Below are positions 1-64,000 of a DNA stretch of 64,000 nt, one piece after another (the first letter of the stretch is position 1; each line of letters starts with the position of its first letter). This DNA comes from Paraphaeosphaeria minitans (taxonomy: Eukaryota > Ascomycota > Dothideomycetes > Pleosporales > Didymosphaeriaceae). The stretch lies in the NCBI GenBank assembly GCA_015832175.1, contig WJXW01000019.1:248001-312000 (forward strand), given 5' to 3'. Below the pieces are notes generated by a model. That model made no database searches and had not been told where the DNA came from. It saw only the letters and a list, made by a program, of their open reading frames with translations. The translations under genes and the position numbers were made by a program.

Positions 1-1822
1 CAAGTGTTGCATTCTGGGCGTACTCCATCACACTTGGAGCGATTAACCGATGTTCGGCCACGATTTGTATCCTACGATGTACCTTCGACTTACGCTGCCT
101 GCAGCCCTCGCAGGCTACAGAGGTGATTTTCCCACGAGGAGTGCGCAAGGCGTAGTTTCCCGAGATAGGGCCTGGTTCTGATGCATCGTGCGTTCACATG
201 ATCCACCGAAACCCGTATCTGGCGCGATGGAGGCTTTCATGGTGACAACGGGTGCGAGGTGCTGAATGTGGAGTTGGCGATTTGTCGTGGCTATAGGGCT
301 ATAAGCCCTGTGACTTATCCGCGCAGCGCATGCAAGGGTCACAAGTTCATGTCGCACGGGACCACGCGCAGAGCCACTAAAGCGCACTGCAACTCGTCCT
401 TCACAAGCAGCTTGCTGTTACAGACAACAAAAATCTCTTCGGAATGCTCGCAGAGCGCCCTTTCCGTTAATTTGGTCACACATTCTGGATCACCGTGTTT
501 CACTCTTGCGTTCCACTGCGCCAAAGCGAAGTCGCACTGCTGAGGAGACTCACCCCCAGCATATAGGGTGGAAGCCGTCGCAGTGAAACACAGCGTAGGC
601 TATGTCTGGGCGGGTCCCCAGCATAAGATTCACAAGGGACTCAATGGCCTTTTGGTACCATTGAGTGCGGTCAGGCGACGCCTAATGTGTGGGAGGCGCT
701 GGCTCAGGGTGTACAGTGGTCATTAGGGTGTCGACTTTGTCATTGCAGCTATCCATGCCGACTTCATGCAGGACCTTCTGCACATAGCCTCTCGCGCCAA
801 GTTTGATAGTGTGATGTGCGATTACGCCGATTGCGGCGTATTTCCATGCCCTCGTGCGGATGACGTCGATAATACTCAGCGAAGTCCTCTTGACACCCCG
901 CTACAGTACCAGGTTTGGAAAGGGCGGCGGGTTTTCACACCAAAACTTGGAAATTTCAATTTCTTTTGTGAAGAACTTCGCATTCAAACGTTCTCTACTT
1001 CTCCTCTCCTAGAAGACCTTACATACTCTCAACGCGTTCGATCAGCCAAGAACATGAGGCTGTAGAGACGCATACGAATACGATTATCACGAAATTTCTG
1101 GTGTTGCGGCTTGTAGGGCCCATAGATAGTCTCTATCGGATCAGATTATCTATTTCAATATGGTGTAATGATCAGGCGGCTCCTGCCCGTCAATGGTGTT
1201 AATGCCGACGATGCCACCTCACCTGGATCCACACCCCCAGTGAGGGCAGGCAACGGCCTGACTACTTGTTTACGAGAGTCGGGTGCACCTTGGATGAATA
1301 CTCTCCCTCCATCCATGAACCACCTTATTCGATGCACAGATTCATCAGGGCAAGAGAAAGCATCGATATTGTAAACTTTGCATGTTTTGCGTTCCGCTGG
1401 CGATCAAAGCAATGAAAGCAAAAATTTGCCGAACTCAGCGCCAGTCTCAGGAAAGTCGACGATCTGACCTATGAAATCTCGAAAAAGCAGGATATTAGTA
1501 CAGGACTATAATATCACGAAGCACGGCGCAAGGATAATCGAACCCGGCCACATAAACTTGCAAATACACCATTGACTCTCCCATCCCGGGATAACAGCAA
1601 GCCTAACAATTCATGGATATCTCGATACTAAGGGGATGACACCGCTATAGGAAAACAGAAAAACGCCCTAGAAACTAGAACCGAAGGTTGCAATACAAAT
1701 CCGATCGAATAGTTGCAGTAATCGCGCGTGTCACTACACGGCTCGCAAAAATGCCAATGCGTGCATCAACCTGAAGTCGGAACACCCCCAAGTTTCTCTC
1801 GCATGCAATAGCGAATGTGATC
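1..1822. other. Gene-poor stretch, no supported gene
   Basis: I see no domain, no convincing exon chain and no repeat here. Open frames are short and overlap on both strands. The longest, a 99-codon frame at 766-1065 on the plus strand, has no recognisable motif and no splice context. Confidence 0.5.
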
Positions 1823-2431
1823 TCAACCCCTGTTTTTAGGCCCATATCTAATCAAGAGTGCAGCCACTTCCAGCAGTTCTTCTACAGCTTTTTGCTCTGC
1901 AGTTAGTGTTTCTTTGATCTTGGTGAGGCGTGACAAGCTTGCGCTAATGAAACTCGCGCGAAGATCCTCCATTTGGACTTCGAGCGGGGACTGCACATCC
2001 ACGCACACGGCCTCAGAAGGGCTTTTGAAGGGATTTTGTATAGCAGAGATACTCGAATATACCGAGTAAGATGTCGCGCTTGTTTTGCACCTTTCCACAA
2101 AATCCGTCTTGAAGCCATAGGCAAGGGTGGAAGGCGCCCACATGGGTTCTGTGCAATTCGCCATATCCATTGGCTGCTGGGTGGAAAACTGCTGTTGGTA
2201 GAGCGCGGACGTATATTGAAGAGAGCTGCTGGAAGCCAACACTGGATCAAGTGGGAACGGGAGCGGAGACGGATACGATATTAGCTGTGGTGGCGGCCGC
2301 GGCGATACAGTACAGTCCAAGTGCAAGTTGTCCGGCTTGTCGCGCGATTTTATCGTTCTTTTCCTGCTCTGTGGGCTAATAGAACTCAAGGGCGAGAACG
2401 AATGCTTCTCTGTATGCGCGGCGAAATCCAT
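1823..2431 (-). CDS. Hypothetical protein, 202 aa
   Basis: A single open frame of 202 codons, the longest in the first 6 kb. I do not recognise the family. The N-terminal 90 residues are Ser/Pro/Gln-rich and look disordered, with a basic patch (SRKRTIKSRDK) near residue 22 that could be a nuclear localisation signal. The last 55 residues (from about 150) are rich in Leu, Glu, Lys and Ala and could form an amphipathic helix or coiled coil. The product could be a small nuclear protein, but function is not inferable. Its start is the first ATG of the frame. The overlapping frames on both strands look like shadows. Confidence 0.4.
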   Translation of the reverse strand: MDFAAHTEKHSFSPLSSISPQSRKRTIKSRDKPDNLHLDCTVSPRPPPQLISYPSPLPFPLDPVLASSSSLQYTSALYQQQFSTQQPMDMANCTEPMWAPSTLAYGFKTDFVERCKTSATSYSVYSSISAIQNPFKSPSEAVCVDVQSPLEVQMEDLRASFISASLSRLTKIKETLTAEQKAVEELLEVAALLIRYGPKNRG

Positions 2432-4155
2432 GCTCGCCAGGGAAGTGATCCTCGAAGGTAGTTGCAGTGTACATGTTCATGGGTGTCATGCGAAGCGCCA
2501 TCGAAGCCTAGCTGGATGCGCGGAGTGCTTCGAACAATTCAATATCATGCACGTGTAGGCATTTATGTGCACGAGCTTAGTTGCAAACGCCGGGGAACAG
2601 CACGCGCCATAAGCTGATATGCTCGATATTCTCATCTTACAGCTTACAGCATGGCGAACTCTAACGATACCGCAGCAGACCTCTAGCTTATTTAGTAGTG
2701 TCATTGACGACGATGTTCTTATCTGAAGTGCTGACCCAGTGGTGTGGTAGTCGAGATAACCATCATGCTTACACCCTACCGCGTGTCCATCGTTGTTCCG
2801 TTGCTTATCGCCGCAGATGAGCGATGGAACTTCTGTTTGTGTGATATACGCTCATCTATTAGGTACGATCGGTTTAGCTCCCCAGAGTTAAGTTCAAGAC
2901 CATAGGATCCCGAATCATTCCTCTACATAGACGAATCTAGAAGCAGGACCCAGGCGAACAACAGTACCTAGGCAGATAGTGAAGAAAGGTCCTCCTCGGG
3001 CTGGGCTAATACGAGGTGCCATTTCCTGGCACGAAATGGCCAGACGGGGCGATGATGTTGGTAATACTCGACATATGGTGATGATGGCAGATAAGGAGAG
3101 GGATAGCCTCTAGACGTATACATGCTCACGGTACGCCTCTTCGATTCGAAGGTGTCATTTCCTAGTTCTGATTCTGGCACATTAGACCCATGGGTGACGA
3201 TATAGACGCTGGATTGATTCATCTTTGTGCTGATGCCCTTGCCAACCTTATGACACCAGAATATCTCTGCCACGACTTTGTCCAGAATCGGATTCTCGCG
3301 ACGTTTCAAGCAGCTGACGTCAATAAGCTCGAAATGGTCCTCGATCTTTTTTGTGCCTTGAGCGAATCCCTTTCAAGAAGTTGGCCAATTTGGGACACTC
3401 GAAAACGTGATAGAGGAAGATAGCGTGTGAAGGCGTGTCTTGGATGTGTCGATGAAGAAGGAAAGTGCAGATATTTGAAGCTCTGCATCCTGAATTTGTA
3501 TCGTGCGGTCGTGACTTCACGGTGGGAGTTATTCTCAACATTTTTGGAGTCTCCGATTGTCGAACTCGCATTTGCAACCATGGTATTGAGTCTTGGCGCT
3601 CGCGCCCCCGCTCCTCCAGGAGCCAAACCCCCAGGTCTAGCTGGCCCACACGCGTGTGTCTGGTGAACAGCCCGAAAATCCAGCACTTGGCGTCGGTCAC
3701 ACTCCGGCATCACAAGCATGCCCTCTCTGGCCGATGACAATCTCATACTACATCCAAAGCGCCCATGGTATAAACCCGCAGGTCTCATTCATTGGAAAGA
3801 AAAAATGTTACACTAACCCGCTTACTCTCTCTGTTCAATAATGCTACATAGAATTCGAACTGTTGATCGCCCGGATCTTGGCGGAAGCCATCCATCTGAG
3901 ACTGAAAACCCGTTTCGTCGTCGTAGGAGCGATATCATAGGCGTACGCGTCTTCCTAGACCTGCGTAGCATGGAACACCAGGCATTATGCGCTACCATCG
4001 GTACGTATTTCATCAAGGACTCTTCGAGTCTTGCATCTGGTCTCGACCTCTAGGAGACATAAAACTCTGAGCAGCCTCGCACGTTACCCATATCAAAATT
4101 TGCTATCGTAGGCGATGTTCGGCGTTTCCGCACCAGTCCTTTTCAATATTTCCCG
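2432..4155. other. Gene-poor stretch with weak open frames
   Basis: No gene is supported. A plus-strand frame at 3190-3423 has the most protein-like composition (acidic and leucine-rich) but lacks a domain and a splice partner. The minus-strand frames at 2968-3309 and 3306-3788 overlap it and are probably shadows. Confidence 0.4.
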
Positions 4156-4960
4156 TCAGCATTTAGTCGCCGCCACTCGCAATGGTGGTCCAATTCCTTT
4201 TGGAAATGGGGTCATTTTACGGGTCATCTTACCCTCGGCTCGCAGCTTAGACACTCGCCCCTTCTTCTGTCTGGATACGACCTTTTTGTTGGCCACCTTG
4301 GCCTTGTTCCCCGGCCCCTCTTTCCCCTCAATGCGAAAAAGCAGATCCGTTGAAATGGTATTCACTATATGACCGGCTACGCTTCTGACGCTCGTGCGTT
4401 CGCTGCCTTCCCCATCCGAGCGCGCGCTAAGGACATCTTGGGAAGCAACGATCGGATTTAGGACCGACCCACCGAGCCAAACGTATCCGTTCGCACCGAG
4501 GCTTCTTTCATCTTGTAACCAATTTGGGTAGGGCTCGTCCCGAGTCGCGGCGTATCCAGTCCAAGATACGGAAGGCACGGGAGATCTATCTGGCCACCCG
4601 GTCCCTGTTGGAAGGTCTGAAAAAATGGGCTCATCGGCTTGAACAACATGAGCAAAGACCATGGCATGGACGAATACACATACGAGCTGCATTGAGAGGC
4701 GCGCACACTTCCTGAAATGCGATGTCCTGCGCCGGATGTGAAGAAAAACTTTGGTCGGTTTGCTCTGAGCCGGTTCCATGCCATGGAGAGGCGCTCGTAG
4801 CCTCAATTGGGCTGGGGAACATAGAAAAAATGGGCAGGTCAGCCTCCATACCGTGGAGATAATCCTCAATGCACGAGGTGTAGAGCGTGGGGAGCATATA
4901 GTCTGCCGAGGAGGACCCCGGAGCTTCTGCATCCATTTTCTCTCCAATTGCGCATTCCAT
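4156..4960 (-). CDS. Possible two-exon hypothetical protein with basic C terminus
   Basis: An acidic, Ser/Pro-rich first segment starts at the ATG at 4960 (MECAIGEKMDAEAPG). The frame then changes across a GT...AG stretch at roughly 4640-4712, and a second open segment runs to the stop at 4156. That last segment carries a dense Lys/Arg tail (for example KAKVANKKVVSRQKKGR), which could be a nuclear or nucleolar signal. The alternative is two unrelated chance frames. The splice sites were read by eye. I recognise no family and assign no function. Confidence 0.35.
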
Positions 4961-6591
4961 CAGGATGCAGACGAAGCATCGCGATGTAGATGTTGTGTTG
5001 CTCTATATCGGCTTCTATGGCGTTACCAAAGGTAAGCAGGAAACCAGCTGCCGTCTCTGTTCCCTACCCATCCGGGATTTCATGTGTTCTCCATGCTAAC
5101 TAGGCGATTACCGTCAGCAATCATCACGATGACGGCAGCTTGCGCATTCATGGAATGGATCCGCAAGTCAGCCAAGCGCCGAGAAACGCACTCATCGAGT
5201 TTAAAAAACCTCTGCATGCGTATGGCCGATGCGTGCCGCATCACTTCTCATGGCGGGTAGGAAAGCGCTTCTGCGCAGCATCTTGGTGAGGCCTTTCTTG
5301 TGCATTGTTGACGAATACTCACAAATGCAAAGCATGCTACCGCAATCCTCAAAAAGCTATCCAAATCTAAGAAGCATGACGCGATGCCCAACGCAAAGGT
5401 ATCTACAGCTACTGAACCCGGTATGTGTTGTTGTACGGAAGTTAATCGCCGCTGCTATAGCACCTCGACGCTTTGTGTACCCTGTTAAGTGCAGTGCTCC
5501 GTAAACAGCAGACACGAAGGCTGAACGTTGCCCTCGGCGGTGGCCATTCTCGAGACATTCGTTCTCCTTACTACCGAGTTCGAGGTGAGTGCTCTCAAGC
5601 ATGCGAACGGCCGAGACGAAGCTGCTTACAAGTAGGGAGCGCGTGAAAGAATGCAGCTAGAGCACCTGGAGAGCATCCGACCTCGTCGCAGGTCCAAGCT
5701 GTCGCGAGCAGCACCTACACCGTTGCCGCAGCTGCAATGTCGTACTGACACGGCCGAGCTTCAACCAAACTCCCCTTCCAACACCGCGCAGGGTCGACAA
5801 CACGTATCGCCATTGCGCCCTGACCCTTTAGACCCAGATGGCTTCACCGAATCGCAATCAGGAAGGAAGAGCGAAAGTCCACGCAATGGCCGGGGAAGAA
5901 GCAGGCAACGGCTTTTATGGATGCTAAGAACGATGACCGCGATTTCTGCGACGTTAGGATATATAGGTAAACGGACTATGTGATAGCTGCTGCGTTTTTT
6001 TTTTGGCCAATAGACACATATACGCGTCGTCCTGGATGGAATAGCGAGTGGCAGATAAATGATTGGTTCGGACACTCCCACGCACCCGCTTTATATATCC
6101 CTTACATTGGCCAACGACCTTTGCGTATCTATATTGAACTCCGAGTACAACGGCGTCGCCAGCGAGCGCCTACCCAAGATTCCCAGGCTAAGTTCGTCTC
6201 CAAATCACCGATAATCAGCTGGCAGCAGATCGCTTTTGCCGCCGTTCACCATGGAACTTCATGTACTCTATCGTACCTCCATAACAGCAGTACTGGAAAC
6301 CATTTCGAAAAAAGGTCTCTGCTAAAAAACAGTTGTCTTAGGATCCAACTATCCCTGCACAAGCGGGCTTGAAGCTGAATGCTGTCCGTCATGGCTTGCT
6401 GATGGTGACAAGTGCGTCCGTACGGTTGAGTACGTTTCTTTCGCGTAAGCCAAGCAGTCATCACTAATATGCTTACATCCGTCAGATGAAAGCCAAAGCC
6501 GCACGTGCATATCTCGAAGGTGCTACTCCAGCTTTCACCCTGCATCCGTCACAGTCTTTTTCAAGATTGGCTCTTTATTGCGCTACTCGAA
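4961..6591. other. Intergenic region upstream of the MFS transporter
   Basis: No gene is supported. Short overlapping frames occur on both strands without motifs. The promoter of the transporter at 6592 must lie in the right-hand part, but I could not single out a convincing element. Confidence 0.45.
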
Positions 6592-8355
6592 ATGGAAGCG
6601 AAATTGAAACTGTTATTGGCATCTTTGCTTGCCTTCACCTTCTTGATCGCTGTCGATGCTACCAGTATCGCCCTTGCGGTTTCGGTAAGTTGATCTCCAT
6701 GTACTGCAAACGCGCAACCGATGCTCAGCAGTGGACGGCAGGCCATCACCGCAGACCTCGGAGGCAATGCTACGGAGAGCTTCTGGATTGGGGCCGCCTA
6801 TCTGGTTGCCATGTGCATGTCCCAACCGATATTAGCTCGACTCTCTGATGTCTTTGACCGTAGGAGCATCATCTTGGCATCCATTTTAATGCTTGGTGTA
6901 GGCTCGTTGGTCTGCGAGAGCGCCGATACGACAGCCGTGCTGCTGGTGGGTCGTACGGTCCAAGGGTTCGGTGGCGGAGGGCTCACGGTGCTGTCGTATG
7001 CGCTGTATGGGGACCTGGAGCCTCGAAGCGGGCTCCGCTTCTTGACTGCACTCAGCCTGTTCATTGCCGCCGGTACCGTTTGCGGCCCTCTCCTCGGTGC
7101 AGCATTGAGCGAGGGCGATCAATGGGTAAGTCTGTCCCAAATCTTTGAAGTAGCGAGCTAATGGTCACGCCAGCGTTGGATATTCCGCCTGAATAGTCCC
7201 CTGTGCGTGGCGCTTGGGGTACTCGTGTACAACGCAAGCGACACGCCCGGACGGGTCTCCGACACGGCAAGGCTATTGGAGCTGGACTTTGTCGCTGCTG
7301 TATTGTTCGTCGCGTCGATCGTTCCTTTGCTTGTGGGCTTGACTCTCGCTGGTAGCCTCTACGAGTGGACGGACTGGCAGGCGATCGTTCCGATTGCCCT
7401 CGGTGGTGTTTCACTCCTGTTTCTCATCAGCAAGGAGCTCGGCATCTGGTTCCTCCTTGGGAGCAAACGAGTCCCCAAGAGACCATTGCTAGGATTAAAG
7501 CTACTCAGAGGTCTACACGGCGCAACAACATTCATAGGCGCAACGGTCCTTGGAGTGCTCGTAAGTCGTCCCCCAAATTCTACGGTATCTCCGCCTGACC
7601 TAGTCTAGATGTATGCGTTACTCTTCTTCCTCCCGATCTACTACAGAGTCATTAAAGAGCGCTCCGAGATAGCCACCGGCCTGTTTCTCCTTCCGCAGAC
7701 TCTCATGATGGCTCCGTGCGCTGGTATTGTTCTTGTCCTCGTCGAGGTGCTTGGTATGTCGTACCGCTGGACACTCGTGCTTGGGTGCCTCTGTACCACA
7801 TGTGGAATCGGTCTGTTAGCTCTTCTCGGTGTCGACAAAACGGCCGCCGCGGATGTTCTGCTTAACCTTCTATCTGGATTTGGCATCGGCATTCTTTTGC
7901 CAGCGTTGGCGCTCAGCGCAAAGGACAGTCCCCAGAGCGCAGATGCGCTTGAAGCACTCATGTTCCTCGTCTTTATGCGCTATCTGGGGAGCGCCTCGGG
8001 TTTGGTCATCGTCGGGCTGGTGTTCCAACGCGTGCTGCGAAACAACCTTCTCTCGACCAAGTTCAACAGCGTGGCTGTTGAGATGACCAAATACGCGACC
8101 ACCCTCATGTACTCGATCCGCGAGATGCCGAGCTCGCAAGACAAGCAACTGCTGGTCCAAGCGACCCAGAACACGCTACGGACGATATGGCTTGTGTTGT
8201 CCGCGGTGTCCCTTGCCGTGCTTTTGTTGAGCTGCGTCATGGTACTGGTTACCATGAGGCAGAAGCGACAGCCAAAGGTTCCAGCACTCGGTTACAGCAC
8301 AGAGAAAGCCCCACAGCTGAAAGCCCTCGACGTGAAGGGCCTCGACCTTGATTGA
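6592..8355 (+). CDS. MFS multidrug-type transporter, DHA2 (14-TM) family
   Basis: Predicted plasma-membrane H+-coupled exporter of about 536 residues. There are four exons, 6592-6684, 6742-7125, 7174-7560 and 7609-8355, joined by three phase-0 introns of 57, 48 and 48 bp with GTAAGT donors and CAG/TAG acceptors. Exon 1 holds the first TM helix and ends in ALAVS, joined to AITADLGG. Exon 2 has a degenerate MFS motif A (LARLSDVFDRRSI) and a motif-C-like glycine stretch (GTVCGPLLGAAL). Exon 3 opens with the typical RWIFRLN after TM6. Alternating hydrophobic helices continue to about residue 515, followed by a short charged tail. Length and order fit fungal toxin or azole efflux pumps. The substrate cannot be told. 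There is no biosynthetic cluster beside it. The frame is intact throughout. Confidence 0.9.
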
Positions 8356-9720
8356 AATCGCATGGAACACGACGACCATAGCACCAAAGGGAATGCTCTT
8401 CACCCCGGGGAGTTCTGTCGATTAGTAGTCAAACGTACCAGCGGGCTTGGCTCTGATGGGTTGCCATAGGGGCGTGATGCACGCTCCAGATCGTGACGGA
8501 GGGACAGCATCTATAGAACCACTTTGTTTATGTAGAGCACTCAAAACCTGCGTTATTATCATATCGGCGCCAACACAACTAGAATAGGAATTGAATTGTA
8601 TTGGTGTATGGCGGAGAGAAGTTCCCATGTCTCAGCTCGTGATCCTACCAGTCCCATCGACTATATTAACAGTGCTAATGCCCCGTGGTTTGCTATGCAA
8701 AGCCAGAAATCAACGTTCTATTCAAAGAAGCACAGCAGTAAAGGAAGGACAGGATCAGTTTGTTGTTAGACACACCGGACTTACTCACAAAACATGTGAG
8801 CGCGCCAAAACTGGATCCATAACGTCCCCCCCTACGTACGGAAAACCCCCGGTGCAGACACGGAAAAATTACAACAACAATATCTTAACCACCACACAAT
8901 TTTGCAAAGCCAAGCTCGAACATTGAGTTCAACTCGTACGTTAGTCCTAGGTTATCAGCTTACAGCTCTGATTTACGATACCTCGATCATGCCGTCGATC
9001 ATTACTCGTACCGGTCTGCAAAACCGTTGTCTTCTCACCCCTGCTACACCGCGGTAGAGCATGTGTTACTTCTCGTCGGACCCCCTCGGCTGTACTAATA
9101 TCATTCCGGAGACTTTCAAGTATGTTTTGCGCTCTTGAAAGGTTTGTAATGTGCATTATGAAAGTCTCTCCGTATGGGGAAGCATGATAGCTTCTTAGCG
9201 CAAGACACTTAAAAAACTTACTCAGTAATCTATTCTGCTTAGATACTTTACGCTACGATCAACCTAACGTCCATCCCTGTATCACGAGCCACTATATGAC
9301 GCAAGCCGCTATCTATAGCTGTGGGAGGAGAAGGCTCTCGTCAAGTTCGCAGTGCATCAAGACGCCCTCGGCATCGTGCTGAAGAGTAATGTAATCTTCG
9401 CTACGCATTTCAAGGTTGGACGTCATAAGAAGTATTGGACCTTTTCAATTCAGATCTCCTCAACACATGCGACACTCAGCCGTACGATCCTACATAAAAT
9501 GCCTTGACCATCCACATTAGATCTTGACTTGTTCACAAGATCTCGTTGGGCAGATACTGACGGCCATGCTCAACTCACTATACGCCTAGATTGTAAGTAT
9601 ATGAGCTTTATATATTGACGGTGCTTTAAGGGATAATACTTACTGAAAGGATACACTAAAGGATGTGTGAATGTTCTTGCCCAACTTTTTTCACCTATAG
9701 GTGCGGCCCTCCTTGTGAAG
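8356..9720. other. Intergenic region, nothing recognised
   Basis: Only short overlapping frames without motifs occur here. The left part presumably holds the transporter's 3' UTR. No repeat or mobile element was recognised. Confidence 0.45.
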
Positions 9721-10056
9721 TTATTTTACTAAAGCAAATTCATTTGGCATGAATTTCTCCATCGTTCGAGTGAGCACATCATAGGTTGACATTGCGAAAA
9801 GTGGCCCTTGTGGAGTAAGACCTTTAGACTGGAAGCCGTGCTTTGTGAGAAAATCCTCAATGTCAGCTGACAAAGTAACGACCTTGCTAGACATGATATT
9901 GAGACAGTAGTCTTGTGTCTGCACAAACTCCTCGTCGATTTCGTACTGATCGGGTATGCCCTCTTCTTGCATCTTCTTTAGTGCTTGTTTCAGTTCGACA
10001 GAAGGGCTAGCCTTGGAGAAGGAAGTGGATCTAACAATGGATACTATGATCTTCAT
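9721..10056 (-). CDS. Hypothetical protein, 111 aa
   Basis: A compact frame with protein-like composition: charged helices (LKQALKKMQEEG), then mixed hydrophobic/charged segments to the stop. It starts at the only upstream ATG (MKIIVSIVRS). It has no signal peptide of normal form, no cysteines arranged for a secreted protein, and no recognised domain. It lies tail-on behind the next minus-strand gene, about 660 bp away. It may be an independent small gene or the surviving exon of a larger one. Confidence 0.45.
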   Translation of the reverse strand: MKIIVSIVRSTSFSKASPSVELKQALKKMQEEGIPDQYEIDEEFVQTQDYCLNIMSSKVVTLSADIEDFLTKHGFQSKGLTPQGPLFAMSTYDVLTRTMEKFMPNEFALVK

Positions 10057-10719
10057 TATGGTTGTCTGTTACGGATGTGGAATTATCGACTAGTCGCTGA
10101 TCAAAGGAGTATAGATGTGTATGAGTGGATTAGACCATGTGGTTAAGGTTCCAGTTTGAAGGACCCGTGGGACTGCTGCCTAAAGCCTTGACGCTTCGTG
10201 GCTGTACTGACTAAAACTGCAAAGCCGTAAAGTTACGCTGAGCCGATTACGTAGTTGATTTGCTTTAACCGTAATCAGAAATCGCCTCACCGGAAGTACC
10301 GCAGATCATAGTGATTGAGCCTAAGCCTGCTCGCCACCACGCTACCCCGTATATGGTGAGGTAAGTCGTCGAATGCTTAGCCTTTAAGGGAATACCTAAC
10401 AAAGTTATACGATGTGGGTAAGGGTCGTTAATTTGTCAACTGCAATTTAATCAGCGCGTGCTGTCATGCTTCCCCAGGAGCGTAGATGCATTTTGCGCAA
10501 GGATCCAGCCATACGCTTGTAATTTTTGTATGCAAAGTGTGTTTTCTGGAGAGGAAAAACCGCACTACGCGACAGACAGTAGAATTTCAATTATTATACC
10601 ACTTACGTTAGACTGTGAGTATTTGTAGTTGAAGTACCTCGCTTAATTTCCCGCATGGGGGGTTTTTCCTATCTACGGGATAGACGTTACTACATTGCAT
10701 CTATCCGCACTGTACACGC
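10057..10719. other. Intergenic region, nothing recognised
   Basis: An A/T-leaning spacer with no open frame worth reporting and no recognised repeat. Confidence 0.5.
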
Positions 10720-11818
10720 TCACCTGTGTAACATCATGGTTTGCGCCCAATTATTCATAGTGTCAGTCAGATGCGTCACAGAAACACAAAGCTTACCTAC
10801 CATCTCCTGAATCTGCCGAATCCCGTCCGCATCACGTGCCGAGCATCGGTCTCCAGCTCCTCCACCATTTCTCTTTCTCAAGTACCGCTGGTACATTTCT
10901 GGCTGTCTTTTTTTCAGGATTGGAGCAAAGTCCTCATCCTTACCACCAGCTGCAATGAAACCACCCCGACAGGTAGGTATTGGGCCTTCGTACTCGTATT
11001 CCGCAGATTTCCGACTCTCTTTTAACCAGGATAGTTTCTTTTTGTTCTTTAGTGTCACGAAGACTGTGATATGGAATTCAGTCTGATATTTCGACTCGTA
11101 CATGGCCGCGTCATCAACCTCATAGTCATCAGCATTCAACTTGTAGTCGTTTCTCAGCTGTTTCAAAAAATTCCTATCGACCTCTGCATGCAATCCCTTT
11201 CCAAAGTCCTCGTCTTGGAAAGAAGCGCTTCCTCGTGACTCTTTCTGCTGGATCTCAGCCCATGTTATGTATTCGTGCAGCCCATTGCGGTCGCGAATGG
11301 GTACCTCCCATGACACCACGGATGCATCTTTGCCAACCGGCCCTGATGTTTTTCGCTATGATGGCGTAATCGGCGTTCTCATATCTCACCGCAGACCTAC
11401 GACCAGGCGCATCCCTGCCTGACGCAGTCGTCTCAGCTTCTGAATCCCAGTTTCTGCATCCTTTGTGAGGAGCCCTATCTCCACGCGTAGGCTTTATCGA
11501 CCACTGCTGTTTGGCAAATTGACTGGTACCTGCTTGCAGTGACGGAAAGGCCGGACATCGGCCTATTTCGGTTGACTGGTCTTTTTCCAGGACCGATTCC
11601 ATTGATTCTGCGGTGGGTATCTCCATCAGGTTGGTCTCGCCACACCTCGATTCACTGTTGTGACCTTTGTAGCTAAGCAGAAACAGTTTTACGCCGCCCC
11701 AACCCTCATTTGACTCCTTCAGGCTAGGTACGTTGCTCTCTTTCTGCTTGAGCATTTTCCAAAGCTCAAAGTCCCAGAGTGGGACCGACTTGTCATCATG
11801 TTCGTCAGTCGCCGTCAA
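10720..11818 (-). CDS. Hypothetical two-exon protein, about 350 aa
   Basis: The first segment begins at the ATG at 11818 (MTATDEHDDKS) and stays open to about 11390. A second frame runs to the stop at 10720. A GTGAG...ATAG interval at 11356-11389 joins the two in phase, giving GRRSA then RKTSGPVGKDA and on to SVVSWEVPIRDRNGL. At 34 bp this is short for a fungal intron, so an indel in a former single frame is the alternative. The second half is charged and well structured by composition, with aromatic/charged strands (TEFHITVFVTLKNKKKLSW), a glycine-rich spacer and a C-terminal amphipathic helix. I recognise no family. Confidence 0.55.
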
Positions 11819-12350
11819 AATGTCGTTTACGCATGTCTTCGACTCCTGCAGAGCCTCGACGGCTCGATCACAATCCGCTGCCTGGTGAACTCCTACATTA
11901 TTGCCAGTCTGCGGCTAGTCAATATCCATTGGCTCAGGGTCACATTCCCACATGGACGGCTTAGAGGCTGCATCGTCTACTGATCGAGCTAAACTCGGCG
12001 AGAGATCGACGTTCTCTTGATGACACCGGTCAAATCCGGGGCTCAGCATGTTCCAGGTAGGGTTTCGAGGCTTTAGTATTGTAGCGAGCCTGCAGTTGAG
12101 ACTTTCCTTGTTGGCATCAACGCGAACGGACTACCAAATGATCCCTCGTCTTGCTGTTACTTAAGCCTGGCTTGTAGCTTACGCTCATCACTTGCGCTGC
12201 TAGCTAGAGTGTCTCACAAGCATTGTTATTTAGGTACCCTGGTATACTGACGTGCGTATAGTGTCTGGCACCGACAACGACCCGTGCAACAAAGATGAAT
12301 GGTACTGCCCTCAGCACCGACACATTGCATTCTGATAACCCTCTTGCAGC
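11819..12350. other. Intergenic region between divergent genes
   Basis: The spacer between the minus-strand gene and the plus-strand coiled-coil remnant may hold both promoters. No open frame or motif is convincing. Confidence 0.4.
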
Positions 12351-13236
12351 TTGGACAATGTCATGGTGATTACCCATCTGAAGGCAAATAAAGGGAAGTT
12401 GGAGGCTCAGATCTACGATCTTGAAATGAAACTAGTCGAGCAGAGCGATTCAGCACAACGCGATGCAGGTTTTTCGTCGGGCAAGTCAGATACTAGACTA
12501 ACCAGATCCCTAGATCTTCAGCAAGAGCCAGAGTATAAAAAAATTGAAGAATCGTATGAAACGTTATGATGAGGAACTAGAGAGTCACAGGAAAAGCTAC
12601 GACCAGAAATTAGCGAAAGACAAAAAAGCCTGCGATCAGGAACTGGAGGAATACAAGGAGCGCTACGATCAGGAACTGGAGAGACACATGAAAGGCTACG
12701 ACGAAGACCTGTGTATTGTGATAGAACGCTAGAAGAAATGCCAGGGGATGCTCGAAACAGAGAAACGAAACCGCGCAGAGGATAAGGCCGGCTTCAAGGT
12801 CGAGATAGAGAACCTCGGGGAGCTGCTGTGCAGCCTAGCTGGACGCCGCCGGTCGGTGGCGGGAGAGATCAAGAGCCCGGATTGGACATGTGTTCAGCCG
12901 ACGTTCGGAGGGCAGGAGGAAAGGCAAGCTGCAGTATCTCCATTTGGTTCATATTCGGAAAGCCACCTCGATGATGGGGTGCATCAGTCGTTAAAGGAGG
13001 AGCTCTTCTTGGCAGGCGTAAGTGATATAGAATGGAGTGAGCAAGCGTCCCCTACAGAAAGCAACGAGCTTGCGCCGTCGTGTGATGAGACTGCCGCACA
13101 CAACGATATGTCTGCACAAGGTGACCAGGTTCCGCACCGGACGGATACGGATGCACAACGCGCTTTCACTCAAGCGCAACAGCCAATCACGCAGGATCGA
13201 TCAAGCTATGTAAACACTGTCACTAAGCCTGAGTAG
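12351..13236 (+). pseudogene. Coiled-coil protein remnant, frameshifted and with a nonsense codon
   Basis: The first frame (12351-12569) encodes a heptad-rich helix (LEAQIYDLEMKLVEQ). It runs into an A7 homopolymer near 12537. The coiled coil then continues in another frame from 12544, with repeats of the type YDQELERHMKGYDE, and is interrupted by a TAG at 12730-12732. The same frame resumes (KKCQGMLETEKRNRAEDKAGF) and ends in a Ser/Glu/Gln-rich tail at 13236. Removing the two lesions would give one coiled-coil protein of about 290 residues. A missed intron could explain the first break, but the TAG has no splice signal around it. Function is unknown; possibly a structural or scaffold protein. 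Confidence 0.55.
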
Positions 13237-13289
13237 TCTACCAGGAACACAGATCGGAACGCAACTTCTCGGCCTGCTCGTCGACCTGC

Positions 13290-13748
13290 GTGAAGCTCAA
13301 CGCGCCCCGCAGCTACGTATCCAAGCAGGGCTTGGTCCACAAGGGCTTGGTTGGCAAGGACTTGGTTGACGAGGGTTTGGTTGACGTAATAGCGGTCGTG
13401 ACTGCGGATGCCACCCAAGGTGAGGATGGGATAGGTTGTAGGATGTTTCTGAAAGACGAAAGCAGGATCGGCGCGCCCTCTGTCGAAGCCATCATCGACG
13501 AGCGCCACTTCCCAGCTCTTCCCAAAGCTCACACGGGCTATTACATACTGTTGAAGATCTTCGCTGTTCGTTTCGATGTCAAGGAGAGACCTTACCTAAA
13601 AAGCAGACCTATCAGTGCATGGTGTATATGGAATCATTCTGGAGAGCCTGTTCATGGGCATGAAATCCAAATCCACAAGGCGGAGCTCGATGCAGCTTGC
13701 TCGAATGGTTGCAATCCCAGCACGATGCAGCTTCGCGGGCATGATTGA
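13290..13748 (+). CDS. Weak open frame with internal 15-bp repeats
   Basis: A 152-codon frame. Near its start, at 13330-13386, a 15-bp unit is repeated about four times, giving GLVHKGLVGKDLVDEGLVD. The rest has no recognisable domain. The right half lies inside a diverged tandem duplication whose second copy is not open in the equivalent frame, which argues against coding. Low confidence. Confidence 0.25.
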   Translation: MKLNAPRSYVSKQGLVHKGLVGKDLVDEGLVDVIAVVTADATQGEDGIGCRMFLKDESRIGAPSVEAIIDERHFPALPKAHTGYYILLKIFAVRFDVKERPYLKSRPISAWCIWNHSGEPVHGHEIQIHKAELDAACSNGCNPSTMQLRGHD

Positions 13749-14560
13749 TGATTATTTTCCCTTCCCATCTGACGGCTGCCAGCAGGACCGTCTAAAGTTG
13801 AACATATACGAACACGCTAGCAGACGCCACGGAAGCCTACAGAGTAGCGGTGCGGCTTTCATTGGATAGTCACAGTCTCAATCTCTTATCCAATGTCATT
13901 CTGAGACTGCATCCTCTTCGCCTAGCTAATCTACCTATTCGACGCCAAGTCAATGCAGAAAGCAGGGAAATTCAGCACGCCAGCACATCAACATCCATAG
14001 CCATAGGATGCCTGTGATGGACCTCTCACGGACGGTTTGCAGTTCCTCCACCCTGGCGATGCACAGTGGTTTCTTGATTCGAATCTACAAACCTGAAGAG
14101 ATTTTGGCATGCGTTCTCAGGCAATGCTTAACTTTAGTAAAACTCTAGCCAGCCGCGTAATTTGTCTACCGCAGAGTCAAGAACCCAGTCAAAAGAACTG
14201 TTGGTATATGGGATCAGTTTGGAGGGTCTGTTTAAAAGCATCAGATCCGAACCCGCAAGGCGGATCTTGGGGTTGTGGAGTGTTTGCTCAATTGGTGGCA
14301 ATCGCCGCATGGTACCGCTTCGCATGTATGATCATGCGCCTTCCCATTTCAGGTTGTGCACGGCTTCAAAAAGGCTAGGCGATGCAGTATATTACTATCT
14401 CAACACTCTGTATTAGCAACGTCAATGTTACGCAATTTTCTTATCATCCATCAGTCCGATGCCAAGTGAACGCAGAGAGCTGGAGAGTTCAACATAGGAG
14501 CCCATCGACCGTTCCCTTCTACAACGATGACGCACGGCGGTTTCTTCATTCCGCTCTGCT
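13611..14560. repeat. Diverged tandem duplication (about 13611-14060 and 14190-14560)
   Basis: Two segments in direct orientation share long similar tracts. VYGIILESLF at 13620 corresponds to VYGISLEGLF at 14205, both followed by a basic stretch ending in RR. Further on, the tracts around 13945 (gacgccaagtcaatgcagaa) and 14457 (gatgccaagtgaacgcagag) align, as do cggtttgcagtt and cggtttcttcat. The copies differ by many substitutions and indels, so the duplication is old. Its original content is not recognisable. Confidence 0.55.
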
Positions 14561-14596
14561 GTCCCGGAGGTTGTTGCACGCGCGTTCATGGCAATG

Positions 14597-15521
14597 TCAT
14601 AACACATTGGCCAACTCTTTTGCCGCAAATGTAACTTCCGTTTGGTCGATCGCATCGGCGACAAACGCAAAATGTTGGAATTTTCCTTCTTTTCCTTCGC
14701 TCTTCCCGATCCTCTCCATCACATTTTCCTCCGAGCGCGCTTCATGGCTGTCGGCCGCGGATGGTCTAATGCTAACGTATATCTCCCCGATATGATGTCC
14801 ATACGTTCGTGCTGTATTTATCAAACCGTGGAATGGGTGCTCATCGTATATGTTCTGAGGGCCGATAGAGGACCAAAATGCCGCAGCTCGCTCCTTGGAG
14901 ATTTTCTTATCCAGGTCCTTGCTGCTTATGTCGATGTGTTCGGACGCTTGGTCGGCTTTGTGGGGCTTCCAGACGAACCTAGCGAAGCTCAGCTTGCCGA
15001 ATGCGAGGCAACCAACATACACGAAAGCTCTACATACGTGCGACATGACTCTTGATGTGCACTGTCCTGGCTTTCAGACACTAGCTCCTCAATCTCCTTC
15101 CGAAGCTTTCCAAATCTAGAGATTGCATTGTAAGACGATGGAACTGCATTCAAACAGGGTTTGTACTGTTCGATGAGCCCTACGACGCGGCGACAGTCCG
15201 CAATGCTTTTCTTGAGGCAGCCGAGAAGCATTGCGAGTTGACTATGAGATGTTAGCGACGATTTGGACGGGAACTGTGTGACGCGTCCCCTAAGGTGCCG
15301 CTGCCGCCAATGAACGAGAAGCGCTGCCACGGCTGGAGAGGCTTTGATCTTTCGCGCTCCCCTATCTTTCTTAGGAGATCTTCGAGCAAATCGAGAACAT
15401 TTCCAGCCGGAACATCTCCCTTCAGTATTAACACATGTCTACCTTGATCCATGGCACTAGGACGAATCCAAGCCCGGGCTGCTACCGTGCTGCAAATTCT
15501 GCCTGAGTAATTATACTCCAA
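14597..15521 (-). CDS. Probable multi-exon hypothetical protein with helical N-terminal region
   Basis: Three minus-strand segments follow one another. The first, 15521 to about 15300, includes MDQGRHVLILKGDVPAGN, then LLEDLLRKIGE. The second, to about 15040, is strongly helical (LAMLLGCLKKSIADCRRVV, then FGKLRKEIEELVSES). The third, to the stop at 14597, contains a hydrophobic/basic stretch and a charged tail. A GTATGT donor near 15040 supports an intron between the second and third. The middle helical part resembles the regulatory N-terminal helices of fungal ankyrin or NLR-type proteins, but this is only an impression. Exon limits are uncertain. Confidence 0.45.
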
Positions 15522-15735
15522 CTAAAGTAGCTATTTGACAGAACGTCTGCTCATGTAAGCCGTCTCCGAGTAGCATGTACCGCTTACCTCAATGATGACC
15601 GGATTCGCGTCATCAGCAGGCTTTACAGCTGAACAGTCAACGCAATCAGCGCTTACGCAAACGGAAGGGATTAAAACCCAACTCTGGCCGCTTTATTTCA
15701 CTACCGTCACCAAGTACACCCATCTGGCCTGCGCT

Positions 15736-16133
15736 ATGACCACCCACCCACGTCTCCGCATGCTTGCCTCCTCTACTTTCTTTCTTACGGCTTGTGTTCT
15801 GTGCCTGCTTTGCGTTCTCTCGGGAGTGCGCCCCGGGTGGCTCAGTGATTACCACAGTGTGCGCGTAAGTCGCTTTCAAGCCAGCCGAAGATAGCATCTC
15901 CGCTGATCCCCGGCTAGATAACAGCTTTTCACGACGCTCTTGAGCACATTCTAGGTAAGATACCCGCGCTGGGTAACGTGCTAGGAACATCTGTGGATAA
16001 GCTTCTGGCGGGAACTGGCGTCCCCGAGTCCATCTCCCTATATGCTGCGAACTACTGCAGCCAAGTCCCCACGGCAGACGGTGCAGTCACGACAGAATGC
16101 TCCTCGCACAGGCTGTCCAGGGAGGGCGAATGA
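15736..16133 (+). pseudogene. Truncated SUR7/PalI-family membrane protein
   Basis: Exon 1 (15736-15864, 43 codons) carries a hydrophobic first TM segment (FFLTACVLCLLCVLSG). A GTAAGT intron at 15865-15917 joins in phase to exon 2, which encodes an extracellular-loop-like segment: a helix, then SISLYAANYCSQ and TTECSSH. The SLYxANYC...ECS pattern is what I associate with the first loop of fungal SUR7/PalI eisosome and pH-signalling proteins, which have four TM helices in all. Here the frame ends at TGA 16131-16133, right after the cysteine motif. The other three helices are missing and the downstream sequence is unrelated. This is either a truncation or a breakpoint. Family assignment is by motif recognition only. 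Confidence 0.5.
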
Positions 16134-17889
16134 ACATGAATACCGTTGGCACTAGCGTTTCTGAAATGATGACGGATCACTCTCCCAAGCGGCGTAGATG
16201 GTCTCGTTCCGTCAAGAGTCAGCCTAGCCCATCTAGTGATTGGTTAGCGGATGGTTACAACTCAGTCGTCCACCGTCATTCGGCGGTTCACGAGCCCATA
16301 TTCCTAAGCGAAGCCACCGATGGTCAGCTGCTTCTTTGATCCCCAACCACCCCCTTACGTCGGACAGCTCCGGTGCTGGAAGGCGCATGGATGGGCGATT
16401 CTCGCTGACGCGGCCTTGTGCTGTCGGGTGATAGACCAGTGGGTCTCCTTCCACCTCTCACGGCACGCCCCGCGCCATCTCCAAGCTGTCAGCTGCTGGA
16501 TTCCAGGCATCAGCCCCTTACTAGTTGCGTATACCTCATACGGAGCGGAGGACCCGATGGCACTGACATGGAAGGGCGGCCTGAATGAATGCATTATGCG
16601 GGTGAACAGCCACATCACCGCCGAGGAACTGGAGTCAAGAGCGGGAACGCAGTAACGGAGTATAGGATTGGTCCAGCGCATTTGACCGAGGGAGCGGACG
16701 TAGTATAGACGTATCGAAGCTGAGACAATGGCCTGAGAGATATGCATTCGTTCGCTCAAAACGGAAATAGAGAAGGGGGCAGTACATGCCATCGGCGAGT
16801 GCGGAGCAGGGAAGGGATTTGCGGAAGCTTGTAAGTAGGGATGGTTATGCAGCGGGTGGCGAGGTCCGCCCTGCAACCGTACGGCCTGACTCGAAATGGG
16901 CGAGAGGATCAGCCTCGGCAGCTGGAAGCGCCGGAAATCTGGGCGGGATAGACGGCTCAGTGGCGTTTCACTGCAACGTTACTTCCACGGTAGACGCTTC
17001 ATGAGAAGCAAGGCATCCTGAGACCATGTGGGACGAAAATAGTGCCTCATGCAAGCGGCCGGCCGCGTCACCATCGAGGCATCCGGTCCGAGCGTGACAT
17101 GGGGCATCGAAGTGGATTGGTGGAGCTTCCTCGACCAAAGGAACAGGGTGCTAGAGGCGGAGTAATCTGAGCTGAGGCAGCGGCACGAAGAGCATGCAGT
17201 CTGCCTTCCACTAAGTCATGCGTGACGCAGTGCGTTGCAGAAGCGCCAATGTCTCGGCGATCTAGAGGAAAAAGGCTCCTTAGGTGGCCAGGGTTCAGGG
17301 CTCATCAGCCACCGAAGCGCTAGAATGTGCCACGAAAAGGGAGCCCATCCTTCCCTCGACCGTAGCGGGAGTAAAAGCTGAGGCGAGGAGGGGTTGGCCA
17401 GAGGGGAAGGGAGAGAGGCGTCTCGCTCGTGGATCAGTTGTTGGTAGAAGCCCAGAGGTACGTTGTCCAGCTGCAGGACCTTAGCGTGTGCGAAGGCATG
17501 AGACGTATCGGCCCGTAACAGGAGAGGAAATGGACAGCGTCGACGGAGTAGTAACAGCGAAAAGAGTATCGGGCGCCGAAGGTAAGGCAGCTCTGACCCT
17601 GCCGATAGGGCGACTAGGTTTGAGAAAAAGCCTCATGAGAGAAGGGGCGGTTGGCGCCGACGGGTTGGGGGGCGAGGGGCCTTCGGATGGAAGGATGAGA
17701 GTAGAGTGAAAAGGAAGGAAAATGACGGCGGGAGAGGGAGGATTTTATGATGGGACGTTGAGATCGGTTGCTCGTTTAGGTGTAGCGCGGAACCGCAAGC
17801 GAGGCCCGGATTGCCCGAGCGGGGTGCATCTATTTCCCGATGCAGGCTTGCCGTCTGATTGTTTACCTATACGCGCTACGCTGTTAACG
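16134..17889. other. Purine-skewed stretch without a supported gene
   Basis: From about 16800 to 17780 the plus strand is unusually rich in A and G, with many GAGG/GGGA runs. That produces long but low-complexity frames (Arg, Gly, Glu). No domain, splice chain or repeat unit was recognised. The skew ends just before the (CTA)n array. Confidence 0.45.
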
Positions 17890-18075
<186 letters not shown>

Positions 18076-18531
18076 TTATTACCTCCCTTTGCTACTACTA
18101 CTATTGCTACCTACGCCTATTTATAGTAATTTTGTCAGATCTCACGTATTGTGCGAATTCTGATGAATTTTGAATAATGGATTTGATGAAATTGATTGAT
18201 TGTGTCTGTGTTTTCGCGTCGTGCGTCTTAGGAGTTTTTATGTTCTTGTGTTCTCCCTTGCTCCCATCGGCAGGCTCCTTGTCCCACCTCGGGAGCCAGC
18301 CACCTCGCTTTGGCTACGGGAACAGGGCTTCTGTTATTTGACAAATTTAGGCACTCTCTAACTATCGTCTTATCTAGGCTGTATAAAAAGCGCGCTTACT
18401 AGCTACTCTAATAGGATATACTATAACTACGCTAGCAGACATAGTAGATAGTGCTAGTAGTGTTTATCTAAATACTTATATATCCTTTTATAAGTTTCTC
18501 TTTTATATACGCTTACGCTTATAACTACCTT

Positions 18532-18583
18532 TGTCAGATAGAACAAGGGCGTTGAGGTCGGATCTGCACAATCGAGCAAGGAC
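18532..18583 (+). repeat. LTR end fragment related to the complete Copia element
   Basis: About 52 bp match the first bases of the complete Copia element's LTR as read in its transcription direction: TGTCAGATAGAAC, then the tract aagggcgttgaggtcgga, then the CAATCGAGCA tract. Only one or two differences were seen. The match stops abruptly at about 18583. Orientation is plus, opposite to the element at 54068-59276 and to the Copia remnant to its right. Confidence 0.8.
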
Positions 18584-19072
18584 TGTAAAGAGGAGGTAAA
18601 GGCTAGAGGATAAAGGGTAACCTTCTAGAACCTTCTAGTACCTTCTCTTCCCTAGTACTAGTTACCTAGAATAGTAGAGACTAGGGTAATAGAGGACAGA
18701 TTGAATGTAGGTAAACAGAGCAATAACACCTTAGGTATAGGCTTAGAATTGTTATCTAGGATAGAGAGTATAAGTAGAAGAGAACTCTCCTTATATACAT
18801 AAAGTAGAGTTTCTAGAATATTCTACTTAGTAACTCTACTATCTATGACGTCATCTATGACGTCACATATAGGGTTATCTATAATAGTATCTACAGGGTT
18901 ATCTATGACGTCATTATAACGTTATTATAGAAACTTCCAGAATATACTCAAAGTAAATAGAAAGGTAACTCTAGGAACCTTTAAAGGTTACCTATTCCTT
19001 ACACACCCTCTTAACCTTTAATAGGTTTCTAGGGTAATAAATATCCCTTTTAAATTTTATAGGGATGTAACA
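18584..19072 (-). repeat. Candidate 3' LTR of the Copia remnant
   Basis: Read on the minus strand, a TG...CA interval begins TGTTACATCCC at 19072, about 90 bp beyond the polyprotein stop at 19160, and could end at TTTACA at 18584. The interval is A/T-rich and dense in TTCTAGAA-type palindromes. A second LTR copy was not found, so the limits rest only on the TG/CA termini and position. Confidence 0.35.
18623..18942. promoter_or_regulatory. Cluster of heat-shock-type and CRE-type motifs
   Basis: Two perfect three-unit heat-shock elements of the form TTCnnGAAnnTTC occur at 18623-18635 and 18811-18823, and a two-unit form (TTCnnGAA) at 18935-18942. Three copies of the CRE/ATF palindrome TGACGTCA lie at 18846-18853, 18858-18865 and 18906-18913, with starts 12 and 48 bp apart. 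Together they resemble the stress-responsive U3 of an LTR. Activity is inferred, and the A/T-rich base composition raises the chance rate of the TTCTAGAA part. Confidence 0.4.
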
Positions 19073-19159
19073 ATTTCTTTAGCTAGTCCCTTTAAAACGA
19101 TTTTAAGGACTTTTTAGTCTTTTTTCTTTAAGAAGACTTTTCTAGTAATTACTTTTCCT

Positions 19160-20410
19160 TTAGGTGTTATTTAAACCTATAGCTTTATAAAAAGCTTCTA
19201 GTTTAGGCTTATTAGTAGCCTTTGTAAGGATATCAGCTAGCAGAATACTAGTATTAATATAAACTAGTTTAATCTTATTCTCTAGCACGTTCTGTCTTAA
19301 GAAGTGATAGAAAATATCTATATGCTTAGTTCTAGTATGGTAAATAGGGTTTTTAGCTAGATCTAAAGCAGATTGGCTATCACTTTCTATAGTGCTTGAG
19401 GAGTTAAATTTATAATACTCCTTTAAAGGTAGCCTATTTATAATTTCTGCAGCTTCATTTTGCTCAGGTGTATAGGGGCTAGAAAAACGAACTATAATAC
19501 CTTTTTCTTCTAGGTATGTTGTAAGATTTTTAGATATAAATTCGTTATCTAGTTGTAGGGCTTTAACCTTAGAAGAACTCTATAGTTCTACTTTAGTTAT
19601 AAATTGGCTTATAGCCTCTACAATATTTTTCCTACTCTTTAGGAAAGTTACTTCTAGAAATTTTGTAAAACTATCTCTAAAAGTAATAAAGTATTTCTTC
19701 TTTTTTTAGAGTTTGAGGATTTATAGGTCTCCCTATATCTATATATACTATGTCCAAGTAATTATCTACTTTAGTAGAAGGTCCTCTATTAAGCTTTTTA
19801 GTTAACTTGGCATGGATACAGATAGGACAGGAATCTAGACTAGTTCTAGAGTTATCTAGATCCTTTATATCTAGTTTAATACCCTGAGCGGATTCTTTAA
19901 GGGCTAATAGGACTTTATTATTAATATGCCCTAGTCTATTATCCCATAGTTCTATAGAGTTATTATTAATAACTATTTTCTCTGTAGAATTAACCTCTTC
20001 TTCTCTAGGATTAACTTTCCTAGGAGATAAAGTATTTAGTATTTTACTAGAGGTTTTAAAGTTCTTTTTAGAACTCATGGCCTTAAAGACTGTAACACCT
20101 TCTTTATATTCTCCTTTTATAAGGATATTCCTACTAGGGGATATAACCTCACAGCCTAATCTAGTAAAGTTTAGATTTAGACCTCTTTCTGTAAGTCTAT
20201 TTAGGCTTATAAGGTTAACACCTAGTTCTGGCACAAATAAAACCTTACTTAAGGTTACTTTTTTACTTGTTTCTGTAAATAGGAGTTCTATATTTCCAAC
20301 CCCTTTTGCTACTATAGAGCTATCAGAATTTCCCCACTTAATAGAGGTATCTGTAGGTTTTAAAGTAGTAATCTATTTCCTAGTGTCGCCGCATCTAGAA
20401 GTAGAGGTTT
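19160..20410 (-). pseudogene. Copia polyprotein remnant without reverse transcriptase
   Basis: The minus-strand reading starts inside the protease region (VLFVPELGVNLISLNRLTE) near 20270. It continues through the GAG-pre-integrase motif (LWDNRLGHIN) and a zinc-finger remnant (CPICIHAKL) into a shortened integrase. It then passes directly to a Copia RNase H C-terminus (SDSQSALDLAKN, TRTKHIDIFYHFLRQ, ADILTKA) and ends at TAA 19160-19162. The whole reverse transcriptase is absent, with scattered stops and shifts. Base composition is very A/T-rich, consistent with RIP-like decay. It is a different family from the complete Copia at 54-59 kb. Confidence 0.85.
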
Positions 20411-21485
20411 CCTAAGTAGGAAATAGAGGCCTGCTTAGCAGCTCGCCGCTTTTATATGGCCCGTGCGCCGACCCCATCGCATAGAAGTGCGCCGCTCTTG
20501 CTATTCTATCCTTTTGCCTCCATTACCTCTTTAATCCTTACGCTTACTTTCAATCCTGATTAGTTGCCTGACCATGCTCGTGAGGCATTTTTCACTACTT
20601 GGCAATCATGCAACCGCGCACTGCCTGGATAGCTACACTTCCCCCTGGTGAACTGACGATAAGGGCGCTGCGCTGTGTTTGAGGCAATGTTCAAGTCGTC
20701 TTCGATGCTCTCCAGGTAGCTGTCTGCTCTGCCGGATCTCGGTCGCTCTGGGTCCCTTGCCATCCCTACGACTGATCAGTGTTTGTGGCATCAACCCTCT
20801 ACTGGCCGGTGGACCCGATCTAGCCATTCCTCAGCTCCTCCTTTCTTATGATGCCGCACACCAGCTCATCTCAGAGGTCATTGACCTGCCACGTCATCAA
20901 GGCCACGTACGCCTCGATAGCGTCTGAACGGGAGGGGCCATGTAAACCCAGCTACTCAACAACTTCACAAAACTGCAAGCCATAGGAATACGATTGGCCC
21001 AGACCGTCGTTGCTGGTGATGCTCGCCCATTGTGCACTTGGCACTGATTAGTGGAGTCTGGCCGCATGACTGCTTGTATGACGACAGGTCGTGTTCCGGC
21101 GCCACAAGTTGAGCGTTGAGAACGGCTAGAGCGGCCTCTCAATTAAAGAGGAGCCCGCTCAGGCGCCAATCTTGCGCCAATCTGCCTCTATGATTCGGTC
21201 GGTCCCGCTAGAAGCATGAGATTGGAGGCTTGGACGAAGACATGAGCCTAAGTCTGGGTCTCGGAGAGGCCGATGGATGGAGAGTCCTTGCTGATCAGAC
21301 AGCAACGTCAGGCATGTGCTAGGTCCCGGGACGAGTATTGGCGGACTGATCTGTCCTCGAAGGTAGCATAAGCAGCTGTGCGAGCTCAGATGCGGAAAGG
21401 TCTTCAAGTCTGCTCATAGCCTACTTAAACGTCTGCGTTTCCTGCTCTCCTAGAATCTATATGACTTTTGAACATTTACGCCACG
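20411..21485. other. Unassigned stretch, possibly retroelement-derived
   Basis: G+C returns to normal to the right of the Copia remnant. Frames on both strands are short. A minus-strand one (20560-20763, SGRADSYLESIEDDLNIAS) reads like a decayed protein, but I cannot place it. No LTR pair was found. Confidence 0.35.
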
Positions 21486-23641
21486 ATGGCAAAATCTCTC
21501 AGTACATTTCGTGTCCAACAGCCGCAACACTCCTTTAATCCTATAGTTTGGAATCCTCCTCTAAAGCAGACACCTCCAAAGAAGGATGTCCTTTCTGACA
21601 GTGCAAAAGAGAATGGAGCGGAACAGAAACATGCTGGGGGATCCCAAGGCAGGTGATCGATCAGTGTGTTCATCTCCTATGTCTAACATTGTGCAGAGAG
21701 CGCATCAGGCATTGGCGACCAGCGGAGGCACTTGATGGTTGATAACGCTGAGGGCTCACCAAGCGAAGATGCGAGCGCACAAAATACGATAGGCGATTCC
21801 GCACCAGTTTTAAGGAAAAGCGAAGTCATTGACCTCATAGATTCAGGTAAGCATGACTGTAATAAGCTGTGGAATCGAAACCGGACTAATATGGACGTAA
21901 ATTGGTGTAGATGACGAACCCAGCGAGGCAGGTGAATATGATGGCCCGCAAGTAGCAGTTAGCGATATTCAGGCGGATGCTGAGTGCCTTGATGAAACAC
22001 GTCGGCCGGCTTCTCCTAGGGAAAGCAGTCAAGGCAAGCACCTTCAATTAGTTGTGATAGGTAGCGCATGCGTCTTCTAACTATGTGTAGGATTTAGGGG
22101 CATTGTCAATGGCATTGACATGGACTCGAACTCGGACTCAGACCCTGTCAACGCTTACGAAGAAGATGCAGGTTTGCGCACAGGCGATCGACTTGCATCC
22201 CACACTATTTCGACACCAGAGGGTTGCGACAGAGAGGTCCCAGAAACGACTAATGCCATCAACTCAAGGTTGGTTGGAAAGGCGAGAACTCATAACTAGC
22301 CTGTCGACGATGAACATCATACCGTCGACAGATACGCAGCTTTTGACGGGAGATAAGGTACAGCTAGAAGGTAAGCCTGTGCTATTGTAAGTCGATTCTT
22401 CCAGTCTTATATCTTCTAGCTAGCGTTCGTGCCATCAAGAGTACCAGCAACAGAAACGATGCTAATAACAATAACTACAATGGCAACAAGACTACGTCGT
22501 TGATCAGCGGACGAAATGTGTTGGATACAATACCATATCAAAGCAAAGTGATTAACCTAACGGAAACAGGTAAGTATATTCGTAGTAGGGCGTGGAAACG
22601 TAAGGGAACTGATGTTATCGAAATTCGCGCAGGCAACGAAAGCGACGAGAGCAGTGACGATGAGGAAGGTGAAGAGAGGAGCGCCTACTGCTTGCAAAGA
22701 ATAAGGAGCAGCAACGCTTCTCAGAAGGTCTACAATTCCGCAGCCAACAAAAGCCTGATGTTATCGCCTCTGGGCAGCGCTATTCAGGCGGAGGATGATG
22801 TGTCTTTGACGGATACTAGTATCTCCTCCAGCGACCAGGTATTGCAAAAGCCTAGCAAACGTCAACCGGCCCCTTCTCAAAAGAAGTACTTGCAATTGGG
22901 AGGTAAGCATCTGTTAATACAATCTTTTACCTCCTATCTGACGTTTTCTAGTACCTGCCACGCGGAGTGCGCTCCACGACAACAGCATTGGAAGCAGCAG
23001 CGAAGGCGACATCGATGAAAATAACCAAAGTGGCAATCGGATAGAGTCGCTAAAACGCAAACGAAAACACTCTCTACTAGCTCACAGTGGGAGCCGCAAA
23101 CGGCAACACCTCAGACCGAGTACACTCACGAAGATATCTACAAGGCGACTACCCAACGAGGCGCAATGGCGTATAGAAGGCCCCGAACTCGTCAAGCTCT
23201 CAGCTGATACTAACAGCTGTGTTTCGTAGTGACAACCCCGGAATGTTCAGCATAAGCCACGCGGTCAACCTTCTCAAGCGTGGAATGGGCCAGGATGTGA
23301 AGCTAGAGCGTATCACGATTCATCAGTACACGACTGATACGCGATGCTTACTTGGCGTGCTACAGGGTAAGGCTGAGCGCAGCACTGCAATTCTCCCGCG
23401 GGACTATGCTTCGTCGCCTGATCCTCTCGGCGATGGTGACGACAACAGCCAAAACGAAAGTGGTGAGGCAAACATAAGTGACGTCGCAGAAAAACATGGC
23501 ACTGCCTGGTCTACAACTGAAGACACTCTCTTACGCCGTCTCAAACAGGAAGGCTTACCTTGGGGTGAGATAATGGAACGATTTCTAGGACGATCCCCGG
23601 GTGCGGTGCAAACTCGATGGATACAAAGTTGCGAAGCGTAA
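21486..23641 (+). pseudogene. Multi-exon acidic protein with C-terminal SANT/Myb domain, decaying
   Basis: Exon 1 starts at ATG 21486 (MAKSLSTFRVQQ). Small exons follow, separated by GT...AG introns (for example GTGATC at about 21655 to CAG, GTAAGC at about 21847, 22370 and 22903). They encode acidic, Ser-rich segments with a recurring motif of the type EVIDLIDSG or KVINLTETG. The last exon ends in a SANT/Myb-like helix bundle (AWSTTEDTLLRRLKQ, GRSPGAVQTRW) at 23500-23638. In-frame stops in the middle exon (after KARTHN, near 22293) and a frame change near 23218 suggest decay, although alternative splicing of small exons could bypass some of it. Likely origin: a chromatin or DNA-binding factor. 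A partial copy lies at 26888. Confidence 0.6.
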
Positions 23642-24490
23642 CCTAAGACCTAGCTGTGACTAGTTAGTATAAAACTCTTCTCTCTTTTGCTTCAAAAGCC
23701 CAACTGTCCCCAATATAGCGCCTCTGAGGGTGCTCGGGGTGGCTGCCCCTTTTCCGTATCCTAAAGAATGCGAGGCGATCTATCGCACGGCTGTGAAAAC
23801 GTAATCCGGTGTTAAATGTACAACCTTGCCAAAGTGATGGGGAGGCCAACCAAGTGTCTGGGACGCTGCGCTCTTGTCGCAGCCGTTGCAGGCTGGTATA
23901 TCCAATGTTGCGCCCAAAGAGGTAAAGGCTTCTACATTCAGACCGTCATCTACATACCACTTGGAGAATGTGATCTCCTTCTCGTGCAGAAACGCCACCC
24001 CTGGTTAACTACTAAATGTGCCCCACATCGCACCGGCGAGTATAGGCTCCACCGTCTTCTAGAGCATGGGGAACAGCTTTCTTAGGAAAGTAGCGTGTCG
24101 ATGTATCCGATCCAGCAGAAGGTGTCGCTGTATCGACGTGAGCGTCTCTTGCTTTGGGTGCCGTTGACCGGTTTCCGGCTCGCTTCTGCATCTCACGGCG
24201 GTACTTCTTGCGCACTCCTCAGCGGTTTGCTATACAAACGCTCCGCGTCTATGGATTTGCTAGTTTCTTGCGCGAGATTAGTGACCTAGAATGAAGTCAT
24301 GATCAACGGCAAATACATCAAGACAACAGCTAAGATGTGGTGAACGTTATTCGATTGTTACTAGCCCTTCCAGTGCAATCCTTGCCTAAGCAAACATAAC
24401 GTTCTACCTAATAACCGTCCTTGCGTAACACAACGCGTTGTGATGTGTCCCATTCCAACCGGGTGCCCATATATACACTAGAATCCCCCA
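23642..24490. other. Spacer between convergent Myb-type genes
   Basis: No gene is supported. Short frames on both strands lack motifs. Confidence 0.45.
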
Positions 24491-25382
24491 TTAGATTCGC
24501 CCTCGCCCTTCGTCAGTGTCAGGCGCCGGCGCATTTCTCGGTCCACCAGCTTCGGATTGGGAGTTGAAATGTGGGAGAGTCGGTCTGAGTTGCCTAACCC
24601 GTCCTTGGTTGGATCTCTGGCTGGGACTGCTATCGGAGCGGCGGTGGAACAGATATTCGGGCGGTTGTTGGCACTGTTGCTGCTGGTGCGGAGGCGGCGT
24701 GAAGCCATGCGTTTGTGGTATCTGGTTTTGTACAAGGGGAGGAGGCTTTCCGGAAATCGAAGCAGGTACGGACGTAGTAGGTAGTTGGAGGACGGGGGCA
24801 TTGACGCGTGCGATCATCCCTTGTTTTCCTAGCTGCCAGTGCATATCCTCCGCCAACCGCCACGGAACGTCTATATCCATAGCCACCTTCTGCCACATTT
24901 CTTCTTTATATCTATCTGTAGCAACATTAGCTAGTGAATCACGCAAGCGCCCGCAATAACGTGGTTTAGTGGAGTGTAGAGGCCAATTTGCATAGGATGG
25001 ATTCATGGACCAAAGATTGAGAAGGCGCGTAGTACATACCGATTGTAGCATTCAACTAGTTTGTTTTTCTTTTCCTCGTCCCACAGTGAATTTTTGATTA
25101 GAATTTTTGGTAGCGTAAGCGGCACGATAGAGAGCTTCTTCCAGGGAGTCGTTCTGCGATGCTCTTCCAACCCATGTGCTGCTTCCGCAACTCCATAACA
25201 AGGTCGTCCTCTTCTGGAGTCCACTTTGATCTCTTCTTTGCTGGACTTTCCTTAGGGAGTGGCGTTTGTGAGGCCGCTCTCTTAAGTATATGAGACGGAG
25301 GAGGGGACGCGGATCGCACTGAGACCTTCTTACTTGCGGGGGCTTCAGAGTCCTGCGTGTTCATAAGCAGATTAATATCCAT
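24491..25382 (-). pseudogene. SANT/Myb-like DNA-binding protein, frameshifted
   Basis: From ATG 25382 comes a short disordered region, then a basic patch and a Myb/SANT repeat (RSKWTPEEDDLVMELRKQ ... GRSSLSCRLRYQ) at about residues 50-93. A TAA and frame change near 25098-25110 separate it from a second helical block (LWDEEKKNKLVECYNR), which is spliced by a GTATGT...TAG intron (24912-25039) to YKEEMWQKVAMDIDVPW and RLAEDMHWQLG. The C-terminal 130 residues are Pro/Gln/Ser-rich. This order is a fungal two-repeat SANT family, known to me from many ascomycetes and usually nuclear. The single shift suggests a recent pseudogene or a sequence error. An inverted partial copy is at 29011-29366. Confidence 0.7.
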
Positions 25383-25559
25383 CGACTTAGCCTATAAGTC
25401 AATGTAAAAGTTCCTCGTGTTCCCTACTTACACCAAGCTGTTGAGTTAAGACAGCTGTCAGGAAGTGCTGAGTAGCCGCGCGTTGATGTGATCGCCGAAT
25501 TGACCTGGAAGGGATGACGGAGGAGCATGGAACCGTGCCCGTGGTGGATGCGTGCGCTG

Positions 25560-25800
25560 TTCCTAGCAACAACCCTTATGCTTTAAACAGACCTTACCCC
25601 TGCTAGGAGCTTCATGTGGCAGCTCATGGATGTGCCCTCGCGAACGGCGTCAAGTGGCGGCCACCGCATAGGCCTCTACTGTGCCGGGGCTAGGCGGCAG
25701 AAGTGCGAAGAAGTCAAGCTGCTGTGTAACCCCTTAGTCCTGCACTGACTTGCCGTTGCCCTCTGCAAGCGAGCTGTGACGCTACGACTTTGGTAACAGC
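25560..25800 (+). repeat. Left arm of a degenerate inverted duplication
   Basis: Read on the plus strand, about 240 bp match the reverse complement of 28735-28990. Shared tracts include tttaaacagaccttacccc, ccctcgcgaacggcgt, ggcagaagtgcgaagaagt and ctctgcaagcgag. The arm lies directly upstream of the minus-strand Myb-type gene, so the duplicated unit was the gene plus its 5' flank. Both arms encode a scrap reading KRQKCEEVKLLCNPS or similar, which could be a remnant of a Zn2Cys6 finger (tentative). Confidence 0.8.
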
Positions 25801-26004
25801 ACCGCGTGGCAGAGACGCTGCACACTATAGCGAAAGAGCATGAGAGTAATGCAGAGTCAGAGTGGCAACGTTTCTATAATTTGTTCTTACTTATAGATTA
25901 TTATGATGTTACCTTCTTTCAGCCTGAAACTTTGTATACTTTAATACATCCTCTTGAATTCTCTCCTCGTCGCTGCCGCCTCGCGCCCGCCCACCACCAC
26001 CACC

Positions 26005-26832
26005 ATGTCTTCCAACACCAATGAGCTCTCGGCGCTCCCGTCAGTCTCGCCGGAGAGTTCGCCACCTCCCCACCGTGCGCACCCTCTCATAGGACATCGG
26101 TTGGCCGGTGTGTATAGCAGAAATGCTGTACACACTGAGGCAAGCGGCGGCGATACTAATGCCAGTACGTATCTAACCTTGCGTGCAATATACCTGCTAG
26201 CAATCTGTACTCTATTATACTGCGATCAGGGTGCGGTATAGAGCGTAGAGCGTAGACTGATAGCTTTTAGACGTCTTTGGCGTCCCCGACGTGCCGGACT
26301 TGCCCCCCTGCCTGCAGTCCTTGGAGCAGCTCAGAGCTGCTGGCGCAGCTGCTGCTGCCGCCGCCGACAAGAAGAGCGACGAAGACGACGACGACGATAT
26401 GGAGGTCCTGCCTCCCAACCCGCCCACGCCCACGCCCGAGACCGAGCCCGAGCCCGAGCCGTAAGCACACATAGACGAGTAGAACATAGATAGTGTACTG
26501 AGTAGATGTACGGTAGGCCCAAGAAACGCCGCGGTCGCCGCCGCCGCGCTGGCCCGCCGCCGCCCGTCCGCCCGCCCGGCCTCTCGGAGGCATACAAGGA
26601 CTGGAGAGAGGCGCTGAGGGCGCGTGAGGGTTCGCATGTCCTCTTTGGGCCGAGGTGCAGGGAAACGTTGGGCACACGTGTGCCGAGTGTCGCCTGGTCG
26701 GCGACCATCGGTGACCTGCCGAAGCGCCTGCGCACGCCTCGCAAGAGGCAGTACGGCGGCGTTCGGGCTTGCAGAAAGCTAATGATGCCGCGAGGCGGAG
26801 GCCGTAGGGGTGGAGGTAGGGGTGGAGGTTGA
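26005..26832 (+). CDS. Three-exon protein: acidic middle, NLS, RGG-type tail (221 aa)
   Basis: Exons 26005-26164, 26271-26460 and 26517-26832 join with consistent phases (GTACGT donor to TTTTAG, GTAAGC donor to GGTAG) and give an uninterrupted 221-residue protein. The order is: Ser/Pro-rich N terminus (MSSNTNELSALPSVSPESS); an Ala run followed by an acidic cluster (KKSDEDDDDDMEVLPP) and Pro/Glu repeats; a basic patch (PPKKRRGRRRR); a short ordered segment (GLSEAYKDWREALRAREG); and a glycine/arginine tail (RGGGRRGGGRGGG). This layout suggests a nuclear or nucleolar, RNA- or histone-associated protein. I recognise no family. The gene is intact between the arms of the inverted duplication. Confidence 0.65.
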
Positions 26833-26887
26833 TTCTCGGGGGGTGATGCCCCTATTGTGGCCTGATTGTTTGTTTGTATAGTTATTG

Positions 26888-27005
26888 TTGCATAAGCCAC
26901 GCGGTCAACCTTCTCAAGCGTGGAATGGGCCAGGATGTGAAGCTAGTAGTAAGGCGAACATGAGTGACGTTGCAGAAGAGCATAGCACAGCCTAGTCTAC
27001 GAGCG
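26888..27005 (+). repeat. Partial copy of the SANT/Myb gene at 21486-23641
   Basis: The first 50 bp (gcataagccacgcggtcaac and onwards) are essentially identical to 23250-23305. A jump of about 150 bp relative to the source follows, then a diverged match to 23460-23525 (gtgacgttgcagaagagcat versus gtgacgtcgcagaaaaacat). It is an internally deleted fragment in the same orientation as the source. Confidence 0.85.
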
Positions 27006-27308
27006 AATCGTGCAGGAGTGAAAGAATCCTGCCCATGGTCTCAAACGTGTACACTGAAATGCGGAAGCTGATCCGTTAGCTATAGTCTTCGCCACCAAAG
27101 TAGCTTCCGTATACACTCCAGTAACCTGGTTCTTATACCAAAATCTGTTCCACCAAAAATCTCCAGTTCCAGGATCTGTCGGGTGTTCATACACTGTCAC
27201 ATCCCCTGCCAGCGATCTTTCGTCAATCTCGACCTGTTTGTCTTTATCGAATGTCATTAAAAGCTCATGCTTGCCAAAAGTCCCAATTCTTTTCTCCTCT
27301 TCCCACAC
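26997..27308 (-). CDS. Hypothetical ORF, 103 aa, possibly the 3' end of its neighbour
   Basis: Starts MWEEEKRIGTFGKHELL and has globular composition with aromatic clusters (FWWNRFWYKNQ). It lies 7 bp downstream of the stop of the 375-aa frame at 27316. Around the junction TGATCA occurs twice and the frame shifts, so a small indel may have split one gene in two. No family recognised. Confidence 0.35.
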   Translation of the reverse strand: MWEEEKRIGTFGKHELLMTFDKDKQVEIDERSLAGDVTVYEHPTDPGTGDFWWNRFWYKNQVTGVYTEATLVAKTIANGSASAFQCTRLRPWAGFFHSCTIRS

Positions 27309-27315
27309 TGATCAT

Positions 27316-28443
27316 TCACACTATACTGTGATCAGTTATATACGGGAGAGCTTCATCGTTCTGAACACACCTTGATGAGGCTTTCTGTTTACCCCTAGAA
27401 AGGCCAGGACCTTCTGCCACAGGACTTCCTCCCATAGAATCTTCCTTCACCACAGGGGAGGCAGCTACAGGAGTATTTGGTACAGTATCACCTTTCTCCC
27501 ATGATATCTCCGTCGCAGGACGTTCTGCCTTAGGACCCTCGATTAAGAGTTCGGGGCGCTGACTAGGCAGGTCGCAGGTTCGAGAGACAACATCCCCTTC
27601 GAATCCAACCTCGCCCTCGCTATCACCCCCAAACTCACTGTACAAGCCCTCACCATCGTCGTCCGCGTCCACGCCGCGTCCCTCAATCCCGCAGACGACA
27701 AAGTGCCCCTCACGTGCATCGTGGGCTCCTCCCTCGACACCAAGCCGGCCAACCACGCCCTCGACTACGCCGGCGTCGTCGAAGCCGTGCCCGACCAGGA
27801 GGCGAGGGGTTGGCGAACGATTGACTTCAGGATCTTGGATAAGCCTAGCCCGGAGGCGCCGCGCCTGGACGTTGTCTTTATCTACAACCACTATATAGGC
27901 CGCCTTAAACGCGTGTATAAGCAAAGCTAGGCTTTCCTCATTTAACCCAGCAGCCTGGCTAATTATGCGATGCACTAGGCCGTAAGCGGGATGCTGCGTG
28001 TGCGTCTTTCCAAGAGATAGTAGCGCTGTGTGTAGTGGCCACCAGGCAGTATTGAGTTCTTGGAACCTTGAGGGAAACTGTCGCTGGAGAAGACTGGCGA
28101 AATTATCGATGCTCAATCTCAGGGCTACGGCATCCGGTGGGTTGTCCCAGTAATGGTATTCGACATATTCGAAATAGTGTAGGCTCATCAAGATTGTATC
28201 GAGAAGTTCCATCTCAACAAGATCCGGGGGCTTGGACAGTTGGAGAAAGAACTCGAGGGCCAGTTGAACAGGTGGTTGTAATTCCATGTTTTGGGGGCAG
28301 TTGTTGATAAGCGTTACAATCACGGTGTGTAGCTCGTTGAGGCGCTTGAACTCGACGCAACTAGTTCGTCGATCACGGTGATAATCGACTCCCCATTCAA
28401 GAATGGAACTTCCCAATTCAGACAAGCCCGTTTGGAGCGACAT
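27316..28443 (-). CDS. Chimeric hypothetical protein, 375 aa
   Basis: The N-terminal 200 residues (MSLQTGLSELGSSILEWGV ...) are helical, with Leu/Trp-rich segments (FFLQLSKPPDLVEMELLDT, WWPLHTALLSLGK), and look like a fungal protein of unknown function. Residues about 203-290 change to a Gly/Asp/Val-rich low-complexity sequence. That stretch is exactly antisense to an alcohol-dehydrogenase fragment (27585-27835, plus strand). The tail after it is Pro/Glu/Ser-rich. The ORF therefore includes captured foreign sequence read on the wrong strand, and the hybrid may or may not be expressed. Start chosen as the first ATG, with open frame to the stop at 27316. Confidence 0.5.
   Translation of the reverse strand: MSLQTGLSELGSSILEWGVDYHRDRRTSCVEFKRLNELHTVIVTLINNCPQNMELQPPVQLALEFFLQLSKPPDLVEMELLDTILMSLHYFEYVEYHYWDNPPDAVALRLSIDNFASLLQRQFPSRFQELNTAWWPLHTALLSLGKTHTQHPAYGLVHRIISQAAGLNEESLALLIHAFKAAYIVVVDKDNVQARRLRARLIQDPEVNRSPTPRLLVGHGFDDAGVVEGVVGRLGVEGGAHDAREGHFVVCGIEGRGVDADDDGEGLYSEFGGDSEGEVGFEGDVVSRTCDLPSQRPELLIEGPKAERPATEISWEKGDTVPNTPVAASPVVKEDSMGGSPVAEGPGLSRGKQKASSRCVQNDEALPYITDHSIV
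27585..27835 (+). pseudogene. Fragment of a zinc-type alcohol dehydrogenase (N-terminal GroES-like domain)
   Basis: The plus strand reads IPFESNLALAITPKLTVQ, then LTIVVRVHAASLNPADDK, then HALDYAGVVEAVPDQEA. VRVHAASLNPxD followed by xLDYAGVV is the signature of the N-terminal domain of quinone-oxidoreductase/alcohol-dehydrogenase (MDR) proteins. Start, catalytic C-terminal half and NAD(P)-binding Rossmann domain are missing. The piece is GC-rich relative to its flanks and lies antisense inside the 375-aa frame at 27316-28443, so it is a captured gene fragment. Confidence 0.75.
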
Positions 28444-28734
28444 AGCGGCTTAGGCGTTTTTAGGTGACGAGAGCCTGCGAGGAAGCAATGGCTTGAAGGT
28501 GGGCTAGAGTTGAGGTGTTCGCGAATAAGTAGGTACGGCTTGTAGAGTTGCTCGCAGAGTGTAAATGAAACGAAGACACCGTAGGCGAGATATAGGCGTC
28601 GATGGGCTACACGGGCATAGTTGGGGCATGTCTGGGCCACGGATACGCATGCCCGCCCCAGAGGCAGCGGCTCCGTACCCGTCCCCCCCCTATGGCCATC
28701 TAATCCACGCGCCACGTACCACCAGCCTTGAAAG

Positions 28735-29010
28735 CGCCCGTGAGGGTGGTCTGTGGTGCTGTTACCGAAGTCGTAGCGCCGCGGCTCGCTTGCAGAGGGC
28801 GACGGCGAGTCAGTGCGGGACCGAGGGGTTGCACAGCAGCTTAACTTCTTCGCACTTCTGCCGCTTAGCCCCGGCACGCTGTTTGGGGGGGTAGAGGCCT
28901 GTGCAGTGGCCGCCACTTAACGCCGTTCGCGAGGGTATCGTCTGTGAGATAAAGCCTTTAACAGGGTAAGGTCTGTTTAAAGTAGGTAACACGAGGAACT
29001 TTGACAAGCA
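28735..29010 (-). repeat. Right arm of the degenerate inverted duplication
   Basis: Reverse complement of 25560-25800 plus further flank. It continues rightwards into a partial copy of the Myb-type gene, so gene and flank were copied together and inverted. Differences include a run of G at 28887 and scattered substitutions. Confidence 0.8.
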
Positions 29011-29366
29011 AGACTCTAAAGCCCCCGCTAGTGAAAAGAGTTACGTCTCATTGCGATCCGCGTCCAGTGGGGGGAGTGAGAGCATACGCTCCCATCACAG
29101 CCCCTCCTCTGTCGCATGTACTTAAGAGAGCGGCCTTACAAACACTACTCCCTAAGGAAAGTCTAGCAAAGAAAGGATTAAAGTGGACACTTAAAGAGGA
29201 CAACCTTGTTATAGAGTTACAAGAACAACAGAAGGTGGCTGTGGATCTAGACGTTCCGTGGCGGTTGGCGGAGGATGTTCACTGGCAGCTAGGAAAACGA
29301 GAGATGATCGCACGTGTCAACGCCTACGAACCTCCACCACCGCCTCCACAACAGCAACACCAGTAG
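29011..29366 (+). pseudogene. Internally deleted copy of the SANT/Myb gene
   Basis: Reads PPLSHVLKRAALQTLLPKES and LKWTLKEDNLVIELQEQQ, then jumps directly to KVAVDLDVPWRLAEDVHWQLG and IARVNAYEPPPPPP. Compared with the gene at 24491-25382, the second half of the first Myb repeat, the linker and the intron are missing, and WTPEED has become WTLKED. The orientation is opposite to the source, as expected for the right arm of the inverted duplication. Confidence 0.85.
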
Positions 29367-29855
29367 GAACAGTACAAAAAACCGCCCAGTTTCACCGCCG
29401 CTCCAATAGCAGTTCTAGCCAGGGACTCAACCGAAAATGGGCCAGGCAACTCGTTTGTGAGCAACGTGAGAATTAATCCTTAGCTGCATGTGGCTTCACC
29501 CCACGGTCTTAGCACAGTGGTTGCGATTGCGGATTGACGTGGTGGTAGAATACACACTGATGGGCAGACAATCCGAGACAAAGACTTCAACAACTTTGAA
29601 CATGGCGGTTCTGCTCCGTACCAGAGATGCGCGCGATCCATGTCGCTTATTTTCACCGGTAGCAGTTTGTGCAGACGTCTTCTTTCCAATACAGTATTAC
29701 GTCCATCTCTGCCGGTTCTTCTTGTGTCGTGGCGTCGTAGCTTCGTGGCGGCGTCAATGCGACCCCAAAGAGCGTTGGGTGCCAAGGCAGGAAAAAGTAT
29801 CGTCGTAGTATGCTTGTAGCGCGAAAAGGAAGGCTCCGTAACAAACGGTAGTGGT
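29367..29855. other. Spacer downstream of the Myb-type copy
   Basis: The first 100 bp continue the Pro/Gln/Ser-rich tail of the Myb-type copy in shifted frames. The rest holds no supported gene. Confidence 0.4.
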
Positions 29856-31602
29856 TCAATGCAAGACATCTGGGTTACTCCAGTCCGCAACCATAGGCAT
29901 ACCATGCGTAAAAAAGTTGTGAGCAAACCCTTGATGTAAACCATACATCTGGCCACTGTTGGGAACGCTGTACATCTGGCTGCCGTCCGAGAGACTGTGC
30001 ATGTGGCTGCTGTTTGGTAGACCACACATGTGGCTGCTGTTTGGTAGACCACGCATGTCGCTGCTGTTTGGTAGACCACGCATGTCGCTGCTGTTTGGTA
30101 GACCATGCATGTCGCTGCTGTTTGGTAGATAGGGTTCAAGCGCACCGCCAAGCGCGACATTATGTGGTACTACCAGTCCGCAAGTAGCAAAGTCGTTGGG
30201 GGCATAGTAAGATTGAGTTGTCTTGTATAGAAGGTCGGTTGAGCGGCGTGGAGCCACACTTTTCAGAGGCTGGCTTATACCAAACGCGAGATGTGGCTTT
30301 GAATCGCCCTCGTACAGACAATCCATCGAGTGGCGGTCAACAGCCAAAGCCACAGGCGTATCCGAGGTCGGAGTGGGCGGCTGGTAGAGAGGTTGAGTTG
30401 CGGCAACTTCTGAGGTAGGTGGGGGTTCGTCAGGAACAGGGCTTCGAAACATCCCAACGTCTTCGGTGTATTTGCTTGTCGAGTTGAATGGAGGCGACAA
30501 AGAGATTGGCCTAGCAGCTTCTTGGTCCGCCTTTGTCTTAGCTTGAAAGTTGCATCTAAGTTGGTAATCGGGTTTGGGAATAGCCTGCCAGGTGACCTGC
30601 TCTCCGCAGCCAGGATCCTCGTTCCCAGAACCTTCGTAGAGGTTGTACTGAGCAACGTATTCTTCGTGAGACTTGGCAATATTAAATATGCTAGGCCATA
30701 GTTAGTATTTAGTGTTTGCTGTGGTTATTAGTGGTTTACCTAGGGAGTATAGCTTCTAATGCGCGTTTCTTCATAGCTATATTAAACTTAGCGCCCCGAG
30801 AAGACGAGAAGCGCTCCTCGTCTTTCGAGGAGATAAGGTAAACAGCGTCGGTTTCGAGTAACCTAGTCCAAGAAGTATGTTTGTGCTTACCAACCTCTTC
30901 GTCAATGCGACGGTGGATCAGCATAATATCGACGGCTAGAGGTACCAGGTCTATTGATAGTGAGCAAGTGCCGGTAGGTGTGCTGCAAGTAAGACTTACG
31001 ATGTAGTTTAAGATGTGAAGGCTCAATGTAGGGTACGTTAACCGGCCACCACAGCGTTTTGAGACTTTTCGGCTGGTTTGAGTATCGCTGGTAAGCCCCG
31101 TACTTCTTCCGACGTTCCGGTTCTAATCTCTTTACCCAAGCGGCTACTATATCGCGCATTGGCTTCATAGTCAGCTCCTGAAAGCGCGCCTTGTAGAATC
31201 GCTTCAGCGAATCAACGTCCCCAATACTGAATGTTGTGGAGATGTTCGCATCTTCCTCGTTAGCATACTGGGCGTTGTCATAGTGAGTGCGCTGCCTCTT
31301 TCGGCTGCGCGACTTTCCAGACGAAACCGCCGTAGACGAACGGCTTGCTGCGGCACCTGGTTAGCTGTGCCTGAGGCATGGGGCGTGGTGCTGTTAGCTC
31401 ACCTGTGGCTTGGGTCTTGCGCGACCTTCCGGTATTCTGGGGGAATGGGGGTGGGGTGGGGGGGGGTCACATCCTCGTAGAACAAGTGCTCGTAGCCCGA
31501 GATGGGTTCGAAAACGGGCTCTTTGTGGCCGTTAACTGTCAGAAAGCCTAAGGGAACGCGCGACTTGATCGGCGCCGGCGCTTCGTTGCCTGCCTTGACC
31601 AC
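29856..31602 (-). CDS. YDR124W-like helical-bundle protein (subtelomeric hrmA-associated cluster type)
   Basis: Exons on the minus strand: about 31602-31403, then a second ending at 31000, 30950-30740 and 30690-29856. The introns are GTAAGT...AATAG (30951-30999) and GTAAAC...CCTAG (30691-30739). The join near 31403 is uncertain. The core reads SLKRFYKARFQELTMKPMRD, AWVKRLEPERRKKYGAYQR, TLWWPVNVPYIEPSHLKLH and HRRIDEEVGKH, then EERFSSSRGAKFN and EEYVAQYNLYEGSGNEDPG. That is the conserved bundle of the fungal YDR124W/AFUB_079030-like family (DUF2841). The C-terminal 150 residues hold about six 9-residue repeats of the type LPNSSDMRG. The true start may lie further upstream, where frames are broken. 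Function unknown; the family is often subtelomeric. Confidence 0.75.
31439..31466 (+). other. G-run with G-quadruplex potential
   Basis: Four runs of four or more G (GGGGG, GGGGG, GGGG, then nine G) occur within 28 bp on the plus strand. This is the template strand of the first recognised exon of the YDR124W-like gene, where it encodes a Pro/His/Thr stretch. Confidence 0.4.
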
Positions 31603-32479
31603 GCGAGACTCTGACGCGCGCTTCGTGCCCTTGACTGATTAGCAAAGCGGCCTAGGCTGGGGGCGGGCTGATGGCCGATGACGTGCGCTACCGGGCATGT
31701 AGGCGAGGGCGCCGGCACAGTGGATTGCGGGCAGCGAACGCTGACACATCTATACGTGCCGACCGGAGGATGGGGTGGCACGCCATGAACTTACTGGCGG
31801 CACATAATCCGAGTTCTGTGCGATCGAGGACATCTCGGCATTAGATGAGGAGCTATGGATAACCCCAGAAGGATGGTAGGTGAGGTACAGTATATGAAGA
31901 ATAGAATCTTGAGGGTTGAGGGGGCTATCGGCCTTAAAGAGAGGTCCGTACCTAGATTAGATCAAGACGCGCTCGTCTGCTATTTTAACCATCTCTAGCC
32001 CTAGCCGTCCAGAGCCGACCCTGTACTGAGGTTACAGGGTACGTGAGCGGCGACAGGAAGGATATGCATGAAAGGTTGGACAGTGTCTCATTGGTCACTG
32101 CATCAAGGATACGGCTAAGTTCCCCGATTCGCTAATGCCCCCTAACCCGCAGCGTCGCATTCTGTAATGCACAGCATGATAAGCTGCAGCTACTGCTCCC
32201 TGCGTCGGGGAAGGATGAATAGTGTTTCGCTCCACCGTCACGCAGAAAAAGAGAACAAGTGAACGGCATTATTGCAGTACTCTGGCTGCACCTGGGCAAC
32301 CCCCCGTTCCACCATGCATTGTATCAGCCGTACTATGGATAAGCATAGTCCTATCTCCCTCAACCATCGTGGTCTCCAGGAATAGCATGAAGCTGCGACT
32401 CCTTGTGGGCCTTACCTGCAAGAAAAGGGCTTTTCATAATGCTATCAAACCCGTCACGAACGGCCGTCACTAAACACTG
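31603..32479. other. Spacer, possible broken 5' exon of the YDR124W-like gene
   Basis: Between 31603 and 31790, minus-strand frames (for example SRARSARQSLAWSRQATKRR) could be a frameshifted N-terminal exon of the gene to the left. Beyond that I see nothing supported. Confidence 0.35.
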
Positions 32480-33195
32480 TTACAGACCCTAAGGCCTTCG
32501 TAGGATGGCCAAGCTCTTGAAGCCTGCCAATCTGATAAAGGATTATCTGACCGAATTGTCGGTGACAGATTGTCTGCAGATCCAGTACATGCACAAGAAT
32601 CAGAAGTATCCTTCTTCAGCGTCGTCAGTCCTATCCTGCCATTTCAAGTTACACCTTCTTTTGAGAAAGTTTGGGTTGGTTTTCAGAAACTCCTGCCAAG
32701 TTCTTGCAAAGCTTAGACATATGTCACTTCTGATTTCTCTTCTATCACGGTTTTTGAGATCTTTTCCTTTGGTCTCTGACCTTTCGGTCGCGCGCGCGCT
32801 GTTGGACTTCTGACGAGCTGTTAAATCCAGAAGGGTAGCTAGTCTTAGAGGGTTAGGGTTAGTTCTCGGGCAAGACAACTGAGTAGGGGAAGGGGTCTTG
32901 TTGATAGTGTTAGTATCTTGCGAAGTGTAACGAGTCAACAATATGGCCTGAGTCAAATCCAAACGATAGATTGATAAAAAGGTTGAACACGAGTATGAAG
33001 GTTCATACTCGAGTTCCTATATAGTTCATGTGACAGACTCGACAGACGCTGTCAAGTCTGCCAACAGACTCAGCAGACGCTGTCAGGTCTGTCGGTCACG
33101 TGACTCCCTAGGTGCCGTCCTGGCATGTTTGTTCCAGTAGGCGCCTGACTGTTTGGTTACATACATATGATTGGATCCCCATGTGGATCCTAACA
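32480..33195 (-). mobile_element. Truncated LTR retroelement: LTR 32908-33195 plus leader
   Basis: Read on the minus strand, an LTR begins TGTTAGGATCC at 33195 and ends GATACTAACA at 32908 (288 bp, termini TGTTAG/CTAACA). It is followed by CTATCAACAAGACC, a leader-like sequence, and open frames rich in Arg/Lys/Asn to about 32480. No protease, integrase or RT is recognisable, and no second LTR or target duplication was found. The LTR contains two consecutive 25-bp hairpins (33035-33059 and 33066-33090). Confidence 0.6.
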
Positions 33196-33489
33196 CGAGC
33201 CTTGGGTGTAGGAGCTGAGCCTGGGGAAGGGTGAGGCACGTGTTGGTCGGCTGGTCAATTGGTGGTAGAGTTCTGGTACATAAGCAAGGGCAATCCATCA
33301 TGCTGAACGAGCTCACTACATATAGCAGCAGATAATCGTTCACAGTGGGAATTTCACTTCTTCACTCTTGAGCGGGCTTTGATACACGAAGCTGACCACG
33401 CCTACGCATCTCTCGGGGACTGGCACGTGTCGCAGATCTAAACACCCTAGCTGTTGACCTCTTGTTAGTCCATCGTCGCATCGATGGGA

Positions 33490-33880
33490 CAAAGAATGTG
33501 GTTCTTGGATAGACTTGCTCAAAGTGGATGCCGATTTTATATGAAGAGATTCTCATCGTCCAAACATGAAACTGCCCATGAAAAGATGAAGCACCATGGT
33601 CGACGAAGTAATCCCAAGGTAATAAGCCGATATCAGCCATTTCAATGTACTGACTGTGACGTAGCTTGTTCAGTACTGCTAAACGTCACGAATACATCTC
33701 TCGACAATCTATACGAAGGCACTGGAAACAAGGACCCGGGCTACAGAGAAATTGTCACCTGGCAGCCTCTTCCGGCTCGGAATATCCAGCGTACTGCTGT
33801 GGAAGATGTCCCTGATCGATGGGCGATGAACGTTGTCTCCTTCATGTCCGCTCAGGTTGTGCTGACACAGCAATGGTGAT
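33490..33880 (+). pseudogene. Fragment of a second YDR124W-like gene
   Basis: LDNLYEGTGNKDPGYREIV and TWQPLPARN (33700-33785) match QYNLYEGSGNEDPGCGEQV and TWQAIPKPD of the gene at 29856-31602. The DNA between 33690 and 33770 aligns as well. The upstream 150 bp are broken by stops, and the conserved N-terminal helices are not found. The orientation is opposite to the better copy. Its right end is antisense to the end of the RRM gene. Confidence 0.65.
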
Positions 33881-34610
33881 CCCAACGGGCCTGAAATTCC
33901 TATCAAAACGAACGTGCAGTTTCCTTCCCCAGTGTTCGACCTCATTGAGACGGTCAACGGCGTGGCTCGCTTCTTTAGATGTGCCGAATGTAGCGGTTGC
34001 CGTGTAGTTTGGTTTGACTATACAAGACACTGGATAGTACCCATGCTGGTAGAAATGTCGCAAGAGATCTGTTGTGCCCACATTTTTGTGTAGGTTCCTA
34101 ACAAAAACACCTAGTGGTTCTGTCACCAATACACCATCGTAAGAGTTGACCGGCAATCCACTGCCACCTTGTGTACGCCAAGTATTCTTGTCGTCGGCTG
34201 GGAAGGGAACGCGGATAGGATCTGGGTGTAACAAGCGGGGGATCTCTCGCGTAGGAGCGCTACCCAGTGTTGCCGACCGAAATGCGAGGCCTGGGTGTCT
34301 ACTTGGCCAAGTACTCTGGCATGAGAAATCTTGCTCATAAGTTTGTACTTCGACTTGGCGAGCAAGGTCTGCTGATCCGGATTAGCTAGATGACTCGCAT
34401 TATACACGTCGACAGACCATATAACATGACGTTACACTCTTTAGCTTCAGCCTTAAAGTAAGCACGCATAACCCCAGTTGTAAGTTTTTGCACCTCGATG
34501 TGCGGAGGTTGTTCCTTGAAATATGGTCGCAAGTAGTCCTTGATGCGTTGCCAGCTTTCTAGCCAAGGCGCCTGGTCTGTACGGCCGATAAGAACGATCA
34601 AGATCGTCAT
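33842..34610 (-). CDS. RRM-domain RNA-binding protein
   Basis: The 3' exon (to stop at 33842) carries one RNA-recognition motif: RNP2-like VFVRNL, then helix TTDLLRHFYQHGY, a shortened RNP1-like strand (TATATFGT), helix EASHAVDRLNEVEHW and the last strand KLHVRFDRN. Aromatic residues of RNP1 are mostly replaced. An upstream exon from 34610 (MTILIVLIGRTDQAPWLES ... AYFKAEAKECNVML) looks like part of another RRM-like fold. The connecting intron (about 34240-34410) is not resolved. The product would bind RNA. Its C terminus may be shortened, because the last codons overlap, antisense, the YDR124W-like fragment. Confidence 0.6.
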
Positions 34611-35846
34611 GCTTGATGTGCAGAGGGAGACAAGGTGTTTCGGTGTATCATCAGTCGTTTATGGTGGCTGTGGGATCTCCCGTTGTTCAGGGTCAAGTAT
34701 GCCAGCGAATACGTGCCTTTCATATTTGATATCATGTAAGCCAATCTCGGCGTAAATCCACTGACGCACTGAGCCGAATTATCTGGGTGCAGACGCGGGA
34801 AAATGAGTGATTGCCCCGAATCTCCATTTCCGGGTCCGCGGGGGATGGCACGAAGCGAGGCGGCAACGATTAGCTTGCCGGGCTTACGTACGACAGGAAG
34901 AAAGTGCCCAATGAGGGTGTATGCGTCTTAGGTGCTGTGATGGACAGCAGTCTGCATCATCGCTTATGTTTCATGGGCGTACGTGCGCTGAAGAAAGGAG
35001 TGCTAAGTCGGGGAGTTCCCCATGTCCCTTCACTTCCAACTCGGTCCTAGTCCAAGATATCTGCTGGGCTCATCTGATGACTTGCGCCTAGATCATGATC
35101 GGCTAGTCCATCTATTATTCAGAAGTGAGCGGTCGGCGGCACGTGTCATTCAAGAACAACCCGGGGATAGGTATGAATTCGACTGGGGTTAATTCAACTG
35201 TAGTTTCCATTCCTGCACCGAGCCAGCATGCGTTGGTATCCACATTCTCATCTTCTTTGACAAGACCTCACCCAGTCCATGGACAGCAAGGGAGTGTTCT
35301 GAGCTGGGTGTCTGCAGATGCATGCATAAGGACAGGTTTTTTCGCACGGATTGCCCCTAGACATCCCACGTCGTGCCACGGCATCCAGGCGCGGTTGGCA
35401 GGGTATCCACGATTTGCGAGAAATTTGAGGTCGCTCTGCACGCATACGCTAAGTTCCACCGCAGCAAGTGGACACAAATCAAGTTCGCTGTGCCGCACAT
35501 CGCCCGGACTGGAGCTTCCCATCCAGTTACTATTGGAGGCTTGATTCCCCAAAGATTGTTCGCCACTGTCCGCGGTTGCTTTTGATCTTTCTCTATTGAG
35601 TGTTTGGGGTCGCTTAACCGCTCCTTGTCGATTGCCAACTACGTACGCTGTCGGCAGTTTCAGAGAATCGGAAGTGATGTGGTCAATCCAGTGAGCAGTG
35701 TGCCGCAGACAGCAACTCTGGGTGATCCCAGATGCCGCTATCTACATGCATCGCTAGCGCGACTGCTATCGATCGTGTTTAAGTTTCGAAAGGCTCACAC
35801 TTTCTCCAACTTTGCTTGTTGAGCAGCCCAACAGAAGTGCAGTGAG
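34611..35846. other. Spacer with ambiguous overlapping frames
   Basis: At 35125-35640 open frames of 90-139 codons exist on both strands. Neither has a domain or clear splice sites, so I call no gene. Confidence 0.4.
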
Positions 35847-36194
35847 TTGACGAAGTCAACTCGTCCCATTTTCAGGCAAGATTTCCCCACACTTCCTCCA
35901 TGCGTATGTTTTCTTACCCGCGAAACCCTCGAACAGCTCGCTCTCATCATGTCTTCACTGGACCCACACGATCTAGCACGGAGACTACTGAAGATCAACG
36001 AAGAAAACCAAGGCATGAATTCTACTCGAATCATTTTTTCGAACTCCTCTTCGTCAAGCCGCTCCACCAACCACACGCTGCTACTCAACACCGACGCGAA
36101 AAGGCCTTTTCCTCCCACAAACACACCTCTCGGGTTCGATGGAAACATAGATACTCTCGGAGAGGCTCTATACATCGCTGGAGCTGGACCATAG
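35847..36194 (+). CDS. Hypothetical protein, 115 aa
   Basis: A frame with protein-like helical segments (RETLEQLALIMSSLDPHDL, ARRLLKINEENQG), a Ser-rich middle and a short C-terminal segment. A longer minus-strand frame overlaps it completely, but its composition (Ser/Arg/Val, many Met) looks like a shadow. No domain recognised. Confidence 0.35.
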   Translation: MTKSTRPIFRQDFPTLPPCVCFLTRETLEQLALIMSSLDPHDLARRLLKINEENQGMNSTRIIFSNSSSSSRSTNHTLLLNTDAKRPFPPTNTPLGFDGNIDTLGEALYIAGAGP

Positions 36195-37341
36195 ATAGTC
36201 GAGGAAAAACTCATCCTCAATGAGCATGGCCAAGGGTCTTATGGGTCACCAAAATTTTCTGCAATCTCGCAAGAGTGATCATAACAAATGACAATCTTGT
36301 ATTTCTCCAATCTGGCTCAAGGCATGTCACTACATAAGATAGCATTCATAAAACCTAGTGGTGCATTTTAAAAGGGTCTGTTAATCTGTTAGCGTTCAAC
36401 GTGAACATCGCGCTGTTACTTACCCAAGAAACATCCAGTAGACCACAAGAACGATTACCATTAAGATAACTGCTACTTTAAGCAGCTTCTGCTGTAAGTG
36501 TTTATCCATCTCCACTGCTTCAAATTAGGCGATGCTTGTTTAGGCCGTTATAACTCACTCTGTTGGTTCGCAAGAGGATCATACATGTTGGGCAGGGTTG
36601 CGGTGACTGAGTCCAGTATCGGCAGGTCTCACATCTCTTGTAGACCATATCACGGTCGTACGCCAACCCATGGGCTCATGCATGTCCGTGCCCTAGCATG
36701 GGCACTGGTTCTACACACTCTGCCAGCATATCCCACATGACCTGCAGACTTTCTCTAGCGGCTAGAAAGAAGGAGATAATGTGGCACGGGATGCATGTCC
36801 CCTCTAACGGTGTGCAGTGTGGTGTCACAGAACTGCTGGGAGCCATTAATGTCTGTCCAGGACTCTTTGAAAACCGGCCCGAAATTGTTGAAACGGGCCA
36901 GCCGTGCCGGTAGCGGAAAATGGAACGAAAACGGGCGTCACGAAAATCACTGTCGATCTATGACAGATCCGTTTCAACTATCTGTGAGCAGTACGAGAAT
37001 TGGAATGCAGTTAAACTTGCAGCCGAGCTGCACAGATCAGGACCTGTTGGGCCGCTGCAAGCGATATTTGGGATTCTAGCATCGGTCGCCACCTAGACCC
37101 TTCTCTTAGACGGGACTGAGTACGGCTGTTGAGGGTGGTGGGCTTGCAATCACCGCTACCCTCACCAGCGCGTGTTGCACCGTAGCATTTAATACGAATA
37201 CTGACTAATATCGGTCCAAGTGGAGGTCCTCGCTTCAAACGCAAGTAACAACAAGCATACACCATCACTTTCTATTCTTGCAGAGGAAGGCATGTTTGTA
37301 GAGAATGATGCTCGCGTCGCAGTTCTTAACCACCACAGTCG
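36195..37341. other. Spacer, nothing recognised
   Basis: Short frames only. The last 100 bp may contain a first exon and intron of the next gene, since a good acceptor (cttaac...ccaccacag) ends at 37341. Confidence 0.4.
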
Positions 37342-38273
37342 TCCGAGTCCGACATTACGAATGCACCAGAACAGTCTTCTCAGTCCATTGATCTACCGAA
37401 TCGAGATATTTATCGCCGTACGGACTACGTCATCCGCGAAGCCAAAGAACGACGAATCACTGCTCGTTATAGCCATTTCCTCAATGATCAAAGCATCCAC
37501 ACTCTACAGGGTCCGAGGTTCATGTCTCGCAGCCAGCGCAAACTCGAAATGGCTCTAAATGCCCTCGATCTCAACCATATGTGCGACATTTTCGACCGCA
37601 CCTCTGCGAAAAAACTCCTCTGTGTTGACTTAGGGACCATTCGAGGCACAGAGATTATACAAACAGATCCGGACGTTATCAAAGTCATTTATTCTCCGCT
37701 CGTCGCGCTTACCGTCTTGGCTTACGACTGTGTTGGAACATCGCTCCAGAGCCCTGCTAAATACTCTCAGAGGTTCGCAGATGCTGCGCATAGCGTCTTG
37801 TTCAAGCGCGCATTTGGTTCAGGCCTCGAAATTCACGACGTACAGGCTGTGCTAATGTGAGACGCTCTGAATCTCATGGGATGTACCATTCCACTAATCT
37901 CAATAGACTCATGCTTCTCGAGATCGAAAAACACGGCGACACCGAGACAACGGAACAAAAGCTGAACAAAGTCCAAGTACTACACACGTTGGCGAAGCTT
38001 GCTATGGACTTGGATGGTTGGGCCTCAAATAAGGAGAAGTTTTCGAAAGCGTACCAAGCTGTATATCAGACGTGCGAGACATTCTACATCCTGCAGAAGG
38101 ACGTGGAGGCCCTAGTTGGCTTGCAAACTGATGTACAGATTGGTTCCGCCCGCTCGGCGGTTTTTGCCGTCGCTCTTTGCTCCTGGGATGGATCTGAGGG
38201 GCGGTGTCAAGAGCGGATGATTAGGCAGCAACACCGAAATACTGTAGGCATGTTTGATACGCAGAACTTTTGA
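37342..38273 (+). CDS. Hypothetical helical protein, at least two exons
   Basis: After the acceptor at 37341 the frame reads SSESDITNAPEQSSQSIDL and on through RSQRKLEMALNALDLNHM and IKVIYSPLVALTVLAYDCV. An in-phase intron at 37857-37906 (GTGAGA...CAATAG, 50 bp) joins to LMLLEIEKHGD and a long helical region (VQVLHTLAKLAMDLDGW ... LQKDVEALVG). The first exon and a proper start are not identified; the visible frame gives about 290 residues. No domain recognised. The all-helical tail resembles the N-terminal regulatory helices common in fungal STAND or ankyrin proteins, but this is not enough to name it. Confidence 0.5.
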
Positions 38274-38518
38274 TTTTGCGGTCGTCGCTGCGGTCACATC
38301 TGGAGTGTTTGCAAGGCATGCATTGATTTTTGCGCTTGACTTCGACCATCTTTCCAACAGTGGGCACGTGATGCCCCACCGTTCCTCCCACACTAACAAG
38401 GGCCTCCCTAGACGAAATGGCCGCGATCGACCGCCACTGTCTGGGCCTCCCGCACGTTGTGGCTACTATCCGTTGTGCAACCGACGGTCCCCACCCGCTC
38501 CATTAATGATCCCTGCTG

Positions 38519-38930
38519 TCTCGCTGCACCCGTCCATCTTCGCTGCGCGCCTCCATCCTCGCTGTGTCCCTCCATCCTCGCTGCGCGCCTCCATCCTCGC
38601 TGCGCGCCTCCATCCTCGCTGCGCGCCTCCATCCTCGCTGCGCGCCTCCATCCTCGCTATATCCCTCCATCCTCGCTGCGCGCCTCCGCCCTCGCTATAT
38701 CCCTCCATCCTCGCTGCGCGCCTCCATCCTCGCTGCGCGCCTCCATCCTCGCCGCGCGCCTCCGCCCTCGCTATATCCCTCCATCCTCGCTGCGCGCCTC
38801 CATCCTCGCTGCGCGCCTCCATCCTCGCTGCGCGCCTCCATCCTCGCTGCGCGCCTCCATCCTCGCCGCGCGCCTCCGCCCTCGCTATATCCCTCCATCC
38901 TCGCTGCGCGCCTCCATCCTCGCTGCGCGC
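38519..38930 (+). repeat. 19-bp GC-rich minisatellite, about 21 copies
   Basis: The unit is ctccatcctcgctgcgcgc, with variants ending in ctatatcc or reading ctccgccct. Variants recur in a fixed order, so there is a higher-order unit of several repeats. Because 19 is one more than a multiple of three, every frame cycles through the same 19-residue peptide. The array ends about 24 bp before the ATG of the next gene. Confidence 0.95.
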
Positions 38931-38954
38931 CATCCTTACTACGCCTGCGCTATA

Positions 38955-40040
38955 ATGTCTACGTCTACGATAGTTGCTGACATACTGCAAGGCAACGAGT
39001 CCCACTGGATTGAGTTCTTGGTGGAGGGCATCCCCACTCTGCTGAGAAGTAAGACCGGCTATGCGCGAATGTACATCCTCTACAGACTCTTGCAATACCA
39101 ATTTGATTCGTTGTTGAACAAAGATCTCGAATCTGAGTCTGTCATCAAAAGCTCCCTAGAGCGGACGGCAGAGAGGTTAAAGAGCATGCACACTAAAGCG
39201 TATAATTCTGAAATCACGGTGGATGCATGGTTGCAGGGACGAGCCCAACGTAAGGATCGCGACCAGGACCACGACCAAGACGAGGACCACGACCTGCTCT
39301 CGAGATATGCAGACTCACGTGCCTCCGATGTGTATATGTGCAAACTTGCGTTCAGCTCGAAGGTTGCTGATGTTCTCCATCGTGCGCCCTTTGACAAACA
39401 ATACCACAGCAAGAGATCCGGTCCCCCCCAAGTGCTCGCTCATCTCGTCTCGTATCTCTGGCAAAATCAAGAGTTGTACCAAAACAATCAAAACAGAGTT
39501 AAGAGTTCACGAGTTGATATCGCACTGGTGGATAGCGCAAGTTGTCTTTCAACCTCAGGCAGCACGGAAACGACTATTGCATCCGGCCAAAAACGTCAGC
39601 TTGAACCATGTGCTTCATTGCAAACTTCGGACGGGAAGCGCTCACGTTACCAAAGCGACCAGGATAGCGATGAGCACGCGCATGATCTCTTCGAAAACAA
39701 ATACAACCTGCACAAACCTCATGGACTTGCCCCACTTGAGCCAATTTTGTGGGACATTCCATGGGAGTCACACATATTAGCAATCCAACGATGTGGAGGA
39801 CAACATGCTGTAGCATTGGTGACTAAGGCCCCGATTGAAGCGATGGACAAGGGCGAATCTTATGACAGGTACCATATCTTAGGACACCATCTTCGCCCAT
39901 TACAGGATTGGGTGCCAGAGATGTCGGGGCGGCTTTCAAATGGTGCTGAAATGTTGCACTTGACAGTGGCCATACCGAGGGACAGATCGGAGACCGAGCA
40001 ACGCATCCCCGATTCTATACTAGCTTTTACGATTCGTTGA
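38955..40040 (+). CDS. Hypothetical protein, 361 aa
   Basis: A single uninterrupted frame from ATG 38955 (MSTSTIVADILQGNESHWI) to TGA 40040. The N-terminal 90 residues are helical. A charged Asp/His/Arg cluster (KDRDQDHDQDEDHD) lies at about 100-113. The middle is Ser/Gln-rich, and the C-terminal 110 residues look globular (LEPILWDIPWESHILA ... DRYHILGHHLRPLQDWVPE). The frame is also open upstream through the minisatellite, but the ATG after the array is the sensible start because the array is low-complexity in all frames. No family recognised. Confidence 0.65.
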   Translation: MSTSTIVADILQGNESHWIEFLVEGIPTLLRSKTGYARMYILYRLLQYQFDSLLNKDLESESVIKSSLERTAERLKSMHTKAYNSEITVDAWLQGRAQRKDRDQDHDQDEDHDLLSRYADSRASDVYMCKLAFSSKVADVLHRAPFDKQYHSKRSGPPQVLAHLVSYLWQNQELYQNNQNRVKSSRVDIALVDSASCLSTSGSTETTIASGQKRQLEPCASLQTSDGKRSRYQSDQDSDEHAHDLFENKYNLHKPHGLAPLEPILWDIPWESHILAIQRCGGQHAVALVTKAPIEAMDKGESYDRYHILGHHLRPLQDWVPEMSGRLSNGAEMLHLTVAIPRDRSETEQRIPDSILAFTIR

Positions 40041-41484
40041 GGATTTCAGCTTCTGTTCCTTCCCGTTCTGTAACGGTTATCTGATCCTCCTTATACAGCA
40101 TACCAACATGACCTTGGCCAAAGACCTCTTGCGTGCCATCTTTCCGGAAAACATACAATCTGCCCGTGATGATCTTGACTTCCAACGAGTCCTTTCGTAC
40201 TTCATAGTTGCCTAGTTCCCACAATTTTTTTCTAGTCATGCTGAAAGGGCAATTTCCAACCGTGATCGTGAGTACTTGGCTTGTGATACTCCTGTTTGCA
40301 GTAAGCGTTCGTCCACGTGCTGATCGTCAAAGGAACATACTTGGTTCTTCAGAGGATTGACGCGTCTTCAGATGCTGAGGCGCTTTCCAGATTCTGGCCG
40401 ATCCCTTGTGCGAGAGGAAATGTTATTCCATTCTCTAGTTGGAAGAAACTAAAGCGGCTGACAGAACACAATCGTGGCACCCGTCTACTGGTGTTTGGAT
40501 AAAGTTTTTTTTTTACCCCACCACTAGCGGTGCGAGCGGTGCAGCAAGCGGCTATTGGAGTTTTTATCGGGTTCCGGCCTGGCACCAGTCTTTGGTCGAT
40601 TAATGTATCTGGTTCTTTACGTTCTTTGAAATTGACTATAGGCCCAGTGTTCGTTGAAGTCCAGAAAGTAACGGGGTGGCGGGGCCTGGCGGTTCCAAAT
40701 CAGGATCCAATGGCGAGCAAAGAGTGGGGTATGCCGGAACTCACCGGTTCCTGGGTTCCGTCTGACCGGTAGATGCTTCCTAGCCAGCATCACAATACCA
40801 TCTCTGGAAAACTACACAGCATTTTCTAGTTGTATGTAGGATCGACCTTGAAACCGTTTGGTAAGCTCGCCCCACGACAAGCCTTCCTGTTTCAGACGTC
40901 GGAAGCTTGACCTTTACACCAGGCTGTGCCATGCTTCTGCAACGTTACTCATGTTCGCCTCATCACCTTTTAATGTAGTAATTGTCAATGTCGCTGTCGT
41001 TTTCTTCGCTGCGGGAGGATTGTGTACTGATGGACTGATGCGTTTCTAGCTTCACGAGGTTGAGCGCATGGCTGTCGCAACCTCGAAACACAGCTGTTAA
41101 CTGCGGCCACCATAGGCCGAAGCGACCTCTGTCAAGGTCCATGGCCCTCCGACTCTATCGCAGCATATCTCCCACGGGCTTGGAACTGCTTCCCTTGTCA
41201 CGCACTAGACCTCGATTGAGCACTGCGATGCATGATGTGGGACTACAAAGCGCAGATGTTGGCGCGCGCTCGATACACGAGAACAACTATCACATAAGCA
41301 AGGTTATTCAGCGCCGTTGAACGACGTGCATCGAGATGATAACTCGCTCCTTACATTAGCCTGTTGGCCCTGGCGCTATGGGTGACTCCGCTCCCGACGT
41401 CGCGCACTTGAACTGAGCCCGCAACACCCCACAAGACCGCAACAACAGCAACAACAGGACCACGATTGCGCGTTTTCTGACAAC
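40041..41484. other. Spacer with small unassigned frames
   Basis: A minus-strand 70-codon frame (40027-40239, MTRKKLWELGNYEVRKDS ... LYVFRKDGTQEVFG) has good composition and could be the last exon of a small gene whose earlier exon lies near 40350-40470. I could not find a consistent splice. The rest holds nothing supported. Confidence 0.35.
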
Positions 41485-42916
41485 ATGTCCGTTCCTTCCA
41501 TGGACGAAGGAATGGCGGATCTGCCAACTTTGGCTAAGATCTTCGAGGTGCTCAGCACCAGCCAGGTAAGTAGCCCGCCATTGCCATTAGAACCGTTCTG
41601 TCTCAACCCCTCATTAGATATGCCCTGATATGTACTAACAGAATGTGAAGAACAACGACGATAAGGACCTTGCGTCCTGGATCCAAGCAAACTACCTCAC
41701 CCGTGATTTTGACGGAGTGATTAGGGATGGTAGTATAGCTATTAAGAATACTGAAGACTTTGCAAAGCTGTACAACGCTTATAAGCGCGTGCGAAACCTC
41801 ACAAACCGCACCCAGGACAAGTGGCCGTACGCTGTCGTAATTATGCATAGATACATCTTCGCTAACATAGTATGGTAGGTTCTTCAACCGGTGGAAAAGT
41901 ATGACTTCCGCCCAGGTCACTAAGATGGCTACGAGTGATAGCATCGTGTCTCCTTCTGTTACTCCTGCTGCGTTTCCATTGAAGTCTTCGTCGGTGCACG
42001 AATCCGGAGACGACGGTAAGTTGGTCTCTGCCACTTCAAAATCAGCTTCAGGTATGTTTTTACCGCACGCATGTATTGTTATGATACCGCCAACATGCTT
42101 CCACTAACATCTTTTCAGTGCTTGCTGTAGAGTCTGCGTCTGAGCACTCCAATCTCGACGATCTACCTACAGTATGTGACTTCTAAGTCTGTAAGCCTCT
42201 CGCTTATCAAATACAATTATCCAGTTCTAAGCGCAAACGTGCCCTAGACTTTGACGAGCGTGGACGTTTCGCTCGCGGCCACGGCAACTTGCGTAAGCGG
42301 GGCCGTCGTGGAGGCAAAGTCGGCTGCCTACACGGGAAGAAATCACTCGCGGCAGAACGCGCCGACTCGACTGATGAAGTGAACGGCCACACGCCGTCGA
42401 TTCCCGTAGTGTCTACCAACAACGGCGACACGGAGATGGTCAACGCGCCAGTTAAGAAGCCGAAAGCTACCGCCTCAAGCCCTCGGGCAACTCGCAGGCA
42501 GATGCATGTCTCTAGAGGCAATGACGCTCAGGATCTTGCGGTGTCTGCGCAGGTTGGGAAGTTTCACGCAGGCAGCGATACTACAGTCGACGACAAACGG
42601 AATGTAGGCATCATACGCATCCAAATCGTTAAGGACTTATGCTAATCTCCAATTTCTAATATAGTTCAATGCGCCACAGGCCGACAAAGGTGCAGCAGCT
42701 CCCCACGAAGTGAATCCCTCGGACCTCACCGACACTGAGCAGCCTAAGCCCGAGCCTGCTGAATCTATGACAAAGTTTGATCAGGATACCGGCAAGCTCG
42801 ACTCCACAATGAATTCCCTAAAAAAGACTGTGGGGCAGGACGTTCACTCGAGGTTTCCCTACAATGTATTTGCGGTGGTTGCGAAGTGGGCGCCTTCTGT
42901 TTGGGCAAGGAAATGA
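41485..42916 (+). CDS. Six-exon nuclear-type protein of unknown function, about 370 aa
   Basis: Exons: 41485-41565, 41642-41869, 41916-42051, 42119-42171, about 42232-42603 and 42665-42916. Introns have GTAAGT, GTATGG, GTATGT, GTATGT and GTAGGC donors and consistent phases; only the fourth acceptor is unclear (a TAAG or CCAG choice). Exon 2 encodes a compact helical block (DLASWIQANYLTRDFDGVI, LYNAYKRVRNLTNRTQDKW). Exon 5 starts with a strong basic patch (RKRALDFDERGRFARGHGN, then LRKRGRRGGK) that should act as a nuclear signal or bind nucleic acid. The tail is acidic and Pro-rich and ends in KWAPSVWARK. No domain recognised. The intact exon chain argues that the gene is functional. Confidence 0.75.
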
Positions 42917-43998
42917 CCAGCAGGATGGGCACCCAGATCAAGAGAGCAGCGGGTCTCCAAGATCGCTTGTATTTATACTTTATTGGTAGCACCGCCAGGA
43001 GGGAGGACCATTAACGAAAAAGAGCACATCTAAGCTGCAGCTCATCTTCTTTATGGGTGCGCGGACGACAACGCCCCGTTCGTGGGTCTATTGGCGGTTT
43101 TACCCCGATACAGCTGAGTTCCGGTTCTCCAATTTTAATAGCGGGAACTGGTCTTCTGAAGCTTTCGTAACCGTCTTTGTTTGAACGGATCAAATATATT
43201 GCACAGCTGTAGTGCTCCAGATCCTAAAGATCGGGCAGATAGACCAATCATCATTCAGCAAGGTGTCACATATCCCAAGAGCTCCTGATTTCAGTGGGTC
43301 CGTGTCTGGATCAAGCGCGTTGTGTTAGACAACTGCCCAGGCACCGAGGTGGCGATATGCAGAACTTCAAATCGCTCTAAGTTAGAAGTCAAGTGACAAT
43401 AGAGCTTAGCTGCAACCCTTTTTGTGCAGACGGGAGCAAGCCAACGGCCCTAACTTCTATGCGAAGACCAAGTCTAGATTGCACCGGATCACGAAGCGGA
43501 CTTGAAAATATCTGGCAGGTCCAATTCGGGCGGCGCATCATTGTGCGCGGCTCTATGCAATGACGATGGCATGGAGGCGCCACCGCCGGTATACTTCATC
43601 CGTGCTCCACTACATGTCGAGTTGATGCGGGGCCCATGAATGTGAGGTGGCTCGCATGCATGTGGACGCGACTAAAGGTGGTACGCAATCATCGCTGTGA
43701 TGTACGACGCCCGAATTGAACCTTCCGGTCCCCGAACGAGATCTTGCGCCTGATGGGCCAGGGGGAACGACTCAGGGCTATACTATCTCATACAACAACC
43801 CATGTACGGCTTGCCTTAGATGAGTTTAGTGCACAGCCACCTGGAAACGCCTTCGACTTCACAAACATTAAGCAGATCGCGCGTTGATTGAGCTCCAGCC
43901 GCTCCGCGGCGTACGCTGTCAAGCAGCTGTCGAGCGTACAGATACGTTCGCTTTCGCTCCATTAATCCTGGACTTCGCATTTCACGATAACTGATCTA
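42917..43998. other. Spacer, nothing recognised
   Basis: Only short frames without motifs. No repeat recognised. Confidence 0.45.
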
Positions 43999-44617
43999 AT
44001 GATATCTACGACGCCGGATAGTCGATGGCTTTCGCCAGAGCATCTCTTTCCGGAGCGGTGCGCTTGCCTTGTATCAGTTCTTCTCTCTTGCTGACATTTG
44101 AAGGTCCGACAAGACAGCTTGGGGCATTGATGATGTCCTCCACGAGGAGCATACCATCGACGCATTGAAACCCCTGCGATTATATGTCGATAACAACGGT
44201 GTCTCCATGACAACCCTTCTCAAATTGTCAAGAGATGGCAAGCGCTACGCCAGGGTTGCTGAGTTTCACTGGAATCAACTTTCTCACGAGAAACTTCGGT
44301 CCTTTCTCAGCGAAAATATCATCCTCACCGTTCGGACGCTACTCAAGAGACCTTATAGTTGCGATATTTGGGTGGGAATGGATATTGACGATCTTATTCA
44401 ACCTCACAACGGAATTGGTCGCCGCCTGGCTGATTATAATCTTGTTGCGTTGGAAGAGATCAGTTTTCTCGCCCATGACGAGCAATCTTCCGGCGACTCG
44501 CAGGCAGCATGGATGTGCAAAGGGCTTAGGGATGGAAAACGAGGTATACAGGTGATATGTCGAGCCAACGCGTCCTATCTATCCTGTGGTTTTAGTTGGC
44601 ACCCTTCAACAGGATAG
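43999..44617 (+). CDS. Hypothetical protein, possibly two exons
   Basis: A long open segment ends at 44617 and reads DKTAWGIDDVLHEEHTIDA, YVDNNGVSMTTLLKLSRDG, FLSENIILTVRTLLKR, then a mixed alpha/beta-like stretch. It has no ATG of its own before an upstream stop. A plausible first exon starts at ATG 43999 (MISTTPDSRWLSPEHLF), with GTATC...TTGAAG between, but that interval is only about 33 bp. Start and join are therefore uncertain. No domain recognised. Confidence 0.45.
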
Positions 44618-45739
44618 GGTGCGTTGCGTAAGGTTTTCCTGCTCGTCTGGCCGCCCAGAGCTAGCCTTCCGCTTCATGAAAGCAAAGCTTCCCTTATTAG
44701 CGATGCAGCCGTCTTTGAAAATGGATCGTTGAGCGACGCACATAGATTATTTCGAAATAGCAAGCAGCTTTCCTCGTTGGTGGCAGCTATAGTTCCGTGA
44801 CCGGCACTTATCATTTCCATAATAGTAACCATCTTTTGGCCAGTTAGTCTTCTTGATGGACTCTGCCCAACTACCACTCACGTCCGGACTGGCTACTGTT
44901 AGCCTACACCAAGACTTGATTAACATAATCAAGCACCTGAATACCTTCTTGTTCAGCTAGGCAGACGGGCTCGAGCATGATCTCTGTAGTGACCAAATTC
45001 GGCATTTCCGAAACGCTTTCGAGACTTCACACTAGGTCGGACAATGTAGTATACGATACAGTATCGAAATTGAAGCTCAAGGTGGAAAAGATTTCCAACG
45101 GCCTGTCTCTGGAGAACCATCTTGGGAACCCAGGTCTTCGATCCGTCTTTCCAGAAAATGCCGTTCCCTGATGTACACTCGCTTGCTGTCAACTCATGCA
45201 ATGCGAACGTGTTTTATACCCCACCCATGCTGGATTTCTTGGAGGCCACGGTCTAACTATGAGAGTCCCGTTTATTAATTGTTGTATGAAGGCGCTGCAG
45301 AGATCCTACTCCCCGTTCTGCCCCACCAACACCATCACCATGGGCAAAGGCCGCCGCTCATCATACGTGCTGGACATCGACGATGCGGAGCTTGCACACT
45401 GGCATCGCTGATAGGTTCTCCCGTGAGCCTGCACAGTTTGCAGCCTATCCACGGAGTTTTAAGCGCTATCCATGTCTGTCGAAAACACAAGCTCTGCGTA
45501 GCGAATCATGGCTTATGGTCAGGTAGATGTATGTGCGTCCGTCTGCTGACCACTCATGAGCGTGACGAGGCAGGGGCTGTATAGCCGACTCCGAAATGTC
45601 TGTGGCGTCTGCCATTCTGGGGTTGCTAGATATAAAGGTCAAGTTTGCCTACGACGAGAGCGCCTCGTAGCCAGATGCGCCCTTCCCATTACTTTCTAAT
45701 AACTCTAGGTGTCGGACTTCATTCCATCAACAACTCGTA
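44618..45739. other. Spacer with possible exon fragments on the minus strand
   Basis: Minus-strand segments at 45120-45198 (GNGIFWKDGSKTWVPKMVL) and 44750-44860 (NWPKDGYYYGNDKCRSRNY) have the look of exons of a small cysteine-containing protein, but no full exon chain can be assembled. No function is assigned. Confidence 0.3.
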
Positions 45740-46210
45740 ATGAACAACACTTTACCAACATCCAGCAGCGTTGCTGAGTACATATATCCAGATCCTAGAG
45801 ACGCCTACTGTCAGGTAAGTGAGGACCAACAAATTTTGCAATACACTAACAAAGGATAGCCGTCGACGGGCTTGTACGGCTTTGGACGAGGCTATTATGA
45901 ACAAGGTCCGCTCATTTCAAGTCCATGTTTCCAGAACCCGGAGTCCAGAGCTAGTGCTATCAGCTCAGGACAGCAATCTGCTCCGAAACGTAAACGACGA
46001 TTCAAACTCCCTCCCAAAAGGATACCGAGTGGGGCTAATCTTCTTGCAAAACGTTCAAGTCCATGTCTTCAGAACTCAGAGTCCAGAACTAGTGCTATCA
46101 GCTTAGAACAGCAATCTGCCCCGAAACGTAGACGAGTACAATTCAAGCTGCCTCCTAAAAAGATACCGAGCAAGGCTGAGCTTCTCGCAAAACTGGCTTG
46201 TGGCGAGTAA
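45740..46210 (+). CDS. Two-exon basic protein with an internal duplication, 141 aa
   Basis: Exon 1, 45740-45814 (MNNTLPTSSSVAEYIYPDP ...), and exon 2, 45860-46210, join in phase through a 45-bp intron (GTAAGT...GATAG). The mature sequence contains two tandem copies of a block of about 45 residues: SPCFQNPESRASAISSGQQ, SAPKRKRRFKLPPKRIPS, then SPCLQNSESRTSAISLEQQ, SAPKRRRVQFKLPPKKIPS. Each copy has a Lys/Arg-rich NLS-like motif. The duplication is visible in the DNA as well. No domain recognised; a small nuclear protein is a reasonable guess. Confidence 0.65.
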
Positions 46211-47158
46211 CCACTTAAGACCGAGTTGACCGATGATGTCCATAGTTTTGTTCACGGGTTTCTTCGGAGGAAACATCATGTCTATATTGGCGCCAGACGC
46301 TGGAGCTTGAGAAAAGACTACGAACTTCTAGCAGAATTAGCTACAAGCTTCCTAAAGGAATATGGCGAACAATACTGGTCTTCTACAGCAACTCATCCCA
46401 AATCACTACAATATCCAACGGATCGCACTATGTAAGATATCCACTAATTATAAGGTGAATCTAACTGGTACAGTATCGATGGAATTATAAGACAGTTGAT
46501 TCTTAAGCACAATCATTCGAAATATCGGTCAGAGCTCAACAGAAAGAAGAGATGCGGTGAATACAACGTGAGATCCCAAAGTTGCTGCGGAGCAAGCAGA
46601 AGGGCTCGCGTAGTAGGCCCGTAGGCACCAGCGAGAGTGAGGGAGAGGGTATCGGAGTCACGTGTGAACATGAAGAGGAATGGACGGCCGGTAATGAAGT
46701 CGCGCGAGCTGGTCACAGATGGCAAGAAAGCAATTGATGTTGTTCTCGAATCCTATCTTGCAAGCTCAGCAAATGGGTATGAAGTTCACCGGCCTGGCTA
46801 TCCATGCTGGCAGCGCGGCTAATGTATACGCGCCGGATCGTCCAGGCGCGCATCGCCTCCACTTTCCTGCCAGCAGACTCAACCTCCCCGTAAAAAATTT
46901 GTTAAAAAGCGTAAACAAGATAGACAGCTATTTAAGGAATGATCCTGCCAATTTTGAGCACCATCCGGCTGGAAATCTGTGATTTGGGGTGCTGGCCGCT
47001 GGCAGCCAGACGTAAGTTACGGCAGGCACTAGTGCGAGCCAAACACACGTGCCGCCAGTTTAACGTCCAGTTACCTACCCTCCTACGTCCCACACGAACG
47101 GTATCTCTTCACACGATTTAGCAGCTTATCCAAGCCTTCGTTGAACAAGGACAGTGCT
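46211..47158. other. Spacer containing decayed 5' sequence of the sirtuin gene
   Basis: At 46226-46435 a short frame (HHVYIGARRWSLRKDYELL) may be an orphan exon. Between 46875 and 47000 the plus strand reads QQTQPPRKKFVKKRKQDRQ followed by stops. That Pro/Lys/Arg style is typical of the N terminus of HST3/HST4-type sirtuins, so the original first exon of the next gene appears broken here. Confidence 0.35.
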
Positions 47159-48788
47159 ATGGATAACATTAGCGACGCGGTGCGCGCGCTACGTAATAAA
47201 AAGCGTATTATTGTGATTGCAGGTGCAGGTATTGCGACGTCAGTTGGTGGTGCGTTCAGTTAATAAGGAGACTACGCTCTGTACAAGGCTTACACATCTA
47301 GTTCCTGATTTCCGCTCAGCAACTGGCATCTTTGCCAAATCAGGCGGGAAATCGTCCTTTGAGGCCGCGCATGTCTGGGCGTCGTCAGAGTCAATGGGAT
47401 CCTTCTACGAACTGCTATGCAACATACAAGCAAAAGCTAGAGAGGCCCTCCGTCAGACTCCATCTCCAACATACCGACTACTGCGGATGTTGAAGGATAA
47501 TGGCTCCCTGCATCGACTATATACGCAAAACATTGACGACATCGACACCTCACTCTTAGGCACTGAAGTACCTCCACCGACAACTGCGCCATGGCCGACT
47601 GTTATCCAATTACATGGAAGCGTGAGCCATGCTCGTTGCAACTATTGTAATTCTACCGTTAAGGACTTTCACGTGGAAACCTTTCTTGAAGGAGATACAG
47701 CTTGCCCTACCTGTGCGGAATGAGCCGAGGTCCGCAAACGTGACCATCCACATTTGCGGCCCAATACATCCCAAGGCACTCTTCGGCCTCGGGTCGCCCT
47801 GCATGGCGAAGCCAACCCGGATGAACCGGTAATTGTAAACTGTTTTAACCATGATAGTAAAGCCCGTCCCGACGCGATTGTCGTAATTGGGACAAAACTT
47901 TCTATACCTATTCTCCAGCGTATGACATCCATATTTTGCAACAACGTCCGGGCAAGGAAAGGCGTCTCAGTCTGGATCAGCAATGAGCGACCCGTTCAGA
48001 AAGTTGCTCGAAAGTTCGACTACCGACTCCAACACAAATGTGATGATGTTGCGTTAATGTTGTTACAGTCGTTGCAGGAAAGCCAGTGCGCTGGAAAACA
48101 ATCAGTCAACAAGGGTGCGCTTCAGACGAGCGGTTGCGACGATGAGATATTGGAGACGCCAAACCCTTCAACGCTTGACGAATGCATTAGCACCGCTGAA
48201 AAGTGGCTTGCTAGTCGATATGATTATTGCAACGAGGGAAATACGCTTAAGGCCCCTTATGTTCATGCCCGGCCAGTATTGTTCCGCGACCGCACAGTGT
48301 GCGACAACCTTGAAAATTTCGGTGCAGTTCACCTGTGCCTGGGGGACGCCTTTGGTGTCTTCTTCAAGCACGCTGCGCAGTCCAAGCACAACGTACGGAT
48401 TGGACTATTTGCAACATGCGAGTCCAACGCGATTCAACTACGCCGAAAGCAACTTTTGGGTAGCATATGGACATTTGCTCTCTTCAGGAAGAAGCAGAGC
48501 ACGCGAATGGGGATCCTCATATATGATCCAAAGACCCAGCTTTGCAACAAGGATGGAACCTTTCAGAGCAAAACGAGGAAGCTAGGGAAAACCCGCGAGG
48601 CGGCTGTCAAAGGATATCTGAAGTACGCTAACGCCAGCCCCAACGTCGAAATTTGGCACAACAAGCATGCCGCCCGAGACGATGACTTCCTGGCAGTAAT
48701 TAATCTTATGAATGGACTTGTCTGTAAGGGGGACGAGCCATTCGAAGGTGATAACGATAGTCGGTTGGAGGGGTTCGTGAGCATCTGA
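47159..48788 (+). pseudogene. SIR2-family NAD-dependent deacetylase (HST3/HST4-like) with one nonsense codon and a C-terminal extension
   Basis: Exons 47159-47249 and 47302-48788 flank a 52-bp intron (GTGCGT...TCTAG) that rebuilds VGVPDFRS. Sirtuin motifs in order: NAD-binding GAGIATSVG and PDFRSATGIF, then LYTQNIDDID, the catalytic-histidine motif QLHGS, zinc ligands CNYC and CPTC, the GExNPDEP-type loop (HGEANPDEP), VVIGTKLSIP and the ribose-binding ISNER. The frame is broken once, by TGA at 47721-47723 directly after the second zinc pair. Past it the same frame is open for 355 codons. The sirtuin fold should end near 48075. Some 235 further residues (IDECIS-like helix, ENFGAVHLCLGDAFGVFF, SIWTFALFRKKQ) form an extension I cannot name. 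Family role: nuclear H3K56 deacetylation and silencing. Likely a young pseudogene or a sequencing error. Confidence 0.8.
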
Positions 48789-48997
48789 TAGATGCACGGG
48801 CTCTTCATATTGACCTATTCATCCCGCCTGGGATTATCCCCATATCCTCATGTCGTTTCCGCAGCATCCGCGAACCCCTGAGTAATGTTATATATCTATG
48901 TCTCTATCGCGGATCTGACGTGAGGTTTATTGCAAAATGGCCGCTCACTGAAAGATACCAAGTTATACTATAAAATTACGGTAGTCCCGAATTATCA

Positions 48998-49396
48998 ATG
49001 GTGGCTACAGAGGGCGTGGCGCTCTTCGACCCTCAATCCAACGGAGCTCTTCTGCGACTGGGCCAAGAGCTAGTCAAACTGAAATTTCCATCTCCAGTGG
49101 CACAACATGTATGCGTCATGGTCGAAAAGTACATCTCTTACAACGATATCGGAACAAGGAGAGCCATAATGGACGCGATAAAAAACACAAGGAGGCCTGG
49201 TGATGATGCGATTGATCTCGACGCGCCTATTGATGAGCCGGAGATGACTGAAGACCCTCCTGTGTGCCTAGATGTCACTGTATGCAGTCAACTCATGCAA
49301 GACGAAAGTGGTTTGTTCGATCGGGTATATCTATACATGCTGTGGGTGGAGTTTCTGGAGAGCATTCAAGACGACAACACTAGAGTTGATAGCTGA
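48998..49396 (+). CDS. Hypothetical protein, 132 aa
   Basis: A single frame from ATG 48998 (MVATEGVALFDPQSNG). The helical first half (LRLGQELVKLKFPSPVAQHV) leads to an acidic linker (DDAIDLDAPIDEPEMTEDP) and a helical end (FDRVYLYMLWVEFLESI). Composition and codon use look real. It sits 210 bp after the sirtuin on the same strand and converges on the next gene with an 18-bp gap. No domain recognised. Confidence 0.55.
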   Translation: MVATEGVALFDPQSNGALLRLGQELVKLKFPSPVAQHVCVMVEKYISYNDIGTRRAIMDAIKNTRRPGDDAIDLDAPIDEPEMTEDPPVCLDVTVCSQLMQDESGLFDRVYLYMLWVEFLESIQDDNTRVDS

Positions 49397-49414
49397 TGTA
49401 TTTTTTAATCTAAC

Positions 49415-50029
49415 TTACTGCTTGCGTTGAAGGGAGCCTTCACCAGCTCCGTGAAAACCGTCTGAGCCGACCTTGAATGCTCCAGAGTATAGCTCAGCTG
49501 CCAAGATGCGCAGCAATCGCGGTCGTTCCAGGGCAATAACATAATCATCTTTGTCTTGCCAGAAGGTCAATAGAACACCTTCTTCTTGCACATTTCCACT
49601 AAAATATACCCGCTCTCCAATTAGCGAGGCCAGCCTGCGATTGTCACACGTCGAAGGGTCTCCAGTCTCCACTTGCTTTCTGATTGCAGCCAAGACAGCA
49701 CCTAGCGCAGTGCGAAGAGCAGCCTCGAATGTTGGAGGATGAGCTTTCTCATACAAGTTTCGACTCATTGTCATTGCAGCATGAGTGAGTTCGAAAGCGG
49801 CCCATCCCCCTAGCTTATTATAGACACCAGTGACGGCTGTGGTCAAAATTGGCCCAAGAACTACGTTATCCTCACGAACTTCAACGTGAAACTGGTCCAT
49901 AAGACACAGCTCTGTTGGCCACGCTCCATAAGAAGGAGGGGGAGACCGCAGCGACACGCGCGGTCTTGATCGCGCTTTTAGATTATCGATAAACTTTACA
50001 ACATTTCCCCTTTCAGGAGACGTGGACAT
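49415..50029 (-). CDS. Hypothetical protein, 204 aa
   Basis: A single frame from ATG 50029 (MSTSPERGNVVKFIDNLKA). A Pro/Arg/Ser-rich start is followed by a globular segment with alternating strands and helices (VREDNVVLGPILTTAVTGV, FEAALRTALGAVLAAIRKQ, VQEEGVLLTFWQDKDDYVI). The stop at 49415 lies 18 bp from the stop of the convergent plus-strand gene. No family recognised. The frame is intact, and no convincing intron was seen. Confidence 0.6.
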   Translation of the reverse strand: MSTSPERGNVVKFIDNLKARSRPRVSLRSPPPSYGAWPTELCLMDQFHVEVREDNVVLGPILTTAVTGVYNKLGGWAAFELTHAAMTMSRNLYEKAHPPTFEAALRTALGAVLAAIRKQVETGDPSTCDNRRLASLIGERVYFSGNVQEEGVLLTFWQDKDDYVIALERPRLLRILAAELYSGAFKVGSDGFHGAGEGSLQRKQ

Positions 50030-50099
50030 TAAAGAAAAACTAATAACTTGAAATTACTCAAAGCCGCCTTAAAACCTAGGAGACTTACCTGTTTCTGAG

Positions 50100-51033
50100 T
50101 TGCATGTTAGAGGCCTGCGCAAACGGCGCGCTTTTTCTCTGGCATTTATAGGCATTGCCATTGCTATGCTGCCCTCAAAAAGGCTAACGAGTCGCCTCTA
50201 CATAGAGTGGCCTGTTCTGTGTGAGCTAACCTACTCGAAAGCCGCGGAAGAGCATACGCGAGCACGGAAGCAATTTGATCGGTTTCCTAGCGCGTTGAAA
50301 CCAATACACGAGAAAGGATTAAATTCGCTTTCTAGTAGTAGCTTATAAGTTGGCTGAGACTACCTACATATCACGAAGTCTAAATTCACGAATGGCCGCA
50401 GAGTGTAAAAGAGAAGAGAAGACTAGCGTAAAGCAGTATTTGACATTGTTTATGGGGCGAATGACATTAAAACGTGGGAACAATTGCTACGACTGACCCG
50501 ATTCTTCAGCAAGCAGCTTCACTGTCGATGGGAGGCATGGCAAATCGCTCAAGTTCTGATCATGATACAGACTGGGTACTGGGAGTTGAAGGTCTGGAGA
50601 GACCACCTAGAGATATTACGTCAGTGGCAGGCATCGAATACTATCTGTGCAATCACGCCGGTGTCAGATGCACAGAGCATTTATGATCTATATGGCTTCA
50701 TCAAAAAGCACGGTATGATCTGACAAGCTCTAGGAGGCACTACGACTCACCCTCACAGGAAGCCATAATTGGGACCAAGTTCGCATAGTTGCGTTCGGAA
50801 TTCTCCTACCATCTGACTATAGATCATGGACCAATAGAAAATACCAACACATGGATCTTTTGAACTGTAATTACTTGTTCCTGGGAACAGATGAACGCTT
50901 CACAAGGTGTGAATCGTGCAGTTTGGAAGTTTGGAAGCACATTGTCAGGCAGAAAAGGATTGAAAACGTTCAGGATAACCCATTTGATTGGTATTATTCA
51001 AAAATTGAAGAAGATCGTATAATTAATAAGTGA
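50100..51033 (+). CDS. Hypothetical multi-exon protein
   Basis: The two last exons are well supported: about 50427-50712 (RKAVFDIVYGANDIKTWEQ, WRDHLEILRQWQASNT) and 50759-51033. They are joined by a 46-bp intron (GTATGA...TCACAG) that restores KKHGGSHNWDQVRIVAFG. The last exon contains a CxxC-type pair (RCESCSLEVW) and ends with a charged helix. An upstream segment (50100-50345, including a Lys/Arg-rich stretch and EHTRARKQFDRFPSALKP) probably belongs to the same gene, but its splice to 50427 is not resolved. No domain recognised. Confidence 0.55.
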
Positions 51034-51698
51034 AAATGTGCATGGACTATGAGGTTATGGCGGCCTCGAACTATTTCTAAATTACCTAATTTAGGCACTG
51101 CATGTGATGCTCGCCGTGATGTTTGACGGTGTGTATGTTAATGGGCAAGCCCCTACTGAGCACTGGTAGCTCCTAACTTGTTCACGGAAATCTTGGTTTA
51201 CGGTTGCAGCTCCTGGATAAAATACACCTTCCCCTCCCCACCCTTGGTATGGTGTCGTACGATTGTAATCCCTTTGTCTGAGATTCAGTCACAGAAGCAA
51301 CAAAGACATTGTCGATCCATACCTATAAAAGCGACAGCATAGATCAAGACCTATCGCTATAGCCGAGACGTTGTTCAATCGGTTTGCAGGGAGGCAGGTA
51401 TCTACAGGCGATGAAACTTCAGGCGTACAGTCTCGCCATTGCTCTCCAAGGCAAAAAGATAACTGGCTGCGTTAGCAGAACACTATGACACAATGCACAT
51501 CCTGACTTCTGGAGTGGCATCTGTGGCGACTCTGGCGCCCTTCAAAGTCCTATTACCATTCGCGAACGATAGCAGGCTGGAAGCCCAAAAAGCTAGTTTT
51601 GTTTTCATTTTGGGCAACTCTAACCGCTTGAAAGGCGCTTTATATACTCTAATCTAGACCTCAAAGAAAAAAATAGGAGGGGTATCTCAAAAAAGCCT
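51034..51698. other. Spacer, nothing recognised
   Basis: No open frame or repeat of note. It presumably holds the 3' ends of the two convergent genes. Confidence 0.45.
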
Positions 51699-52811
51699 TC
51701 ATTTCCATGCCTCCAGAACTGGATGTATGTCTGTTACCTCTGGACTAGACCAGTTATCTAAACTTCCGTCCTGACTTGGCATCATCTTCGATGGTCTTGC
51801 CACCTGTTCTATATGTTCCATGGTCTGGTACCAGACGATGGTCCGCGCCATTCGATCATAATGGTCAACCACACTCTCAGGGGCCCCTACATCATTGAAA
51901 GTACCGAGAAAGGTGCTATGCCGATCGTCCGCTACCCTCACATCATAACCTCGCGGACTTGTACGCCCGCGGACCGGTATGAACTTTCCAGTGTCTTGTG
52001 AGAGTATACCATTCTCTTGATCCTTCCAATGGCGGGTCAGTCCTCGCCATGTCATCTTACCATAGAGATGACAAGCTGTGTGAGCGGTGATGAAAGACTG
52101 CATGCAGCTAGTATGAAAACCATACAAGAACGTCATGTTAAGAGCGTTCGCCCTGTTCGTGATGCTTAGTTGAATCTCGCCCCGTCTCATGGTCCCTGGT
52201 ATGGTGTAGGCGCGAGCTGCGGCGGTGCCAGGCATTAGCACCGTCACCATAACTTTCCCTTTGGACACTGCAATCGTTCGAGCTGATGTATCGTGTTCCT
52301 CCTGCCGTTCGAGCTTATAACCAAACTTTCCGACCATCTCCCAAACATTATCTTTGACCATTTGAGTGAACGAAGCAAACGAGACTCCCATTTCGCCAGA
52401 GCCATTCAGTAAAAAGGAACATAGTAGTTCCAAAGGCGACTTCCAAACAACCCCTAGGCTCTCCATAGTATACATAAAAGAGGATGCTCGGGATTGGCAA
52501 TCGTTCACGTAGAACTGCCAGGCTCGTTTCGAAGCAATGCCAGTCATGAAGAAGTCCAAGGACCGAGGTCCTGATAAGATGATACTGTTCTGTGACATCG
52601 ACTTCATGATAGCGTGTGCGTTACCAAGGCACCTCTCAATATATGAGACGACTGATAGCCTTTTTGCGCACTCGTACATTATAGCCTGATGGTGTGCATA
52701 TGGAGACACCGCAGTTCTGAGATTGATAACATCCTCGACATTTAGTTCAAAGAGTATAACCGGCAGGAGGTCTCTTGGGATTCGAGAAAGCATAGTAGAT
52801 GTGCTCGCCAT
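51699..52811 (-). CDS. Hypothetical protein of an ascomycete-expanded F-box-like/SGxRALDFF type, 370 aa
   Basis: One uninterrupted frame from ATG 52811 to the stop at 51699. The N terminus (MLSRIPRDLLPVILFELNV, then EDVINLRTA) has the LP..LL.xIL..L pattern of a fungal F-box-like motif. At about 85-105 the segment IILSGPRSLDFFMTGIASK followed by AWQFYVND resembles the SGSRALxFFxPG...WDFY block I know from large families of unknown proteins in Pleosporales and relatives. The rest is globular, with no known catalytic motif. Immediately upstream (52820 on) the DNA becomes an AT-rich repeat tract, so the promoter must lie in it or be lost. Confidence 0.65.
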   Translation of the reverse strand: MASTSTMLSRIPRDLLPVILFELNVEDVINLRTAVSPYAHHQAIMYECAKRLSVVSYIERCLGNAHAIMKSMSQNSIILSGPRSLDFFMTGIASKRAWQFYVNDCQSRASSFMYTMESLGVVWKSPLELLCSFLLNGSGEMGVSFASFTQMVKDNVWEMVGKFGYKLERQEEHDTSARTIAVSKGKVMVTVLMPGTAAARAYTIPGTMRRGEIQLSITNRANALNMTFLYGFHTSCMQSFITAHTACHLYGKMTWRGLTRHWKDQENGILSQDTGKFIPVRGRTSPRGYDVRVADDRHSTFLGTFNDVGAPESVVDHYDRMARTIVWYQTMEHIEQVARPSKMMPSQDGSLDNWSSPEVTDIHPVLEAWK

Positions 52812-52819
52812 AGTATATA

Positions 52820-54067
52820 AAATCTAATAATTTTAAAAATTTATAAAAATTTATAAAATTTCTTTATTTATAAAAATTAATAAAATTTCTTTATTTATAT
52901 AAATCTAATGATTCTTAGTTTATATAAATTTTTAGTTTATCTAAGTTTTTAGTTTATCTAAATTTTTAGTTTATATAAATTTTTAGTTTATCTTAATTTT
53001 TAGTTTATCTAAATTTTTAGTTTACCTAAATTTTTAGTTTATCTAAATTTTTAGTTTATCTAAATTTTTAGTTTATCTAAATTTTTAGTTTATATAAATT
53101 TTTAGTTTATATAAACTTTTTAGTTATATAAATTTTTAGTTTATATAAATTTTCTGTTTATATAAACTTTTTAGTTATATAAATTTTTAGTTTATATAAA
53201 TTTTTAGTTGATATAACTTTTTAGTTGATATAAATTTTTAGTTTATACAAATTTTTAGTTTTTAGTTTTATATAAACTTTTGGTTTTTATCCTTTTAGGT
53301 ATACGATCATATATTTGTGAATGCATCTATAATAATAGTATTAATTTATTATGAGAGAATTAGTAAGCCGAAAATTTATAATGTTTTATTCATAGAGTTC
53401 GCCTCTAACCTAAAATGCTATTTTCTATTCGTTACCTTTCTTTATGTAGATTTAGTAGTATATTTTCTTAATACTTAACCAGGTAAATATCTTAGTACCT
53501 TATAGTTAGTCTTAAAGATCCTAGATTAGGGTTACAGGGTAGGAGTATTTAATTATAATGTTTTTTATTTCCAAAAGTTAATATAAAGCAGGGCTTAATT
53601 CCTCCTATTTTTTATAAAGTAACTTTATATACTATAGGTAAGGTAAATAGGCAAATATACTCTTGTTCTATGTTTATATTAATATACTAACTAATAATAA
53701 CTTATTTTAATACTATTACCTTATGGGCTAGCCCCTATATAAGTTCCTTTCTAGGTATTGGAAGTATCCTATAATTCCATTTAGCGTAGTTAAGAAAGAT
53801 TAAAGACAACCTAGTATTTAGCGTATCTGTCTAGAATTGCTCCTGTAGCTACTACTTCCTAACTAACTAATAGTTAATATAAGTAACTAATCTTTTTAAT
53901 TACCTATTCAATTATTACGTGATGTTAGGTTAACTGAGGTATTTTTCAAAATTAAATCTTAGTAATGTCTGTAACAGAATTATAGATTTCTTACCATTTA
54001 GTTCAGAAGAGACTAGCTATTATTTCCATATAGACCTATTTCTTAAGTACTAGTCCTTTAATATTAT
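52820..54067. repeat. AT-rich tract with a 17-bp minisatellite
   Basis: From about 52910 to 53290 a unit of the type tttttagtttatctaaa is repeated some 20 times with small variations, preceded by shorter ttataaaatttcttta repeats. From 53290 to 54067 the sequence is A/T-rich and structureless, resembling RIP-decayed repeats, with no readable protein. It ends at the Copia insertion site. Confidence 0.8.
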
Positions 54068-54275
54068 TGTCAGATAAAATGCTCGTATGCGATACGGTAT
54101 GATGATCGATAATGGTTGTGTGTTGATTTTAATTGATGGAATGCTATGTTCTTTGTATTTTTTTTTTTTCTCTCATCTCTGTTTGGTTGGTTTGACCCCT
54201 GGGCTAGTGCGACAAGTGTGGTGGTCCCTGCTCGATTGTGCAGATCCGACCTCAACGCCCTCGTTCTATCTGACA
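54068..54275 (-). repeat. 3' LTR of the Copia element
   Basis: 208 bp, begins and ends with an inverted TGTCAGATA/TATCTGACA pair. It differs from the 5' LTR only by 12 instead of 14 T in the poly-T run near 54159. Confidence 0.95.
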
Positions 54276-54324
54276 CACCCCCTCAGCTTGGAAATCCTTG
54301 CAAGCTGGATAATAATGTAGTTCC

Positions 54325-57300
54325 TCATTGTGCGAGGGTGAGGTCTTCAAGTTGTTGCTGGATCTCCTCAAGAGGCGCTTCGTTCGTTGCGTCAGGTCTC
54401 TCTACTTCTACCAGCCCAAGTTGAGTTAGGAATCCTTCCCACTTGTTGACTGGGAGGACCTTGGTGAAGCCATCGGCGATCATATCTGCCGAGTGCACGT
54501 ACTCCACCTTGATCTTCCCAGTAGAGACTTCTTGTCTGAGCCAGTGATTGTAAATGTCGACGTGTCGTAGTTTTGTCTGGAGCTTGGAGATTTCCTCAGT
54601 TACCAGTCGAATAGTTTGCTTGTTGTCGCATTGGATGGTAATTGACGATGAGAGTAGTTCAATCCGCAGTTCGTCCAATAGTCGTGATATGAAGATTGCT
54701 TCCTTGGCCACCTGTGATAGGGCGAGAAGCTCTGCTTCGGTTGTCGAAGTTGTGACAGTGTCTTGTTTGTTTGCTCTCCAGGCAATGAGTCCGTCGAATA
54801 GCTTGATAGCGTATCCTTGCGAGCTCTTTCTGTCCAGTGTGTTGTCAGCAAATGAGGCATCGCTGGCTACTTGAAGGCAGTTGCCTCCTCCGAGCTGCAG
54901 TGCTCTCCATCTGGTGCTGGACAAGTATAATAGTACTCGATCGGCGGCATTGTGATGTGCGGAGCCCGGATTTGACAGGAACCGAGCCAGCCTTGAGGTT
55001 GCAAAGGCGATGTCCGGTCGGGTCGTTACTGCCGCGAACAGAAGTGACCCGATTTTGCGTTGGTATTTGTTGATTTCTGAGGGTGTTGCCAAGCCTGTTC
55101 GAGGCTTTAACTCGGTAGCGGCCATGGGGGTATCATGGCGGATGTCTTTCCTATCAGCCAGTCGGCTAATCTTCTCTACGTATGCGGCTTGAGAGAGTTG
55201 GATCTTCCGGTGACTTCGGTCCCTGATGACCTCTACGCCAAGGAACCACTGAAGGTCGTTTCCTCCAGTAAAGGTGTACTTCTCCTGTAGACGCTTGATT
55301 GTTTGCTGGGCTTCTTGCTCTTTCTGTTTGTGATAAGCTAATACGATATCGTCTACGTAGAAGAAGACGATGATTCCGTCTTTGAGAAGGCAGCATGGCT
55401 CGTGAGGCACAGTCTGGAAGCCAAGAGCTTTGAGTGTTGTAGTGAATTCTTTCTGCCAAAGGAGGGGTGAGATCCGTAGACCGTACAGAGCCTTGTTGAC
55501 TTGGAGGATCGTTCCAGGTTTTCGATAGCCGTGGGGCATTCTCATGTATACTTCTCGATCCATCGTTGCATGGACAAAGGCGTTCGTGACGTCGTATTGT
55601 TTGAGCTCCAAGTCGTGGTGGGCTGCAATTGCCATCAGCATTCGGAATGACCGGCTGGCGAGTGTGGCTGCGTAAGTGTCCTGCGAGGTAATGTTCCGTT
55701 GTTGGTCGCCTCGGACGACTAATCGCGCCTTGCACTTCAGCAAGCGATGGTGCTTATCAAGTTTGTAGGTGTATACCCACATACAGTCAAGGATCTGTTG
55801 TCCTGTCAGTTTGATCTTCTTCATCGGTACCTCTGACCATGATTTCATTTGTTGATGGCTTGCAAGATGGGCCTGTTCTGCTTCTCTGAACAGTTCACCC
55901 ATCGGGTGGTCCTCAAGCTTGGTCCGGCACGTTGGCAGAGGTGGGAGTTGACTTCGATGGGGCTTCAAGCCTTTGGCGAGCAATCTCATCATCTTCGCCT
56001 TGTCCACAACATCCCCTCTGTAGTTCCCAACGTGACCGGCTTGGGTTCCCGCCATGAAAGCTGCTGCCCAGGGGACAGTCTTAGATGAACTATGTTGTGT
56101 CACTTCAGATTGGTTTCCAGCCATTAACCGAGCAAGTAATGCTGCGGGTGGCGGTGTAGATGGAGGAGTTAGGTAATTGTCCCTGATTTTTCTCCCTTGA
56201 TAGTAGCCTGGTGGGTCTACTTCGTCTTGATGGTCTGATGAGTCCGCAGCGGCATCATCCTCATGGAAGGACTCCGTCTCTGGTTGCTGAGTAGGAGTTG
56301 GTAGTTCAATGGTTCTCACATGCGTGGCTATTTCTTCCAGCGTGTTGTGCATGAGGTTGTCCATTAGATCTTCAGTCTTCCCATTGAATATAGACTGCTC
56401 GTCAAAGACAACGTCTCGGGTGCTTATCACCTTGGCGAGTGATGGTATCCAAATGCGATAGATGTTTGAGGATCGGTATCCAACAAGATAACCAACCCAA
56501 GCTTTTGGATCGAGGCGTTGCAAACGTGATTTGCCTCGGTGAGTGTCGTCTGTCATCGCAAAGGCTTTGCAGCCGTACGCCTTCAGGTGGGCGAGATTGG
56601 GTTTCCGTAGTGAAGTTACGATCCCATTACTGAACGCGACTCGTGTGAAGAATATCTCGTACGGCGTCTTCCAGTTGTTCGCGTAATTCGGTGTTCGATT
56701 GTAGAGGTATACTGCAGCCCTCGTAACTTCAGGCCACAGTTCCCAGGATAGGTTGGCGTCGAGTCGCATTGCGCGCGATTTCTCTTTATTCACACCCCCT
56801 GAGCGTTCGGCACCTCCGTTCTGAGCTTGGGTGTCTGGGGCCGAAGGCTCGATGATGATTCCTTGGGTCGCCAACCAACGTTCTACTTCTGGTTTGACTG
56901 TGGCAATCTCATTGTCTGCCTCGATAGTCTTGACGGTTATGTTGTAGTGGTTCTTGAGGAATAGGAGGAAGGTCGAAAGTATCCTGATGATCGATTTCGC
57001 CGTTCTGTTGTCGGTGAAGTAAAAGTCCCATTGTAGTCCTGAGAATTTGTCGGTAATCAACATTTGGCTCTTTTCTTTGGTGACGCTCTGTGTTTCGTAT
57101 GTATGGAAATCGATGCTTAGCCTTTCTCCAGGTCCTTCGGTGTTAATCCGTGGCGCGCGCCTGATTTGTCGTTTTGATTTCGCTCTGCCACAGGAGTCAC
57201 ACTCAACTGTCGTGATCCCTTTCACGCGCACCCCCTCAGCTTGCTGCACCAGGTGCTCGATTGCTGCTGGTCCAGGGTGTCCTAGTCTCTTGTGCCAAAG

Positions 57301-57822
57301 CATGGCGGAAGCTTTCTGTGGTGCTCTTTTCGTTCGCGAGGTAATCTTGCGTGCATGATGTGAGGCATGCGAGAGTGATTCATACTCGAGTACCCACTGG
57401 CCGTGGATCTCGGTGAGATTCCCGATGATTGCGTCGTCTGGGCCTCTCAGAGTAGTTGGGTCCACCTGCGTATCCCACCAGATTCCTCTCTGCCTTAGTA
57501 GTCGAAAAGAGACCAGATTGCACAATAGGTCAGGGCAGATAGCCACGTCGTGCAGGACTAGTTTGGTTATCCCAGACTGATTCTTAAGGGTCAGGTCAAT
57601 GGAGCCGTATCCTTTTATCCATATCTTCGTATTCCCAGCCCATATGTAGTCTCCGGGCATAGGAGGACGGAAGTTGTAGATGCGGTCGGGGTTGTTCGTA
57701 ATGTGGCAGGTTGATCCTGAGTCAAGGATGAACGACCACTTCAATGGGTAGTCGTCGATTTCTGTCCTGACAGACGCCGATGTGAACGCGGCGTTGACTT
57801 TTGATATTCTCCGTCCCTCTAG
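54325..57822 (-). CDS. Copia Pol polyprotein (protease, integrase, RT, RNase H)
   Basis: Open from the codon after the Gag TGA to the stop at 54325. Counting from the residue encoded at 57744: aspartic protease LDSGSTCHIT near 8-17; GAG-pre-integrase LWHKRLGHPG near 150; integrase zinc-finger end CDSCGRAK near 182; integrase core with D in IDFHTYE, D in EADNEIAT and E in NGGAERSGG; reverse transcriptase from about 650 (KARLVVRGDQQ, DVTNAFVHA, ALYGLRISPLLW, catalytic FYVDDIVLAY); RNase H from about 950 (SDASFADNTLDRKSSQGY, STTEAELLALS, LRHVDIYNHWLRQE, ADGFTKVLP). There is no stop or shift inside. Its only upstream entry is through the Gag stop, since the first in-frame ATG is well inside. Confidence 0.95.
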   Translation of the reverse strand, partial: LEGRRISKVNAAFTSASVRTEIDDYPLKWSFILDSGSTCHITNNPDRIYNFRPPMPGDYIWAGNTKIWIKGYGSIDLTLKNQSGITKLVLHDVAICPDLLCNLVSFRLLRQRGIWWDTQVDPTTLRGPDDAIIGNLTEIHGQWVLEYESLSHASHHARKITSRTKRAPQKASAMLWHKRLGHPGPAAIEHLVQQAEGVRVKGITTVECDSCGRAKSKRQIRRAPRINTEGPGERLSIDFHTYETQSVTKEKSQMLITDKFSGLQWDFYFTDNRTAKSIIRILSTFLLFLKNHYNITVKTIEADNEIATVKPEVERWLATQGIIIEPSAPDTQAQNGGAERSGGVNKEKSRAMRLDANLSWELWPEVTRAAVYLYNRTPNYANNWKTPYEIFFTRVAFSNGIVTSLRKPNLAHLKAYGCKAFAMTDDTHRGKSRLQRLDPKAWVGYLVGYRSSNIYRIWIPSLAKVISTRDVVFDEQSIFNGKTEDLMDNLMHNTLEEIATHVRTIELPTPTQQPETESFHEDDAAADSSDHQDEVDPPGYYQGRKIRDNYLTPPSTPPPAALLARLMAGNQSEVTQHSSSKTVPWAAAFMAGTQAGHVGNYRGDVVDKAKMMRLLAKGLKPHRSQLPPLPTCRTKLEDHPMGELFREAEQAHLASHQQMKSWSEVPMKKIKLTGQQILDCMWVYTYKLDKHHRLLKCKARLVVRGDQQRNITSQDTYAATLASRSFRMLMAIAAHHDLELKQYDVTNAFVHATMDREVYMRMPHGYRKPGTILQVNKALYGLRISPLLWQKEFTTTLKALGFQTVPHEPCCLLKDGIIVFFYVDDIVLAYHKQKEQEAQQTIKRLQEKYTFTGGNDLQWFLGVEVIRDRSHRKIQLSQAAYVEKISRLADRKDIRHDTPMAATELKPRTGLATPSEINKYQRKIGSLLFAAVTTRPDIAFATSRLARFLSNPGSAHHNAADRVLLYLSSTRWRALQLGGGNCLQVASDASFADNTLDRKSSQGYAIKLFDGLIAWRANKQDTVTTSTTEAELLALSQVAKEAIFISRLLDELRIELLSSSITIQCDNKQTIRLVTEEISKLQTKLRHVDIYNHWLRQEVSTGKIKVEYVHSADMIADGFTKVLPVNKWEGFLTQLGLVEVERPDATNEAPLEEIQQQLEDLTLAQ

Positions 57823-57825
57823 TCA
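57817..57825 (-). promoter_or_regulatory. Gag stop in a UGA-CUAG readthrough context
   Basis: On the minus strand Gag ends GAG TGA CTA GAG, and the same frame then stays open through Pol. UGA followed by CUA is the established leaky-stop context, for example in fungal peroxisomal isoforms of glycolytic enzymes, and a G after it is also favourable. Readthrough is the simplest way to make Gag-Pol here. Confidence 0.75.
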
Positions 57826-59034
57826 CTCGTCAGGGATCTCAGGTGTTGGAGTATGTGACTGTTTGAGAATCGGCGTTCGTGATCGGGTCCTGCTTTGTCC
57901 GCGAATTAGCCCTTGGAATGTTGCGTCGTTCTTACGCTTGAAGTCAATGAGCTCGCTTATCGTCTCATTTGGTTTCCACCATTCGGGAGCTTTGTCTGGG
58001 TTGACATAGTAGCAGTCCCTAATGCTGTGGCGTTGTCCACAGGCAGGGCACTTTGCTCCCCCTGTCGTAGCTGGCTCTTGATCTGAAGGCCGCTTAAGCC
58101 TGGCATCTTTCTTGCCGGCTGTACGTTGGTTACGGGGTCTGCCCCGGTTTCGGTTGGATGGCGCGCTTTCAGCATGAGAGGCGTCCCTGTCATTGCTCTG
58201 GGTGGTTGCACCACCTTCAGCGAGATATGGTGCATTATCAGACACAAAGGCTGCTTTGTGTTTCCCTGATCTAAGGGGATAAAATGTCATCATGTGCTCT
58301 CGGAAGCGTTTCATCATCTCCTTCCGGCTCATGCCAGCTGCAAATCGACCATTGTCTTGAAAGTTTGTAGACCATATGGGAGCAACTTTGTTTACGGCTG
58401 CCAGGAAGTCTTTTGTAATCACGTTCAATTGTGATAGTTCGGCGACTCGATATGTCTCCGCCTCAGTGGCTGCTTGGTCATACTCAGCTAGCCATGTGTC
58501 CCATTGCGACGCGCTTCTCATCGGTCTGAGTGAGGCGAGGTATCGATCGCGGGCTCGTTCTTGTTCGATTTGTTCGTCGACTCCAACCGTTAACTTCAGG
58601 TCGGCAATCCATTGGCGGAGTGACTTCTCAGGAAGGCAGCACGTGCGCAATAGGTGTGGCGATACGGTCGACTGGATAAAAGCCACGATGTGTTGGAGGC
58701 TTGCTTGTTCCTTCTCGAACTCGTGCCTGTCGTTCTTGTATTGTTCAACAAGGATCTTGTAGTATTCAAGGTCTTCCTTGAATGCCTTTTGTCCTGCTGT
58801 CGACAGTTCGGTCGGTCTCATTGGGATTTCGACGTTCGCGGCTGGTGCGTATCTAGCAATTACCGGGGCTCTAATAGCTACCGGTTTTGTTATTAGCGGG
58901 TTAGTTGCCGTTGGATTTACTTTGTCCCAGATGTTGTGAACGACGCATCTAGCTTGCAGTTGCGTTATCCATCCTGTGTAGTCCGTATGATCTCTCAGCG
59001 TTACTGTCGGATCGCGGTAAGGTTGCTGCGCCAT
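57823..59034 (-). CDS. Copia Gag, 403 aa
   Basis: Starts at ATG 59034 (MAQQPYRDPTVTLRDHTDY), only 32 bp inside the 5' LTR. The N-terminal region has the LxxxTDYTGWITQLQ pattern of Copia Gag. A helical capsid-like region follows (to about 290), then a basic, Arg-rich nucleic-acid-binding stretch (RNRGRPRNQRTAGKKDARLK) and a zinc knuckle CPACGQRHSIRDC near residue 335. The knuckle spacing is CX2CX3HX4C, one residue shorter than the usual CX2CX4HX4C. It ends at TGA 57823-57825, with Pol continuing in the same frame. Confidence 0.92.
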   Translation of the reverse strand: MAQQPYRDPTVTLRDHTDYTGWITQLQARCVVHNIWDKVNPTATNPLITKPVAIRAPVIARYAPAANVEIPMRPTELSTAGQKAFKEDLEYYKILVEQYKNDRHEFEKEQASLQHIVAFIQSTVSPHLLRTCCLPEKSLRQWIADLKLTVGVDEQIEQERARDRYLASLRPMRSASQWDTWLAEYDQAATEAETYRVAELSQLNVITKDFLAAVNKVAPIWSTNFQDNGRFAAGMSRKEMMKRFREHMMTFYPLRSGKHKAAFVSDNAPYLAEGGATTQSNDRDASHAESAPSNRNRGRPRNQRTAGKKDARLKRPSDQEPATTGGAKCPACGQRHSIRDCYYVNPDKAPEWWKPNETISELIDFKRKNDATFQGLIRGQSRTRSRTPILKQSHTPTPEIPDE

Positions 59035-59053
59035 GTCGTATCGGTTGAGGTAG

Positions 59054-59066
59054 TGAGACTCTTAAT
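59054..59066 (-). other. Candidate primer-binding site complementary to the tRNA-Lys(CUU) anticodon arm
   Basis: The 13 bases directly after the 5' LTR on the minus strand (ATTAAGAGTCTCA) are the complement of TGAGACTCTTAAT. That is the anticodon-stem/loop sequence of eukaryotic tRNA-Lys(CUU) as I remember it. Copia-type elements are known to prime from a tRNA half cut in the anticodon loop. The usual TGG of a 3'-CCA primer site is absent. Confidence 0.5.
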
Positions 59067-59276
59067 TGTCAGATAAAATGCTCGTATGCGATACGGTATG
59101 ATGATCGATAATGGTTGTGTGTTGATTTTAATTGATGGAATGCTATGTTCTTTGTATTTTTTTTTTTTTTCTCTCATCTCTGTTTGGTTGGTTTGACCCC
59201 TGGGCTAGTGCGACAAGTGTGGTGGTCCCTGCTCGATTGTGCAGATCCGACCTCAACGCCCTCGTTCTATCTGACA
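59067..59276 (-). repeat. 5' LTR of the Copia element
   Basis: 210 bp, identical to 54068-54275 apart from two extra T in the poly-T run. Gag starts 32 bp inside it. Confidence 0.95.
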
Positions 59277-59752
<476 letters not shown>

Positions 59753-59814
59753 TTTCTTCCTTAATCGATTTTATGTATTTGTTTATTTAAGTTTCTATTA
59801 TTATAGGTATAAAG

Positions 59815-60126
59815 TGTTGGTTTGGCTCAATCTGCAATCAAGCATTTGAGGGTTGATAGTATACTATCGTGCAAAGGGTGAGAAGTAGGTTCAATTGATT
59901 ACGTCTTGTCTATCGTACAAAGGGGCACTGAGGGCTTTATGAAGTCTCTGCCTCTTAGCGCTGACCTAAGCAGGGGGTCCTTGTGCAGGTCCTCATAGGT
60001 AGGCAAGGCCTTATGAAGTCTCTGCCTCTTAGCGCTGACCTAAGTAGTGGGTCCTTGTGCGGGTCCCTATAGGTAGGCAGGCCCCTATTTTACTTAGTGC
60101 TATTTGTACGATAAACTGTACAGACA
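59815..60126 (-). repeat. 3' LTR of the gag-only element
   Basis: 312 bp. Contains an internal tandem repeat of about 74 bp (59937-60010 and 60011-60084; ttatgaagtctctgcctctt in both) and three one-mismatch copies of the octamer (59867, 59913, 60104). Confidence 0.93.
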
Positions 60127-60318
60127 CTGGCAACTTTTCTTTTGTGCGATGGCTTATGTCTATCGTACGCTTTCCCTTTCCTATCCTTCTCCATCTATAC
60201 AGTTAGCCTTCCCCCATCAGAACAGGTTGTGAGGTAGGTGCAGTGTCGCTGTGCGGTAGAGGTCCTGTTTGCACCTGCTCTTGTGCAAACAGGTAGTGAC
60301 AGCTAACCTGCTCAGTTC

Positions 60319-62211
60319 TTACCCTACCCCTTCGCACGGTAGTAGAGTCGCATCGCGCGATAAGGCTCTTTCCAGGCATGTGTCCTGTGCGCAAACAGAA
60401 GGTGGGGTGTTGAGCAATGCGATGCTCGGCGCTGGGTCTCGGCAAGCAGGTATAGAAGGATCGCTCCCAGTCGTGCGATGAAGGTATGCAGTAGAAGTGA
60501 GGTATGAGGTAGCCTTCTGTGCTTCTTCTTCATCACTCCATTGGTCTTTTTCATCTTCCTCCTCTTTCGTGTGATAGTCTTCTTCCTCTGGCTCTCCTTC
60601 AAAGTCAAGGATGTATGCTTGTACATCTATAGCAGAGGGTTCATGTTCGTAGAAGTCGGCGTACGACGACATGTATTGCCTTCTAGCTCGCTGGGTATCC
60701 CTTGGTGGATGGTTGGTGGACCAGCATCCTTCTTTGTGGCACACAAAGCATTTCTGCTTCGTGCGAGAGCTTGAACTTCTAAAGTTACTTCTTCTTTTTA
60801 GTCTAAAGGTTAATCTGCCTCTAGAGGGGCCAGATCCTCTCGTGCGATTAGGATTGTTGTATCGTCGATCAGTGTAGTACACCTCTTCACTGTCTTGGAG
60901 GAACTGTGACTTCTTCCTGTCTTCAGCAACTTGGAGTGACGCACGAAGGTCGCTGAGCAAGCCTTCTACTGTGTTTTTGGGGTTGAACATAGCTTGTTCA
61001 AGGTCAGGATGGCCGCGGCATGCTCGTACGATAGTGGTGTGTAGTTGTAGTTCACCACTAAAGCCTTGTCCAAGAGCCCTTTGGGCTAAGGTGAGCTTGT
61101 CAATCATTGCTTCCAGGGCCTCGTGCGATGTAGCAGCTGGATTATCCCTTTTATAGCGTTCAAAGGTAAGAGTGGTCCAGTCTGTCCAGTACTGATTGTG
61201 ATTGACACTGGTGTTAAAGTGCCTGTTCAGTCTGTCGTACAATTCATCCCATGGAAGTCCTGGTCCAATGTTGTGTAGGTAGTAGGTGCTCGCACGATCA
61301 GAAAGGATTCCTGGGAAGATGTTTGCATACTGGTCCTGTGGTATGCCCAGCCTGTAGCATAGTTCTCTAAAGACTTTTGCCTTGTCTGCCAGGATGTCGT
61401 ACGGCCTACCAGTGTAGTTATTCTCTTTACTCCAAGCCTTCTGAAAGAGAATGATCTTGTCTGGCTGGATATAAGCATGATCTCCTGGTTGTTGAGGAGA
61501 CTGGGAGTGTCTAGCCTCTTCGTACGATGTGGTTTGTCGGGCAAAAGCAGTCTGGGTTTCAGGCTGCTGCCACTGGTGTGGCTCCACATATGGTGTCTCT
61601 GTCCTCGCACGTATAGGGATGGGCCCCAGCTGTGCTCCATGTGTATATGCATTGCCTGCAGATGGTGTAGGTTGCATTGTTGGGATCGTGCGAAGCGGTT
61701 CGGGTTGCGGTTGCGGAGTCATCGTGCGAAGGGTCTGTAGCTTATAGTCAAGCTGTGACAGTTTGAAGAGTTTCTTTGCATGGGTGTCCTTTGTTGTAGA
61801 ATCAGTAGCGACAAAGCCTTCCTTTGTAAGAAAAGCAATAAGCTCTCTTCTTGCCGCACGACTAATCTCATCAAAGGTTCTCTCCTTCCAGTCGTTAAAA
61901 TCTTCAGCAAAAGAAGAGATTACCTCTTCACCTTCAAGGCTGCTCGCGCGATATTGCGCGATTATGTACACTGCATAAGTGTTCAGCCGTTTTGGAGAAG
62001 GGGGTGGGTGGCTGTGTAGATCCACTCTGTCCACCCAGTACTTTCGTGCGATCTCTCCTCTTAAGGTGATAGCCTTGATGTTTGTTGCTTCCTCCACTTG
62101 TTGAAGCCATATTGCTTCGGCTTCGTCTTTCTGCTGAGGAGGCAGTATTGATTGTTGCGCGACGTCCTCAGGTTGTAGTTCCTCTGGGAAGTCTCCTAGT
62201 CTTGAGGCCAT
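60319..62211 (-). CDS. Gypsy-type Gag protein, 630 aa
   Basis: Starts MASRLGDFPEELQPEDVAQ at 62211. Residues 1-250 are helical and Pro/Gln-rich. From about 255 to 440 is a capsid-like region (FQKAWSKENNYTGRPYDIL, RLGIPQDQYANIFPGIL, LPWDELYDRLNRHFNTSV). A basic Arg-rich stretch follows, then a zinc knuckle CFVCHKEGCWSTNH near 489-502. There the third and fourth ligands appear as C and H (CX2CX4CX4H), a form I know from fungal Gypsy elements. The acidic tail is EEEDEKDQWSDEEE. Just after DPSIPACRDPAPSIALLN, where the fungal Gypsy polyprotein would enter the protease, the sequence switches to an unrelated tail and stops. The frame is intact. Confidence 0.88.
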   Translation of the reverse strand: MASRLGDFPEELQPEDVAQQSILPPQQKDEAEAIWLQQVEEATNIKAITLRGEIARKYWVDRVDLHSHPPPSPKRLNTYAVYIIAQYRASSLEGEEVISSFAEDFNDWKERTFDEISRAARRELIAFLTKEGFVATDSTTKDTHAKKLFKLSQLDYKLQTLRTMTPQPQPEPLRTIPTMQPTPSAGNAYTHGAQLGPIPIRARTETPYVEPHQWQQPETQTAFARQTTSYEEARHSQSPQQPGDHAYIQPDKIILFQKAWSKENNYTGRPYDILADKAKVFRELCYRLGIPQDQYANIFPGILSDRASTYYLHNIGPGLPWDELYDRLNRHFNTSVNHNQYWTDWTTLTFERYKRDNPAATSHEALEAMIDKLTLAQRALGQGFSGELQLHTTIVRACRGHPDLEQAMFNPKNTVEGLLSDLRASLQVAEDRKKSQFLQDSEEVYYTDRRYNNPNRTRGSGPSRGRLTFRLKRRSNFRSSSSRTKQKCFVCHKEGCWSTNHPPRDTQRARRQYMSSYADFYEHEPSAIDVQAYILDFEGEPEEEDYHTKEEEDEKDQWSDEEEAQKATSYLTSTAYLHRTTGSDPSIPACRDPAPSIALLNTPPSVCAQDTCLERALSRDATLLPCEGVG

Positions 62212-62231
62212 GTTGTTGTTGTCTTTCTTGG

Positions 62232-62573
62232 TCGTGCGACGTGTCTGCGTTTGGTTGTCGCTGGTTCAATCGTGCGACGTGTTTGCGTTCGGTTGTCGCT
62301 GGTTCAATCGTGCGACGTGTTTTTCGGGGTTGTGAATGTGCTCACTATCTCCTTTCTTTTCTGTAGAATAGCTTAGACTAGATCGTGCGACTCTTTACAG
62401 ATGTGCGCGCTTTGTTTCTGCTTGTCGTACAATCCGAAATTCGATCTCCAGTAAAGGTACTATCTCCTTTCTTTTCTGTAGAATAGCTTAGACTAGATCG
62501 TGCGACTCTTTACAGATGTGCGCGCTTTGTTTCTGCTTATCGTACAATCCGAAATTCGATCTCCAGTAAAGGT
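62232..62573 (-). repeat. Leader tandem repeats: 38 bp (about 2.3 copies) and 115 bp (2 copies)
   Basis: Copies of the 38-bp unit start at 62232, 62270 and 62308, each carrying one exact octamer. The 115-bp unit occupies 62344-62458 and 62459-62573 and differs by about one base. Each copy carries one exact octamer (62383, 62498) and one variant (62425, 62540). They lie in the 5' untranslated leader between LTR and Gag. Confidence 0.9.
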
Positions 62574-62663
62574 AACAATACAGAGCCTGCGCATCCAGCT
62601 TGCAGGGCGCTCCGTCTTCAGACCTTGCTAGTTTGCAGTTGATTAGAATCAACCACTAATTAG

Positions 62664-62975
62664 TGTTGGTTTGGCTCAATCTGCAATCAAGCATTTGAGG
62701 GTTGATAGTATACTATCGTGCAAAGGGTGAGAAGTAGGTTCAATTGATTACGTCTTGTCTATCGTACAAAGGGGCACTGAGGGCTTTATGAAGTCTCTGC
62801 CTCTTAGCGCTGACCTAAGCAGGGGGTCCTTGTGCAGGTCCTCATAGGTAGGCAAGGCCTTATGAAGTCTCTGCCTCTTAGCGCTGACCTAAGTAGTGGG
62901 TCCTTGTGCGGGTCCCTATAGGTAGGCAGGCCCCTATTTCACTCAGTGCTATTTGTACGATAAACTGTACGGACA
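62664..62975 (-). repeat. 5' LTR of the gag-only element
   Basis: 312 bp, three transitions different from the other LTR, all within the last 45 bp as read on the plus strand. Followed by TAAAG, the right-hand target duplication. Confidence 0.93.
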
Positions 62976-62980
62976 TAAAG

Positions 62981-64000
62981 CGTATATATAGCGCAGTTAA
63001 AGATACTAGCGTAAAGAATGAACTCTAAATAGTTCTTAACTTATAAGCTAATATTAGCCTAATTAGCTAGATAGTTACTATAGAAATAGACTTAAAGCCT
63101 ATTAAAGGGGCTAAGCTCCTTAAGCTAGAATAAATTAGAGCCTGAAAATAGAGTACCTACGCTACCTATACGCTCTAGATGCGCTTTATAGATAATATAG
63201 GTGTAGAGCGCTAAACAAAGACTACTATTTATAGCGTTAATAAGGAAGGGATCCTCCTCTTACTTAGTAATCCCTTTTTATAAAAAGGAGATATATATCT
63301 TAATTACAGCTTATAACTATAGCGCTAGGGCTATACTAAGGCTTTAATATAGCTTGTTGCTATAAGGGACTTTAAAGATAATATAGAGTAGACTAGCTAA
63401 GAACTATTTCTTCTAAAGGTTTTATAAATAATAGGTATAAGCTTAGAGTATTTACCTTATATTAATAAAGTGCGTATAGCGTACGTACTAAGCATCTCTA
63501 ACGCATTACGCGACTATAGTAATATATTTAATAAAAACGTAGCATTTACTCTATTGAATTTTAAAAAGTCTAATTATACTGTTCCTATTATAGAGGGAAA
63601 AGAACCTTTTTATAGACTGTTTTACGATCTTTCTAAGCCGGAGCTTAAAGTACTTTAGGAGTATCTAGAAAATGCACTTTAGAAAGAATAGATTAAGTAC
63701 AGCACTAGTCTAGCTAGAGCACTAATTGTATTTATTTCTAAAAAGAATAAGACACTATAACTCCATATAGATTATTAAGGCCTTAACGCAGTTATAATAA
63801 AAGATTATTGCCTACTTCTCCTAGTTAAAGAGATACTTAACCGCCTATCAGGCGTATACTATTATATAACCCTTAATATTTGTAACGCCTATAAAATTTA
63901 GATCTAGGCAGTAGATAAGTAGAAAACAGCATTTTAAACTTGCTATAGCTACTTTAAATACCTCATTATGCTATTTAGCTGAACTAATGCCTTTACAAGT
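62981..64000 (+). pseudogene. Decayed Ty3/Gypsy reverse transcriptase (continues beyond the window)
   Basis: A very A/T-rich stretch. From about 63540 the plus strand still reads a Gypsy pol: YTVPIIEGKEPFYRLFYDL, SKPELKVL, then stops interleaved with ALIVFISKKNKTL, a remnant of VDYRGLN (IDY-GLNAVIIKDY), EILNRLSGVYYYITLNI and TCYSYFKYLIMLF. Many Arg, Gln and Trp codons have become stops or A/T-rich codons, the usual outcome of RIP. The left part (62981-63460) has no readable protein. The gag-only element is inserted at the left edge of this tract. Confidence 0.8.

What the first reader, a model, noticed from the sequence alone, without database searches (positions are those of the whole stretch)
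59815..62975. A gag-only retroelement carries an octamer, TCGYRCGA, about every 85 bp, in coding and non-coding parts alike
Seen directly: 17 exact copies of TCGYRCGA start at 60353, 60471, 60759, 60840, 61024, 61121, 61290, 61520, 61686, 61722, 61944, 62044, 62232, 62270, 62308, 62383 and 62498. About 20 one-mismatch copies include three per LTR (59867, 59913, 60104 and their LTR partners). At equal base frequencies about 0.2 exact copies would be expected in 3.16 kb. Inside Gag, exact copies fall in all three codon phases (3, 2 and 7) and encode different residues (Ser-His-Glu, Ile-Ala-Arg or Ile-Val-Arg, Leu-Arg-Thr), so protein sequence cannot explain them. Twelve of 13 non-palindromic copies share one orientation, with sense RNA UCGCACGA; this favours an RNA-level role, while the Y-R centre would also suit a dimeric DNA-binding protein. 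Inference: a dispersed packaging, trans-mobilisation, silencing-escape or host-factor binding array. I know of no description of such an array.
Basis: partly seen in the sequence, partly recalled or inferred. Interest (0 to 1): 0.88.

Follow-up and report, generated by a model that had tools for sequence, protein, structure and literature searches.

The report
Octamer array throughout fungal Copia retrotransposons
A fungal jumping gene carries the same eight-letter word about every hundred letters, in genes and spacers alike, and the proteins of relatives in other fungi seem to bear the imprint of that word, so something in the cell probably reads it.

Summary
The element at 59815-62975 has 17 exact TCGYRCGA; 1000 dinucleotide shuffles average 0.09 (max 2), and Gag has 12 against 0.36 (max 4) in 5000 synonymous shuffles. 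The host is Paraphaeosphaeria minitans. The element is a pol-deleted derivative of a fungal GalEa (Copia) retrotransposon, and the RIP-decayed autonomous partner carries the array through pol too. I therefore looked for the octamer's shadow in relatives' proteins. Tripeptides that such a word would favour are in excess in all three codon phases in one supported clade (29 of 32 rows); of 65,536 octamers CCGTACGA, TCGTACGA and TCGCACGA rank 1, 2 and 5 there. A second, distant group has TCGTACGA at rank 1; joining both is rejected (AU p 0.0002). In the first clade sites turn over while density persists. The sense form is UCGYACGA; the reversed form is not in excess, which favours reading as RNA, though DNA binding stays open.

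The parts
59810..59814 (.). target-site duplication TAAAG, left copy
59815..60126 (-). 3' LTR (sense is the minus strand), 312 bp; 3 differences from the other LTR, all C/T or G/A; one-mismatch octamers at 59867, 59913, 60104
60319..62211 (-). Gag ORF, 630 aa, zinc knuckle CFVCHKEGCWSTNH (C2C4C4H); holds 12 exact octamers in three codon phases
60353..60360 (-). octamer 1, TCGCGCGA (palindrome)
60467..60470 (.). junction of the pol deletion: below it the element matches the 3' end of the autonomous copy, above it its gag; 4 shared bases
   Evidence: blastn coordinates; 8 of the 40 scored copies start at query base 149-160
60471..60478 (-). octamer 2, sense TCGCACGA
60567..60574 (-). one-mismatch site TCGTGTGA; exact octamer in 6 of 29 other copies, base C at its sixth place in 20 of 29, so probably lost here by a C-to-T change
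60759..60766 (-). octamer 3, sense TCGCACGA
60840..60847 (-). octamer 4, sense TCGCACGA
61024..61031 (-). octamer 5, TCGTACGA
61121..61128 (-). octamer 6, sense TCGCACGA
61290..61297 (+). octamer 7, the only one in reverse orientation (sense TCGTGCGA)
61520..61527 (-). octamer 8, TCGTACGA
61686..61693 (-). octamer 9, sense TCGCACGA
61722..61729 (-). octamer 10, sense TCGCACGA
61944..61951 (-). octamer 11, TCGCGCGA
62044..62051 (-). octamer 12, sense TCGCACGA
62232..62315 (-). leader octamers 13-15 (62232, 62270, 62308), sense TCGCACGA, in a 38-bp tandem repeat
62344..62573 (-). 115-bp tandem duplication with octamers 16 and 17 (62383, 62498), sense TCGCACGA
62628..62636 (-). CHSeq2-like half of the Conserved Hairpin Site (sense GCAAACTAG), 18 nt after CHSeq1; the A/A mismatch is there, plus one further mismatch and a G-U
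   Evidence: read against PMC5445492 section 10
62655..62663 (-). CHSeq1 CTAATTAGT, palindromic with the last A of the 5' LTR
   Evidence: read
62664..62975 (-). 5' LTR, 312 bp, with one-mismatch octamers at 62716, 62762, 62953
62976..62980 (.). target-site duplication TAAAG, right copy

Best explanation
Shown: the window holds a pol-deleted GalEa-type Copia element whose family carries TCGYACGA (sense strand) throughout, far above chance, in coding and non-coding parts. Inferred from protein shadows: the same word is embedded in the polyproteins of a supported clade of fungal GalEa elements in several genera, where sites come and go while density is kept, and a distant second group gained it separately. 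Inferred mechanism: each octamer is a weak binding site, and the array makes the element's full-length RNA a multivalent target of one sequence-specific RNA-binding factor. I think a host factor more likely than Gag (about 60 to 40), because two distant lineages converged on one word and, by eye, the Gag zinc knuckle does not differ between array and non-array elements. Binding would act on the fate of the whole transcript: export or protection of unspliced RNA, or its collection into particles. The gag-only derivative keeps the array and so stays a good substrate for functions supplied in trans.
For: Density above dinucleotide and synonymous shuffles. Array in pol: places compatible with a RIP-decayed octamer number 10 (leader plus gag), 3 and 10 (pol side and 3' part), against means of 0.10, 0.06 and 0.09 for 300 permuted words; exact in single copies at 7 places. 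CpG o/e outside sites with at most one mismatch is 0.37; the neighbouring Copia has 0.91 and no exact octamer. Shadow: TCGYRCGA first of 64 YR palindromes in 31 of 127 rows, window Gag included; within-clade column null 708 against 487.5, first of 64; SHE is the most over-represented of 8000 tripeptides, and 10 of the top 40 are codable by UCGYACGA in the clade against 0 of 40 in 79 other rows; unbiased ranking of 65,536 octamers; in a scan of five-row neighbourhoods of 188 rows the 25 best by weakest phase are all array rows. Strand: at windows the columns do not predict, SH 44/12.6, SY 37/16.3, RT 92/61.8 (YA centres) but SC 7/5.1, SR 12/12.4, RA 41/49.6 (YG centres); at 23 sites of the autonomous copies the witnessed centres are CA 9, TA 10, TG 3, CG 1. 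Excess in 18 of 18 stretches of 100 residues; 176 distinct sites, 102 seen in one row only. Second origin. Exact octamers of the two young copies are internal, the LTRs holding only one-mismatch copies, which speaks against a promoter role.
Against: No reader is identified. RNA accessibility of octamers is not special: mean rank 0.52 among GC-matched positions. The TA form is a perfect DNA palindrome; it dominates on the pol side, in the second group and in much of the first clade, and says nothing about strand. Same-orientation arrays of a DNA-binding protein exist (VANC21, PMC5735166 section 8). Cys is rare in proteins, which weakens the SC count, though not RT against RA. In P. minitans itself the strand bias is CA 13 to TG 3, fewer once tandem copies are merged, and RIP can turn CA or TG into TA. 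In the second group most sites are shared between rows (19 seen in one row only), so turnover is not shown there and shared descent inflates its score. One older LTR has an exact TCGTACGA. Relatives' DNA was not seen.
Confidence: 0.5

Rival explanations
1. DNA-level array: the octamer is a binding site for a dimeric DNA-binding protein, of the host or coded by the element, that sets chromatin state, silencing escape or transcription of inserted copies, as VANC does for VANDAL elements.
For: TCGTACGA is a perfect palindrome and is first of 65,536 octamers in the second group and second in clade 1. VANC21 motifs are short, dense and arrayed in one orientation. Repeats of TAAATCTCGTACGATAGCA in the Pfcyp51 promoter of Pseudocercospora fijiensis, more numerous in isolates of reduced fungicide sensitivity, contain TCGTACGA (passages of PMC6637983); this lead was found after the fact.
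Against: The reverse-oriented TG form should equal CA and does not. VANC motifs lie mainly in non-coding parts and spread by tandem repeats; here 12 of 17 lie in Gag in all codon phases. The young LTRs have no exact octamer. The word is not enriched genome-wide.
Confidence: 0.3
2. Gag-read packaging array: Gag itself binds UCGYACGA so that full-length and gag-only RNAs are collected into particles. This is a special case of the best explanation, so its odds lie within that figure.
For: Sense strand, whole transcript, kept in the gag-only derivative. Gag has a zinc knuckle and a capsid-like core; the best Foldseek match is a dArc1 capsid, E 0.1, probability 0.99.
Against: Knuckles of array and non-array elements look alike by eye. 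Close relatives of the second group lack the word. The excess is not confined to the leader end.
Confidence: 0.2
3. Composition or mutation artefact: CpG decay, RIP or codon bias happens to leave this word.
For: 13 of 20 one-mismatch copies are CpG transitions (list). CpG is depleted elsewhere in the element.
Against: Dinucleotide and synonymous shuffles; 16 permuted words with two CpGs give 0.06-0.13 per region; TCG is a strong RIP target, so RIP removes octamers; protein shadow in all three phases in other species.
Confidence: 0.03
4. Protein-level selection for tripeptides such as SHE, IVR and HRT produces the word by the way.
For: Several codable sites are conserved protein positions.
Against: Three unrelated peptide classes rise together while most matched controls do not; 12 of 15 codable places in Gag are spelled as octamers; five leader copies are non-coding.
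Confidence: 0.02

Closest known systems
Fungal GalEa (FunCo8) Copia retrotransposons, Donnart et al. 2017, PMC5445492 (outline, passages and section 10 read)
   Same: LTR ends TGT...CA, 5-bp TSD, C2C4C4H knuckle, CHSeq1 CTAATTAGT after the 5' LTR; CQPEA, QTDD and DTG(C/A) motifs in relatives
   Different: the held main text has 0 occurrences of 'TCG', 'octam', 'repeated motif' and 'non-autonomous'; its supplements were not seen
VANC / VANDAL21 anti-silencing motif arrays of Arabidopsis (PMC5735166, abstract and sections 8, 9 read)
   Same: short motif at high density in one orientation, peculiar to one transposon family, with gain and loss of sites
   Different: element with a dedicated reader protein; motif mainly non-coding, spread by tandem repeats; here in all codon phases of a retrotransposon, no dedicated ORF seen
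TR-GAG elements of plants (search listing only; description recalled)
   Same: non-autonomous LTR element that keeps gag
   Different: fungal, with array, and traced to an autonomous partner in the same genome
DNA uptake sequences, HIP1, Su(Hw) sites of gypsy, DSR/Mmi1 motif clusters (all recalled, no call)
   Same: short words repeated in cis and read in trans
   Different: none known to me as spread through a retrotransposon's coding sequence in every phase and traceable in its proteins

Membership tests
Fungal GalEa Copia (FunCo8) | LTRs bordered by TGT and CA, 138-311 bp (one outlier 545) | tested here: met
   sense LTR TGT...ACA; 312 bp in the gag-only copy, one base above the range, about 240 bp in the autonomous copy
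Fungal GalEa Copia (FunCo8) | 5-bp target-site duplication | tested here: met
   TAAAG on both sides
Fungal GalEa Copia (FunCo8) | C2C4C4H zinc finger in Gag | tested here: met
   CFVCHKEGCWSTNH in the window Gag; 17 of 18 clade-1 full-length relatives, 4 of 5 of the second group
Fungal GalEa Copia (FunCo8) | no tRNA PBS; Conserved Hairpin Site CHSeq1/CHSeq2 after the 5' LTR | tested here: met
   CHSeq1 exact; CHSeq2 with the A/A mismatch, one more mismatch and a G-U; absence of a PBS judged by eye only
Fungal GalEa Copia (FunCo8) | large single ORF with KSRLVI, QTDD, CQPEA, ADxxTK, DTG(C/A) | tested here: inconclusive
   P. minitans pol copies carry many stops and show only decayed forms of two motifs; clade-1 relatives: QTDD, CQPEA, ADxxTK, DTG(C/A) 18 of 18, KSRLV 15 of 18; second group 5, 5, 5, 3 and 4 of 5
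VANC-type anti-silencing array | element-encoded sequence-specific DNA-binding reader | not testable with these tools
   only Gag (and Pol in the partner) was seen; binding untested
VANC-type anti-silencing array | motif mainly in non-coding parts, spread by tandem repeats | tested here: not met
   12 of 17 octamers in Gag, in three phases; tandem repeats account for the leader copies only
Gag-only non-autonomous LTR element (TR-GAG-like) | two LTRs, gag ORF, no pol, partner in the genome | tested here: met
   definition recalled

The most novel reading that the evidence does not exclude
Two lineages of fungal retrotransposons have independently rewritten their whole genomic RNA, changing amino acids where needed, to carry tens of copies of UCGYACGA as a multivalent address read by a conserved fungal RNA-binding factor; a cis code that overrides protein sequence across an entire mobile element.
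Probability: 0.42. Interest if true: 0.92.

Novelty: new variant of a known kind. Interest (0 to 1): 0.82.

Why it matters
If true, a short word under selection strong enough to leave an imprint in protein sequence marks a whole retrotransposon transcript in many ascomycetes, and the word is the same in two lineages. This makes a concrete question testable: what molecule in fungi recognises UCGYACGA (or TCGTACGA), and does it help or fight transposons? It also offers a general method: finding nucleotide codes through their shadow in protein alignments when the DNA is out of reach or decayed by RIP.

Tried and rejected
Scans of viral contigs and genome contigs for relatives' DNA found none; metagenome contigs could not be scanned. 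Octamer pairs elsewhere in the genome: at 15-45 bp 34 against 18 for the reversed word, at 60-90 bp 26 against 15; many hits belong to this family by place or sequence, one is an unrelated tandem repeat (C8:1838763); no second array family was recognised, but only these two spacings were searched. Four LTR-only loci gave no pol-bearing partner; the partner came through the P0016 search. RNA accessibility: not supported. Regular or helical spacing: none by eye. Other words in other GalEa rows: in 151 non-array five-row neighbourhoods the best weakest-phase z is 3.7, which is above that of the weaker array rows (3.2-3.5; two second-group rows below the listed 45); some close groups have words with high pooled z, such as TTAGGTTC 10.6 in a Talaromyces-containing group or AGGGG words up to 9.6, but weak in one phase, so pooled z in small groups is inflated by shared descent. 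In the second group TCGTACGA is first of 256 palindromes with all sites (61 against 17.0, all three phases), but only 11th when counting sites seen in one row alone, where CCGTACGG leads. Literature: (10 of 10 searches) listed no paper that I could recognise as describing such an array; I saw listings only, apart from three papers opened, and most subscription papers are not held. Weak points: the z of 2.4 that labels array rows was set; three clade rows (P0036, P0063, P0011) fall below it; 16 of 127 rows under 900 aa, several array-positive, were left out of the tree; P0068 was left out as near copy of P0054; the residue-shuffle tests are inflated by conserved positions and were replaced, and there P0007, P0011, P0013 and P0018 were weak or negative; the groups of the AU test (35 of 188 rows) were named after seeing a tree; in that tree P0163 sits with two non-array rows, so the second group needs two gains or a loss.
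Full report
What is there. The window is C19:248001-312000 of a 47.45-Mb assembly in 30 contigs. The best protein match to Gag is PMIN01_12114 of Paraphaeosphaeria minitans, 98% identical over 72% of the query, on a contig of 1,603,724 bases, the length of C15 here, so the host is taken to be that fungus. The element runs from 59815 to 62975, with 312-bp LTRs that differ at 3 places and a TAAAG duplication on either side. Its sense strand is the minus strand. It codes a 630-aa Gag with no Pfam match up to E 0.1. Two of 19 Gag relatives carry PF07727, the reverse transcriptase of Copia elements.

The partner. Of the 40 scored Gag-DNA copies (455 candidates) 32 match the whole query and 8 start at query base 149-160; all 8 lie beside a match to the Gag-Pol protein P0016. 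The copy at C10:1848508-1855760, about 7.25 kb, shares LTR sequence (92.5-95%), leader plus gag (89-90%) and a 344-bp 3' part (85%) with the window element. The window element is therefore this element with pol deleted, with a junction at 60467-60470. Its LTRs hold a 74-bp duplication that the C10 copy lacks. The 46 best pol matches carry 20 or more stops nearly without exception, and gag copies differ by C-to-T and G-to-A changes, the mark of RIP.

Membership. Terminal bases, TSD, knuckle, hairpin site (CHSeq1 CTAATTAGT directly after the 5' LTR, a CHSeq2-like sequence 18 nt on) and motifs in relatives fit the fungal GalEa clade of Donnart et al. 2017 (PMC5445492 section 10; test). The main text of that paper has no hit for an octamer array.

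The array. There are 17 exact TCGYRCGA, where dinucleotide shuffles give 0.09 and at most 2 of 1000; Gag has 12, where synonymous shuffles give 0.36 and at most 4 of 5000. 15 places in Gag could code the word, so 12 of 15 do. One-mismatch copies number 20 against 2.3, two-mismatch copies 8 against 24. The single mismatches are CpG transitions (13, that at 60567 included) or outer bases (7), never in the two central bases. CpG outside these sites is depleted (o/e 0.37; neighbouring Copia 0.91 with no exact and 6 one-mismatch octamers). In five autonomous copies, places where every base of the octamer is witnessed and every departure is a RIP product number 10 in leader plus gag (2195 bp), 3 in the next 1500 bp and 10 in the last 3080 bp; 300 permuted words average 0.10, 0.06 and 0.09, maxima 3, 1 and 2. 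The centres witnessed at these 23 sites are CA 9, TA 10, TG 3, CG 1: the sense form is TCGYACGA with few exceptions, though RIP can make TA from CA or TG.

Why copies in the genome cannot decide. Across 28 older copies octamer cells show 861 RIP-type changes and 4 others in 3680 bases; the internal average of other changes would give 10.6. That is no real test of selection. RIP in octamers against elsewhere: TCG 0.549/0.718, GCA 0.155/0.485, ACG 0.390/0.284, GCG 0.209/0.190.

The protein shadow. A word under selection at nucleotide level should leave three peptide classes: S-[HYRC]-[DE], [FLIV]-[AV]-R and x-R-[TA]-[IMTNKSR]. With a null made of each alignment column's own residues (own row left out), 127 rows split into two sorts: TCGYRCGA is first of 64 comparable words in 31, and the highest full-length scores are 37 against 11.5 (Truncatella angustata) and 36 against 11.1 (Xylaria grammica). 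On a tree of 111 rows, 28 of 31 rows of one clade (support 100) are enriched and 1 of 80 others. With a null from the clade alone (30 rows) it is still first of 64, 708 against 487.5. Without any motif given, SHE is the top of 8000 tripeptides and 10 of the top 40 are codable by UCGYACGA, against 0 of 40 in 79 other rows. Of 65,536 octamers CCGTACGA, TCGTACGA and TCGCACGA rank 1, 2 and 5 in the clade; in groups of 17, 24 and 30 other rows the best rank of the four TCGYRCGA words is 5016 and the highest z of any word 5.5 against 8.8 in the clade. The excess is seen in 18 of 18 stretches of 100 residues; 545 sites fall on 176 column-phase places, 102 of them in one row only; pairs at 50-55% identity share 30% of sites. 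So in this clade sites are gained and lost while the array stays. Named array hosts among these rows include Xylaria, Truncatella, Colletotrichum and Pyricularia; Pyrenophora, Talaromyces, Blumeria and Hirsutella rows are not enriched.

Replication and a second origin. A further search listed 120 of 563 proteins, 78 of them new. Five of the 78 are enriched: P0160 of Xylaria longipes, which falls in the clade (24 against 8.7, first of 64), and P0163, P0171, P0187, P0188, which sit near P0062, the one earlier outsider. In these five TCGTACGA ranks first of 65,536 (83 against 23.2) with SY 26/5.8, VR 21/8.0 and RT 36/9.4 but RA 20/17.5; the 12 nearest non-array rows (59-64% identity) have 47 against 47.1. 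Dropping P0171 as a near copy leaves 61 against 17.0, first of 256 palindromes, with all three phases up (22/4.5, 15/6.4, 24/6.1); but most of these sites are shared, so turnover is not shown in this group, and P0188 has CCGTACGG even higher. Holding both groups as one clade costs 87 log units, AU p 0.0002; four of the five form a branch, P0163 falls with two non-array rows. A scan of five-row neighbourhoods puts array rows in the first 25 places; the best non-array neighbourhood has weakest-phase z 3.7.

Strand. At windows the columns do not predict, YA centres are in excess (SH 3.5, SY 2.3, RT 1.5) and YG centres are little or not (SC 1.4, SR 1.0, RA 0.8). A duplex-DNA reader without direction would give CA and TG equally. 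This favours RNA but is not proof: VANC21, a DNA binder, also has same-orientation arrays, and the TA form is palindromic.

Mechanism. I hold the array to be real and kept by selection (about 0.95). That RNA is what is read I put at about 0.5, DNA at 0.3. The Gag model (mean pLDDT 76) has a helical N-terminal domain and a capsid-like core; no PDB match has E under 0.001, and the first matches are dArc capsids, so no reader domain is evident. A lead for the DNA reading: the Pfcyp51 promoter repeat of Pseudocercospora fijiensis contains TCGTACGA (passages) and shares 12 bases, CTCGTACGATAG, with window 61023-61034; this was found after the fact and may be chance.

Noticed in passing
54325-59034: A different Copia element (1139-aa Pol and 403-aa Gag ORFs, minus strand, both open) lies next to the element; it has no exact octamer and CpG o/e 0.91 and served as control.
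   Followed up: partly
59253-59753: About 500 bp of ATT trinucleotide repeat separate the two retroelements.
   Followed up: no
59815-60126 and 62664-62975: The LTR holds a 74-bp tandem duplication that the autonomous C10 copy lacks.
   Followed up: partly
62232-62573: Leader octamers sit in 38-bp and 115-bp tandem repeats; aligned lengths suggest that their copy number varies between genomic copies.
   Followed up: partly
47217-48788: ORFs with Sir2-like deacetylase motifs (LYTQNIDDID, QLHGSVSHARCNYC), by eye only.
   Followed up: no
38254-40040: Overlapping ORFs over a tandem repeat (SSLRASILAARLHPRCAPP-like units).
   Followed up: no
protein P0152: A fungal-type Copia polyprotein is filed under a Massilia metagenome-assembled genome, probably contamination.
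   Followed up: no
G000:C8:1838763-1838860: An unrelated 45-bp tandem repeat in the same genome carries TCGTACGA in each unit.
   Followed up: no
L031, L032, L034: Near-identical LTRs (96-99%) without gag match in the fetched 7 kb, apparently solo LTRs of the family.
   Followed up: partly
P0186, P0202, P0206, P0177, P0183, P0195: A neighbourhood of GalEa rows shows excess of AGGGG-type words in the protein shadow, weak in one phase; probably shared peptides, possibly another code.
   Followed up: no
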